Positions 1-64,000 of a DNA stretch of 64,000 nucleotides are shown in pieces. Position 1 is the first letter of the stretch. The number at the start of each line of letters is the position of its first letter. The position numbers were made by a program, and so were the translations under genes. The notes beneath the pieces were generated by a model. That model made no database searches, was not told where the DNA came from, and was given only the letters and a program-made list of their open reading frames with translations. The stretch is from Polytrichum commune (taxonomy: Eukaryota > Streptophyta > Polytrichopsida > Polytrichales > Polytrichaceae). The stretch lies in NCBI GenBank assembly GCA_950295325.1, contig OX485807.1, positions 21,113,666-21,177,665 of the forward strand. Direction: 5' to 3'.

Positions 1-1689
1 TTCAATGAACGGGGAGAACCGTCTATTCCAAGTCACGACCTCATCAATCGGGAACCTATTAGGGCACCGGAATTTCAATAAGGTTGGGACTGGTTTTGGT
101 AATTTCTTTTTATGGGAAGTTAGAATAAGGTTCCACGTTTCACGGTCTGGGCTTTTGTGCATAGTAGGACATGGTTGTCAACTATCTCGTTGAGTAGAGG
201 ATGAGTTAGTGAGAATGGCGGCATGTATAATTGACAATCGAATAAAATGCAAAGCAGTGTACAAACTTCGACAAGTTTATTTTGAGATTGACGTGTACAC
301 ATATATGGTCATGACGAGTGCTTTCTATATAGAGTAGACATACCTATTTTCGACAACTTGAAGCAATTTCGCATAAGTGTACTACATGTGTGATACTGGA
401 GTGATCTTTCACAAGTATGGAAATTGACATCATAATGTTTTACCAAAAAAAAAACCCACAATTTATTTCCATGTTTTTAAATTATTGTAAACTTCCAAAG
501 GCAAGATTCTCCACCAACCCATGTTCACAACATAGGTTGACCTATTTCTGATAATTGGGAGATGATGGTTGAGTACAATTAATGCCATTTTCAAGGAACC
601 CAAATTCGTGATCTTTTGACTTATTTTTTCCATCACGTCGAATGTGATAGCTACATATTAGAATTGCACGGCTTAAGGGGACTCTATGTATTGAGATTGG
701 GGGCGAGGGTATTGAAAGTGCTTCTAATGGATTCATGACTTATAACTTCACAACGAGGAGCCATCAATTCATTTATGAAAAGAGGGCATTGACAAGAACC
801 CATTGATACCAAATATTCCCTTGACTGTGAATTAGAAAATATCTACACTATCAAATGTAGTTCTCAAGACTAAATAAAAGCAAAGTCTTTAGACCAAGGC
901 TCACAATCTAGACTCCCCAAGCAACTATCTTCTCTTCTACGAAAACCTATTGAATCTCCTTAGAATCTATATTCATAAAATTGCTCAAGTATTTAAGACA
1001 AAAGCAACTCCAAAATAAAACGTTTACATGAGCTTCAAACCAAGTTTCAGAAGGCGCTTGACACCACACCGGGTTGCATTCTAAGACCTTGTATTGTTTC
1101 TCAAACCCTTTGAAGTCCAAAATATGGCGAATGGCTTATGGTGAGAATGAACAATAGTTTGGCCCACAAAAGCATCATCACCGAGCTATGAATGATTTTC
1201 GGAGGCCCCATGAATATCTTAGAAGAACAAAATGGGGAAACCTTGTCTTGATCAAAGCCTCAAGAAAGCCTCATGTGGAGCCTTTCATGACTAGTGATGG
1301 CGATTTCGATGAGTGGAATTAGGTTCACACAATGTAGTTACAAAAAAACCTTTCCTGCTAACTTGTACGCCAATAGTTCTCAGTTTCTAAGTCTCCAGCT
1401 TCAGTTTATGGTATCACCATGGTAACGATAGTGCCATGACACATGTGCTTGGGTTTGAGTGTTAAAGTGAGGAGGACTTCATCCCGAACTGAGCGGTTAT
1501 GGCACATTCTAGACATTGGTAATACGTTCAGGCCAATTGTTGGCTTAAAAATTTCACAATAATTTCAAAGTAAGGAACATAATCAACAAAAAAGAAAAAC
1601 TTGCAGTGCTCCTAATTTCTATCTTCCTGCATGAGGAAATTTTGCACCTCCTTATACTTGTCCAAATCTAGCGCATAATTTCTTAAGTG
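1..1689. other. Gene-free stretch, left edge
   Basis: No coding region is supported here; all six frames are broken by frequent stops. The first about 20 bases match the left terminus of a short TIR element found again at 27,850. The matching body of that element may resume near 1,690, so much of this stretch could be an insertion into it. No RNA gene or terminator was recognised. Confidence 0.4.
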
Positions 1690-2425
1690 ATTAGTTATGG
1701 GTGGCTCTACCTTACAAAACGAGCCAGTTAAGTTGGAGAAATAATCAGTTGAAGTTCAAGACTTTGGGAAAATTACCCATCGTTTTAGAGGAATACATAG
1801 AATACACCTCAAACAACGAAAGAAAAACTGAAAGATCACAACCATGTAACCGGTTGGACTTGGAACTGCCAGGGGCACGGGACACAAAGATACTTGACAC
1901 GAGCTCAAAAAACTAAAGAAGGTTTCAAGAGGGAAATTGATATGAACTTGAATTAATAAATGAGAAAACGAACAACAACAAGAGGGGTGAGTGAGAGCTC
2001 CAAGAGATGCGTTTGTCGAGACTGAAGGACTCTTCAACCTCAACCCCTATATATACCTAGTCTAAAGTAACAAGGATTTACCTTATCTAAAGTAAACACA
2101 AGTTTTAAAGTAACAATAAGTTCCTAAAGTAAAAGAGACTAGAAGGTTCCGGAGGTCATGTCCCTAACACTTGATTAAGTTTCCATGGTCACCTTGGTTA
2201 CCCTAGTTACTATAATGCCCACCCCGAGAGGGGTTAGTAGTCTTGCACCACTATTATTATGCCCAGTGGGCATAATACCAAGGGCGGGTCGAACATGCAT
2301 TTCAATCACGCTGATCCCATCAGGATTAGTGTTTCTTCTCTCTCTCTCCCTAACACTTGGAAACGCTAAGATGTTGACCGCTTATGCCCCAAAAATCTCC
2401 CGGGACATTGAGTTGGCTTTGAACC
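1690..2425 (+). repeat. CCGGTT-type TIR element, copy 1 (interrupted)
   Basis: This stretch aligns by eye with 27,850-28,095 and 30,136-30,372. Shared landmarks in order are an imperfect CCGGTTGAG block, GAGAAATAA, a GAGGAAT block, a second AACCGGTT, and a terminal TTATGCCC with an A-run and CTCC(C/T)CGG. The copy is split by an insertion at 1,866-2,354. The family termini are weak inverted repeats (TCAATGAACGGGGAG against CTCCCCGATCACTGA). Without the insertion it is about 240 bp and non-coding, so MITE-like. Confidence 0.55.
1866..2354. mobile_element. Nested 489-bp insertion with 8-bp target duplication
   Basis: Comparison with the two uninterrupted copies of the host repeat places this insertion exactly. 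ACTTGGAA occurs at 1,858-1,865 and again at 2,355-2,362, while the empty copies have it once. The insert contains a TATATATA stretch near 2,050, several CTAAAGTAA(A/C) motifs and a CT-rich end. Taken from 1,867 it reads TG...CA, so a solo LTR is possible, but no flanking 4-6 bp duplication fits those borders better. An 8-bp duplication would also suit a hAT-like non-autonomous element; no clear TIR was seen. Confidence 0.5.
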
Positions 2426-5202
2426 CCATGATTGGATACGAAGCGGAGTTTGTTTGTTCGTAAGTAATTAAGAGAGCCGTGAATTTCACCCCATCTAGTC
2501 ACACTCCAAGTGCCGCCATGATGATGGCCATGCTTTTGAGGGCCCGTGGGAAGAAGCCAAAAGAGTGCGGGCGGTCATGGGGCCAATAAGGGGCCGGCCG
2601 AAGCTCATTGGCTCGGCCCCGGCCGGTGACTCATCACTGCCCCTTCCTCAGATTCAGGGGGAACTAAAATGCCACGAGATAAGTTCTTAATAAAATCCAT
2701 TAATGCTCTTGGCTCCTTCTCGTTTAATGTTGTCAGGTTGGGGGGGGGGGGGGGGGCATCATCCATATGGGCCACTCCACACACGAGACTGAGAGCCCGT
2801 GACCATGGCACTTCAAGCACTCTCCTTGGTGGAAAAGGCGGAGCCGGTCCACGTTCGCTACTTCGCACTACGCTTGAGGGACCAACGGAGTATGTGAGTG
2901 CAAGACGGATGTAAATGTCGAGGTCACCTTCAACCCTCAGCCTTAGACGGTGTAACCCGCTGCTGACTGGTTTACATGGACATTGCTCCTATCCAAATTA
3001 GCACCCTTTATGTTTCCATTTTGAAGGTGGATTGGTGCATACTATTTCAATATGGTATTCTCGTCGAGTGAATCTCCAAGGAGTAGGTGCCCTAGGTTTT
3101 CAAGTTAATGTTCCCCTAAATCCTAATGTCAAGGTTAAGTGTTCTTAGAGGAAAACCATTCCCATGTCTACTATCTAGGGGAGTTATTCCAAACTCTTTC
3201 ATGGTTTGAATGACTTGTAATTATCCTTATTACATTCAATATTTCAAGAATGTCTCACTAAGAGAGTTATGGATTCCAAGTATACTCCTTCGCTAATGTA
3301 AGTTTATTCACTTAGAGAATATTCAAGTACAAGAGTTCCTCATTCATGCATTAATTTCTCAATGTAACATCAATCTCTTTGTGTCAAAGTGTTTGAACAA
3401 TATTCCATGTATGTTCTAATCTTCCCGTACATTCTATATCTCTTACGTACTTGTCCAAAGATTCCGTCTTGATAGTGGTGAGTCCTTAGTTTTAAGCTTA
3501 GTTAGATGATACTTGATGAACTCGTATCGCCGATTCCAACTTGTCTTGTCACTTTGAATCATTCGTATCTCTTGAGGAATTCAAGTGTTAGAGATTTCCA
3601 ATCTCCCTTTTTGACTAAAGTTTCCGGGTCTTCAAAGGTTATGTGAGAACTTAAATCTTCTAAGGTTTGTGAAAACCCTTAGTCTTCCGATGTTCTTCAA
3701 TCTTTCACCTTCAAAGGTTTTATGAAAACCTTGAACCTTCTAAGGTTCGTGAGAATCCTTAATCTTCTTGTCTTCAACTCGTTTAGCCTTCGAAATCCTC
3801 TTCAAGTAGTTTCTTCAATTTTCTTCGTCTTCGAGTCTTCTCGGATCTCGGTGAAATCCTTTATCTTCTTGAAGTCCAAGCTTCATGCTCTTGAAAAGTC
3901 TTGCGGCAATCATGCACTCCCGAAATGCTTCGCGGTGCTCACGTGAATTTGGTGACTGAAAATGAGCTCCTATAGGTCTCCTTTGTGCCTCCTTATATGG
4001 GTTCTAATATCTACCAATTAATTGATATGGCGGTTAGGCCTTATTCCCCTAATGCCATATGTATGAATCGGCTATTTTCAGCCCTGAATGTAGCTACAGT
4101 CTAATTTTGGTACATGAGGTTCTATTTTTAGTAATGATCACATGCTCTAATTGGATGTACCTGTGGCATGCATATGGTGTAATCCTTTTCTTTCCTAGAT
4201 GTGCCTAGGGGAATTCGGTTACATCCGCGTCCTCCGTCCATCAAAAATGCATATATTCATTCATGGTAGTTGAAGTGGTTTGTGTTCATCCAAGGGAAAT
4301 ATCATCCCTTGGGCATGTCCTTTCACCTACTCTTCCAAAAGACAACAAAGTGTTCACTCGTTCCTAATCCTAGTTCACTAATATGGCCGCACATGTTCCC
4401 ACTTGGGTTCATGATTTCGTTCCCAACTACCCCGTTCCCTACGGCTCGAGGCCCACTCCCGGCTCCATGTCGCCTTCCACGTGGCGCCTTCCTGTTGGTC
4501 AGCTCCCCTTACTAATCCCCGGTGCCGGCTCACCGTCCCTTCAGCTCCCGCCCGGGCCCGCAGTTCTACATTAAAGTGTGCTCGGTGGCGGTGTACATTA
4601 AAGTCTACATGGTATCGAATGGATTGTGTTTTACGGTCACTTGGATTGTTTTCAAAAACCACCTCTCGAAGGTAAGCCTGACACAAAACTAGGAGACTAT
4701 GGTACTATGAACACTCACAACTGTTGGTTTATTCTGTTTTATCATGTGTGAGGATCCGCTTAAATAGAAATTCATTGAAATAGCATTTGGTTGAGGGACT
4801 GGTCATATATGACTTCACGCTACCCTTGAGGGTCCATGACCACATTACATGATTTTGGAGGTGCTTTGGGACGGCCTTTCAACACTTTCTTTTGGGCTTT
4901 CGGAATTAATTGGTCACAACTCTTGGCTCGTGTGTGAAGTGGCCCTAAGATGCAAAATTGTCATTCTAGATGATGATGATCATCATCATCATCATCAAGT
5001 TTAAGGTATGTGGGTGTTGCATAATATTAGTCAAATGCATCTTTCACATCCATGCCCATAACGAATAGTTAGCTTGACACTATCGCCCATGGTTGTAAAA
5101 ATGATGTTGGATTTCAAACCCCCCCCCTCCCTATGGCCCACCCACCTACACAAGGCAATTGAGCAATGTTATGTGTTCAATTTGTTTTTCATGTTCTCCA
5201 AC

Positions 5203-5205
<3 letters not shown>
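2426..5205. other. Gene-free repeat DNA
   Basis: No gene is supported. The stretch includes a GC-rich imperfect palindrome at about 2,586-2,625 (GGCCGGCC blocks) and a poly-G run at about 2,738-2,756. A fragment at 2,760-2,935 has relatives near 22.9, 34.8 and 41.0 kb (gggcccgtgaccatgg, cacttcaagc and gagggaccaac motifs). About 30-bp imperfect tandem units lie at 3,600-3,790, and an ATG/CAT triplet inverted tract at 4,971-4,998. Confidence 0.45.
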
Positions 5206-5234
<29 letters not shown>

Positions 5235-5446
5235 CCTCTCATTCATCCAACGTAAACCCCTACAATAATATGCAACCTAGAGGTTTATTTTTTAAGTTGA
5301 TTTGCTAGTGTTATATTTTTAGAGGCCTTGGATTATTGTTCTTGAGGTCATTTGAGATGAATCAGCAAGAAACCCATAGGGGCAAGTAAGGTTTTAAGTT
5401 GGATGGATGAGAGATACGCTTGTATACATTAATTCCCTCGCTCCCT
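5206..5446. repeat. GA-MITE family, copy 1
   Basis: The left end is a (GA)n run at 5,206-5,232 followed by CCTCTCATTCATCCAAC. The right end is its inverted partner GGATGGATGAGAGATACGC, followed by TTGTATACA and CCCTCGCTCCC. Between them is an AT-rich core with TGAGATGAATC(A/G)GCAA. Five further copies with the same plan lie in the window. It is non-coding; I classify it as a MITE by its TIRs and size only. Confidence 0.6.
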
Positions 5447-6342
5447 ACAACGAATCATCAACAAAAATTGGATTGAAATTTTGTCCTCCCCTGTTGTATT
5501 TATGGTTGTTGGAAGTACACATTTCCCCTCAATTGTGTGGAGTAGTTTGTAAAATAGAATTTGAAGACGTAGTCTAATCTCCTTAAATATATATGTCTTC
5601 ATGGTGTTTTTAATGCTCACCAAACCATGCACCAACCGAATATAGGGGTCCAATTATGAATAATATATGAATAATACATGTATATCTCAACTCGTGACAT
5701 TATTCAATTGCTATCAGCCGTTTCATTCTAATAATGTCAATACATTACTTCACCCAAGTTTCTCAGCATGAATATGCCATTGCAACGCTTTGTTGTGAAT
5801 ATAAACACCAATGTAATTCTAAATAGGATTTGGCTCATATTGAGCCCCACCCAATGTACATACTCAGCGGAATAATGTTATGTTTTTAATGCTAAAAGTG
5901 CTTCTTCCATGCAACGCATGTTCTCCATTTACTAGAAACTAAAAGTTAAGGTAGAATTGTAAGACAATATCTTAAGTCTTGGGCGATGTTGTTTGATAAA
6001 GGCCTTGCGAGGAACTTATGGAAGTTTAACATCAATTTGGGTAGATGGGTCTTAAGTGGCTCGTTTTTTTAATCGGACCCTTGTGTTTGATTGGTATGTG
6101 GTTTAGTGAGGATCAAAGAGCAAACATCATAAAGCCACGTGTTTGAAAGAGATTAGACTGCATCTTCAATTATTAATAACTACTCTACACTCAATATTGA
6201 ACAAAATCGGGAGAAATTTTGTATCCACTTAAGGAATCAACAAACATGCACTTTGGATAATCATAACTAAACAAGGGGAGGTCCAATTTTTGTAGATGAT
6301 GTATGGCACCATGTTCAAATACCATGTTTCAGGTTTACACCA
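5447..6342. other. Gene-free repeat DNA
   Basis: No gene is supported. Around 5,940-6,190 there are fragments of the AAGGTAGA TIR family (GTGGTTTAG, ACGTGTTTGAAAGAGATT) described in full at 51,583 and 53,899. The rest is AT-rich sequence without a recognised feature. Confidence 0.4.
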
Positions 6343-7053
6343 GGGGGTGGACTCTTCATACCATGTACGAACTAACACGAGTGTAAGAAGATGTATTATT
6401 TTAGGCATTAGCATACAAAGTACACATAAGGGAGAGGTATCGTTTTTCTCTAGTATGTGCATCTAAAAAGGCTATTAAAATTTGTGAAGTAAAGGTAGAT
6501 GTACAAAAGGGGGCCCTGAGGGTTAAAGAAGATACTAACAATAGGTGTGTTAGTTTCATCCACTACCCACTTTCATCCATTGTTGTCATATGGTTAAGGT
6601 CCTCAATGGTTACCATGTATGTTCTTGTCAATGATTGCATTTGGGTTATAGTTTTTTCAAACTAGTGGCTCTTGGAGCTCTCATGTGCTTCCTTTAATTT
6701 TGCTCTTTGGATTGTGGTTAAGTTATTGTGCTATTGTCTTAGTTTGTTTGATACAATCATCGGGTTACATGCTTTGAATAAAAAAACATTCAATCACTTT
6801 CTCATTGAAAAGTGAAAGTAGATTTTATATCTAATAAAGGGCTATTTAATTAATGGTTTATAGTTTGTTTATGTAGTGGAGGCAATTATCACATTAAATT
6901 GAAAAGCTTAGTATAAATACATGAATCCATTTTCTAGCATATTGTTAGTACGTATACATCTTTTATGCCCTATAAACTTCTTGTATCGAGGGGCTTTGAT
7001 TTCATAGTGACCCCCACATGTGATTTAGGTTTCCGATGAGGAGTCCACACCCC
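6343..7053 (+). repeat. About 705-bp TIR element, copy 1
   Basis: It begins GGGGGTGGACTCTTCATA and ends GAGTCCACACCCC, an inverted pair. The interior matches the reverse complement of 32,300-33,003, for example AAAGGTAGATGTACAAAAGG here against CCTTTTGTACATCTACCTTT there, and the (G)AAAGTGAAAGT block. No ORF is shared, so it looks like a non-autonomous DNA transposon or an old repeat with inverted ends. Confidence 0.6.
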
Positions 7054-7113
7054 GGGTTATGAGCTTGCAGTCACGATCAAGGTGAAGCATTCCTCGTTCA
7101 TGCCAACCTTAAA

Positions 7114-7116
<3 letters not shown>

Positions 7117-7192
<76 letters not shown>
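7117..7192. repeat. (CT)n microsatellite flanking the retroelement
   Basis: An uninterrupted CT dinucleotide run of about 76 bases sits directly against the start of the left direct repeat at 7,191. The right direct repeat also ends in CTCTCTC (to 13,474), so the element appears to lie inside a CT tract. Confidence 0.9.
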
Positions 7193-7194
<2 letters not shown>

Positions 7195-8276
7195 CTCTTG
7201 TTTAAAGCCATATATTTTGTTTAAGCTTGTATTCCTTTACTTTATACCTATCATGCACACATAAATAAAAAAGTAGTTACTGTATGGACTAAGTGTTCAT
7301 AAGTATAGATGAATGATACAAGGTGACTAGGGTTAAGGATGTAGAACACATCCCTAACACGTGGTAAAATTAGGGTTGTACAGAACTTACCTTGGGTAAG
7401 ATCTCCAATATAAACCCGTAAACCCTAAAAGAGGCTCTTTTTTACCATTCGCACAAGGGCTTGGTGAGGTAACTTGGAGCACACTTGCTGGGATACTAGA
7501 TACGTGTGCTAAGTGAAGTAGAGGATACTTAGGCTATTCACAAAGGAGAGCATTCTACTTGTGGTGATACAATCATGGCTAAAGAACAGGTTTGAACACC
7601 CATTTGACATTTTGTAATGAGTGTTACTACTAGCAATACTAATATGCATGTAATGTAAGTTTGATGTGTGTGACATGGATAACAACTGGGTCCTGCTGTT
7701 ATTTACCTCGTGTACGTAACTAATCCTCAATTATTTGTTGGTTGGTTGCATGGGCACAGGTGAGGCAGGCCCTTCACACTTACAATACTACGAAGTATTG
7801 TGAATATGACATTTTATGTATTCCTTTTGGTTGATACTACTAGGCATATCTCCTGGTATGTTTTCCATATATATAATAGTTAGGGTACATCCTTGTTGGA
7901 GCAATGCATGAAGAGAGGTAATTAGATCTACAAAGGTATGATGGGGTCAGCCACAATTTGTTTTTGAGTACTTAGGAACTATGTATGAGTACTGAAACCC
8001 TAAGTATGATACAAATACTTATGAAAGTACAGTATATCGCATTATTACATGTTTGTATTGTTTACATACAATTAGACATGGGCGTTTACAAAGAGCATTG
8101 AACATACTTAGCCTTAAAACGATATGATGAGAAGGTTTGATTTGAGGTAATGAGGGTTATGAAAAAGTTCCCACCCACCCACCCTTGCATTGCAATGAAG
8201 AAGACATTGAAGGATTAGGCCTCTGAAAAGAGGAAGTTCAAGCTTTGCAAAAAGCGTTGAAAAGTCAACTCTCTCT
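7191..8276 (+). repeat. Left direct repeat (pseudo-LTR) of the retroelement
   Basis: This copy begins CTTGCTCTTGTTTAAAGCC and ends GAAAAGTCAACTCTCTCT. It contains an antisense open frame of 73 codons (7,509-7,730, non-ATG start) that is preserved in the right copy and partly in a diverged third copy. A nested hairpin lies at 7,989-8,030. Confidence 0.85.
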
Positions 8277-8410
8277 GGATTATCCTTTAGTGGTGTGGAA
8301 ACCACTACCTAGTCCTTCATATTCTTCTGAAGTTGCTTTACATGTTCTGTGGCTGACTAACGTCGCAAAACCATAACAAGGGACCGGCATGGAACAACGA
8401 GCTCGTAGCA

Positions 8411-9943
8411 ATGGGGTACGGCCCACCACTACCGGCACCCATACCTGCGGTGCAAACCACTATATCTGCCATAGATTTACCCGAACTGCACAGATTTGTA
8501 CAAGACAGTGACAATGCTGCACTTACAAACGGCGAAGAAGAAGGTGGGCATACACCACTTCTCCTGGATTCACTTGACCTAGCATTGTGGACGTCACTAT
8601 TTATTATTGCAACCACAGATCCAACCAAAACCTTGGCCAACATCAAGTCTGCACAGACCAGACTAGGTGATTTACTGATACAGGATGAAATCGAAGCTAC
8701 AAAATCAATCGGGTTATGCTCGATGATTGAGGAAACCCTCAAGCTGGCCAATAAAGATGCGCTGGAAGCAAACTCGTCGCACACGGCAGTGGTAGCAACC
8801 AGCGATGGCAACGGAGCTAACAACACCGTTCACCCATTACTGGCAAAACTGAAGATCTCCACCATGGAGATGGCTGCTCTAGAGGATTTCACCGAGGACA
8901 TCAATTCTTCGTAGGCGGAGAAAGATAAGCAGACCATGGTCAATACCAGGGGTCCCTTAGTACCCGTCAAACCGCCACGCTGTGTGGAGCTCCTCGTCGC
9001 CGACCACCAACATCGAATGTGGGCAATCGGGAACACGAACCTGATCGCACCAATTTCGATCGTCATGTGGAAAACCTGGGCTGGCCTCTCGGATTCGGAG
9101 ATAGAACAATGCAAACAGCAGGCACTTAATAACATTGGCGTGCTACGTGCTCCAGTGGACTTGCTGCCGGCCTTCTCTCTTAACATGTTCGAGCATTCTA
9201 AATGCACGACTACAGAAGTGAAGCTGCACACTAAACAGGATCTACCCACGGGCTATAACAGAAAAGAGTCTCACCTAGCGGAACTCTGGAATGTTCAAAG
9301 ACCCTATATGAGATGCTTGTGCAATCCTAGGGCGATCAGTGGGTGCAAAGGATCCATAGTCTGGTTTGACCATGCCATTTGGACAATGGTTAACAAGCTA
9401 GACATGTTCTTCCCGAATCAACCAACCAATAACACCAGGTTCGCTGCTTTCATGCTGTGGCTCAGCAGCGCAGCAAAAATCGCAATAAAGGCTGCAGTAG
9501 TGTTCCACATTGGAAGAGAACACATGGTGACAGCGGCGACACAACTCGCTGATAATTCTAACCAGAAACTACTACCTGACCTAAGCGATGCTCCACTGGC
9601 TATCAAAATCGAACGACTCCTGAGAGGGCCAAAATTCTCTCTGCTGCACCCAGGATCACCGAGCCCTGCGCCATCGCCGTTCAAGAAACAGCGACTCAAC
9701 CTCAATACCTCACCCTCACAGCAGGGTGCACAGGGAGGGCGCGGTAGATCTCCAAACGGTCGCGGGTTTACTCCCCGAGGTGGGAGGTTTAGGGGTCGCG
9801 GCAGTGGCCGCAGCTTCCATCCGCGTGACAGCTCGCAGGGGACACCACCCGGCCAAGCCAGGGCAGCAACCACCGAAAATACACAGGGAGCAGGTGGCCA
9901 GTCCCCGCTCCGAGGACGTGTTCTATTGTGGGATGGGATTTAA
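8411..9943 (+). CDS. gag-like nucleic-acid-binding ORF with an internal TAG
   Basis: An ATG at 8,411 opens a frame of 167 codons that stops at a single TAG (8,912-8,914). The same frame then stays open to a TAA at 9,941-9,943, adding 343 codons, of which the last 335 begin at an ATG at 8,936. The total length if read through is about 510 residues. The second part has a structured middle with many W, F and M residues (GSIVWFDHAIWTMVNKLDMF and its neighbourhood). Its tail is basic and rich in G, R, S and P with RGG/RGR clusters (near 9,720-9,850), typical of RNA-binding retroelement proteins. No CCHC zinc knuckle is seen. It precedes the RT ORF and probably makes the particle or ribonucleoprotein component. 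The lone stop may be a mutation, an end of a separate ORF, or a recoding site. Function is inferred from position and composition only. Confidence 0.6.
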
Positions 9944-9998
9944 ATGGAATGTGAGCTTACTTAAGCAAGTTTTACACTACTCTTAGGATGCATCCTAA

Positions 9999-12176
9999 CA
10001 GCTAGTTGGCTATAATTTTGAACTCACAGAGACAGGTCGCACATTACGACATAATGCACTTGGACGCCGTTATGTGTCACGTGACAAGAATACGGATCGA
10101 ACTGGGATAGTACACGTAAACTACTGCAGTAGGGCATTAGAGTGGGTGAATATGAAACAATTATTCTCAGAGGTGTTCACTCAGTTGTCAATACCACATA
10201 TTATACCTTTTTTGCTTAACATTATGTTCGCTTGGAATTTACTGCCTAATGTCTCCAGAGTTTGTTATAGACCTGCTTTAGTATTCAAAGATTTCAATGT
10301 GGGTGCACACATGACGGGCTCATACGAATGTATGTGTAACAGTTCTAAGAGACTGATACAGTTTCTAGACCCAGATACCATAGATGATACCAATGGTGAT
10401 CCAAGGATGCATGTACGCACCATGGATACAACCATAATACATCACCATGGATTAAGAGAAGCAGTGACCTTAGGATTGAATCACATACCTTTACGAAATA
10501 CTAATATACGTGAGACTGTCCAAGTGGTAATGGATACGTTTGAACAGGTTTGCCGACTTTTGAAAGTAGACGAACTTATTGACGTGGACATGGCATCTAA
10601 AATCGTTCGAGCAAGGTCAAGAGACAAACTGTTATCAGCCATAAAAGAAAATCTTTTTGGCTTCAGATATTCAAAACCATACCTCTTCTCTGAAAAGGCA
10701 GTGGAAAATGAATTGTCTTGGCTCATGAAGCATGTATTCATATCGGGACTAGATAAAGCAACTAGTAATGCTTGTTTCATATGCATTACTCACATAAGAA
10801 ATCAAGCCTTGATAAGACTCAACAGTCCTGATTTTGAACCATGCCAACATGACAATGCATGGGACTCTGTAGAGGATGTCACAAACAAGGTAAAGATGGA
10901 ATTGAAATCCCTCTTACCCGAACTACCCATACATGAGGAAGAACTTCCTTATATAATGGCGATATACAAAGTCCACAAAATGAAATATAGGTGGATCTCC
11001 AATGCATTTGGGACCCTATATGTAAATATTGCCACACTCCTTACCATATCAACTATGGCACTACTTGATGAGGTAAAGGAATGGGCTACTCTCACGGTCA
11101 AAGGGTATAGTAATTTCCTTGGTATTGACACGTCAATATATTGGATTATAGACTCAATTACAGATTTTACCTTAAACATTCCTGAAAGTATCAACAACAT
11201 ATATGTTGCTGATATAACAAGATGTTTCGAGTCTATTCCAATTTCGGGCAAAGATACATTATATGACGCTATGGAGTTTATCACTCAAATTGGTATATCC
11301 AATATGAAACGAAAACATCCTAAATCTGAACACCTCCTCTGGGTTAGGATTAACGACAAAGGAGTTACCACTAAAGCACTATGGGCATCTAAATGCCCTA
11401 AGTATGGGGAATGGTTCCCAATACCAATCCCTAAATTCCTACAAATTCACAAATGGTTGACAACTAACTGTTATGTACGATTGGGAGACCAGGTATGGAA
11501 ACAGGTACTCGGTATACCCATGGGTTTTTCATGTTCACCTCTTTGGTGTAACTTATATCTCATGTCATATGAGATTAAGTTTATACAGAGGTTAGCTAGA
11601 CTTGGACAAACAACAATCCTAGCTAAATTTAAGTACGCATTTCGATATATCGATGACTTGTGTTGGATTAACGTGGGTGAGGCTAATATGTTCCTCGATC
11701 CTACACAACCAAGACACAGAGATAATCCATTATGGATCTACCCATTGGATATTATTGAAATCAAGACTGAAGTGTCTCAGTTTTCATTAAACCATCCACA
11801 GTCTGGCATCAAAGCACATTTTATGAATGTGTTAATCACTGTTACAGACGAGGACTCTGGTCTATTCATCATGCAGAAGTACGATAAACGACGTGAGTTA
11901 CCATTCAGTTACTCTCAGTTTATAAAATTCAAGTCGAACAGACCGGTTAAACAGGCTTACAATGTGGTTATTTCCCAAACTGTACCCATACTATACCTAT
12001 CAAGCAACCAGGACGTAGCTTTGCAGGAGATAAGAGCTCTGTTCACAGTGCTATCTGCTAATGGGTTCCGCAGTACCAAACTACAACAAATAGTGATTAA
12101 GTTCCTGACTAACAACCACTTTCCTGCGTTGCGATTTAATAAAGACCATCTTCTGCAACTGCTGCAAGGTATGTAA
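9999..12176 (+). CDS. Reverse transcriptase of an endonuclease-less retroelement
   Basis: The frame is open from 9,999; the first ATG is at 10,152, and the 700-residue numbering used here counts from a GTG at 10,074. RT palm motifs are clear: motif A VADITRCFESIPI with Asp near residue 380, motif B LGIPMGFSCSPLWCNLYL from about residue 479, and motif C FRYIDDLCWIN with the catalytic DD at 527-528. Upstream, DKATSNACFICI and MAIYKVHK with WISNAFG fit the finger region of a lineage of single-ORF RTs that I recall from cnidarian and other invertebrate genomes. The N-terminal part has a CMC pair and HHHGLREAVTLG. Motif B resembles Penelope-like elements more than LTR or non-LTR elements. There is no RNase H, integrase or GIY-YIG domain. 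The frame differs from the gag-like ORF, whose stop lies 55 bases before this frame opens. Confidence 0.85.
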   Translation, partial: QLVGYNFELTETGRTLRHNALGRRYVSRDKNTDRTGIVHVNYCSRALEWVNMKQLFSEVFTQLSIPHIIPFLLNIMFAWNLLPNVSRVCYRPALVFKDFNVGAHMTGSYECMCNSSKRLIQFLDPDTIDDTNGDPRMHVRTMDTTIIHHHGLREAVTLGLNHIPLRNTNIRETVQVVMDTFEQVCRLLKVDELIDVDMASKIVRARSRDKLLSAIKENLFGFRYSKPYLFSEKAVENELSWLMKHVFISGLDKATSNACFICITHIRNQALIRLNSPDFEPCQHDNAWDSVEDVTNKVKMELKSLLPELPIHEEELPYIMAIYKVHKMKYRWISNAFGTLYVNIATLLTISTMALLDEVKEWATLTVKGYSNFLGIDTSIYWIIDSITDFTLNIPESINNIYVADITRCFESIPISGKDTLYDAMEFITQIGISNMKRKHPKSEHLLWVRINDKGVTTKALWASKCPKYGEWFPIPIPKFLQIHKWLTTNCYVRLGDQVWKQVLGIPMGFSCSPLWCNLYLMSYEIKFIQRLARLGQTTILAKFKYAFRYIDDLCWINVGEANMFLDPTQPRHRDNPLWIYPLDIIEIKTEVSQFSLNHPQSGIKAHFMNVLITVTDEDSGLFIMQKYDKRRELPFSYSQFIKFKSNRPVKQAYNVVISQTVPILYLSSNQDVALQEIRALFTVLSANGFRSTKLQQIVIKFLTNNHFPALRFNKDHLLQLLQGM

Positions 12177-12387
12177 CTCTTACTACTATTTACAGTATTG
12201 CATAAAGGGAGTATATGTAATTGGATACCAATGAATGATGTATACAAATCGCATGAGAGTGACAGAGAGAAAAATAAACAGGGTGACTGGTATGCATACC
12301 GTGAGTGGATGCATAACCAGCATCCACTCCTATACACTTATGACCTACTAGGGGTTTGGTGGAGGGTCTCTCTCTCTCTCTCCCTAT
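12177..12387 (+). other. Retroelement 3' internal spacer
   Basis: This stretch lies between the RT stop and the right direct repeat. It ends in a short imperfect CT run (about 12,367-12,383) that mirrors the CT run before the left repeat. No gene is supported. Confidence 0.5.
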
Positions 12388-13474
12388 CTTGCTCTTGTTT
12401 AAAGCCATATATTTTGTTTAAGCTTGTATTCCTTTACTTTATACCTATCATGCACACATAAATAAAAAAGTAGTTACTGTATGGACTAAGTGTTCATAAG
12501 TATAGATGAATGATACAAGGTGACTAGGGTTAAGGATGTAGAACACATCCCTAACACGTGGTAAAATTAGGGTTGTACAGAACTTACCTTGGGTAAGATC
12601 TCCAATATAAACCCGTAAACCCTAAAAGAGGCTCTTTTTTACCATTCGCACAAGGGCTTGGTGAGGTAACTTGGAGCACACTTGCTGGGATACTAGATAC
12701 GTGTGCTAAGTGAAGTAGAGGATACTTAGGCTATTCACAAAGGAGAGCATTCTACTTGTGGTGATACAATCATGGCTAAAGAACAGGTTTGAACACCCAT
12801 TTGACATTTTGTAATGAGTGTTACTACTAGCAATACTAATATGCATGTAATGTAAGTTTGATGTGTGTGACATGGATAACAACTGGGTCCTGCTGTTATT
12901 TACCTCGTGTACGTAACTAATCCTCAATTATTTGTTGGTTGGTTGCATGGGCACAGGTGAGGCAGGCCCTTCACACTTACAATACTACGAAGTATTGTGA
13001 ATATGACATTTTATGTATTCCTTTTGGTTGATACTACTAGGCATATCTCCTGGTATGTTTTCCATATATATAATAGTTAGGGTACATCCTTGTTGGAGCA
13101 ATGCATGAAGAGAGGTAATTAGATCTACAAAGGTATGATGGGGTCAGCCACAATTTGTTTTTGAGTACTTAGGAACTATGTATGAGTACTGAAACCCTAA
13201 GTATGATACAAATACTTATGAAAGTACAGTATATCGCATTATTACATGTTTGTATTGTTTACATACAATTAGACATGGGCGTTTACAAAGAGCATTGAAC
13301 ATACTTAGCCTTAAAACGATATGATGAGAAGGTTTGATTTGAGGTAATGAGGGTTATGAAAAAGTTCCCACCCACCCACCCTTGCATTGCAATGAAGAAG
13401 ACATTGAAGGATTAGGCCTCTGAAAAGAGGAAGTTCAAGCTTTGCAAAAAGCGTTGAAAAGTCAGCTCTCTCTC
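12388..13474 (+). repeat. Right direct repeat (pseudo-LTR) of the retroelement
   Basis: This is an essentially identical copy of 7,191-8,276, followed at once by CTCTCTCATGACATAG. The antisense 73-codon frame is at 12,706-12,927. Confidence 0.85.
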
Positions 13475-13559
13475 ATGACATAGATTTTGATTTTAAAGTC
13501 TTACATTAATCTATCTAGCAATGGCCCTCTTTATAAGTTGAGGACTATAGGCTCAGGTA

Positions 13560-14583
13560 ATTCTAAATCTACATACATGGAAAGAAATTATACTTACCAT
13601 GAATTGGATGTAACAAGGATGTAGATGAATAAAGCAAAATAACCATAGTAACAAACGTGAACCACGTCTCTAATCCATGGTAAAAATAGGGTTCACAAGA
13701 ACTTACCATAGGTATAAACTATAATATAAACCCTTGACCCTAAAAAATGCCTCGATTTTACCATTCACGCAAGTGAAAGGTGTGGCGAGCTTTGTGTATA
13801 CACGTTAGGGTAATAGATACGTGCTAAGAGTAAGAGAAACTAAGGCTCATCGCCAAGAGGAGTATTCTACTTGGAGTAACCCAATCATGGCCAAGGAACA
13901 AATCTGAACACCCATATGTTGTTTTACAATGAGTGTTGTATTTTGAAATACTTTGATGCATTTGAAATGGATTAAGTGTGTGCGACATGGATAACAATTG
14001 GGTCCTCCTGTTATTTACCTCGTGTACGTAACTAATCCTCAATTGTTTGTTGGTTGGTTGCATGGGCACATGTGAGGCATGCCCTTCACACATTCAATAC
14101 AATGATGTATTGTGATTATGACATTCTATGCATATCTATTGGTTGAGGAAACTAGGAACATTTCCCTTGTAAGTACTCCATGCATGTGGTGGATTAAGTA
14201 TGTGTACTTTGAAGTAAAACAAGGAGATAGATGTTCAAACTACAACGTATGGGGCAGGCATAATCAAACATTTGTTGTAGGAAGCCATGTGACAACATAA
14301 ATTCTTAATAAGGTACATTTTCTTGCAAAACATATTAGATTATGAGACAAGATGTATATGTTGTTCAACACACCCATTTAGGCATGATGGCAAATATTAA
14401 GCTCTATTATGCAAAATGTTATTATGATTCCAAATAGAAAGATGCAAAAGAGGTAGAAAGAGTCTTGTGGACATTCCCTCCCACCCACACTTGTATTGCA
14501 AAGAAGAAGAAATTAAAGGATCTAGCCTTTGAAAAGAGGAAGTTCAAACTTTGTAAAACTTTTGAAAAGTCAACCCTCTCTCA
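13560..14583 (+). repeat. Diverged third copy of the retroelement direct repeat
   Basis: It aligns in order with the direct repeats: GTAGATGAAT, GGTAAAA(A/T)TAGGGTT, a TATAAACCC block, the CAATCATGGC(C/T)AA block, ACATGGATAACAA(C/T)TGGGTCCT, GTTATTTACCTCGTGTACGT, TTGGTTGGTTGCATGGGCAC and the terminal GAAAAGAGGAAGTTCAA followed by AGTCAACCCTCTCTC. Divergence is clear, with many substitutions and small indels. The antisense frame is still open (13,824-14,093, 89 codons). It is probably an older copy left by a related element or part of an old tandem arrangement. Confidence 0.7.
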
Positions 14584-14625
14584 AAAACAAAAACAAAAAC
14601 AAAAACAAAACAAACAAAAAATGAA

Positions 14626-15002
14626 GGAGGGAGGGAATTGTTGTCTACTATTGTGCCTCTCATTCATCCAACATACAAACTTGACCCCCCCCCCCGCTCT
14701 TATCTCAAAAGACTTGGACTATGTAGTGGGCGCTCTATTTCATCTTTACTAGTGCCATAATGTAATTTCCATGTGGGATTCAAGCAGGTCCTAGCCAACG
14801 TAAGATTGACATGTGGCAACAACTTAAGGGACAAAATAATTTACACTTTCTCGTAATAGAGAGCCCTCTACAATACTTGGGGTGTTTAAAAGTAATGTTG
14901 ATGTCATATCAACTATAAATAGTTAAAAAGTGCATATTATTTTAGGGTTTTATGTTGACGAATGAGAGGTATCCTCGTGTATGATAATGCCCTCTCTCTC
15001 CC
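14626..15002. repeat. GA-MITE family, copy 2
   Basis: The left end is GGAGGGAGGGAATTG followed by GTGCCTCTCATTCATCCAAC. The right end is GTTGACGAATGAGAGGTATC followed by CCTCTCTCTCCC. The interior is longer than in other copies and includes a poly-C run near 14,685. Confidence 0.5.
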
Positions 15003-16780
15003 AAAATAAAAACCCTTTTGTACTTCCACATGCATGGGTACGGTTATGTTGAGTGCCGTGCTCAAGGTTTTGTCCGTGTAGGCTAAAGGTCGTGTGCATG
15101 CATTCACCCACAGTGGAAACAAATGGGTGATGTCATCAATTTGGATGAATGACAATTTGTGCCCCTAAAAAAAACAATTCGGATGAATGACGCATGCCAT
15201 TTTTCTAAAGCAAGGTTGCATCCATGTAGAATAACTAATCCACCCCCATTAAAGTTTTTGTTTTGCTTCGCTTGAGCATGTGTTGATGAGGTTAGACATG
15301 GCACCAAATTGACTGCACCAAATAGTGTGGGTGGGTGGAAATAGTGTAGAAATAACTAAATAGTCAAGGTTGGGATTACCGTGGATCTAAGAGCCCCGGT
15401 CTTCACCTAAATCTTTCAGAGATGGATTTGAATCACTAAATATCATTTGGTGAAGTAGATTCTAACATTGCCATTTTCAAAGAGTATATGGAACAACAAA
15501 TATCAACAAGTGACATTAATATCTCCGTTTTTTGTTAATTCTAATATTAGCAATCGAGGAGGATATAAAACCTATGATCAAAGTAATTTGGGTCCCAAGT
15601 TTCCAAGAAGCCTTAATTGATTCCTTCTTTTGTCGTTCCTAGAGGTTGTTATTTCATTCTAGTAGGTGTACACTCAAATATTGTAAGAAATAGTATTTCT
15701 TCAAAATTCCATTTCCTATTTCTGCATTTGTTTTCCTATTGTAATGTAGATGTGCCTAATTTGGTTATTTATCTTACATGGACGCCTATATATTGAGTGG
15801 TATGTGGTTTGGTGTGGCTCTAAACATGGTTACCAAATAGACATGTGTTTAAAAGAGACTACAATCCGCACGCGGGGGGGGGGGGGGGGGGTAAGATGAA
15901 CCATGTCCAATGAAGGGTTGTTTTCACAAGAGCTATGAAGTAAGGATGCACACAATATTCAATAAATACATTTAATATGTTTTCAAAATGCACTTTTTGA
16001 AACCCTATATGTATGTTGAGTGTTTTGTAAATTCTACTCATTTGGAATTTATTCCACCCTTATATTCCTCTTGCATGTGGATCTTAACATTCTACAATGA
16101 GTGACCTATCTAGTATTGGAATGTGTGCAGTGGACTAAAGTGTTTATTCTCGACAGGGGAGAGTAGTTTTGTTCCAATGGCCCTTTGTCTGGTGGGCACT
16201 AGGTCATTAACAATACGAACAAACATTTTATTCACACTAGCCTTGAAAGAGGTTTGGAGTTTCTATCTCTGGAATGTGTGCTCAAGATATGAAAACTATG
16301 CAAATTTCAATAGTTAACATTTGAGGGGGGGGGTGGGTCTTATACGATCATTTAATGAGTCAGATCAACACTTTGATAATGAATAAGATATTCATACAAG
16401 CTTCAAAAATTACGAGAAAAGAGAATGTGGTCTTGATTTGGATTTGTTGACCATCTTGTACTGATCACATGTGGGCAAATAAAATTTTCAGCCATTCAAG
16501 ACCCACCTACCTTAACACTAAACTTCACGAGAGACCCGTTTTGGGCTTATGCATAACATTTAGAGACAAATTCGTCCAAAAGGAAGGTGAACGGAAGGTC
16601 ACAATGGGTATCATTGTGTTTCTCATGAATTTTTCTTGTCAATGATGATGATCCCAGTTCAATATGAAAAGATGGTTGTTCACAAGAATGTTTAAAGTCA
16701 ATAATGAACTAACGTTTTCCTTTGATTATACATTACTACTTACTGCATCAAGAGATTTCCAACATTGTAACTACACTTTT
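15003..16780. other. Gene-free repeat DNA
   Basis: No gene is supported. Pieces of the AAGGTAGA family lie at about 15,755-15,890 and 16,320-16,515 (GGTATGTGGTTTGG, ACATGTGTTTAAAAGAGA, ATCATTTAATGAG, ACCCACCTACCTTAA). A poly-G run of about 18 lies at 15,875-15,892 and another at 16,324-16,333. Confidence 0.45.
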
Positions 16781-17008
16781 GGAGAGAGGGGGTTATCACA
16801 TAAGATCATACCTCTCATTCATTTAACATGAAACTCTTGGAATAGTATGCAACATATTATCATTATTACTTAATTGGACACTAGAGTTCATTTTAAAGAT
16901 CACAAGTTCGTCTAGTCCAAGTTAATTGAGATGAATCGGCAACAAACATGTAGGGGGTCAACTTTTGATGTTGGGTGGAAGAGAGGTATGCTTATATCCC
17001 TCTCTCCT
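16781..17008. repeat. GA-MITE family, copy 3
   Basis: The left end is GGAGAGAGGGGG followed by ATACCTCTCATTCATTTAAC. The right end is GTTGGGTGGAAGAGAGGTAT followed by TATATCCCTCTCTCC. The core again has TGAGATGAATCGGCAACAAA. Confidence 0.6.
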
Positions 17009-20000
17009 ACACCACTCAATGCGAGAGTAAACTTTGAAGTGACTAGCCAAATAATTAGATATCCACAAAGTGAAGGGATAAAGAAAGAAAGAAAACATAA
17101 TTAATGAATCTTGTGGCATTTAAACAAGATGGTCCCCTAGCTAGTTAATGGTATGACCTAGGTGGACTACTGGATCACAAAATAACATGGGAGTGACATG
17201 GAATCCTACATGTAAAAAATTGGACAATATTTGGTGGTCACCTAGATTTGGCGGTGAGAGAACCTTAATAAGTCGTCTCAATGGAAAATAAGGTGACCAT
17301 GTTAGATGAAAATATATGCTTCAATGTATTTCATTTGATAGAATACCTATTTTTCTTTAGAATATTTTCATTTTCATTAAAAACACTATCTCATGATATA
17401 AGTCCCATGTATGCTATGTCCCGTGACCAAGGCCTTTAAAAAGTTATGTGTATTTCTCTTGGTCATGGTCTCTGGACCACTGACCATGACCACAAGAAAT
17501 CCCTGATCGTTTTTCTCACGGACTCATATCGAAGAGATTGACCTACATGCTCAGTGCATGCTCACCATTATGAGCTCAATGGTCAATATGAACACTTGAG
17601 CATGAAAATCTTAACTCATGATAGTGAATGAGATAATCACATTACATCAATTAACTGAGCCACAAGGTTGGGTGGGACCGAGAATATGTCATGTAAGGTG
17701 CTAAATTATACCTTATGGATGATTGTTTATAAGTAGAATAAACCTAAAAAACAAGTGGGATTCAAATGAAACACCGTCATTGAATATTATTAGAATGGAA
17801 CGGTTGATAGCAACTAAACAATGTTATGCATACAAGCTCCAAAAATTATGAGCAAAAAACTACAAGCTAAACTTAACATAAGGAGATGTCCATAAGCAAG
17901 GTATAAGATTTTGACAGTAAATATTCACACAAAATCATGTAGAAATATGGATAAACGGAGTTGTCTCACATGACTCAAAAACTACATATGCACAACATAG
18001 TCTCTAAGCACAAAGGAATAACATATGATGGATTATAAAAAGAAAGAAAAATTGCATAGGATAGTGAGTTCTATCTGTACCTTGTTTACAACAATTTATG
18101 TCTTCAATCAAGGTATAAATCAACTTCATTAGAGAATATATATATATATATATAAATAGAAGGCTACTCCAAAAAGAAACAACTCAAAGTAAAGTTGTCA
18201 ACAACAACAAAATTTCGTTTTTCTTGTCTCCAAATCCCCATTGACACTTTCTTGCAACGTGAAGTTAAGGCTTAAAGTGCAAAGTAGGTAAAGCATGGAA
18301 AAGTGCCGGGCCCCCAAGGCACGACAAATTGAGCCGGGCCCAACGATTTGATGCCCAAATTCCACCATGTTTGACTAGTTGTTAGCTTAGCGAGATTCTT
18401 GGGGCAAACTCACGGTCCGCACGACACTTGGAGTCTCACCCGCAAGAGAGAGAGAGTAAGGAAGGGGTTGTTTACATCATGCATCACAAAGTCGTCCCTC
18501 GTTCCTCTAAAATATGTGATTGGCCATTGAATTCATCCTGGGACCACTTCGGTTTACATTACAAAAAGAATGTTAGAGCAACCATGGAACTTGAAGTCCC
18601 CCAAAAGGGTTGTTTTCAAGCCTACATTCTTCACTGTCACGGTCCAACAAGTTTTCCGGTGAGAGAGGCACAAGAGGCAAAAAATAAAGAAATCAAACAG
18701 TTGAAAAATATTAGTTTTGTTCTCTTGCTACAAATGTCAAGGGACATTGGTAGAGAAATGATGTTTTAATACATGAGGGCAATCACAGTTGGGGTACCAA
18801 GAATGGGTGTCTAACGGTTAAAAGAATAGATTATATAACTTTACAAAGTTGGGGTGCTTAGATCTGTATTGTGGAGCATATTCTGGATCATACCTACTTT
18901 TAATATTCCATATCGAGTACACTGACAAAGTTAATTTACAAGGATTAGGGTTATCTAAGATATGAATTTGATTCCTTAACGAACATCCATGGGTGCTATC
19001 AAAATTGTTGACCTTAGGATCAAGGAATGAAAAGGACAACAAACATTAATTGAAATGACCCCAATTTTTTCCCTCACAATTATCATTCAATTGTGTACCA
19101 ATAGAACTGAAATTATATTGCATACCAATTGTGTAGCTTTACATATGACACCAAACATGGCCAACAATACACAATAACATGGCTACATAAAAAAAGAACG
19201 ATTAGTATTAGAATTGGACATAAAAATATATATGTATGGACACATGACACTTACACCAAGGCACTAGGATGGAAAACATGAGATAGTTCACCTCCGATGT
19301 ACACTTCAATAATGAAATTGCTATTGATGTGGCCCAAACAAGTCATACAACCTCTTCCCAAGTCCTATGACCTATCTACTCATTTCATAAAGGATTTATC
19401 TATTATTGGTGATTATTTAATAATAAATAATGTATTTCTTGATGAATCCTATGACCTATCTGCTTATGTATTTAAATTTTATTGATCAAATCATAATAAA
19501 TCATAATAAACGCCGAGATCCAATGAAGTGTGCATGTGGCAAAAATGTTCTCTTACATGGGACAACTTCGTGATTCATGACGTAAACAACCCTAGAAGAT
19601 ACTCGAGGTCCCAATCCGGATCCAAAGCTTGTCTGAGTAAGTGGGTTTATTTTAACGAGTTTTTCCAAGCCATACTTAACCCTTTTTAACCTCCTTGTGG
19701 GGCCACCCCTAGGTGAGGAATCAAGGAGACATTGGAGAAAGATTAATGGACCAAGCCCATACACATAAAGGTCGAATATGGTTTGCAACTTCAATATCTA
19801 TCATGCCCTTAAACCAACACCATTCAAGCTCGACAAGGTTGCCCTCTTAACAATGTTATGATACTCAAAACTCATCACTTAATTCTCATATTAGGTCATC
19901 TAAACTATTCACGAAGGCAATCTAAATTGCACATATTAATTCTACAAAATTAACTCAAAAAGCAAGACGTCTAGTCTTGGCTCATGTTCATCCAAAGTGG

Positions 20001-21950
20001 CACTAAAGAGAGAGAGAGAGAGATTCTTCAACTTGATCATAGCCACGAGTTCATATGTAAACCCAAGGCATGTTTACAAAATAGACCTATGGGACAATTG
20101 CTATTGCCTCTTGTTGGGGGTGATCCTTATGAGTAACCATGAGTAACCAAAGACGATGGGGGATATTTTTGACCCTATTTTGTCGGTTTGTTGATATGTT
20201 TATTGGTATATGATTTTTGTGTACCATTGTATGTATTTTGAAAGTGGGTGTTATGAGAACATGGTGTATGTACATGTTGTAACATGTGTTGAGTTTGTTT
20301 CCCAGGGCTATTTATTCCTTTGGCTCAACTAATTGAGGATGCATTATGATGTAGGATTAGTTCTTGGGGTTTGGTGCCCATTTGGTTGATTTTGTTGGTT
20401 GCATGGGTGGGAATTATTGGGTCTCAATGGTTTTCCAATTTTTCTTTGTTGAGTATGAGTGAGATGAGATACCAAATGGCTATTAAGTGAATTCATTGCA
20501 TGCATGTATGAATGGGCATTAGGAGTATGAAGTATTGTTCAAATAGGATGGTAATATTGTCCATGTGGATACCTTCTCGGATGCTTGTTGTGAGGATAGT
20601 GAGCGTGACATATCATTTGGAGTTTTGGGTGGTATAGTGAGTGGTTTTCTCTTGGGTGGTGGTGGTGATGAAGATTACAATGTTTGAGTTGAGTTTGGTG
20701 AGACATTGGCATGGTCTTGTGATGCAAATGCAAGAATATAACCATGTAAGAGTTGTATTGTTCATAACAACACTTATAGAATAGAACATTAATTTTTATA
20801 AACATAAAATGGAAGTACGACTTCAAATAAGGTACAAAACTACAAAATACGAACTAAAGGCCACATTTGGAGTTGAATTGTGACAACCATTGGATTTTAA
20901 CACGAGGTGGAATTGGACCCGAGTCTATGATGTTCATTAAGATGCACATATATTCTCATATATTCTCATATATTCTACTACCTATTGTGAGACTCTAATA
21001 CGTTTGGCTTTGGTCTCCCACGTGCTTTGACAATCCCACGTCTCCATGGTAGACTTACCCATCCACTTCATCCGCTTGGTGCAATGTAGGCTCCATGCCA
21101 CGTAAGATTATTCTTTCTCCAACCACATTATAGTTTTGTTCGAGAGCCGGAACTCCTTATCATTGGAATCCTAGTTTGGTGTTCTCCTCTCACCAATAGC
21201 AATTGAGCGTACTTCTATAGAGCGTCCACAATTATGTCTTTTGTGGTATTAAAATACACCAATATGCATTCTTTTATCACATAGTATCATGATTAAGTTG
21301 GGTTCAAGTTTACCTTCAACCATATCTAAAACTATTGTTGTTCCAAAGTAATTGGCTTCTACTACTCCTCTTCCATGCTCTGGCTTTGAAGGTCTCTCTT
21401 AGTGTCACATGATAGTTACAAACAAATAAAGATCCAAAGAAAACAAACTAAAACCATCTGCAAGCATGTTCTTATGTATTGTAGATGGGCAAGTAATAGC
21501 GTTGTGCTTGTGGTTATCATCATATAACATATATTTTTACGATTCCACAAAAACAATGCCCATGAAATTGTGAGGAGAGGGTGAATGGACATAGTGTGCT
21601 AGTGTAAAAGCACCGATTCTTCTTCTTCTTACTATGCCAATGAAATTCAACTACAACCATTTACTCATGTCATGGTGGTTTTGTTGTTGTGTGTACTCTG
21701 TCAATAAAGCTAATTAGGTAGAAACATTTAATTCCATCATTGACCCAATTCCAACATTTGTTTTTGTTCCAAACTATAAAACTCCGTGCTTCAAAATGAT
21801 TCCTAATGATGTTATTCTAAGGACCAAAATCGTAGTTCAAAAAGTGAGAAAGTAAAGCATCTATGCTTAATACTTCACTAAAGTGGATCCATTGTTTTGT
21901 TTTGTTTTGTTTTGTCATTTCTCATTCCTTCCTTTTAAAGATGAAAGGAT
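17009..21950. other. Gene-free stretch of mostly unrecognised repeats
   Basis: No gene is supported. A (TA)n run lies at about 18,137-18,153. Sequence at 18,455-18,680 is related to 36,365-36,590 (the TTGT TGACATCATG block, GTGATTGG, CCTAGGACCACTTC-like and TTCCGGTGAGAGAGGC-like motifs). Short GA tracts lie at 18,445 and 20,010. Open frames such as the His-rich one at 20,539-20,826 are compositional artefacts. Confidence 0.4.
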
Positions 21951-21954
21951 TTTG

Positions 21955-23545
21955 TCATGGGGGCGGGCTTACTACCTAGTGCTTATGAATCAAGTCTTGA
22001 TAAGGGCCAATCTACCTACCACCAAGGGAATCAATTTTTGGAGGATAATAAAAGAGCAAAGCCCCCGTGCTTGGATTATATGGAAGCTCCAAACAAACGA
22101 CTCCATTTGGCACTTGAATGAACTTCAAAGTAAAACTAAATAAAACAATAAACTGAGGTTGGTAGGCGAGGGGGAAAAAAAAAGTTTTTGGCATGGGACA
22201 TAACATTACTAAGCTCATTGGCTGCAGTTTGTGGGACTAGGTATCGAGCGACCATAATTCTCCTTCAATCCTAGGGTATCATGTTTACGAGGAGCACTTA
22301 TGTTGTGATTGCAAAGTTCTCAATAAACAACTATAATTTATCAAGGTTTTCTTAACTGCAACTTCTTTCATTGGAAAGAGACCATCATCTAATTGCTAAG
22401 TCATGTTATGGACCAAGGTACCATACTAGTGCTAAATGAATCAAGTGTTAATATGGGGTGGTCTACTACCTTCCACCACAAAGGAAAATGATCTTCGGAG
22501 CCTAACCAAAGAACAAAGCTCCCGTACACTGAGGGCCACTTCACACACAAGCCAAGAGCCGTGATCATGAACTTGTAAGAGCCCAAAAGAAGTGTCCATT
22601 GGCCGTTCCAAGACACTTCCAAAACCATGTAGTGTGGTCACGGGCCCTCAAGTGTAGTTTGAGTTCATATTAGACCAGACCCTTAACCAAATGCTATATC
22701 AATGAATTTCTATTCATGCATGGTCCTCACATATGATAAAATATAATAAATAATAAATGGTTGTGAGATTCCGGAGTGCCATGGTCTCCAAGAGGTGGGT
22801 TTTAAAAATAGTTAAAGTGACCGTGAAACATGGTCCATTTCATGCCATTTAAGAATCCATGTAGACTTTTACATCCATCTTGCACTCACTTACTCGGTTG
22901 GTCCCTCAAGCGTAGTGTGAAGCGAACTTGGACCAGCTCCGCCTCTTCCACCAATGAGAGTGCTTGAAGTGCCATGGTCTCGGGCCCTCGGTCTCATGTA
23001 CGAAGTGGCCCTAAGGGTATCCAGGCTACAAACAAACAACTACACTTGATGGACTCAATCAAAGGTAAAAATAAAGTATAATAAGAAGGCAAGGGTAGTA
23101 TGAAACGTAAAGATGTTTTCGGCATGGGAGTGGGGCACCATACTACACGGTGCTTATGAATCAAGTGTCCATAAGGGGGGGGGGGGGGGTCTACACACTT
23201 ACCATCCACCACAAAGTAAAACGATTCTTGGAGCCTAACGAAAGTGCAAAGCCCCCGTGTTTGAAGTCTATGCGAGTAACAAACAACCGACTCAACACTC
23301 GAAAGCAAAACTACATTAAAACTTAAGGATACTAGGGGAGGAGGGCAAAGATGTTTTCGGCATGGGAGTGGGATACTTACTAGGGCTAAATGAATCAAGT
23401 TTTGATACGGGGCGATCCACCATACTACCTTCCACCATAAAGGGGAACGATCCTTGGAGCCTAACAAGGAAGGAGCAAAGTCCCCGTGTTTAAATTCCAT
23501 GCACCCGACTCCACTTGGCACTTGACACAACACTCAAAAGTGGAT
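21955..23545. repeat. Cluster of related dispersed-repeat units
   Basis: At least four partial units recur: about 21,955-22,210, 22,430-22,640, 23,100-23,330 and 23,340-23,540. Shared landmarks are TTTTCGGCATGGGA, ATGAATCAAGT, a G-rich spot before a CTACC or CCACC block, GGAGCCTAAC, GCAAAGCCCCCGTG, and CGACTCCACTTGGCACTTGA. In the 23,176 unit the G-rich spot is a run of about 15 G. Additional pieces (CCATGGTCTCGGGCCCTC, GAGGGACCAAC relatives) lie at 22,640-23,010. It is non-coding. Confidence 0.55.
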
Positions 23546-23599
23546 TAAAGCATCGTCATAATAAGTTAACAAGGTGAGGGTAAAGGGAGGAAAAAGGAC

Positions 23600-24496
23600 A
23601 AAAATGCCACGTGACCATCACCCTTCCTTCACGTCTCAAGCCACGTCAGAAGGGCCCCACCACACCCGGCCCCACTCGCACGGGCGACCCCGGGGTCGGA
23701 AGCCGCTCGGCGCCTACCCGGACCCACATACGCGTCATATACGAATACGAATACGAATACACAAAAGTACGCTTTACACACTACACGAGATCAAAATACG
23801 TATACAATGTACTCGTAGTCCCCTGTGGATAGAGCATAAGTAAGCCCGCTCCCACATTCTCCGAACCTTTTCCTCTCCCATCGCGCTACTTTGTCATCTG
23901 CTCGCACAGCTTGCATTTGTGCTGTTCTCTTCTCGTTTCTGGTCTTCCAGCGATTCCTCACCGCCCCATTGTGGGTTACAAGCTCTTCATCGCGTTGCGA
24001 ACGGTTGAGTATCGAGATTTTGCGAGTTTTGAGGCTAAGAGTGCTGGTTTGGGTGGGTACATTGGTCAGTGGAGTATCCCATTTGGTTGTGTTGGTGTTG
24101 GAGGTTTTGGAGTTTGAGCAAGAAGGATCGATTTCTAAGCCTTTCGTGTAGTTTAGAGTTTGGTCGAATTTTGACGGACTTGTAGTGCAGCCAAGCCAAG
24201 GCTTCGGAGTTTTGTTAGATCTCGGAGTGCGTGCCAAGGAAAGTGAATTGATTACGGAGAGTGTTTGAGTGTGTAGGCGGATTTTGGCAAATTTGCTGCG
24301 ATTTTGGCAGGAGTGGAATTTTGGGTTGTTAGTAGTAGTGTTGGAGGAGTTAAGATCGTTGCAAGATCCTCAAGGGAAAGGGCTAGGAGAGTGCGAAAGA
24401 CGTGTGCTTTACTAGTGTTGGATCGCATTTGAGTTTGGTGTTAGTGTTTCATCTTCTGCCCCTGGAGACTTTCAGTTTTCAACATTGCCAAACAAC
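23600..24496 (+). promoter_or_regulatory. Promoter and 5' leader region of the DRM1/ARP-like gene
   Basis: The sequence becomes markedly GC-richer here and contains a perfect G-box CACGTG at 23,608-23,613, with further ACGT cores nearby (CCACGTCAG at 23,641). These fit the stress, ABA and light responsiveness known for this gene family. A direct repeat of ATACGA(A) follows at about 23,738-23,757. The transcription start cannot be located; a long leader is possible because no other gene intervenes before the ATG at 24,497. Confidence 0.4.
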
Positions 24497-25717
24497 ATGG
24501 GTCTTCTGGACAAGCTCTGGGACGATGTACTTGCTGGACCCCAGCCTGACAAGGGTTTGAAGAAGTTGAGGAAGGAGCGGTTGGCCGCAGCCGGAGGCTT
24601 GGCCGATGTGTTCCAAGATGGTAAGCAGCTTCTGCCATGGCCAAATTTTCATGTTACGGAGGCATGGCGTGGAAAATAAGATCCCAAACCCGGAAGATCT
24701 GGTGAAACCGTTGCTGTTGATGATGCATGTAGATACATAGATGGATTGAAACCCCAGTTGAAGTTGCAGTGGCTGAGGTTTCTGTTCTGTCTTTCTCTCT
24801 GTCTGACATGGCCAAATTGAATGTGAGGCATAGCATGCCAATTTGGAACCCAAACCCGGAAGATCCGGCGAAACTACTGTTCATGCTGCATGTAGATAGA
24901 GAGATGGAAACCCCAGTTGCAGTAGCTGAGGGATTTGTGTCTGTCTGTCTGGATGTGGTTTGAACCAGATGGTGATGATATGTCCAAGAGGATGATGGAC
25001 CGGAGGAGGAGTGCAGAGTTTCAAGCCTCTCAAGCTGAGGCTCGCCGTGTAACGCAGAGCATCTCTATTAAGAAACCCCCGATGCTCCGTAACTTAGACA
25101 CCGATTCTCCCATGGCATCCCCTGGGAGCTACGGATCCAGCCCTCCTGCATCACCGTCCCTAGCCTCACCTTCTCCAAGCAGTAAGTACATGTTCCTATT
25201 GTTGCATACTTGCTGAATCTGCATGTCATGTGATCAATGTGCATTATTAAGATCATTTCCTAGAAACCATCTTGTCAAGGTGGGGTACTCTTTCCTCATT
25301 GTTAGCCCTGTACATGCAGTGTTCAAGGATAAGGAGAAGAGATGGCGCAGTGTGTTCCACCCTGACGGCAGAGAGATCTCTCGAAGCTGCTCTGCAAAAT
25401 TTGAAAATGTGCCTTGCAATTCCCCTACCGTCTATGACTGGTAAGCACTTCTCCTAACCCATTCTGGGGTCCATTTCTCTAGATCCCAACATGTTTGCTT
25501 AACAGTGTTTTTACAACATGGTTAGATATTGGACGAAGCTCTCTCTTTTTCAAATTGGGTTTAGATGTCTTGATTGCACTTTGTCACCACATTTCCTCAA
25601 GATCTTAACATGTTTGTGGAAATGGTATTTGTTCACATTGTGTTGGGTTTATATGCCTCTAAGTCACATTTGATTTCCACGTTCTGCAGGGTTGTGATAT
25701 CTGCTTTGGACCGGTGA
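24497..25717 (+). CDS. DRM1-like: Dormancy-associated/auxin-repressed (DRM1/ARP) family protein
   Basis: I assign four exons with GT-AG introns: 24,497-24,620, 24,969-25,181, 25,320-25,440 and 25,690-25,717 (stop TGA). The phases agree throughout and the product is 161 residues. The N-terminus MGLLDKLWDDVLAGPQPDKG is the family signature. The middle is basic and Ser/Pro-rich (KPPMLRN, SPGSYGSSPPASPS), and the C-terminal block has RWRSVFHPDGR and SPTVYDW. The family is plant-specific, small and probably disordered, up-regulated in dormant or slow-growing tissue and repressed by auxin or sugar; its biochemical function is unknown. At 161 residues it is somewhat longer than many angiosperm members, and its last residues (VVISALDR) differ from the usual ending, so the fourth exon is the least certain. 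Intron 1 carries an internal duplication. Confidence 0.88.
24635..24955 (+). repeat. Imperfect tandem duplication inside intron 1
   Basis: Two units of about 150-172 bp, from 24,635 and from 24,807, share CATGGCCAAATT, CCCAAACCCGGAAGATC, GCATGTAGATA, GAAACCCCAGTTG and GTGGCTGAGG-like blocks followed by TCTGTCTG runs. The second unit ends just before the exon-2 acceptor at 24,968. Confidence 0.75.
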
Positions 25718-27849
25718 ATATAAGTGTGGTAGAAATCCAAGTGGGGGGAGTTGGCATCTACTTGCTCTGATACTTGGATACATGTCCGGACAAGTTACTT
25801 ACACGTTGTTTGAAGCCATCTCTACTTGGAGGTCGCATTTTAATGACCTCCTGGTTAACCGGCGGTGAACTTTTGTAGGACTGAGAAAGTGTGTGTGATC
25901 TTGCGACTTGAAATTACAAAGGATCTGGTGAATGGCATGTAGGGAGTAGGAAAAGAAAGAATGCTGTTCCAAGCGTGGTGCAAGTTTTCTACTGAAATCT
26001 TGATGGGGGCAGTGGTGCTGAAACAAAAGGCCTGTCCCTCACCCCACCCGCGGCTCTACATATATAAGATGGGCGAAGAGTTTTAGTGTTAGGACTATCA
26101 AGAGCAAGACAAATCGTGGCTACGAAGACCAAGAAGACGACAACGACGAGGAGAATTGAAGAAGTATTTAAAGGTTGGATGGTCCTCATCCAGTCTTCCA
26201 CATGCCGGGCGTGAATGAAACATTTTGCCAATTTGTCTAACGATCTTGTGCAGACAAATGTGGGCATCAATCAATGATGATGACGAAAAGGATTAGTTTT
26301 GGAGACTCGATAGGTGAGCAATTTCGGGGCCAAATTCAAGACTGGAAATGCTTTGTTTTAAACTGTTTATAACCTGCAGACTGGGAATGATGATGATGGT
26401 GAAGGAGGAGTTTGTTTGACTCGATGGGGTTGAACATGTGCACACACTGTACAGTGCTGGGTGATGAGGTCATTCCAAGGCAAGGTTGGTTGGATATGGT
26501 GCAATGCAATGGCAAGCACGAGCCAATATATAATTTGCAGGAGATAGACATCGCGAGCTTTTTGTAAATTACTGAAAGCGAAGCTTTTGTAAAGTAGGAA
26601 TAGGGATAGGAATATTAAGGACAAGGTCTGTAGCATATTTGTTGCAGATGGAGGAGGAATTAATTTATTATTTTGATTGGAAGGTACCTGGCCTTAGTAG
26701 TGGATCATAAGGTAGCAGGAGCTGAGCTACTCTCTTGTATTTAGAGTGATCTTCAGAACTTTGATTGGTATATGTAATTAGGTATGTATCAGTGTATAAT
26801 CGAATTTGTTGGTCTATCTGGATCATCTATTTTACTTGGCTTGTTATATTATTTGCTTTTGTTGGTTGACATGATGCATTTGCAAAAATTGAGATGGGGA
26901 GCGGGTTTCTTTCCGTAGGTAACTTATTCTACTTTTGTTTCGAAGTGTGATAAGTTTTATGATCTTGGGAGCTTGAAGTAGTAATATGATGTCTTAAACT
27001 TCCATATGATGTGTTGCATCACTCAATTTTCACACTCAGCTTGAAAATGGTTGTTTTTCTTCACATGTTGAAACTATTGATGTTCATGTATTTTTGAGTG
27101 CGATCATTGTTCGCTTATGATTATGTTCTATAGTGTTTTCAGAGGTTGTGACAGAGCTGCACGTGTGAGAGAGCTATTATGCCACTTTTGCTCTTTCAAT
27201 GTAGCTGAAAATGAGGCACACAATATGTTTCCCCTGTACCTCTCCATCAGAGAGGAATCTGTTATGTGATTATGCAGTATTAGGGAGTCTCAAGCCTTGC
27301 GATTGAACCATTAGAGTAATATTAACCTCTCACTGAGGCTACTGCACTCTGCTATTCTAGCTATGTTTGACACCATGTTGATGTACTTTTGGCTTCTTGG
27401 ACATTAAAATCGTTTTACACTGATTTCAATCAATTAGGATCTTGATGACTACATACTTTGTTCCCTCACATAAGTTTTCTGCCATTTGAGAGGAGCATGC
27501 ATCTTCTGAGATTGGACAAGTCCTACAGGCGCACAAGATTGAAGGGGAATTTCCTGACCAAGTATAAAAATGAGGAATAGGACATCTGTGGGTGAATGCA
27601 CATCAATTGTTGTGGTGTTTGCATTCAATTCTCCGGCAGCAATTTGTTGTGCAATATATAGACTAGATACACTGGGCCCGAAAGTGCTAACTTATGACTG
27701 CATTGTCCTTTCCTCCTACTGGATCGCATTGCTTTTTCGACTGAATAGAAGCTTTTCAGAATGATGGATTTCATCATAACTGCCACTCTTCCTTGTACCT
27801 TGGAAATGGGTATTATATCTGTATATAGTCTGGTAGATTTTTGTGTTTA
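25718..27849. other. 3' flank of the DRM1/ARP-like gene
   Basis: No second gene is supported. The sequence is less repeat-like than elsewhere and probably holds the 3' UTR (AATAAA-like and TGTA-rich stretches near 26,750-26,810), possibly with alternative terminal exons. No repeat shared with the rest of the window was noticed before 27,850. Confidence 0.4.
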
Positions 27850-28095
27850 AATTCAATGAACGGGGAGAACTGACTGCTGGTTACAGATGAACCGGTTGAG
27901 TTCGAGAAATAACTGGTTGAAGTTCCAGACTTCAGGAAAATAATCCATCATTTAAGAGGAATCTGTGAAATATACCTCAAATTAGTAACGCAAAACCGAA
28001 AAATCTCAACATCTAATCAGTTGAACTAGGAAACGCTAGAATTTTGACTGATTATGCCCAAAAATCTCCTCGGACACTGGTTGAAATTGGCCCAC
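27850..28095 (+). repeat. CCGGTT-type TIR element, copy 2
   Basis: It begins TTCAATGAACGGGGAGAAC and ends with TTATGCCC, AAAAATCTCCTCGGACACTG. The inner AACCGGTTGAG and AGTTGAAC sites are kept. This uninterrupted copy defines the empty state of the insertion at 1,866. Confidence 0.6.
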
Positions 28096-30135
28096 ATCAA
28101 AGGGACATGCATGGTACTTATTTGGAAGATTACATTATGAACATTAATTTCATACTATGTTGGCAGTCAGAAAATGATAACAACTTAACCCTCATGTTGC
28201 ATGTGATGTGAGCTTAAACTAAAATGAGCCAGCACCCATGTGAGATGATATGCAATTTTCATTTGAAAATGCAGGTTGCTGATAGCTGTATTGCTCTCAT
28301 TGATTTTTTTTAAAAATAATTTTTAATTTGTAAAGTAAAATTAGAATTAATTTTAATGGTGTGTTATTACTTTGAGGCCGGGGGAGAGAGAAAGGGAGAA
28401 TTATTGCATATGAGCGTACCTCTTATCCATGCGAACATAACTTCTATAGGTTTGTTGTTAACTCATCTCAAATGACTTGTACTAGACTAATTTGGGTGCT
28501 TTGAAGGTAATTCTGTTGTAAATTTAATTAAATATAATACCATTTGGGGTGTTGGGCGTTTATGTTGGATGAATGATAGGTACGCTTGTATGTGCTAATT
28601 ATCTTTCTTTAAGGATTGGTTACACACAACCACCATTGTAGTGGTTTGTAGTGTACCTTCTTTGGTTCTATTTTTGAGGGATCAAGAGGGACACAATGTA
28701 TTGGTGACAACCACGGTCATGCGTAGGTTTATTGTTGATCCGCCCCAACTTTATTTTTACCAAACTAATTCATGGTTTCTGGTGCTATAAGGGGTTCCAA
28801 TGTTTTCATATTCAACTTACGTGCTTGCAACGACTCTTGGGCCCATGGTTGTGGTGATTGTAGTTTGCTTTCCTTGTTTGATTCTATTTGATTTGTAGTC
28901 ATCACGTGGCATCAAGAGAGACCTTCAAGTCCAAAGCATGGGATAGTGATTGTAGGAGGCAATTGCTCAATGACAAACTTTACATGAGAATCCTTAAATT
29001 AATTGTCTCCATTGCATGGATTGCACTCTTCAACTACAACCATGCAAACCTTGTATGTAAATGGAAAAGAATATAAATTTGTTTGAAAGTCGTGTTGAAA
29101 GTGGGCCCAATACAACCACAACCACTTGAGTATTTGTGTGTAAATGCCCATTCCATTTTGAATCTATTTGTTAATGTAATTATGTACACTATAGTTGCTA
29201 AACACGTTAGATGGCAATGGGGAAGGGTGTAGGCCGGGGCAATCCCTACAAACAAAGATGGGTCTCAATGACACAATTTGCAATGACCAAGTTATCTATT
29301 CGTCATTGAGATTGGCTTGCAAGGATAACCTAGGTGGGCCCTAGGATTCGACATGATATCTATCAAAATCACAAGCATAGATGCATGACACCACACGAAA
29401 TCAGTTTGAAACTCTGAAGTTTACAACCAATTTCAAGCTTGTTTCAAGATATATGGAGAAATCTTTGTTGAAGGTGGAAAGTCATTGAGTGAAATTCATT
29501 GAGCATCCATTGTAGCACTACATTGCAGGTAATATCTGGGAAAAATAATGAACAATTCTTTAATGCTGAAGAATGTTACAATAGATGACTTACGACCATT
29601 TTGACACACGTATGTCCCTTGCGGCGGTCCAATCTAAGTGAGTTAATGTCATTTTGGTCGTTTCGGGACATGCCAAATAAACCCATAATTGCTTGCAGTG
29701 GATGTAATCTACCTCAACTAAGGTCGTTAATTATGTCATGTACGTGCGAGGATGCAAAATGCCTCCTTGTTGGTTACTTGATAACGACCATGATCTTTAC
29801 GTATGGAATCCTGCTCAAAATGGTTTCAATACATGTCACATGTACAAAAGTTTTTGTATACTGTTCTTGATGGATGTGATCCAGTTACAACCGTGGGTCA
29901 TTGACACAATGTCAGTTTGGGTCATTTTGGACCGTGTAATTTGAGATCAATACACCCAGAACCAACACCCAAAAGCTCTTTGCACTTGCTAGATGTACAC
30001 TGGTTATGAAAATGTACACCGTCTGAACATCTCATCTAGGTGTCGAGCATAAATCGCCTACCAATAAACAACTAAACCCTCGTAACTTTTGCATACGATG
30101 TCCAAACGATGCATTCTTTAGTGTGTTGGATTCCT
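28096..30135. other. Gene-free stretch with one GA-MITE
   Basis: No gene is supported apart from the repeat at 28,380. A block at 29,687-29,760 (TTGCTTGCAGTGGATGTAATCT and the CACGTGCGAGGATGC-like motif) recurs at 30,490-30,560, so both are pieces of one dispersed repeat. Confidence 0.4.
28380..28608. repeat. GA-MITE family, copy 4
   Basis: The left end is GGGGGAGAGAGAAAGGGAG followed by GCGTACCTCTTATCCATGCG. The right end is TGTTGGATGAATGATAGGTA followed by CGCTTGTATGTGC. The core has ACTCATCTCAAATGAC, so the core is inverted relative to the other copies. Confidence 0.55.
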
Positions 30136-30372
30136 CTTGATCAACGATCGGGGAGAAACCGGCAGTTAGTGACAAATGGACCGGTTGAGTTTGAGAAATA
30201 ACCGGTTGAAGCTCGAGACTGCAGGAGAACTACCGATCATTCTAGAGGAATCTATGGAATATACCCCAAACTTCATAAAGGAAAACCGGAGGATGCCAAC
30301 ATGTAACCGGTTGGGCTTGTAAACACTAGGATCTCAACCGGTTATGCCCAAAAACCTCCCCGATCACTGCTC
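30136..30372 (+). repeat. CCGGTT-type TIR element, copy 3
   Basis: The best preserved copy: ATCGGGGAGAAACCGG at the left and CCTCCCCGAT at the right, with three internal CCGGTT sites (GGACCGGTTGAG, AACCGGTTGAAG, CAACCGGTTATGCCC). It has no coding capacity. Confidence 0.6.
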
Positions 30373-32299
30373 TTGATCTTGCAGAAAAGAAGAAAACGCA
30401 GCAAAAGAAAGTCACTCAACAATTTATACTATTAGAAACCGTGCTTGGCAATCGCAATTACTCTGTCGCAATACTTGTTACCTTGGACCCACAGTTGCTT
30501 GTAGTGGATGTAATCTGCCTCAGCAACGTCCTGAACTATGTCAGGCACGTGCGAGGATGCAGAAAAATGTTCCCTTCCTCTCAATGCTGGCTTCGTTCAC
30601 GACAACCAAATGTCTTGCTTTCTGCACAGATTCGCCTCGAAAGAATTTCAATCTCATCTGTGCAGTAAGTTAACTGTTTCCGTATACACGAAATTTTCGA
30701 TCGCCGCGATTGCTGTTCCAGCTAGCCGTAGTAGGAGGAGGGTGAGGATCGTGTCTACCACAAACACAGCAGATTGATTAAATGAAAGCGAGACGGGAGT
30801 TGGTGAAGGACGATCGATATGAATTTAATGTTAACGGCTGGGGCTACATATATGTAGTTTCCCAAGTACTCGGAGCTCAAGGATACCCGAAATTCCAAGC
30901 CTCACAGGCGATGAGAACCACCAATTCCGCAGACCATAGCATAGGACACTCGTCAATTGTGGTATTCCAACATCACTACCTATACTGTTTGTCGTAAATA
31001 GTGTGGGCATGCGTAAGGTGTGATTTTATGTCCCGGGGCCTACCTGATCGTGGTGTCGGTCCACTACATACACCATGGCACATGAAAATAGTGTGCAATT
31101 TTTCGTTTCCTGTGTGGGTGTTGTCCGGCTCGTGTTTCATGCTCTCCAACAGTTTCTACATAGTGGACCTGTGCGACGAAGCTTGTGTTGCATTAGCAAA
31201 TCTATGATGAAGCATCAACAAAAAAATTGGGTTGGAAATTGGATTAGTAGTGCATGTTTGTTGATTCCGTAACTCAATAGTACGTAGGTCCTCCCCATTG
31301 TATTCACCACACTGATTATCTCAAGTTATGCGTGTTACGATTCGGAGTTACTAAGAAGTTCAATGTTTACTGATGAAAGTTCAACAAGTTGTTCAAACAT
31401 TTTAGAAACATAAATGACTTTGCTTAGTACATTATTTCATTCTCACTAAACAATTATAGCATCGTGTAACTCTGAATAGTAACTCACACTAGTTGGGATA
31501 ACCGGTGTAGTGACTGTGGAGTTGTTAATGAAATTTGAGGACGTAGTCCAACGTCTTTTATGGTGTTTGTTCTTTAATCCTCACCGAACCACACACCTAT
31601 CAAATATAGGTATCTTATTAAGACAAGTGACCAAACAACAATCACATATCTTACTGGTCATGCTATCATGAGATATTCACCTCCTTCCTCTAGGTCGGAG
31701 TTAGTTTCTTAGATGCACACTGAGTACTTCCAATCCAATAAAAATATTGTAGCTTACAACCTGGAATGTTTGTGATGCTAAATACTATGGGTTGATAAAT
31801 AGCGTGCACCCACATATTGCTCAATTTTTTTTCCATGTGGAAATGATCTCAATTGTGTGGCCCACAATATTTATCATATTCATTATAGTGCCTGCCTATG
31901 TAAGTTATCGGCATACCATCTTGTTACTACACACGAGGATGATTCACCAACCTTTGATGCTTTATCCTCACCACATGTTTCCACTCCATGTAAGGTACTA
32001 GAAATACCCAAAAGCAACCTTGTCCGTAAAGTGTCCTTAAAACTTAATTATTGGTTCAAACGATGCCAAACACCATCAACACATGAAAGTCTATAACTAA
32101 GGTAGAAGTAAATATGGCAAATAAGATTTTTGCACCGTTGATAAATGCACATTTTACATCAAAATATATGTAGGAAATACTAGAAGCATATAATGGGAAC
32201 CTTAGATACATATACTTTGAGAAGCAATGTGGTCAAAATACCGTTCCAGATGCGATTTTTTTTATGATAATCCATTTGTACATGTTACAAAAGCGCCTA
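30373..32299. other. Gene-free stretch
   Basis: No recognisable gene. The part at 30,480-31,260 has several short open frames and a more even base composition, but no frame resembles a known protein. It contains the repeat block shared with 29,687. From 31,270 onward the sequence is AT-rich. Confidence 0.35.
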
Positions 32300-33003
32300 G
32301 GGGGTGGACTCTTTATTGGAAACCTAAATGGTGTGTGTGGGTCCCTATGAAAATAAACCCCCTATATACAAGACGTTTATAGAGAAAAATAAATGTATAG
32401 GTACTAACAACATGCTAGAAAGTGGACTCATGTATTTATATTAGTTTTTCCAATTTAATGTTATAAATGCCTCCACTACATACACATATACATAATATAA
32501 ATCATGAATTAAATAGGCCTCTATCACACATGAAATTCACTTTCACTTTCCAATAAGAAAGCATCGAACGTTTTTTTTTCCATCCATAGCATGTAACTTA
32601 ACGATTGTATCAAATTAACAAAAGACAAGAGCATAATAACTTAGCCACAATTTGGAGCAAAACTCAAGGAAACTCCAAGGGCCTCTAGTTTGTGAAACCC
32701 TAGAACCCCAAATGCAAACCCTAAGAAGAACATACATGGTAGTCATTAAGGCCTATGACCATATGACAATAATGGATGAAAACGTGAATTAGATGAAACT
32801 AGCACATCTATTATCAAGTTTTTCTCTAAACCCTAGGGCCCCCTTTTGTACATCTACCTTTACTTCAAAGAAATAAATAATCCTTTTAGATGTATACACT
32901 AAAGAAAAATAATACATCTCCCTTATGTATATTATGTATGCTAATCCCTCATGTAATACCCCTTAAACTCATTTTAGTTTGTACGTGTCGTGAAGAGTCC
33001 ACC
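32300..33003 (-). repeat. About 705-bp TIR element, copy 2 (inverted)
   Basis: It begins GGGGGTGGACTCTTTA and ends GAAGAGTCCACC. It is the inverted counterpart of 6,343-7,053, with the CCCTTTTGTACATCTACC block near 32,850 and CACTTTCACTTTCC near 32,540. It has no coding capacity. Confidence 0.6.
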
Positions 33004-33777
33004 TCAGAGCCAAAACGTGTTTACAACAAGAGATGTACTTCACATCTAAGGTTGATTTTTGGCATTGTTATCATAGGGTCCATTGATAAGAATATATGTA
33101 TGCAAGTTTATTATGCCCACAATTCATGTAATATCCTCTATTAACTTAATACCTAGTTCTATGAGGGCCTAAGGTCAATTACCAACTTACCCCTATAGGC
33201 AACACTTTCAAAATTCATAAAATTTTCAACTAATATGAAAATATGCAAATATTACATGCTAACATGTGTTGGAATCCCCTTTTGATTGCCAACAAGGCCC
33301 ATTAATATATATAAAAAGAAGCTCTTATGACATGACATATGTTAAATTGTCAAAAGTAAGAATTATAGGTGTTTCTACCAATGTTTTTGTGATAGCATTT
33401 GGGTAGCTACAATGAGGATTTCGCGTTGTTTTTAGTACTAGTAGGATACATGTGTTTGACGATTATATTTCTTTCCGGTATCATTTGGATCTATGTACCA
33501 TGTAAGAACCTTTATACCTAAGTTAAATCGTCCTAGTATCAACATAAGTTAGAACAGGTTCGACCCAAATAATAATACGGGTCTACAAAGACTCTATCAC
33601 CTTGAGATACACACCGAATACAAATTTTAAATTCATATCACAATTTTGATACCCACAGATCATTTCTTTGATACCGTTCTTGATGTTGATTACTAATACC
33701 ATGCCCGATTCACCTAAATACCAGTCCAACATTGGGTCCTACCAAATTTTATGAGTTTCTTACTGTCTAGTGTCTAC

Positions 33778-33780
<3 letters not shown>
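33004..33780. other. Gene-free AT-rich stretch
   Basis: No gene, RNA or clear repeat boundary was recognised here. Confidence 0.4.
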
Positions 33781-33832
<52 letters not shown>

Positions 33833-34065
33833 CATTATCATGTACGAACATACCTCTCATTCATCCAACATAAAAACCTTGAAACAATATGCAGCCCGGA
33901 GGTTACTTTTAAAGTTGATTTGACACTAGAATTAGCTTTTAAGAACCCACATTATTTAAGCGAAATAATTTAAGATGAATCGACAACAAACCTATAGATG
34001 ATCAAGTAAAGTTTTTATGATGGATGGATGAGGAGTGTGCTTGTATACAATAACTACCTCTCTCC
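33781..34065. repeat. GA-MITE family, copy 5, with long (GA)n
   Basis: A 50-base (GA)n run (33,781-33,830) is followed by CATACCTCTCATTCATCCAAC. The right end is GATGGATGGATGAGGAGTGT, then CTTGTATACAATAA and CCTCTCTCC. The GA run occupies the place where other copies have only GGGAGAGAG. Confidence 0.65.
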
Positions 34066-34341
34066 GGTGCCCACATGTAAGTAGGCAAAGTAAACCCTCG
34101 TCAACTAGACGGGGTAACTCAAGCTCATGCGACAAATGAATGCGAGGATGTGTGTGAAGTGTGCACCGGTGCATCATCAGGTGTCCTTGCCTTTAAGCAT
34201 GTGGGCGGCCCAAAAAGCAAATAAGGAGCCTCTTAAGTAAGTAGCCTAGGAAGCATCCGGAAGCTCCCACCGTAATCGCCCCAAGGGGATGAATTTGGGA
34301 ACCACCGGTCAACATTGGAAGGAAGGAAGTAAGTAAGTAAG

Positions 34342-34830
34342 TGGCACTTTCTCCCTCTTTATTAAGACACATTTGCTCGCGTGAGAAAGTGCCATGTTAT
34401 CCGAATGTTGTATTCTCGGTAATATGACATTTTGGTCTCGAATGTTGTATTATCGAGGATTTTCAAAGGAGATGGCCTATATCAGTGTCAAATGTATGTT
34501 TGTTTGTGTAGATTTGATTAAGATATATAAGTATGAAAGAACATTTATATTGAGGAGATGTGCTGACCACGTTTCCTGGGGTTTCCTTGCATGTTTCAAA
34601 AAACTGATCATTTGTAAACCTTGATATACATGGGGCTTTTACCATGTATGCATGTTATGTACCTCTATTATATGACAAAACATACCTTAAAAATGTCGTA
34701 TTGCAAGCGTTGTAGTCGTAGTATGGAGGTAAAATTATCACTAGATAGTTTGGTCAGCGGAAAATGCGTCGTATAGTTGAGGTGTTGTAATGTGGAGGGT
34801 AGACTGTAGAGCTTGAGGGCTCGTGACCGT
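34342..34830. mobile_element. pogo/Tigger-like non-autonomous remnant
   Basis: A perfect 12-bp inverted repeat (TGGCACTTTCTC at 34,342, GAGAAAGTGCCA at 34,383) opens the stretch. Repeated motifs such as TGTTGTATTCTCGG, TAATATGACATTTTGG and GTTGTATTATCGAGG follow, and mirrored ones (AATGTCGTATTGCAAG, GTCGTATAGTTGAGG) lie at 34,690-34,780. Such CTCGATAATACGAC-type motifs are typical of the ends of pogo/Tigger (Tc1-mariner) elements. No transposase is left. Confidence 0.4.
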
Positions 34831-36925
34831 TGAAATCTACACTCTTTATTTGGTGGATTTGCCGAGGTCAACTTCACTTTACGCTAGAGTCTAAGGGCCT
34901 AAGGGACCGAGGAAATTTAAACGCATGTAATACCTTTATGGAGTTCTACATGGCATACAATGCATAATGTTTCATGGTCCACTAGATAAGTTTGCATGAA
35001 ACCCACCTCAAAGAGGTGGATCTAACACAAACCGGGAGACCATGATGTTTCAAAATCTCACAACTGTTGTTTTAGTATACCTAATTGTAGAAGGGCCACA
35101 TAAACATGATCAATGAAATAGCATTTGACTGAGAATCTATATAGTGCACTTGAAGGTCCATGACCACAACACAAAGCCCAATTTCAAAATGGTCCATGGT
35201 ATGGTCTTTGGATGAGTTTCAAGGGCCCTTTCATATTCATGGTCGCCTCACTTAGTCATAGTGTAAAGTTACCGTGTTAATTAGAATCGTCTCTATGACT
35301 GTTGTGTAGCACAAGTCTCCATGCCACCTTCTTTGGTTCCCACCCATTGATAGCAAGATCACTTACGTGGGTCAATGATGGAAAGTGTGGGCCACACTAA
35401 ATCATGTGCATATTGTACCTCTACATTCTCATGTAAATCGATTGTAATGCTCTCATAATCCTTCTCAATCTCTCTCTAAAGAGATACCCACCTTTGTGAG
35501 TATACCAATGGGTACATTCAAATGAAAATCCCCCCGGTGATGGTTTTGGTCATCTTTATCATTAAGACTCATCTTTTGCAAACATAATATAAGCCATACT
35601 TTAACTCATTGGAATGCCCTTTGATTGATAGGGGAATTACATAAAATTTCATGAATCAAATCTTAAAGTGATTATGCTCGCACATGGGGGAAGGGGGGGG
35701 GGGGTTCAATCCATTGTAAAGATACGAGCCACTTGAGATGAATGGGTCATTATAGGGGGTTATGAGGCAATATGCATACCTATTCATGTGATATTTTCAT
35801 ATCTAATTTTATTCTTGGAATATGCTCAGTATCCCCCCCCCCTCTCCCCCAAGCGGAGCATTTGGACCTTGGTACCTAGTAGATACTCCTATGAAGTGTG
35901 GGTCAATTCTAGTTCATGCATGTTGAGATCTACTTGCGGCATCTTTATCTTTGTGGCAAACTCGAAGTCTAAGACAAATGGTACATAGTGTTGGTCTACG
36001 TTATGTATTGGTCTACTTTTGCATCATATGTCAGTCTCAAGATACCCATATCAAAGGAGTAGATGAGAAGTTGGCGAAGAGGATTTTTGGTAAAACCTTG
36101 GCACCTAAACGTAGATGGTGCTCAAAACAAACACCCTAATAGTATTAAATGTTATAAATAGACACTCATTATGATAATGTCAACCACCTTAACATCCAAA
36201 CCTTGGACCCTTATAACTTCTACATACATAGTCCATACAAGTCACAATTTGGTGCATTGAAACCTCTTGTCATTTTAATTGATAACGAGAATTGTCAAAA
36301 ACTCTCAAACATGAGAATAGTACACATGCTCAACACTGAAAGCAACGATGTTAGCAGCCCGTACCTTAGGGGTTGTTGACATCATGGACCATGACGTTGT
36401 CCCAAGGCCATGTAGAATCTGTGATTGGTTGTTGAACTCGTCCTAGGACCACTTCAGTTTACACCAAGGGGAAAAATGTGAGAGTGGCCATGGAGTTCAA
36501 GGTCCCCCAAAGACATATTCTAAGACCTACATTCTCCACTGACATGGTCCAACGGGTCTTGCGGTGGGAGAGGCAAGAGAGGTGTTCTGCTAGCAAAAGG
36601 CAAGGGCTCATGGCAAAGAAATGATGTCATAATATGTTTCTGATGAAATTTTTTTTGGGGGGAAGTGAAGATGAAGACAAGAGAATGGTCAAATTCCCCC
36701 CCCTCCCCCCCCCCCCCAAAACTGCCATTTTTGGGCATATATTAAAAAAAATCAGCACATTCACTTGTTGGTGCATGGTCATTCCTCTTGGTTCACATTC
36801 GGTTTGCACCTAGTGAGTGGCCCAAAGGCCTTGTAAATTGATGATTTTTTAAGAAATCAGACCATGGGACAAAATGCCATCTTCCATGGTCCAACTTCAT
36901 GGGCCATGGTGTGAAGCGGCCCTTA
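34831..36925. other. Gene-free repeat DNA
   Basis: No gene is supported. It includes pieces of the dispersed family with CATGACCAC and GGTCCATGGT motifs (34,990-35,240), the repeat at 36,365-36,590 shared with 18,455, and poly-G or poly-C runs near 35,692, 35,835, 36,653 and 36,700. Confidence 0.4.
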
Positions 36926-37873
36926 GGGCCGCTTTACACCTAGAGCCCGGGCCAATTCCCCTTGAGGCCGATTGCATGAAATTTCAGCCCCTTTTGGGTT
37001 GGAGGCCGTCCTCAACTACACATTATAATAAGATTATAATGGGGGCCAATTTTCCCATATGCAAAGGCCTTAGGGCCAAGAAGCTAGGCCGATTCAATAA
37101 ATCAAGCTTAATCCAACGGATCTAGGATAATCTAGCATAGAGCCATTCATATTTCCACATAATCCAATGGACATGGTTCATTGAAAAAATAATGTTATAA
37201 TAAAGAAACTTTTCTTTAATTGAAATTTGACATTGGCCCCGAGGCCAAGAATTGGCCTTCCATTTTGGGTGCACCCAATTCAACGAGCTCAAGCCGTGTC
37301 ATACAATGCATTTTTTGACTAACAAAATTCATACCACTAAATCAGCCCGGCCTCTAGGTGTAAAGTGGTTGGGACCGATTTTAGCCTTTTGGCCAATCAC
37401 AAGTGAGAAGTTCAAGCCTCTTACACAACGAATTGGCCCGGCCTCTAGGTGTAAAGGGGTTAGGGCAAATTTCAGCCTTTTGACCAATCACAAGTGAGGA
37501 TTTCAAACCTCTTACACAACAAATTGGCCCGGCCTCTAGGTGTAAAGGGGTTAGGGCCGATTTCAGCCTTTTGACCAATCACAAGTGAGGATTTCAAGCC
37601 TCTTACACAACGAATTAGCCCGGCCTCTAGGTGTAAAGGGGTTGGGGCCGATTACAACCTTTTGGCCAATCACAAGTGAGGATTTCAAGCCTCTTACACA
37701 ACGAATTGACCCGGCCTCTAGGTGTAAAGGGGTTGGGACCGATTACAACCTTTTGACCAATCACAAGTGAGGAGTTCAAACCTCTTACAGAACGAATTGG
37801 CCCGGCCTCTAGATGTAAAGGGGTTGGGGCCGATTTCAGCCTTTTGGCCAATCACAAGTGAGTAAAGCGGCCC
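36926..37873. mobile_element. PIF/Harbinger-like MITE with internal tandem array
   Basis: It begins GGGCCGCTTTACACC and ends AGTAAAGCGGCCC, flanked by TTA at 36,923-36,925 and 37,874-37,876. A TTA/TAA duplication and a GGGCCG-type TIR are characteristic of Tourist-like MITEs of the PIF/Harbinger group. The right half holds about six tandem units of some 91 bp (about 37,345-37,873), each with GGCCTCTAGGTGTAAAGGGG and CCAATCACAAGTGAGGA. No transposase is present. A second member lies at 41,248. Confidence 0.8.
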
Positions 37874-38186
37874 TTAGAATCTGTACACACCCTAGGAGGT
37901 ACTCCTATAGATAGAAGAGGCGGTGAAATGCGGGGGAGCAGAGCAGTGGAGTTCAGTGGAGGTCACCGCACGGCAAGTGAGTTGAGTAGCGAGCGACATG
38001 ACGTTACTAGCGATATGCTTTTATGGAGGGGAGGGGAGAAGATTAAATAGACTACTGTAGTGGTACAGGAGAGGAGGGAAGGGGAGGGGAGGCAAGGCAG
38101 GGTGTCTGTCTGTGCAGTAGCAGCAGTAGTGTGTCTCTCTGCCTGCATCCCTAACATAAGGACATGCAGGGAGGGGAGGGGAGGGG
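37874..38186. other. Purine-rich gene-free stretch
   Basis: GGGGAGGGGAGG-type runs dominate here. No gene was recognised. The composition could be promoter-like, but nothing downstream supports a gene. Confidence 0.35.
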
Positions 38187-38826
38187 AGATAATGAGTGCT
38201 GTTGGAGGGGTCGGCCTCCCACAGGCAGGGGGAACGTGGCTTACGTACCCATGCCTTAAAGTGCCACTCTCCCACTCTTCTGCCACACATTTCATATCAT
38301 GCCAACTTTTACAATAATACGTGCAGCCTTTTATTTAGGTTTTCCATTGTTTTGGGTAGATTAGCGAACACGAGTCGAGTTGGATTGGATTGAAGCAACT
38401 AAATTCCAACATATATGGAGTTTGTATGAGTCCAGGGCAAAATCAACAAAGTTCATTCTACGATTCGAGTTTAAGAATGCTAAGTAGGGTGCTTTTTTTT
38501 GGGGGGGGGGGAGATGAGTGCTGGAGGGGTTGGCCTCCTATCGGCAGCGGGAACGTGGCTTACGTATCCATGCCTTAAAGTGCCACTCTCACACTCGTCT
38601 GCACATTTCACATCATGCCAACTGTTACAATAATACGTGCAACCTTTTATTTAGGTTTTTGATTGTTTTGGGTAGATTAGCGAACACGAGTTGAGTTGGA
38701 TTGCATTGAAGCAACCAAATTCCAACATATATGGAGTTTGTATGAGTCCAGGGCAAAACCAACAGAGGTCATTCCGCGATTCGAGCCTCTCAATGCTAAA
38801 GTAGGGTGCTTGGGGAGGGGGGGGGG
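38187..38826. repeat. Tandem duplication, two units of about 320 bp
   Basis: Two units, about 38,187-38,508 and 38,509-38,826, match closely. Landmarks are GGGAACGTGGCTTACGTA, CCATGCCTTAAAGTGCCACT, ACAATAATACGTGCA, TTGTTTTGGGTAGATTAGCG, ATATATGGAGTTTGTATGAG, and GTAGGGTGCTT followed by a poly-G run that ends each unit. There is no conserved open frame. Confidence 0.8.
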
Positions 38827-39049
38827 TTCTATTCATGTGTGCGTGCGTGCCTTGATTCCAGCCACGCACGTAGCATGGAGGCAGGCGGTGAGCGTACGAG
38901 CTACATTGGTTATCCCGATTAGGGTGTGCTAGTATTCGGAGTTACGTAATGCTATAACTGTTTAATGAGAATGTAATATATTACCAACATGTGAGAGTTA
39001 GAACCCCCCCCTCCCACATGCGTGGACAACCCGGTTGGCACTGAAAATC

Positions 39050-39124
39050 AAGTGCTAGGAAGGTCACCCATTCGAATACTATGATGACCTTAGGCGGTTT
39101 AACCTCAGAGTTCCCATGGGACCA
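39050..39124 (-). pseudogene. Degenerate 5S rRNA-like sequence
   Basis: On the minus strand, GGTCCCATGGGAACTCTGAGG, GTTAAACCGCC and GAATGGGTGACCTTCC appear in the order and spacing of 5S rRNA (compare GGATCCCATCAGAACTC, AGTTAAGC and GGATGGGTGACC). Both 5S ends are missing and there are many changes, so it is not functional. It may be an old 5S pseudogene or part of a 5S-derived SINE. Confidence 0.5.
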
Positions 39125-41247
39125 AGGGTAAGCCCTTGGGTTTAAGCTACCCAAGGTGTGTTTACATTAGGATCCAAGACAACCCATGAGGTAGAGTTTT
39201 CTCAAAAGTTTCCAAGAAGAGGCACTCTTTGATGGCCAATGTAACTTCTACAAGGCATCCAAGGTTGCAAAATATAACACAGCCCCGTAGTGCTTTGGGT
39301 GGGCTCCAGACAAATTTTTGAGTTTTCCAACGTTTTTGGGTTTCAATTAGTTTATGGGTGACGGGCACTCCAATATAATCCGATTGTAGGATTGCTTAGA
39401 AAACTACATCTGCTATTTTGCGAAAAAAACAACAACATGGAGGTCTTATGTGTTCATCGGGTTGCTAATTTTTGGTATCCAAACTATGGCGATTTGATCA
39501 TTTCAGCTTTGCCTAGCTAGCCCGGATAAGAGTTGTTATGAATATTTATGTAGCCAATTTCAATGGGCTTGTTCAAATCAATACGTAGCCAACTTCCCCC
39601 TTAGTTTGTGGTGTATGTGGCCACATCTAGAATGCGAATATAAATCTGGGCCACATTTTTTCTTATCATTTTACATGTGGGGCCATTGTTCACCTTATCA
39701 AAGTCTACATGTAACCCTTAATATTTCCATGCATAATTAAAAATCGCCACCCAAATTGACACAAAAGTTCTGTGCAGTCGCCAAATACTCCTTTTAATTC
39801 ATCTAAATGTACCCACCCTAAACTCCATAAAAAATCCTCAAGCTCACCAACTTGACTGCTTCAAAACTCAACATATAGCCAACCGACTACTTTCCAAAAT
39901 AATAAATGATAAGGTTAGACCCCATGTTGCCTTGTGTAAATGGTTTGAGACAGTTGAGGATGGATGATGTCACAAACATTGTCCCTCAACTACAGAACTT
40001 TTGTACCACCTATAACTTCACATTCAACCTAGTACAAAGTTATAATAATGTACAATTGGGTCCTTTGATCCAGGCTGGTTTTAAGGACGGAATTTTACAA
40101 ATGGTTTTACACACACGTACATGCCTCATGAAGTAGAGGTTTGAAATTCCATCCCACATAAAGCGGGCCTCAAACAAACACTTTTAGCTCTACACCCACT
40201 TCTCATATGTTACGGAGCACACAATTAGTGGTAGCGAGATGACTTGAAAATCCAAATTGTGCATGTCACCATTTTCCCCATGATTTATGGAGGTCAAATG
40301 AATATCTTCTTCATTGTCAAAATGAAGATTTTTTTTCCTTATTAAATGATCGTTACCCTCCCTTCCCCCCTGCCCTTTTGATTATGTTCACTCTGGAGTT
40401 GAGAATAATTGAGAAGTTTTGATAATGTAGTTCACTTTATGTCGAACACGTTTCTTTTTAGTGTCCATCCCTAGATCCACACCTAACTACACACCACTCA
40501 AAGAGAACGACGTCTTTTCTGATGGTGATAATTTAACTCCCTTTCCCTAGGCTGGCTTTACCTTACAAGGAGGAATTATTAACCGAACTAGATAAATTTT
40601 GAAGTGGTATAAGGTAGACATGTCTAATTCAGTTGCTTATATTATATGAAAGCTTATATTCAAGTGGTATGTGGTTAGATATGGATCCAAGAGTAGACAC
40701 CAAAAAACTTGTGTTTTAAAAGAGATTGAACTACTTGACCAAAACACATCTAGCATTCTAAGCTTAATAGTCAAACATAATGGGGGAGGGACGACCTATC
40801 TAACCATCTAATAAGAAAGAAAATCCTCACTTTGATAATGACTAAGACATTCATGTGGGCTCTGAATTTCATGAGAAAAGCGGCTATGGCCTCGATTTGG
40901 ATTTGTTACTGATCTCGTGCTAATCGCGTGCTTCATAGCCTAGGATAAATTGGCTAGTAAGAAAAGAAAAGAAAACCGTCCATATAAGGGCGAGTTCAAA
41001 CACGAGATTGAAGGCCCGCGACCATCACATTCTAAGATCTCTCGTTGGTCGAAAAGGCCGAGATTGTCCAATTCACTCCCAAGGGCCCACAAAATTATCA
41101 CAAATGGAAAGTCTACATGGATTCCTACATGCTGACTATGAATAATATTGTATAATCTACTAGAATTTGCGTCAAACCCACCTTCAAGAGGTAGACATGA
41201 TGAAAATTCTGGTGGACCATGTCATAGTCAAGGGCCTTAGATATTTA
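39125..41247. other. Gene-free stretch with an AAGGTAGA-family copy
   Basis: No gene is supported. At 40,607-40,945 lies a copy of the AAGGTAGA family (AAGGTAGACATG, GTGGTATGTGGTTAG, AAAAGAGATTGAACTA, GGGGGAGGGACGACC, TTTGGATTTGTTA). At 40,970-41,230 there is a piece of the GGCCCGCGACCATCAC dispersed repeat. Confidence 0.45.
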
Positions 41248-41780
41248 GGGCTGCTTTACACCTAGACGTCGAATGAATTCGTTGTGTAAAGGCTTGAAAT
41301 CCTCACTTGTGATTGGCCAAAAGGTTGAAATCAACCCCAACCCCTTTACACCTAAAGGCCAGGCCGATTTGGTGGTATGAATATTTTAATCAAAAAATGC
41401 ATGGTCTGACACAGCCCGAACCCATTGAATTGGGTGCACCCAAAATGGACGGCCAATTCTTGGCCTAGGGGCCAGTGTCACATTTCAATAAAATAATAAT
41501 AATAATAAATTACGATTTCTTCAGCGAACTATATCCATTGGATTATGTGGAAATATGAACGGCTCTATCCTAGATTATGGTACATCCGTTGGATTATGCT
41601 AGATTTATTGAATTGACCTAGCTTCTTGAGCCTAAGACCTTTACATATGAAAAAATCGACCCCCCATTATACTCTTATTATAATGTGTAGTTGAGACCGG
41701 CCTCCAACCCAAAAAGGACTGAAATGTCATGCCATCAACCTCAAGGGGAATTGGCTCGGCCTCTAGGTATAAAGCGGCCC
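41248..41780. mobile_element. PIF/Harbinger-like MITE, second copy (inverted)
   Basis: It begins GGGCTGCTTTACACCTAGA and ends TCTAGGTATAAAGCGGCCC, flanked by TTA at 41,245-41,247 and 41,781-41,783. It matches 36,926-37,873 in inverted orientation but carries only one to two of the about 91-bp units (CCTCACTTGTGATTGGCC, CCCCTTTACACCTA). It has no coding capacity. Confidence 0.8.
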
Positions 41781-42516
41781 TTAGTACAACATTTGGGTGG
41801 GAGGGCCCTCACAAATACATGGTCACGGCCCTTGGCACATGTGTGAAGAAGTGGCCCGAAGACCCATCTACGTTATTAATGGATAAGATTTGCCGTGCAC
41901 TTGCTAAAAATCTGAAAGTGGGTGAGACTACAGTCACCAATATAGTGACACATGTACACGTCCACATCATCGTCCCACACTCTTTTAAAGTGCAGAAAAG
42001 GGAAGGGGAAGGCCCTGGCCCTTGGTGCTGCTGAAGAGTCACTTGTCAGGACTGGAGACCAAATCCACATAACTACCCCAATCACGTATTGTGAGCACAA
42101 CGTATGTGGCCCTATTGTGAGCACTTCCAACTCCACCCATGATTTTTGGCCGTTGGATCGAATTGGGAATCGATTCGGTCCCTTAGCCATTGCAAATCGT
42201 GAAGACTGTCATTTCAAATTTCAGAATCGGAGTTCAAATGCACATGCTATGCAGTCTCACCTCGTTAAATACGACGCCCTCGACATTACAACACGTTTTT
42301 GCGAGACCAAACTTTTTAGGTTCAAAACGGCCTCTTTGTTACGACTACGGCACTCGATAATGCGACATCTAGAATCTCCGTTTTGTCATATTAAAGAGGC
42401 AGTTAAGGCTAACATTCCTGTCGTCTATGTTGTGTACATATGAAATACGTCTATTTTCACTTGGGAACTATGAGGGAACTTCACTTATCATTGGGAACTT
42501 AATGATAACTAGGGGT

Positions 42517-42861
42517 ACTACACTAAATATGATATTTAGTGTTAGATACACTAAATACGAACACTACACTAAATATCACTAACCCTATGAACGTAAGTAA
42601 CATTAAATGTAAACTCAAACACTAAATATCACCTATGGTAATATGTGAAAGTTACATGCACGAATTTAGTGTTTAGTAGGAAAGAGGTGGCAACAAGGAA
42701 GGCGATTGACTGTTTCTAGGAAAGAGGTGGCAACAAGGAAGGCGGCGGCGGCGCATTTATGTCTAACACTAATTATTAAAGAATTGAAAATTAGTGTTGA
42801 GCATAGTAGGGTGGTAAAACACTAAATCTAATCAAACACTAAATATCATATTTAGTGTAGT
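42517..42861. mobile_element. 345-bp MITE with perfect 27-bp TIRs
   Basis: The 27 bases at 42,517-42,543 (ACTACACTAAATATGATA and on) are the exact reverse complement of 42,835-42,861. The TIR is itself built from the palindrome CTAAATATCATATTTAG. Inside, GGAAAGAGGTGGCAACAAGG occurs twice (about 42,678 and 42,717), followed by a GGC triplet run. The target duplication is unclear. Confidence 0.7.
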
Positions 42862-42927
42862 GTAGACTAGACATGGTTAGGGTAAGTGTGGCTTCCTACC
42901 ATGTTGCCTTGTGCACGGGTGATATAG

Positions 42928-43119
42928 TATCACCGGTATCTCGATGCTAAACGTCATCCATCATTGTTGTCTGGTTTCTTATTAGAGAACTTTTTATATT
43001 CTGGTGTTAATGAAATTATTAGTTTTCAAAAGTTAGTAGAGAATTTAGATGAGATGACAGTTGCTAACCTGGGTAGGCAACACCAGAGATCTTTGGACTC
43101 TTATTTCAAGAGTTCTTGA
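42928..43119 (+). pseudogene. Transposase C-terminal fragment (pogo/Tigger-like)
   Basis: This open stretch ends at TGA 43,117-43,119. Its last residues include LDEMTVANLGRQHQRSLDS followed by YFKSS, which resembles the Q-(T/S)-x-L-x-x-(F/Y)-F-K tail of Tigger and jerky-type transposases. The 5' part is cut by the MITE at 42,517, and no DDE core is seen. Confidence 0.45.
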
Positions 43120-43330
43120 GAATATTTGTATTTGTTTGGAGTTATAAGTTATTATTTCATATCATCTATAGTGCTTAAACTCGTTGCATATATTTTGAAG
43201 CTCATATTACTTATGTTTTTGTATTCCCTCAATAATATGACAACTTTACGCCATTTGCCATATTAATGAGAAGACGACACCTCGATAATATGACGTTTTT
43301 TTGTGTTTCCCAGACGTGTCATACTAAAGA

Positions 43331-44140
43331 GGGAGAACAATATACTAGACAAGATCAAAGTGAAGATTGTCTTTCTTTTCAAAGTGGTCACATATGCTCT
43401 CTCATTTGTGTTAAAAATATTGAATCTAAAATAAAATAGTTAACCTACTTCGAGACGTAGTTCAATCTCATTGTAACGCATGGCTTTTATTAACGTTCAT
43501 TCTTAATCACAAATGCCACTCAAATTAAAGGTGTCCGATTAAGAAGAATGGCCGGACAATACCATAACAATACCCAAACTCCTTTCGGTTATTCCATGCA
43601 TAGGTGGCGGATTTGAAGGCGGAGGAGGAGTTACCATATTCAACCTCGAATCTTGACACCCCCCAAATGCGCTTTTTGATGATTGATCTAGGCACAATGC
43701 CCAATATATTCTTGGCCCCACCCAAACGTAGGATTGGGCTAAGCAAGTGTTAGAACTACTTGCTTGGGTCTTCCCCGGCTTTCATAGAATACGTTGTATT
43801 CATCCAAGTTCTACGAGTGCCTTCTTCCAAGGGTTATGACTAGCTTGTGTGTTTGGGCCAAGGAGCACTTTCCGGGATGCAAGAAGCGATGAAATAACCA
43901 AAGAAAATTGAAGACATGTGACTGCCACTTTACATGAAATACTACACTCGCAACCTTGATTTTCTAATGTATCATCCAAGGGATAAGGAAATGATCCAAT
44001 AAGATCCTTTGCCAACTCTTTTATCTTTATCTATAGTAATCCGGGGTCCTTATTGCCTTTGCACTTGTTCGTTGCAGTTTTTTTAATCTGCAAATATTAA
44101 TTGGGTCTTTCAAACCAATGACCCCAATTGGTATAAGGCC

Positions 44141-44197
<57 letters not shown>

Positions 44198-45887
44198 ATT
44201 TTTTTTGACAATGGCAACATGTTGATAAAACTGTGGGTTGACTAGAAAACGCAGTCAAGAACTACCAAAGTGCAATTGTTTGGACAAATTACAAAATATA
44301 ATTTTCAATTACAATGTAGAGGATGAACTAAAGCTTCGTGGGTGTCTATGTAAACTCATTCATTATGGATGAAGGGGCTAAGTAAAACAAGCATCATGTA
44401 GTTTGAGGACATATTCATTCTTAAATGTTTCATGCTAAACTAATTTTGTGTTTCTGACATCATTTTTGAAATCAAGACCTCTAACGTAAACTAATTTCTA
44501 AAATTACGAATGAATTCACTTCGTTTTTTTTGTTTGTTTCTAAAACCTTCCAAATGAATGAGTTTACGTAGACACCATGAAGCTCTTGCCGGGTGGATGA
44601 AGGGCGGATGGGATATTTGAACATGAAGTGATATAAGTATGCTACTAGGTACCAAGTGGAGATCATAATTTCATGGGTCATTTGAGCACAAAAACTCATC
44701 CCATTTCTCATCATGTTGAGATCACTCTATAATGGTGATCTTTGGTCCTCTATTACGCTTAGGATTATAATTTCTCTTAAAGCGGATAAGCATTTGTAAT
44801 ATCCCACTAATTAATGCTTACATTTTTCTAGTTCTATCCCACTTCTAGGATATGAAATTCATGATTAGTATGAGATGGTTGGCAATCCAAATTGAGGTTG
44901 TAGCCACTTCCCTCATAATTCTTATAAACATCTTGTTTATTGTCAAATAGAAATTCTTGTGCTCAATTAAATGTTCATTTAGTCCTTATTATTTGTTTAA
45001 AAAAGGTAGTAGATTTGGCTACGTGTTGAGTTCAAAAGCAATGAAGATGGCCAGCTTAAGATGTTTTGTGGAGTTTAAGGTGTCTACATTTGTGTGTATC
45101 AAAGAGATTATTTGGCAAATGCACATCATCTATTTGTCAATTCGGGTGGCAACTTCTAACTGTATAGGGAAGAAATCCAAGGCTACATGTATGTTTTGAT
45201 AAACTAAACAATAGCACTGCAAATAAAATAATAAGTGGCCTCATAATTATATTCACAACCTACAAGTGGCCACACACAAAACGAACTAAGGGGGAAATTG
45301 GCTACATACTGAAATTGGCTACACCAAAAAGACATGTTTTGAAAAGAGATTGAACCACGTGTTCAAACTTTGTTAAACACTTTAGATAAAATACTAGTCA
45401 ACATAATTTGGGAAAGGGACTTATATGATCATTTAATAACTTAGGGCATCTTCACTTTGACAATGAACATGATATTCATACAAGCTGCAAAACTTTTGAG
45501 GAAGTGGCTACATACCCCATTTGGATTTGCTAATCATCTCACACTAATTCTCTGTTTCATGTCCAATGAGAAAGAAGCGCAAAGAGAAAGATGCCCATTT
45601 AAGACCCACTTACCTTATATGAAACACAAAGTCTACTTTTGATAACCGCATTTGCAACGATGGAAAAAATGAGGAGAATATTAGATAATTGATGTCGTTG
45701 AAATCTGGGTCTATTATGATATCCAAAATATTATGTTTGAAAAATTATTGAAGGACAAGATGAAAATTGCATTCTAGGCACCACCCCTTCCAAAAAAAAT
45801 AAACACATGGTATTTTTGAGTTCGATCATGATACATGTTGACATTAACCTTATTTCATAAATTGATTCATTGACCTCAATAAAATCT
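43331..45887. other. Gene-free stretch
   Basis: No gene is supported. It contains a (GA)n run at about 44,145-44,194 not clearly tied to a MITE, and a copy of the AAGGTAGA family at 45,300-45,625 (AGACATGTTTTGAAAAGAGA, GATCATTTAATAAC, TTTGGATTTGCTAATC, CCCACTTACCTTAT). Confidence 0.45.
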
Positions 45888-46150
45888 AGGTGAGAAGATG
45901 GAGAGTTGATATTATTGTATACAAGTGTACCTCTCTTTCATCCAACATAAACGCCCTGAAATAGTATGCAACCTATAAGTTGCTTTGTTTAGTTGATTTG
46001 ATACTGAAATTAGCTTTAAAGACCCCGTATTAATGTACTCGAGGTCATTTGAGATGAATCGGCAACAAAGCTATACTAGGGGGTCGATTTTTCATTCTTG
46101 GATGGTTGAGAGGTACGTGCACACTCATATACAACAACTTCCTCTCTCCC
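45888..46150. repeat. GA-MITE family, copy 6
   Basis: The left end is GAGAAGATGGAGAGTTG, then TATTGTATACAAGTGTACCT and CTCTTTCATCCAACATAAAC. The right end is TTGGATGGTTGAGAGGTACG, then ATATACAACAAC and CCTCTCTCCC. This copy shows the longest TIR (about 45 bp, imperfect) and lacks a GA expansion, so it approximates the ancestral form. Confidence 0.65.
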
Positions 46151-47927
46151 TAGAAGATGGGCACCTAGAAGGAAGGAAGGGATGGATGGATGAACATCCC
46201 TATTCATCCATGCAGCCCATGTAAAATATAGGTGGTCATGATGGATGAATGTGGGGTGGGCGGCCCTTGACATGACATTCAGGCGGCTGCTCATGCAAAT
46301 CAAATAAACATGAAAATAAATCAATCCCTTCGCCCACCCATCAATCATTCTTCCCTAACTTACCCCGCTCTCCAAACAAATTGCAAGTAAACATCACCAC
46401 AACACTCTCAACAATCTGGGCTCACATTTTATGCTAACTTTTCCGCAGGAGCTTCAACTTCCATCTCGTGATCTGTGCACTGGACGTTGTTTACTTGTGT
46501 AAGCTTTTCATCTACAATTCTTATTCTTGAGGTTAGATTCTTCTTCATTGTCACAAAGTTATGTATGCTTGCCAATTTTGCAATTTGTGAAGAATATGGT
46601 CATTTGATCTCTGAGCCCTAAATGTCATGGACCTTATACCAAAGCTGCAAATTCGGCACATTCAGATTCAACCCTGCAACACACAAATGGAAGTTCGGGG
46701 TAAAAGTGATGAGACAAACTAAGATAAGTTGTTCCTGGTGAATGGGTCTAGGTATACCATCAACACTCTTCTCTCAAGTCACACTTTTGGATCTGTTGCT
46801 GCCAGCCTCACAGGTTAGATTTCTTTCTTTTGCATTGCAAGATGTTTTGTGTTGTTCTTTTGTTTCCCTAAGTTTGGAGTTTATGAAGAATGAATATGAG
46901 TGAAGTGAGTTTATGATCCCTGCATTCATGGTCACTTGAATTCTCCAGTACTCTTGATTTGTTATGACCCTCCTGTAGGCTTGCTTCCCATTCGCCGCTG
47001 AATGCATTTACTATTGAATTTAAACCTGCAAAACACAAGGACTCTCAGGTTTGGGCAATTTATGTACCAGCTAGTAGTAACAAAACACAGGGGGTGAATT
47101 AGGGGCGTAGCTATTTCAACTATTAAAACTCTCATGGCACAAAATTTGTGCTTATACCTATCCGCAGGTGAAATTTTCAACTGAAGAAAAACTTCTTCAA
47201 CATTCACCTTGTGAGTGCTCTTTAGACTTTTGCTGCTGCTGCTGCTGCTCAGAGGTTAAGTTTCGTCTACAATGTCGCAGAGTTCATGTTCTCAACCTTG
47301 TTTTCCTTGTACACAGTTTGTGAAACAATGATGAGTGCAGTGAAATATTGATTATTTTCCCATTCGCACTTCCCTCACTTCATCGACTTTCATGATTTGA
47401 TCTTTCCAGTATTTTCTATTTTCAAAGCTTTGGGTGAAGTACGTTGCTCTGATTTTCTGGAAGAACAATCCAGAAGATCAGGCCCCATTAATTTGTTTTG
47501 AAGACGACTGACGATCCAGAGAGGTTAATGAGATATTGTATATTTCCTTTAATGTTTCAGATTGATTGTTTTCATTCTACAAGTGGGTTGATAATTTTGT
47601 CAAACTAAAAGTATGTAGTCACTTTGTAGACTGGGTTATGAAATGGCCCAACATCTCACAGATAATTAATCCTCCATTTAGGCCATCTGTGTCATGAAGA
47701 TCAGCTCTTGTGCTAGAATAATATTGCAAATGAGAATATTTCAAGATTACGGATAGTAGAGCTGCTTGAGTAGATTTTAATTTTTCGTGAACAGTTGATG
47801 CTTCGAAATCACTTTGTATCGCTTCGAACGGACTCTTATTGACGACGGTTTGTTATTTACAAAGACTCAGAGGAGCTCCAAAACTCTAGTGCTCAATTAT
47901 GCTTTAAAAACGACCATGATGTTTCAG
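46151..47927. other. Upstream region of the DeCL gene, possible further exons
   Basis: Acceptor-like and donor-like borders frame short open pieces here, for example 46,450-46,498 and 47,168-47,210, but none resembles a known protein, so no exon is called. A CTG run lies at about 47,230-47,248. No RNA polymerase catalytic motif (NADFDGD type) was found anywhere upstream in the window. Confidence 0.35.
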
Positions 47928-50900
47928 TAGCTCCAAACCATGTGCTGAAATGATTCTAGTTACCACCCAGGGAGAGGAGTGCCTTAATTCAGACATGGAG
48001 ATCATCATCAGAGCTGATGAAAATTCAGTGAAAGATGAACTTGAGACTGGGGGAGGAGAATTAAATGTAAGCGTGAGTACGGGTTCGAATGAAAAATGTT
48101 CCGGTGAAGAAGAGGCTGAGGATGTATTAGATGCTGAGGGTGAACCTGAGTGTCATGAGGCATTGACAGCTATTAATTATCCAGGTAAGAGGAAATCGCA
48201 TCTTGAAATTCTATTGCACTGAGCAGTACTCCGCTGATCGACAATTTAATGTTCCAACTATCACAGAGCTAAATTCTTAGTTCACTACTTATATGTTTAG
48301 AATCCCTCCGTCATTGTGCTGAAGCTTTGGCAATTTATTACGACATGTTTCTACATGTGGCGATAAATTTCCAGAAGTTCCCTGTGTTCGTTGGAATAGA
48401 TGTTACCCAGCTGCACCATTTGTGGTATTTGCTATCAGTTACTATTTGGAGTTACGCAAGGCTATAAATATTCTTTCACATCTTCATTCTTTCACTGACA
48501 AAGGTCGAATTGGTTGGTTGGACATTTTAGAACATGGTTTTTTTTTTAATTTAAAAAAAAAATTAAACTTGGTAAAAACTTACGTTAACAGTAATTTTTT
48601 TATAGCACTGTGTAACTCCAAATAGTAAGTGACACTAAAAACCATGAATAGTGTAGTGTGCTTTTGAAGGTGTACCAGTTACCTTGAATTTTGGTGGTAA
48701 CTTCAATATCTATTGCTTTGATGAACTCGTATAGGTTAGAATCGGATAAAATACCCAAATTTTCTTCAATCTGTTCTGAGCTTCACGGTTAGCTCTTTGA
48801 TATATACAACTTTAAATAGTTATAGCTCTGTGTAGTGACAAGCTGCCTCATCCAAGTACAAGAACAGCTCCAGAGTCTCATAATTTACTTGTAATGTCCG
48901 TTTCTATTCATGTGAATCAATTCTCTGGCAATCTCTCAAGAGAGGAATTTAGTTGTATATGGATTAAGTACTCTGCGGTCAAAAAGAATTTAATGTGTCA
49001 CTCCAAACTATGTGAATCTTGAAACCGCAGAAAATTCCTCTTGTCTAGCCACTGCAAAACTTGAAGGCGGAGATTGCGCCATTGGTGACACCAACGAAGA
49101 GGACACCAAATCACCAGGACCTGAAGATAATGTTAACGAAGAGGACATTAAATCACCAGGACCTGAAGATGATGTTAACGAAGAGGACACGAAATCGCCA
49201 GGATCCGAAGATAATGTTGATGAGGAAGACGATACCATCAAGCCATCAGCTGGCAAGCGCAGGAAATTATTTTTCAACTGTAGTAACACAGACGAACCCA
49301 CCTTGGTCGACGTTGCCCCAGCCGAAGAAAACCTTCCCGAAGATGAGGAACTGGATGAAGAGGACGAACAGATCAACTACAAAGTAGTGCAAGGTGCTGG
49401 CATAAAATTTGATCAGTCAGAAGGTATTAAAATTCGATGAGTCCCAAACGTTTTAGGGTTTAGGATTTGGAGTTTAGGGTTCACTTAAAATACTGATTGT
49501 AATAAACTGATGTTCATTTGATATGTCACTGAGGGAGGGCAACTGAGATCAGGAATGATTGCATCGATTTCAAGGAATTTGACAAGGAGTTCAAATTTTC
49601 TCTGAATCTTGATGATGCTCTTAGAACTAGAGTTAGAAGCATTTATTGCAAAACAGGGTTTATTGACCTTCCAGACCCCCCCTAACTTAGATTGCCTACA
49701 GGAAATTTATGCGAGTTCTTAGAGCTTACTGTAGTCTCAAAAATGCTAATAATCGTTATGAAAGCCTGAGTGGCAGCTCCAGAAAGAGTGCTTATGCATT
49801 TGAAATGTGCTACAGATAGTTGCCACATGGCAGGCCGTGTGTCTCGCTATTAAATCAACTTCTCCAATTTTGATTTTTTGCTTCTTTCACTTGGAGTATC
49901 GAGGTAATATCTGTTGCCTGGTAGTATGTGTTAATTTCAACCATATTTGATTTTCATGACCTCTGGATCATAGGTTATGTAATGACCATACATGCAGGAG
50001 GAGGCGGTTGGAAGAAATTTGAGATTGCGGCCTCTGCGGATGATGATGATGCTGTGGAGAATTGCACAAAAAAGAGAGCAGAGGATGAAGATTTTGAAAG
50101 CGAGGCGAGGAAAGCTTTCAACCATGCAGGTGGTGATGGTGGGGACAACAATATAAAAGGTTCGACAAATTCAAAATTATTTAACTTGCATACAGTATTC
50201 TACCTCAAAGAAATTAACATCCTTACAAATATACACGCCAGTGGGTGCTTCTCGATTGTGATGCCAATAGCTCTCTTCTCCTCCCCTGCAAATGCGATGG
50301 GAAATTCTTGAGCAATATGTTTCAAGAATAAGGAATAAAAAGTGCTGAAACTCAGCTTGTCAAAATATAATGAACTTGCGGTCATGGTGTTGTGATTGGC
50401 AAAGACATGAAATGCAGTTAAGACAATAAAAGTTGAGATGTACGGAGATGGGGAAGGTGTAGCACTTCTAGAAGTATGAAAGTGTGGGCGAATGGGTGAA
50501 ATTAACGCAACTCAAAGAGGGGCTAATTTAAACCTCTTTTGTTATGCACCCCATTTACAAATTGAAATGGAATTCAAGGACAATACCGTAGGGTGCTGTC
50601 AGGTTCAACACAAAGCAATTTCTCTGTGGAATTGTTTTTGCCACGTGTCGCATCCACATTGATCAGTACCATGTTCAATCCAATGTGGAAAGTAGCTTTT
50701 GGCACAACACTCTACAGTATTTGCACAATAGTTTCAAATTAATCTCATGCAGATTTCAACCCTTAAACCTGCAAAAACAATTGGCAATTAGCATGATTGC
50801 ATTGGTTTTCTTTTCTTTAGCACATTTAAAAACTAAATTAAATTCTTAGCACATTAAGAGTTTATGCTATATGAGTGCTTGTTTAGCTGATGAATGCATT

Positions 50901-52988
50901 TGTGATGGTTTTGTAACACCTTCAAATTGGTTGAGAGGACAAAGTTCATGTTGAGATCGAAGATTCCAAAAATCTGCAAACCATTACAAACGCCACAGAA
51001 TTTTTGATGTCCTGTTGCTATGAGCTAAAAGAGTATATTAGTTGTGGGAGTCAGATTACAGAATCAAATTTTATTTCATCCCTCCTGGCTCTCAATTTGC
51101 CTTGTCCCTCTGATTCTCCAATGCAATTCTGGTTTGCAATTTGCAGCTGCAGCTAAACCAGCCTTCGAATCTGCAAGTTGGGAGGAGCAAGAGCCTCCAT
51201 TAACGGAAGAGCTGATGAAAAAAACTGATGACGACACAAATTGGTTCAGCTTTGATTCGAGTGTTAATTCCAGCGACGATAAAATTACCGTGGAATCAGA
51301 CCCATGGGCACAGGTCGAAATTAAGGAGGAAATTCATATGGGCAGGGCGGTGGATGTGCAAGTGCAATTAATGGAAGGCAGCCGAGGAGGGTGGCCGCAG
51401 AGGCGACCTCCCCGGCTCGAGCGACCCAAATTTGAACCCGAAAACCAAGAAGTTGACAACATCGTCCAGAGCATGCGCAACATCCTCTTCAACTTGTAAG
51501 GTTTTGCAATCCTTGAGTGCACTCGATGCATATTTCTGCTTGAAATTGTTGATGGGAAGACCGATTCACTTTAGTAAGTTGCAAGGTAGATGTTCCCTAA
51601 ATCCACCATAACCTAAACTGATATTTGAGTGGTATGTAAATCTAATATCGGACACTAAATAGACATGTGTCCAAAAGAGATTCGACTATGTGTTCAAAAT
51701 ATGCTATCCACTCTAGGCTCCACAGTCAATATGATGGGGGGGGGGGGGACCTATATATGACCACTTAATGAGGATGGGAATCTTCAAAATTTTGGTAATG
51801 AATAAAGATAATCATATGAGCTTCAAAAATATAGAGACAAATGGCTACAGAACGATTTGGATTTGCTAACCATTTCATCCTAACCACACGTTTCATATCC
51901 TCGGAGAAGTGGGTGCAGGGAGAAAAGTATTCAAATAGCACACATCTACCTTAGTCTCTTAATTACTGATGTGGCTTACTAAGGTATGAGAGTAATATAG
52001 GTCTTTTGTGTGGATGGAATTTTCCGTACAGATTAATGTGGCTCAAGAATACTTACACTGATGAATGAAATCAGAAGTTGTAATTGAGAATTAATGTACA
52101 CCTCCACCAACGAAGATGACCATCTCAAATTAGTTGCACTAATTGGGAATCTCAAAAACTTGGATGAGTATCTGACATGGAGCACGCACTTATCTCACGA
52201 AACGCAGAGAATGTTCTCGAGAATTCTAGAATATTTTGAATGATCCTCCTTGAATTCTGTAAGTAAAGTAACTTTGTCTCTGAGTTTTGTGAATTTGAAC
52301 CGCCATGTACGAACTTCAACAAGAAATTTGTGATGTGAACATGATTCAGGAATAACCAAGACAATGTGAAGCTGGGGGAAGAGGACGAAGCCAAAGTTCG
52401 GGCACTGCTCGAGTACCATCCACAATACACTGAGAAGATGGGTTGTGGGATCGAGCACATCAAGGTAATCAAAATAAAACATCTGAACCCAATAATTTCG
52501 CAACACTTATTAATTCATGAATCATAACCCTGTCATAACAAAGCCTGTGATTATAATTATGAGCATTTTGTTAGTTCCTAATTCACAAACTCACATGTAT
52601 TTGTGAATTCACAGATTTAGATTGTTGAGGATGTCCTGGTAGGACGCCAGCGATTTTGGTTGGACACAATTCTGCAACTGCAAGAAGTAGCAAAATTATC
52701 AATAAATTAAATGGAGATCAACAATATATAGTTAGGTATATATGGTCATGTGATAAATTTATGGCACTATCAAAATTTTATCTAAGTACTTCTCTCTCTC
52801 TCGTGCGGCAGATCAACCGGCACTCGACGTTCAAGGACGTGCGGTGCTTTTGGGTCGTCCGCACTGATGGCACCGAGATCGATTTCTCGTACCACAAGTG
52901 CCTCAAGGAGAAAATCGCGAAAGAGATTCCCGAGTTTGTTGACCGCTATGATGCCATCTACCGGAGAAGTCGAACCCGAGGTGAATAG
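47928..52988 (+). CDS. Acidic GW-containing DeCL-domain protein, like the Pol V largest-subunit tail
   Basis: Six GT-AG exons join in frame: 47,928-48,184, 49,031-49,423, 49,998-50,159, 51,147 (or 51,153)-51,495, 52,350-52,464 and 52,812-52,988 (stop TAG), about 483 residues. The 5' end is uncertain: an ATG lies at 47,950, but the exon may start earlier at an acceptor. Residues 1-270 are very acidic, with three NEEDxKSPGPEDNV-like repeats of 14 residues and a basic GKRRKL. GW sites occur at GGGGW (221) and RGGW (353). EVDNIVQSMRNIL then leads into a DeCL/DUF3223 domain (about 388-475) with LLEYHPQYTEKMGCGIEHIK and RCFWVVRTDGTEIDFSYHKC. In NRPE1, GW motifs bind Argonaute and precede DeCL; the plastid DCL proteins carry DeCL alone. 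No polymerase core is visible upstream. Confidence 0.8.
51583..51952 (+). repeat. AAGGTAGA TIR family copy in the last-but-two intron
   Basis: It begins AAGGTAGATGTTCC and ends CACATCTACCTT. The interior has TGAGTGGTATG, ACATGTGTCCAAAAGAGATT, a 14-base poly-G run at 51,735-51,748, CCACTTAATGAGGATG and ATTTGGATTTGCTAACCAT. It sits inside the intron between the exons ending 51,495 and starting 52,350, so the gene tolerated the insertion. Confidence 0.65.
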
Positions 52989-53047
52989 GTAGGTCAAAAG
53001 TTGAAAAGAATGGTCCTTGGAGAATGAATCAATCAATCAAAAGATGC

Positions 53048-53515
53048 GCAAAAACACATAATTCCTGGTCATAATTAAACCTCAAAAGGTTCTTATCAAC
53101 ACAAAATGAGATGAGCATCCAATGACTCTGAGTCACAGGAATTTGGAAAACTTTTTCTTTTCTTTTTTGCTTTTCTGATCACAGACAATTCATCCCGCTG
53201 ATCTGCAACCCTACTTCACACAACCAATTGTCGAGATAAGTCCAGTTTACATTCACCCATGAATACCACACGCGCTGGACCCGAGGCAACTACGTTAAAG
53301 AATTCTGTCCTTGTGTTTCGAATCGAAACATGAACAAAAACACATATTTCAGTACTCGGAGTCCTCAAATATTCTCCTCACGCAAAATTCGATGAGAATC
53401 CAACTCTTTGAATCATGAAAAATTTGTACCTTTCTTTTTGGCTCTGATCGCAGACAGTTTATATCGATCTGCCTACACCCGATTGGACCTCAAACTATCG
53501 TTGAGCAGCGCCGAA
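53048..53515 (+). repeat. Imperfect tandem duplication downstream of the DeCL gene
   Basis: Two units, about 53,048-53,230 and 53,336-53,515, share AAAAACACATA, the CGATGAGAATCCAA(C/T) block, GAATTTGGAAA-like and TTTTTGGCT-like blocks, TCTGATC(A/G)CAGACA and GATCTGC. They are diverged and non-coding, possibly in the 3' UTR of the preceding gene. Confidence 0.5.
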
Positions 53516-53898
53516 TCTCCAAAATATCTTCTTGCAGTTCGAATGGTGACCTCCAACATGGGCATGCATGCACATTGGACAGATTTTGTCTCAGTATGTG
53601 CAATGAGTGAAGATTTTTTGGCGTCCTTCTGCTAAAAGTATACATTGTAAAGAAATATTTTTACCTGATGAGTTATGTGTACAAACTTGAACTATTACAG
53701 CAGTGTTGAATATTTGGCATTGAAATTTTGGGTGTGTTCATGATTTCCGAATTTCCTGCTTTGATTCTTTGGAAGCTCGGGCCTACTTGCGGAAGGCTGC
53801 CAATTCTACCTACCCCCAGGACCCACCTACCTTCCGGTCTGTGAATTTCATGAACGATCCGAGTCTTCTGTCTCATGAACAATCCAAGGCTTTACCAT

Positions 53899-54273
53899 AA
53901 AGGTAGAGGTGTGTTAATCGGATACTTTTCTCTCAGCACCCACTTCTTGTAGGATAATCAAACACACAATTAAAGGAAGATGATTAGCGAACCCAGATCG
54001 TGCTGAAAGCCATTTGCCTACGCATAATTTGTGGGAGCTCGTATGAAATGTCTTACTCATCATCAGAGTAAAGATTCTCGTGCTCACTAAGTGGTAACAT
54101 AGGTCCGCACCCAATTGTGTTGACCATTGAGCCTAGAATGGTTAGCATATTTTGAGCATGAAGTCCAATCTCTTTCAAACACATGTCCATTTGGTGCCCA
54201 TTCTTAGATCCACGTTCCACTCAAATATAGGCGTCTAGATTATTGGTGTTTTGGGATTAAGCATGTCTACCTT
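53899..54273 (-). repeat. AAGGTAGA TIR family, complete minus-strand copy
   Basis: Read on the minus strand it begins AAGGTAGACATGC and ends CACACCTCTACCTT. The interior matches 51,583-51,952 (TTTGAGTGGAACG, CATGTGTTTGAAAGAGATTG, AGGCTCAATGGTCAA, GGGTTCGCTAATCATC). At the homologous poly-G position it has only GGGTGCGG. Confidence 0.65.
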
Positions 54274-56032
54274 AATGATAATTGTGATATGAATTTTCAC
54301 GGATGTGGATTCAGTTCAATCCGGATTTGCACAAAAAGTGTCTTGTTGGACAACTTAAAGCTATGACCATTATGTATTGGAATCTATGTTCATCCTGTAG
54401 ACAGCCAACGGGGGTTCTCACAAGGGGCCTGTAAAAATTCCCCCATGGGACACATTGGAAACTCGAACATTTTCTCGTGTCATTGTGGTCGCAGAAATTG
54501 ATCCATGTGGTAGAAAATGCATTATTTGCACGTGCAGGGTTCATGTGCATAGCAAGAGGGAAATCTCTGCAATCTTCCACTCCACTACCATCAGGTAAAC
54601 ATTGAATTGTAGGAAAACTTGTCTTTTTTTTTGGACTTTTGTGATGTGCACCAACATCAGGTGAACTTTGAGTTACGGGAAATCGTTTTGAGTAATGGGA
54701 ATATGCTGCCCGATTTTTTTTCTGGAGGAAAATGTCATAGGAATATTGAAATTTACGTATAGCTGCTTTGTTGGGAAATGGCCAACTTGAAGAAGGGACA
54801 ATTGGACATTATGTGTAACATGACGGTCGTAAATTGTGTGGAATGAGACAATTCGACAATTCGACATGTGCAGAATGGAACAATCACGACAACATAAATG
54901 TGTGAAATATTAAATCGCAAAATTTGTTGTGAATCTCGAAACTCAATTCACAAGTTTTCGTGCACTTCGCACAACTAAATTAAATTAGGAGTTTCCAATG
55001 TAGAGCTCAATCTAGCATCTTGGGTCGCCATTGCAAGTCACTTTGGATGTGCTATTGAACTGATATATTCTGCATGTATCTTTTGCCAAATATTGTAAGA
55101 CAACACTTGAATATTTCTCATTTTGGAGCAAGAGCTTCAACACTTCACCTTGTCTATGTCTCAATTTTGTGAATCTCGCAAATCAGTATTAAAGCATGAA
55201 ACTAGCAAAGTGGAGTCTTGTTGCAACTGGTTATGGAGAGAGAGGCACAGCTTAAATTGACTGTTGAGGCACAACTTCTCTTGCATCGAGTTAAAACCTT
55301 GAGATCACTACTGGGAATCCATTCTGATTTGCGCAAAATTGTTCCCCATCCTTTCTTTGCACCGCTTGACGACCATTGAATTCTCCACTGTCAACTGCAG
55401 TCATGTTTATTTGGGGAAATGTTTAGTCAAACACCTCAAGCAAAGCTGAATGAAACAACGCTAATCAGATTCATGTTCGCACGTTTGGTGGGGCTCTTCT
55501 TTGCGGTGCTTAAATTGCAAGGGCTAGGACAAACAACAACAAGTGAAAACATCAAATAATCTCGGTGAGAGATCAGAGCAGAGCAAGAGGAGGTCAGGGA
55601 AGGTGCAAGTACCTCCGGAGGTCGTGGCGGACTAGAATGACAGAGCAACCGGGGAGGCATCGCCTTCTCACTGTCGCCAAATCCAGAGCTTCATACCCTA
55701 GCATCTAGGGCCACGATGGCCCCAACTCTGACGGATGTTCTGGATATAAAGAAATACATTAAATATGGTATTTAGTGCCACCAATTCTAATTGTCTTGCT
55801 CAATACTAATTGTAGGCCACATGTCTCATAGTAGAGTTCGTGACATTATTAGGCATGTAGCATTGAATATTATAAAGGGTGTAGTCTGAAGGTCGTTTTA
55901 CACTTATTATATTGCACAAATTTAAGAGATTAAAACATAAGCTCCGGAACATAATTTGCTTGGACTGAACTGCATGTACCAGGTTGGGTCTAACCTATGT
56001 TGAATAAATTATGGATGCAAATTTCATTTGGC
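54274..56032. other. Gene-free stretch
   Basis: No gene is supported. A more GC-rich patch at 55,560-55,735 has a minus-strand Pro/Ser-rich frame that resembles a leader or exon-1 sequence, without a recognisable product. ACATTAAATATGGTATTTAGTG at 55,757 resembles one TIR of the MITE at 42,517. Confidence 0.35.
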
Positions 56033-59000
56033 CTATAGATTCAGAGTACATGAAATATCTTTTGCCTCTTGGTTTATCCACTCGCAAGGTTCACCATGAA
56101 GAGTTCGAATTGCCTTGAAGTGGGTAAAATGTTTCACCAACGAATGCCATAACTTTGAACATTTCCTACCGGAACCCTTAAACCTTTGAAAACGACCTTC
56201 AACCGGTCTACCAACAATATGCAACCATTTCAACTCTACTTCCCCCACAAAATAATCTTGTTCCTCCAAATCGGCACTTTTAGCTATATCTTTTCTTTTG
56301 GAAGTTTCCCCTTCAACATTGCGAAGATACTTTTGAGTAGTCACATTTATAACAACTGCAATTGCAAATGTTGGTTATTGTCTTGTCCAGTCTGTTGCTC
56401 TTACCAACATTACATCCTTCTTCTCGGGGTACGGCGGTATGCAACCTGATTTAGAAACCGCAAACAAATGCTCGCACGGACCCACATCTTCCAACTCATA
56501 AGCCACATATCAAGTTGTAATTTGCCCGCAAATGGGCATTGCAATGAATTTGTGCATGATCAAAGCGACCACTCTGATGTCATCGTCAGGCCACCTTTGT
56601 GCAGCCTCCGTAACAACACACATGCCAGTCAGTTCATGCTCTAAGGGTATGTAGACAGAAACTGGGTTGGTGAAAGTGGCATAATAATCTCCTTGAAATA
56701 ATACTTGCTTCATGCTTTGAAACTCATGGATAAAAAATTGCGTAATTTTTGCTTTCCATGTCCATACATGTCTTCCAACCGCCACATCTAGTTTAATGAC
56801 CACGCAATCTTCTATTCGATATATTTGCCCTTGCAACAATAAGTAGGAGAAAACTTGGATTAATGTACTAAAAAATGACAATAAATGATTGTTGAAGCCA
56901 TAATGCATCCAATACTTTTGTAAGTATAAATTTGTGCCCTCTGATATTCCAGTATCCACGTTTTTTTTGCGATCGACAACGATACCTTTCTCGTGGATAA
57001 GATCCTTGCAAGGACATGATGGCATTACACTACTCAGCTTCCAGATGCTCCGAGCAACATCTTGAGAAGGTACAAATATGACACAAGACTTGTGCCATTG
57101 TTCACAAATTGTTCGAGAATCCATTAATTGGATATGTTCTGTATTGCTTGGAGTTTGGAAATATTCATGGATTGTCACAAGTGCCCTACTGTCAGGAAGC
57201 AAACCATCACGATCCAATTGCATAGTCCTGTGCATTTTCGTACACCAGTGTTGTGAAAAATATTCGCTATATGTCACCTCGTTGTTGATTTGATCGGATC
57301 GAATGTTCACAAAATTTGATACCTCCCTCTCAAATGGGTAGCACCAAAATACGTCGTAACAACCATGCCTTACCACATCATCCAAAATCTCTCCACTCCC
57401 TGTAGAATTAACATTATCAGACTTCAATTTTGTTGTCTTGTATTTTATCAGTACATGGATTGTGATAACATTAAGAATCTGAATCATAATATTTTATGGT
57501 ACTATTGGACTCAGAGCTCACTTAAATTTTTCATAATTGCTCACACATAAAAATAAACAAGGAAAAAACACAATAACCATACTAGAACTTTGAATGCATT
57601 CATGATCTAAGACTACATAAACCTGCCACATGTTTGAGAGGTGACGAATTAAGTCCAGCATTTTCTTCCATTCTGATGTGCCATGCTGTCAAAAGTTGTC
57701 TTGCATTTTCCATTCATTTTGAAGTCCAGCCATATGTTCTACTCTGATTGTAAAAAAGACGTACAATTTTTGTTAAAAGCATCTCTGAGGCTCCCAAAAT
57801 AGAATCTACTCCAATGTTCAAGTGATCAAGAATGTGCGGCAAACACCACATAATCCATATTTGAAACTCCTTTGCCTTATAATATCCTAAAGATGACAAG
57901 TTTCTTGGCCATCTTGCCCTGAGCCCTTGAGGTCGAATATTTTTTACAACTTCCATTGCAGTATCTATGTCATTAACTCTCCCAGTCTGCTCTGCATATT
58001 TTACGATCATCTGAACATATTTCTTAAATATGCACAAAGCTAGTATATGCATAACATCATAAACGAGATCCCTTAGAATATCAAAACCGTAAAGATCATG
58101 TAATCGTCATAAAATAGAATAACCAGAAATTCCGGCCTCACGGCATGTCACGTCCTAATGTCTTCCATCTGGCAGTTGACGCCAATTGGCCAATGTCATT
58201 GCAGTATCTTCCACATTTCGATTGACGAAGACACATCTATGTTATTTTTTGTTATCATAATACTCTACTAAGCCATTGTTTGCATTTGGAATTCCTCGCC
58301 ATCTAGATGCGACTTTATGACGTCTACAACATGAATATCCACCCATTTTTAACCCTCCAATTTTGCATTGAGTTGGGTGATCTCCAATCCAAATTGTGAC
58401 CATTACACGTAATGTAATCAATTCATTCGTGGGGATCAAATGTAGTTTATCGCTAATGGCTTCTGCAAGATATGCATATAACACGGGAAATCCTTTACAA
58501 AAATTGTTTCTATATATTTCACAAGTAAATTCAAAAAACATGTTAATATATTGTAATTTGCGTGTTTGATAAGTTTGTCCAAACTTGAAGGGATAAACAG
58601 TATGGGTATAGACCAATAGGATTAACTTTTCCTGCATTCAAAATAACCAAGTCTACTGCCCAACAATTTTTTTGACTGGTTTTTGCTATCGAAAAATCAT
58701 CCCAATGCAACATAAAAACAAAATTCTGTGGATTTCCCTAAAAATGTCATAAACAAAGTGTCAATTACTTCTGCAAATATATTCCATCTGATATGTATTA
58801 TTCATATGTATATACCGCACGTCCAATATTTATTTTCTTGTCGTTGTATTTGAACTTAAAATATTTGCAACATATTGTGACTTTATCTACAAATCAATAA
58901 AAATCCATTAAAATTTTTGTACCTATTGTATTTGTCTTGAAGCATGAATTCGAGACGAATATTCTATACAAACAAACGAATAGTGTTGCGTCTCAACATC

Positions 59001-60034
59001 CCACGAATGAAGGAGCTCATCGCATTTGGTAGGAAATGCTTAGAAAGCATGTAAATAATGTGGATTGGGACAAATGACAGGTGCTTCCCATTTTCCCTCT
59101 GGATTCCAAAATACTTGAAGTTCGCGAAATTACTTCCATCATAGTCTTCATGGATATTTTCGGGTATCGAAGAAGGATGTTGTCCCTGCAACCATCTTTC
59201 TTTGTTCCTCCACGTATTCAATAATTTAAGACACATTGACATGCTCTTGCATATGCTCGCCAACAAAGGGCCAACCGGCATATATTCAAAAGCTAACATA
59301 TTCTTCCTCATTTTTAAACATACAGGACATTTTTCTGAACAAGTTGAATAGTCGCGTTTGAATTTTGATCTCAATCCTGCTCTGCATACACATCTCGCCA
59401 TATTTGAACCTTCATATATTTCTTCAGAACTTGGCTCCATAACTTGGGGTACATGCGATACTTCTGTTGATCCCGTGCACAATCTGAATCTTTGTGTTTC
59501 CACTAGCCCAAGAGACTTATAATAAACCTGCAATTGTTTCCATGAGGCAGGTGCAACAGCTCCTCCACCTATATCTCCTTGCCATTGTGGGCCAGCAATA
59601 GTAAGCAATCTACCCAAAAACAACTCCAAGTAATCTATCGTCCCATCTTCAAAGACTTTAGGCTCTTGTTGCAACGAGCCAAATAATTGATGTAACATAG
59701 AATCTTGCACCCTTATAGGAATATGTGTTTCATCCCACATTATCTGAAGTTCCACAATACGGCAAGTGATTGCTTCATTTAAGGTCAATGCTTGTGGTGT
59801 AATTGACATAGGTGCAAGATCATTAATAAGACAAGGAATTGTTGATTCGTTAGGTTCAGTTTCTGTATTTTGTGGCTTTGTGGACGCGGGTTCTTGTGTC
59901 GTGTTGCATACAACTTACATATCCAAATGCATATACACTGTGCTCTTGGACCACCACTTCAAACCTCGACAAATATTACAGAAACATTGCGTCACAGGTG
60001 TGAAGCTTGAAGAAGCCTCCTCCCATGTTTGCAT
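56033..60034 (-). CDS. TNP2-like (CACTA-type) transposase, multi-exon and partly decayed
   Basis: On the minus strand a start ATG at 60,034 leads into a Cys-rich piece (CFCNICRGLKWWSKSTVYMH) ending at a GTAAGT donor (59,918). Open blocks follow at 59,809-58,964, 58,637-58,242, 58,052-57,714, 57,487-56,510 and 56,344-56,033. Typical TNP2-type segments are the early C-x-C-x2-C and HL region, a second CVCRAGL Cys cluster, HEDYDGSNFANFKYFG, IWIGDHPTQCKIGGLK with a CCRRHK pair, RWPRNLSSLGYYKAKEFQIW, and DVFWCYPFERE. Exon borders inside are not all resolved; a proposed first intron would be very short, so frameshifts are likely. It would catalyse cut-and-paste transposition. TIRs and target duplication were not found; tandem 70-bp repeats at 60,044-60,183 sit where subterminal repeats of CACTA elements usually lie. 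Confidence 0.65.
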
Positions 60035-60043
60035 ACCTTTAAC

Positions 60044-60183
60044 TTTCTCACATTCAAAAGTGTGGGTCATTACCATGTCGTTGGTTTGGAGGTCGTAGGC
60101 GAATTCCTAGAAGTTTCTCACATTCAAAAGTGTGCGTCATTGCCATGTGGTTGGTTTGGAGGTCACAAGGGAATTCCATCGGG
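60044..60183. repeat. 70-bp tandem repeat upstream of the transposase
   Basis: Two adjacent units start at 60,044 and 60,114, sharing TTTCTCACATTCAAAAGTGTG, GTCATT(A/G)CCATGT and TTGGTTTGGAGGTC. The CACATTCAAAAGTGTG part is a near-palindrome that could serve as a transposase binding site. Confidence 0.75.
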
Positions 60184-60344
60184 GACTGTCCTATTATTCA
60201 CGGATGCGCAATATTTCCATATGAGTGTAAAATGATTGCATACAAGCAGGTAAAGTGTCCTCTTTTCCCATATGGAAATGCATTATATGCCCCTTGTGAC
60301 AAGTCAAGCTAGTGTACTTGCAGTAACATCTCTATGGTCTCTCC

Positions 60345-61471
60345 AGGTCAAGGTATCATCAACAATGCAGAGGCTGCTCGAGCTCTTGGCGCAGGTACTG
60401 GCAATCGATGTTATTTAGATTAAGGATTTGTGGAGCCGGGATCCATTTATTTGAAAAACACTTACAGAGGGTGGTCATATGTAGGAGAAGTTGCTCGCGC
60501 TGAGCTCTCACCGTTATTTACTTGTCTTGGAGAAAGGTCCGAGCCTACCCCTAAAATTCTTTGATAAAGAGGAAATACTTTTCTAAGTTTTGGTCAGCTT
60601 ATACCTCCTTGACGTTCAAATCTGAGCTAATATTTTGCGAAATTTCAATATCCCCGTCCATCTTCTGCAGATTAGTGACACCTAAGCGTGCTCTTAAGGT
60701 AGGGCAGAACGTACAAGCCAATTCCTGTTGAGAATACAAGACATTTTGCGATGCTCTGTTGGAACTTCCACTTAGCAACGTTTCTGTCAACTGCAATGGA
60801 ATTTAGTGAGTTCAACCATGTCGTATAACTCTCAGACGCTTGTATGCGTCTTGTACGCATGACTGTTGAAGTCATTCTCTTGGATTAGTGATGTACGCAT
60901 GATCTGTTGAGCTTGTTCGTTCTTTGACCAGATTGCAGAAAACACCAGGCTTCCTTTAGGACTGGCGTACTCTGTTTGCGGTACGTTAAGGACAAACAAT
61001 ATTGCTGCTGAATTGATTGCAGCTTTGAAATGGCGTAGCACGTCGAGATATTACTCATATATTCCGAAGTGGGTGGAAAGACTGCGATGTTCACTTGGAA
61101 CTTCCAGTTGCGAAGTTTAATTTAACTGCTGACATCAAGTTACACGGTTTACAACTCCTTGATTTTGTGCGACTTTGTGGAGCGAGCTTGATATGTTTCT
61201 CGAACACGCGACCGTCCGAGGTTCTGTTTTGATAGTTTTCAAACTGTATTGAAGCTGAACTAATAGATCCGTAAAATAGTCTGCAACACGATGCATGATA
61301 TGATTTTTTGAGCTTGGCATTTCCACATCTTCCACAGGTGAATAAAATTAAGGCTTTCAAGATAGAGTGTGCCGGTCTTGAAGGAAAGGTGACATCAAGC
61401 TGTGCAATTTGGTCAGACTGCGAACTAGCGGATCACCTTGCTAAACAAGCAGAACGAATTCAATATCGATA
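60345..61471 (+). pseudogene. Two orphan exon-like pieces of an unidentified gene
   Basis: An open stretch between a CTCCAG acceptor and a G-GTACTGG donor (about 60,348-60,393) encodes GQGIINNAEAARALGAG. A terminal-exon-like piece (about 61,339-61,471) follows a CCACAG acceptor and encodes VNKIKAFKIECAGLEGKVTS, then CAIWSDCELADHLAKQ and a short tail before TAG. Both look like real protein sequence in composition, but I do not recognise the family. They may be remnants of one gene or gene pieces carried by a transposon. Confidence 0.35.
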
Positions 61472-61938
61472 GAATGTAATCGATTTGGTACAAGGATCTG
61501 ATAAATCAAAAAAAATCCATTGCAGTTGAACGAAGTCAATTTGAAACCAGCAAATTTCATTCCAGTTCCAACTGAATATTGCAATCTGTCTTGCAGCATT
61601 CCTCATAGGAAATGGCACTGGCAACGCTGTTTCCTCTTCCTTAACAGACGAAAACCTATTTGCACTTTCTTAAGCCAGAAAATCCATTCTGGTTTTACAC
61701 CTTCCATGAACAGCCAGTGCATCACTCATGTTCAAACCTGGAACTAGAGCTAGAAAAGAGAACTCGGATGCGAAATATGTCGGAAGTCCTGTGTCGACGT
61801 AATCATTTCTGTCTGCATCTAATTACTATCTTTCACAGTCCGAACTATGAAGAGACGGAAGACGAACTGCCTTTTTCACCGGATGTATGCCAAGCCTGCA
61901 TTAATTAACAGTCGATCTTCACTTGCACTAGCCATCCA

Positions 61939-62400
61939 TCACTGAACTGCGACTCCGCAATTGCTCTGCGGGATGAACTTGTTGGTGGCAATCCACCAAG
62001 TGTTGCCCACCACATCCTTCACGGCGCACACTCGATCCCCGTAAACCTCATCCTTAGGAGCTTGCACCCACTCCGTTCCATTCTGCTTCAACGCTAGCTC
62101 GTACGTCTGGTCCACATCGTCCACGTAGACGTGCAAGAACGAATGCAACGCCGGGTGCTCCTCAGAGGCTTCACCAATCATGACAGCGCAGGCATCGAGG
62201 CTCACCAACGCGTGCTTCACAGTTTCCTTGTCCTCGCTCATCAACTTGCAACACGTTTGAGCGGCGAACACTTCCGTGATGAAATCCAGCACCTTGTTGG
62301 CGCCCGTGCATACCAGGTACTATACGTCGACACCGTGCTCGGGTAGCCTTCCGGCCTCCCGTGATGAGCTGCTGCTCCAGTAGTCGCCATCACTGCTCTA
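61939..62400 (-). pseudogene. VOC/glyoxalase-like gene with a 5-nt frame-breaking insertion
   Basis: The minus-strand frame ending at 61,939 (117 residues open) has the features of PhnB-like VOC proteins: the FITEVFAAQ start of the first half, FLHVYVDDVDQTYELALKQN, EVYGDRVCAVKDVVGN and WWIATNKF. It has no ATG. An ATG at 62,400 opens the adjoining frame and encodes the expected leader (MATTGAAAHHGRPEGYP and on to VSTY). The two frames are joined if the five bases at 62,320-62,324 (CTATA on the plus strand) are taken as an insertion. The full product would be about 150 residues, normal for a single-domain VOC protein. The family binds a metal and acts on small molecules, but the substrate here is unknown. 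It is otherwise undamaged, so it is a young pseudogene or a sequencing error. Confidence 0.7.
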
Positions 62401-62703
62401 TACCGCAGTTTTGCGGTAATCTCCCTTGCTGAGTGAAATACTTAGATGCAATCGATGATCTCGTGACGCAACAGGCAAGAGAATGATCGGGAAGGTCTCC
62501 GACGTCCATTTTGGGAATGAATGATCTCGCGTACTGAGGGGAATGAATGCAAATTAAACGGTTATCTGTTGACGCAATTACATGCAAAATGGAGTGGAAT
62601 GATTGAAATTTTATCCTGCATCCAGTTTCATGAATTAATCAAGTACGAAGCTTCAAGACGAAGCCGGTGCGACCTCGATGGGGCCACCAATTCGACAGTC
62701 TAA

Positions 62704-63096
62704 TAGCATCTCCACCCTGCCGCGTTAAAGGGACTTGGCAAGCCCTTTAACGCGGCCTTGGAGAAAAACTTGCCCCACCCCTCCCCAACACCGAGGCCTT
62801 GATTGCCATGGCTCTTCAAACTTCCAGCTTCACTCATTGAGTCATTATCCTCGCGGGTGAGTGTTGCTCTTGCTGCGCCCACATTCCAGGGCCTCATCCA
62901 CTTGCGATTCAGTGAATCGTGCCACTTTTGGGAATCAAGAGCATTAAAGGGAATATTCCTGACAATTTTTCAGCGTGAAGAGCCAGTATGCAAGTAACGG
63001 TGGGGGAGTGCCACCCTAAAAAAATTTAGTGCATGCTTGGAGCCCTTCAAAACGCATTTCGAGAGCCTGCCTTTCTGCCCAAGGGTGGAGATGCTC
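62704..63096. mobile_element. PIF/Harbinger-like MITE with GAGCATCTCCACCCT ends
   Basis: It begins TAGCATCTCCACCCT and ends AGGGTGGAGATGCTC, inverted apart from the first bases, and is flanked by TAA at 62,701-62,703 and 63,097-63,099. GAGCATCTCCA ends and a 3-bp TAA duplication are common in plant MITEs of this type. The 393-bp interior is GC-richer than its surroundings, has the hairpin CCGCGTTAAAGGG...CCCTTTAACGCGG near its left end (62,720-62,754), and codes for nothing recognisable. Confidence 0.75.
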
Positions 63097-63293
63097 TAAG
63101 GCACGGAATGCAAGATTCTTGGGTGTTGCAGACTAAAGAGTGAAGAGGGTTGTTCGTCTGTTCCTGGTACGATGGAACAGTGTTATGGTTGACGGCAATT
63201 TAATAGGGGATCTTTAGGGGATCTCTACCAGGTTCGCTTTGGGGAACTCAATTTAGAACATTGGGAATGTACACTTAGGCGGACGCTAAAGTA

Positions 63294-63379
63294 CCCCCTA
63301 CGAACTTGTAGGGGGCAGCTCCCAGGGAAAAAAACCCTACCCGCCCGTCAACCGAGCGGTGACCGGACGCGCCGGTCAC
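63294..63379. other. Pair of perfect hairpins
   Basis: CCCCCTAC (63,294-63,301) pairs with GTAGGGGG (63,308-63,315) over a 6-base loop. GTGACCGG (63,359-63,366) pairs with CCGGTCAC (63,372-63,379) over a 5-base loop. Their role is unknown. Confidence 0.6.
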
Positions 63380-63399
63380 TAGTGGATGGAATGACGTAG

Positions 63400-64000
63400 G
63401 ACGTGGCTTGCGGGCGGTCGGTTGGGTTTTAGGGTTTGGAGCGCGTCCTTCGAGGTGTCCAGTCCTTCAAGACTGGTAATTATTCCACTGCGCGTCTTTC
63501 GAGGCTACATTGTTTTCGAGGTTAGGTGTGTGGACAGATGTTGTGTCCTTCATATTGGACACCCTCTCTCAATGGCAAATCTTTCACATGAGTGTGCTTG
63601 TAGTTTGATTTGTAATGATTTGAGAGTGATGAGGTAGGATTGTTGAGAGATTAGACATATTTCGAGCGAGTATTGCTGTCTCTTCGCCATCTAGGGTTTA
63701 GGGTTGTAATTATTGTTGGAAAGCATTCATTGCAAGGGTGATTCATGAACAGATTGAGGGATTTCTTTTGTAAAAGAAGTGCAGATTAGGTGTATAATGA
63801 GTGCAGATTAGGTTACAATGAGTGCAGATCTTGCATTGAGTCACATTGAGTGCACTAATGAGGGAGGCGTCCATTCGCCATCTAGGGTTTCGGCCATTGA
63901 GTGAGGCGTCTCTTCGCCATCAGGCGCGTGGATCTCTCTTTCATCATTTCACCTAATTGCCTAAGTCATAATCATGGTCAAGGGTTGAACCCTGGATTTT
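63400..64000 (+). promoter_or_regulatory. Telobox-containing, GC-richer right edge
   Basis: TTTTAGGGTTTGG (63,425), CATCTAGGGTTTAGGGTT (63,690) and CATCTAGGGTTTCGG (63,882) are telobox-type (AAACCCTA on the other strand) motifs, common near transcription starts of plant growth and ribosome genes. TCTTCGCCATC and GAGTGCAGATTAGGT recur several times. It may be the promoter or leader of a gene beyond the window; no coding frame is supported inside it. Confidence 0.3.

Follow-up and report, generated by a model that had tools for sequence, protein, structure and literature searches.

The window analysed here, a stretch of 64,000 nt from Polytrichum commune, contains a retroelement flanked by two direct repeats of 1,086 bp (7191-8276 and 12388-13473) that, as the initial annotation had described, differ at a single position (8268). 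The match between the repeats extends upstream into a (TC)n tract, over 1,107 bp with three mismatches (7170-8276 against 12367-13473). The 5′ repeat, an LTR or pseudo-LTR, follows a (CT)n tract (7117-7192) that is part target and part element, and the (TC)n tract that opens the 3′ repeat comprises just 16 nt (12367-12382). Each repeat encloses a copy of a conserved structured RNA element of 111 nt (7668-7778 and 12865-12975) and terminates in CTCTCTCT (8269-8276 and 13466-13473), the first copy of which is the proposed start of cDNA synthesis. The internal region carries a hairpin 11 nt past the 5′ repeat (8288-8307), a gag-like ORF1 (8357-9943), an intact reverse transcriptase (RT) frame, ORF2 (9999-12176), and a stem-loop just upstream of the 3′ repeat (12303-12329), and together with a single repeat it amounts to 5.2 kb. 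The CT end of the window copy is abutted by an older related repeat (13474-14583), which is ~76-84% identical to the element repeat where alignable and has its own RNA element (13980-14090); all of these features lie on the forward strand. The window ORFs at 56510-57493 and 58964-59914 were considered as relatives of the element and were rejected as unrelated.

ORF1 combines a C-x-C-x7-C-x8-H pattern with an RGG-rich C terminus and has no match in Pfam. One in-frame stop divides ORF1 of the window copy into 185 and 342 codons; the frame is uninterrupted, with 526-529 codons, in seven close copies (L009-L013, L016 and L017), and split in L014. The earlier description of a complete-looking, young plant retroelement with long direct repeats, a gag-like ORF and an RT free of recognisable endonuclease, integrase or RNase H is supported. 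The RT frame extends over 725 codons from stop to stop, or 674 from the ATG at 10152, in place of the 700 residues first given, and its motifs A, B and C (residues 353, 453 and 499) are intact, as had been claimed. Both ORFs are under purifying selection (dN/dS 0.04-0.12). In agreement with the initial annotation, no integrase, RNase H, protease, YR or GIY-YIG was recognisable in either ORF by Pfam, and neither was a LINE-type endonuclease domain (APE or REL); for tyrosine recombinase, no Pfam domain was found in either ORF, and the internal region is mostly occupied by both ORFs. A PDB profile search with the RT yielded two chance matches only, and a single-sequence AlphaFold model of the RT (pLDDT 34) was discarded.

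The match of the RT to RVT_1 of Pfam is sub-threshold (21.2 bits; cut-off 29.6), and nesting within a described plant LTR, LINE or DIRS family, an outcome that the initial annotation had envisaged, was not found. The best 150 of 2,620 candidate host RTs scored 115-143 bits against RVT_1, a contrast that is biased because only these best candidates were scored, and a host TERT exon scored 38.2 bits. The element RT has a profile match to host TERT (E 1.2e-5) in the stretch preceding and at motif B; the match spans ~85 columns in one exon, and a second TERT exon gave no match to the element RT. Host TERT was the best of the three RTs compared (score 47; shuffle maximum 22), the others being a DGR RT (28; shuffle maximum 24) and a group II RT (23; shuffle maximum 29). 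Penelope-like RTs form a clade sister to telomerase RT, and the profile match to host TERT, together with the anatomy of the repeat boundary, lends indirect support to a Penelope-like affinity of the element. Telomerase RT itself is encoded by a cellular gene, has an RNA-binding domain and its own RNA, and is immobile, unlike the P. commune element. Relatives outside the host were found in none of the viral contigs, genome contigs and plasmids collections; two degenerate motif-B patterns (animal-type and Penelope-type) retrieved nothing useful from the viral contigs, where three matches to a motif-B pattern proved to be short non-RT frames.

Comparison of the element with its own genome, which had been advised for defining copies and target sites, revealed a multi-copy family in the 408-Mb genome of the host, whose chloroplast gene order is that of a bryophyte, with (TC)n starts, mostly CTCTCT ends and CT targets. 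Matches to the RT numbered at least 41 at the DNA level and at least 69 at the protein level, and those to the repeat at least 47. Because these matches recur across the same genome, the element is not the product of chance or of local duplication; the local segmental duplication considered in the initial annotation was not found, and other copies are flanked by the same repeats. Subfamilies with RT identity as low as 44% keep the same plan. Repeat pairs, corresponding to the pseudo-LTRs of Penelope-like elements, flank the window copy as well as 14 of the 20 copies that were fetched; they are 99.28-100% identical within a copy (100% in nine) and different between copies. One young copy, L015, is 5′-truncated with a complete 3′ end and is 98.8% identical to L017; the frequency of 5′ truncation is not inferable from the 20 copies, because these were selected for long RT matches. 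Penelope-like elements are characterised by frequent 5′ truncation and a variable tandem structure; no pair spaced suitably for tandem internal regions occurs among the 41 RT DNA matches listed. The 27 insertions examined comprise 15 full copies and 12 solo repeats. Solo repeats may also come from ordinary recombination. The initial annotation had noticed neither the solo repeats nor the stop in ORF1, and it lacked the conserved RNA elements and the CT character of ends and targets.

Insertions tend toward CT microsatellites. All 27 start with (TC)n, 24 end in a CTCTCT tract, and the left tract of 8 of the 15 full copies exceeds its 3′-repeat counterpart by at least 17 nt. An additional CT run of 5 nt or more is present in the right flank of 8 of the 27, to be set against 219 of 112,882 host sites drawn at random (P ~4e-16); in the other 19 the extra CT is shorter than 5 nt, which counts against a CT-priming reading. 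In ten insertions (the window copy, L009, L011, L012, L014, L018, L023, L038, L041 and L044), a further repeat of this type forms one flank and is joined at its CT end. The siting at simple CT repeats suggests that the element RNA pairs with them to find insertion sites. One junction, that of L011 with GGAT past the repeat, hints at an internal start, weakly so because GAT is common to the target and only one base is clearly beyond the repeat. The left flank of L048 is a short repeat tailed with (TC)n; of 10 other copies of this short repeat, 6 have the tail. A tRNA was absent from the five copies of it that were searched, and its link to the element RT is only suggestive. No orthologous empty site was seen.

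Compensatory changes across subfamilies occur in two RNA structures, one inside the repeat and one directly after it. The hairpin after the repeat has four different perfect stems among subfamilies, in nine of nine copies examined. For the 111-nt element, an alignment of the elements' own repeats, plus the element of the older repeat at 13980, contains 30 cells changed on both sides and scores 0.335 against 0.168 when shuffled; the pairs changed on both sides and the further pair types do not exceed shuffles (210 and 338 of 500 reach them). A second alignment comprised 16 of 18 distinct variants, two being omitted by choice of rows, and four of its rows (from L012, L014, L023 and L028) are neighbouring solo repeats, not the element's own. 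In these 16 rows, 15 cells changed on both sides and a score of 0.100 against 0.056 both exceed all 500 shuffles; four pairs changed on both sides and ten further pair types are reached by 128 and 149 of 500 shuffles, and neither helix 1 nor helix 2, the latter the supposed pseudoknot, shows any compensating change. A hammerhead ribozyme is common, not universal, in Penelope-like repeats. Rfam, searched at E values of up to 10 for window positions 7000-14700 and of up to 1 for six other copies, detected no hammerhead or other known ribozyme; no known RNA family was identified, microRNA matches in the window interval being far below cut-off, and an HDV-like topology, also considered for the 111-nt element, was dropped because Rfam found nothing. 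Also rejected were a coding role of this element, whose frame, judged by eye, is not open in every copy, and a terminal hairpin at the repeat end, where the final 62 nt fold no better than shuffles (z -0.1 to -2.1).

On balance, the element is probably an autonomous retroelement of the Penelope/telomerase branch that is without its own endonuclease and uses CT microsatellites, not telomeres, as the places where reverse transcription is primed. Reverse transcription probably starts inside the element RNA, at the repeat boundary. Canonical Penelope/Poseidon elements likewise have pseudo-LTRs, and for the Anolis Penelope element reverse transcription is described as starting internally, on RNA spanning the pLTR-ORF junction (PMC11167929); they differ in having one ORF and a GIY-YIG endonuclease. 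In P. commune, the RNA-binding, gag-like ORF1 protein and the RT would act on an RNA consisting of the long repeat and then the start of the internal region, with the RT binding near the hairpin directly past the repeat. cDNA would start at the CUCUCUCU that ends the repeat, and a CT/GA microsatellite would supply the primer, in the form of a GA-repeat DNA strand with a free 3′ end. Synthesis would copy the repeat, in full copies continue via the internal region and a second repeat, and stop when the cDNA reaches a (CU)n tract, where it could anneal to the microsatellite on its other side. Double copying of one repeat may depend on circular or tandem RNA, or on strand transfer. Terminons are described as exposing a short target-complementary stretch beside a conserved RNA fold (PMC6431247).

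Another possible explanation, which we consider rather unlikely, is that the element belongs to a known endonuclease-deficient Penelope-like clade, such as those described from Selaginella, conifers, fungi and rotifers, and is simply found in a new host. Set side by side by description, such elements (Athena, Terminons and those of fungi, protists and plants) share with the P. commune family two ORFs, absence of an endonuclease, including GIY-YIG, a length of 4-6 kb and, probably, a telomerase-related RT (PMC6431247), and their listed hosts include spike moss and conifers (PMC9033089). However, published descriptions place retroelements of this kind largely at chromosome ends and report no repeat organisation for the fungal and protist ones (PMC3846280), whereas the P. 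commune family is dispersed (of 36 sites from the 41 best-scored repeats, two lie less than 1 Mb from a chromosome end, where 1.2 are expected), is found at internal CT microsatellites, and has defined long direct repeats with solo copies. Its repeats are CT and not telomeric, telomere association and telomeric terminal repeats were not found in an assembly where three chromosomes have N over their first 2 kb, and its RNA fold is another one, with no hammerhead found.

Plant LTR retrotransposons (Gypsy and Copia) resemble the family in their near-identical long repeat pair, gag-like ORF and solo repeats. A degenerate or unusual LTR retrotransposon, whose double-stranded cDNA is made LTR-style and enters CT repeats through host recombination or with an integrase supplied in trans, would accord with these and with defined repeats homogenised in each cycle, but appears improbable, because RNase H, protease and integrase were not seen by Pfam, the repeat termini are not TG..CA, one copy is 5′-truncated, and the RVT_1 score is far under those of the best host RTs. 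Priming by tRNA was rejected, because the TGG start of a primer-binding site after the repeat is confined to the subfamily of the window copy and those close to it and is absent from the 62% and 44% ones. LINEs have a poly(A) or simple tail and no LTRs, in contrast to the long repeats of the P. commune element. SaTar elements of guayule and rice, described as microsatellite-targeted and as forming non-nested multimers (PMC5907723), resemble the family in these respects but are non-autonomous Mu-like DNA transposons.

It is doubtful whether the RT represents a deep lineage of its own, lying between telomerase and the Penelope elements, with the 111-nt fold as a new self-processing, RNA-circularising element; one lap of the circle from CUCUCUCU would then give repeat, internal region and repeat, with identical repeats, and a stop at the first (CU)n tract would give solo repeats directly, so that insertion sizes would be set by the positions of CU tracts. 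That the CT tracts are mutable ends formed after otherwise random insertion via broken ends is similarly hard to credit: microsatellites do expand, left tracts alone prove little because the element itself carries (TC)n, and L038 lies in a short repeat where other copies have just TCCCTC, but the right-flank CT runs, the repeated joining at the CT ends of other repeats and the (TC)n-tailed short repeat beside L048 argue against it.

If the family does prime at microsatellites without an endonuclease, a retroelement working inside chromosomes via a microsatellite-complementary RNA end would be another answer to the problem of priming in such elements, and would connect telomerase-type RTs with microsatellite targeting. 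With its identical repeat pairs, its many solo repeats and RNA elements that covary, the family offers a plant in which pseudo-LTR formation by Penelope-type elements can be tested.

The window copy of the CT-repeat-associated retroelement family is bounded by two direct repeats, at 7191-8276 and 12388-13473, which, as the initial annotation had stated, differ by one base, located at 8268. Most of the internal region is occupied by ORF1, a gag-like frame (8357-9943), and by the RT ORF (9999-12176). ORF1 is divided by a single in-frame stop in this copy, unlike in close copies, where it is uninterrupted; its sole Pfam match, a DUF in one of nine members, was taken as chance. The window RT retains motifs A, B and C. 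In an RT alignment covering the subfamilies, Pfam matched RVT_1 weakly in all seven members, at a best E of 1.6e-4, and up to an E of 1 it gave no hit to an RNase H, integrase, protease, YR or GIY-YIG domain in these seven. Elsewhere in the window, a head-to-tail array of units about 90 bp long and 91-92% similar lies at 37339-37862, and two long reading frames without a Pfam match (56510-57493 and 58964-59914, both on the minus strand) are not related to the family.

The host genome comprises 408 Mb in 64 contigs, and in its chloroplast contig rbcL, tRNA-Arg(CCG) and an accD-like frame are consecutive, a gene order that is a mark of bryophytes. The RT has at least 41 matches in this genome at the DNA level (all 40 candidates scored) and at least 69 at the protein level (66 of 132 candidates scored), and 14 of the 69 protein matches listed contain a stop-free span of at least 600 residues. 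Subfamilies are found at about 100, 95, 84, 62 and 44% RT identity. The dN/dS ratios are 0.087, 0.118 and 0.068 for the RT and 0.037 and 0.071 for ORF1, being computable in three of six and two of four pairs, respectively, since silent sites are saturated in the remainder.

The annotation had allowed that the repeats might be a local duplication absent from other copies, and this was checked in 20 fetched copies picked for long RT matches. A repeat pair recurs in 14 of them, with a pair identity of 99.28-100% (100% in nine), the match being limited to 840 bp in the copy L018; the six copies without a pair (L015, L022 and L025-L028) are truncated, rearranged or diverged. Between copies, repeat divergence reaches 20%, and for the 62% and 44% subfamilies the alignment with the window's repeats extends at most across a conserved block. 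Because pairs are nearly identical within copies while the copies diverge, a new copy derives both its repeats from a single template repeat; this speaks against plain end-to-end copying of a linear repeat-internal-repeat RNA. In a search with the long repeat (40 of 782 candidates scored), 18 repeats among the matches listed showed at least 99% identity, namely eight in four full copies and 10 solo repeats. All 10, and two further solo repeats at 98%, were fetched, and none of their 24 flanks matched the internal region. This surplus of young solo repeats is compatible either with fast recombination or with direct insertion of a single repeat.

All 27 insertions examined, 15 full copies and 12 solo repeats, start with (TC)n, and 24 end in a CTCTCT tract; the exceptions are L023 and L024, which terminate in AGCTCTC variants, and L018, whose 3′ repeat is interrupted by a break. 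A further CT run, 5 nt or longer, follows in the right flank of 8 of the 27; at random host sites the rate is 0.19%. Of the 15 full copies, 8 have a left tract that exceeds the corresponding tract of the 3′ repeat by 17 nt or more. No target-site duplication was seen by eye, and one would be invisible inside a microsatellite. Ten of the 27 abut, on one side, a further repeat of this kind whose CT end forms the junction, as with the older related repeat directly after the window copy (13474-14583); similar joining at L040 and L048 was recognized by eye only. The sites are not telomeric: 2 of the 36 behind the best-scored repeats lie within 1 Mb of a chromosome end, against 1.2 expected. The host telomere repeat is TTTAGGG, and three large contigs (G000:C3, C5 and C6) begin with 2 kb that read as N, either a gap or withheld sequence, where copies at chromosome ends would escape detection. 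The left flank of L048 is a short dispersed repeat that also occurs in the window at 20018-20110 (minus strand) and 7058-7107 (plus strand); a search with it gave 155 first-look candidates, of which 40 were scored. Six of the 10 other copies fetched (L055-L064) carry a (TC)n tail without the retroelement directly after it, although in L061 what follows resembles the start of a related repeat. This short repeat is possibly a SINE using the same kind of target.

Each long repeat contains a conserved 111-nt block (7668-7778 in the window), which in other copies is 78-100% identical to that of the window, with a mean column identity of 90% among 16 variants. The block escaped plain BLAST in the repeats belonging to the 44% subfamily itself, in which the match is confined to two short pieces with order and spacing kept; once aligned, these repeats keep the same fold with other letters. 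In a set of 11 sequences drawn from every subfamily tested, the fold is paired in 92.2% of cells, against 39-46% when it is slid, and six of the nine pairs of the basal helix are changed on both sides. The 30 cells changed on both sides and the score (0.335 versus 0.168) lie above all 500 shuffles, and two further measures do not exceed them. A second hairpin begins 11-15 nt past the repeat in all nine copies examined (L018 and others lay outside this sample), with four different perfect stems; a stem of at least 6 occurs in 103 of 1,000 random host 60-mers. Neither element matched Rfam, and both may serve in RT binding, processing or export. Within the 111-nt block, 17 of 18 variants carry a splice-donor-like GTGAGG or GTAAGG and the remaining one GCGAGG; splicing from this donor to the RT ORF is possible.

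The affinity of the RT was examined by profile comparison with host TERT (telomerase RT) exons, one DGR RT and one group II RT. The alignment matched the TERT exon bearing motif B (E 1.2e-5, 85 columns, 29% identity) and not the other TERT exon. Under other settings the score against the same exon was 47.4, whereas the highest of 60 shuffles reached 22.3; that for the DGR RT was 28.1 (shuffle maximum 23.5), and that for the group II RT, 23.4, fell below its shuffle maximum of 28.5. NCBIfam gave a weak group II RT match (E 0.0016, 17.6 bits), far under the cut-off. Motifs A and B are 100 residues apart, a spacing reminiscent of the insertion present in the RTs of telomerase and Penelope elements.

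Insertion most likely proceeds by endonuclease-free target priming at CT microsatellites, with synthesis probably starting internally, at the repeat boundary. A sign of target-primed synthesis is L015, which retains just the RT region plus the 3′ repeat, is 98.8% identical to L017 across 3,499 bp and abuts host sequence on its 5′ side as a 5′-truncated, 3′-complete copy; the host flank, up to about position 4420 of L015, resembles an aspartyl- or asparaginyl-tRNA synthetase gene. At the 3′ junction of L011, the repeat is followed by GGAT, as in the internal sequence; because the target shares GATCTATGGG, just a single base can be placed clearly past the repeat, and the junction is a weak indication that synthesis began within the RNA. 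No CT-microsatellite element of the same kind was found in the literature as judged by titles and abstract openings, which is weak evidence of absence. The retroelement family is real and recently active; its mode of working is Penelope-like, and it may belong to that group.
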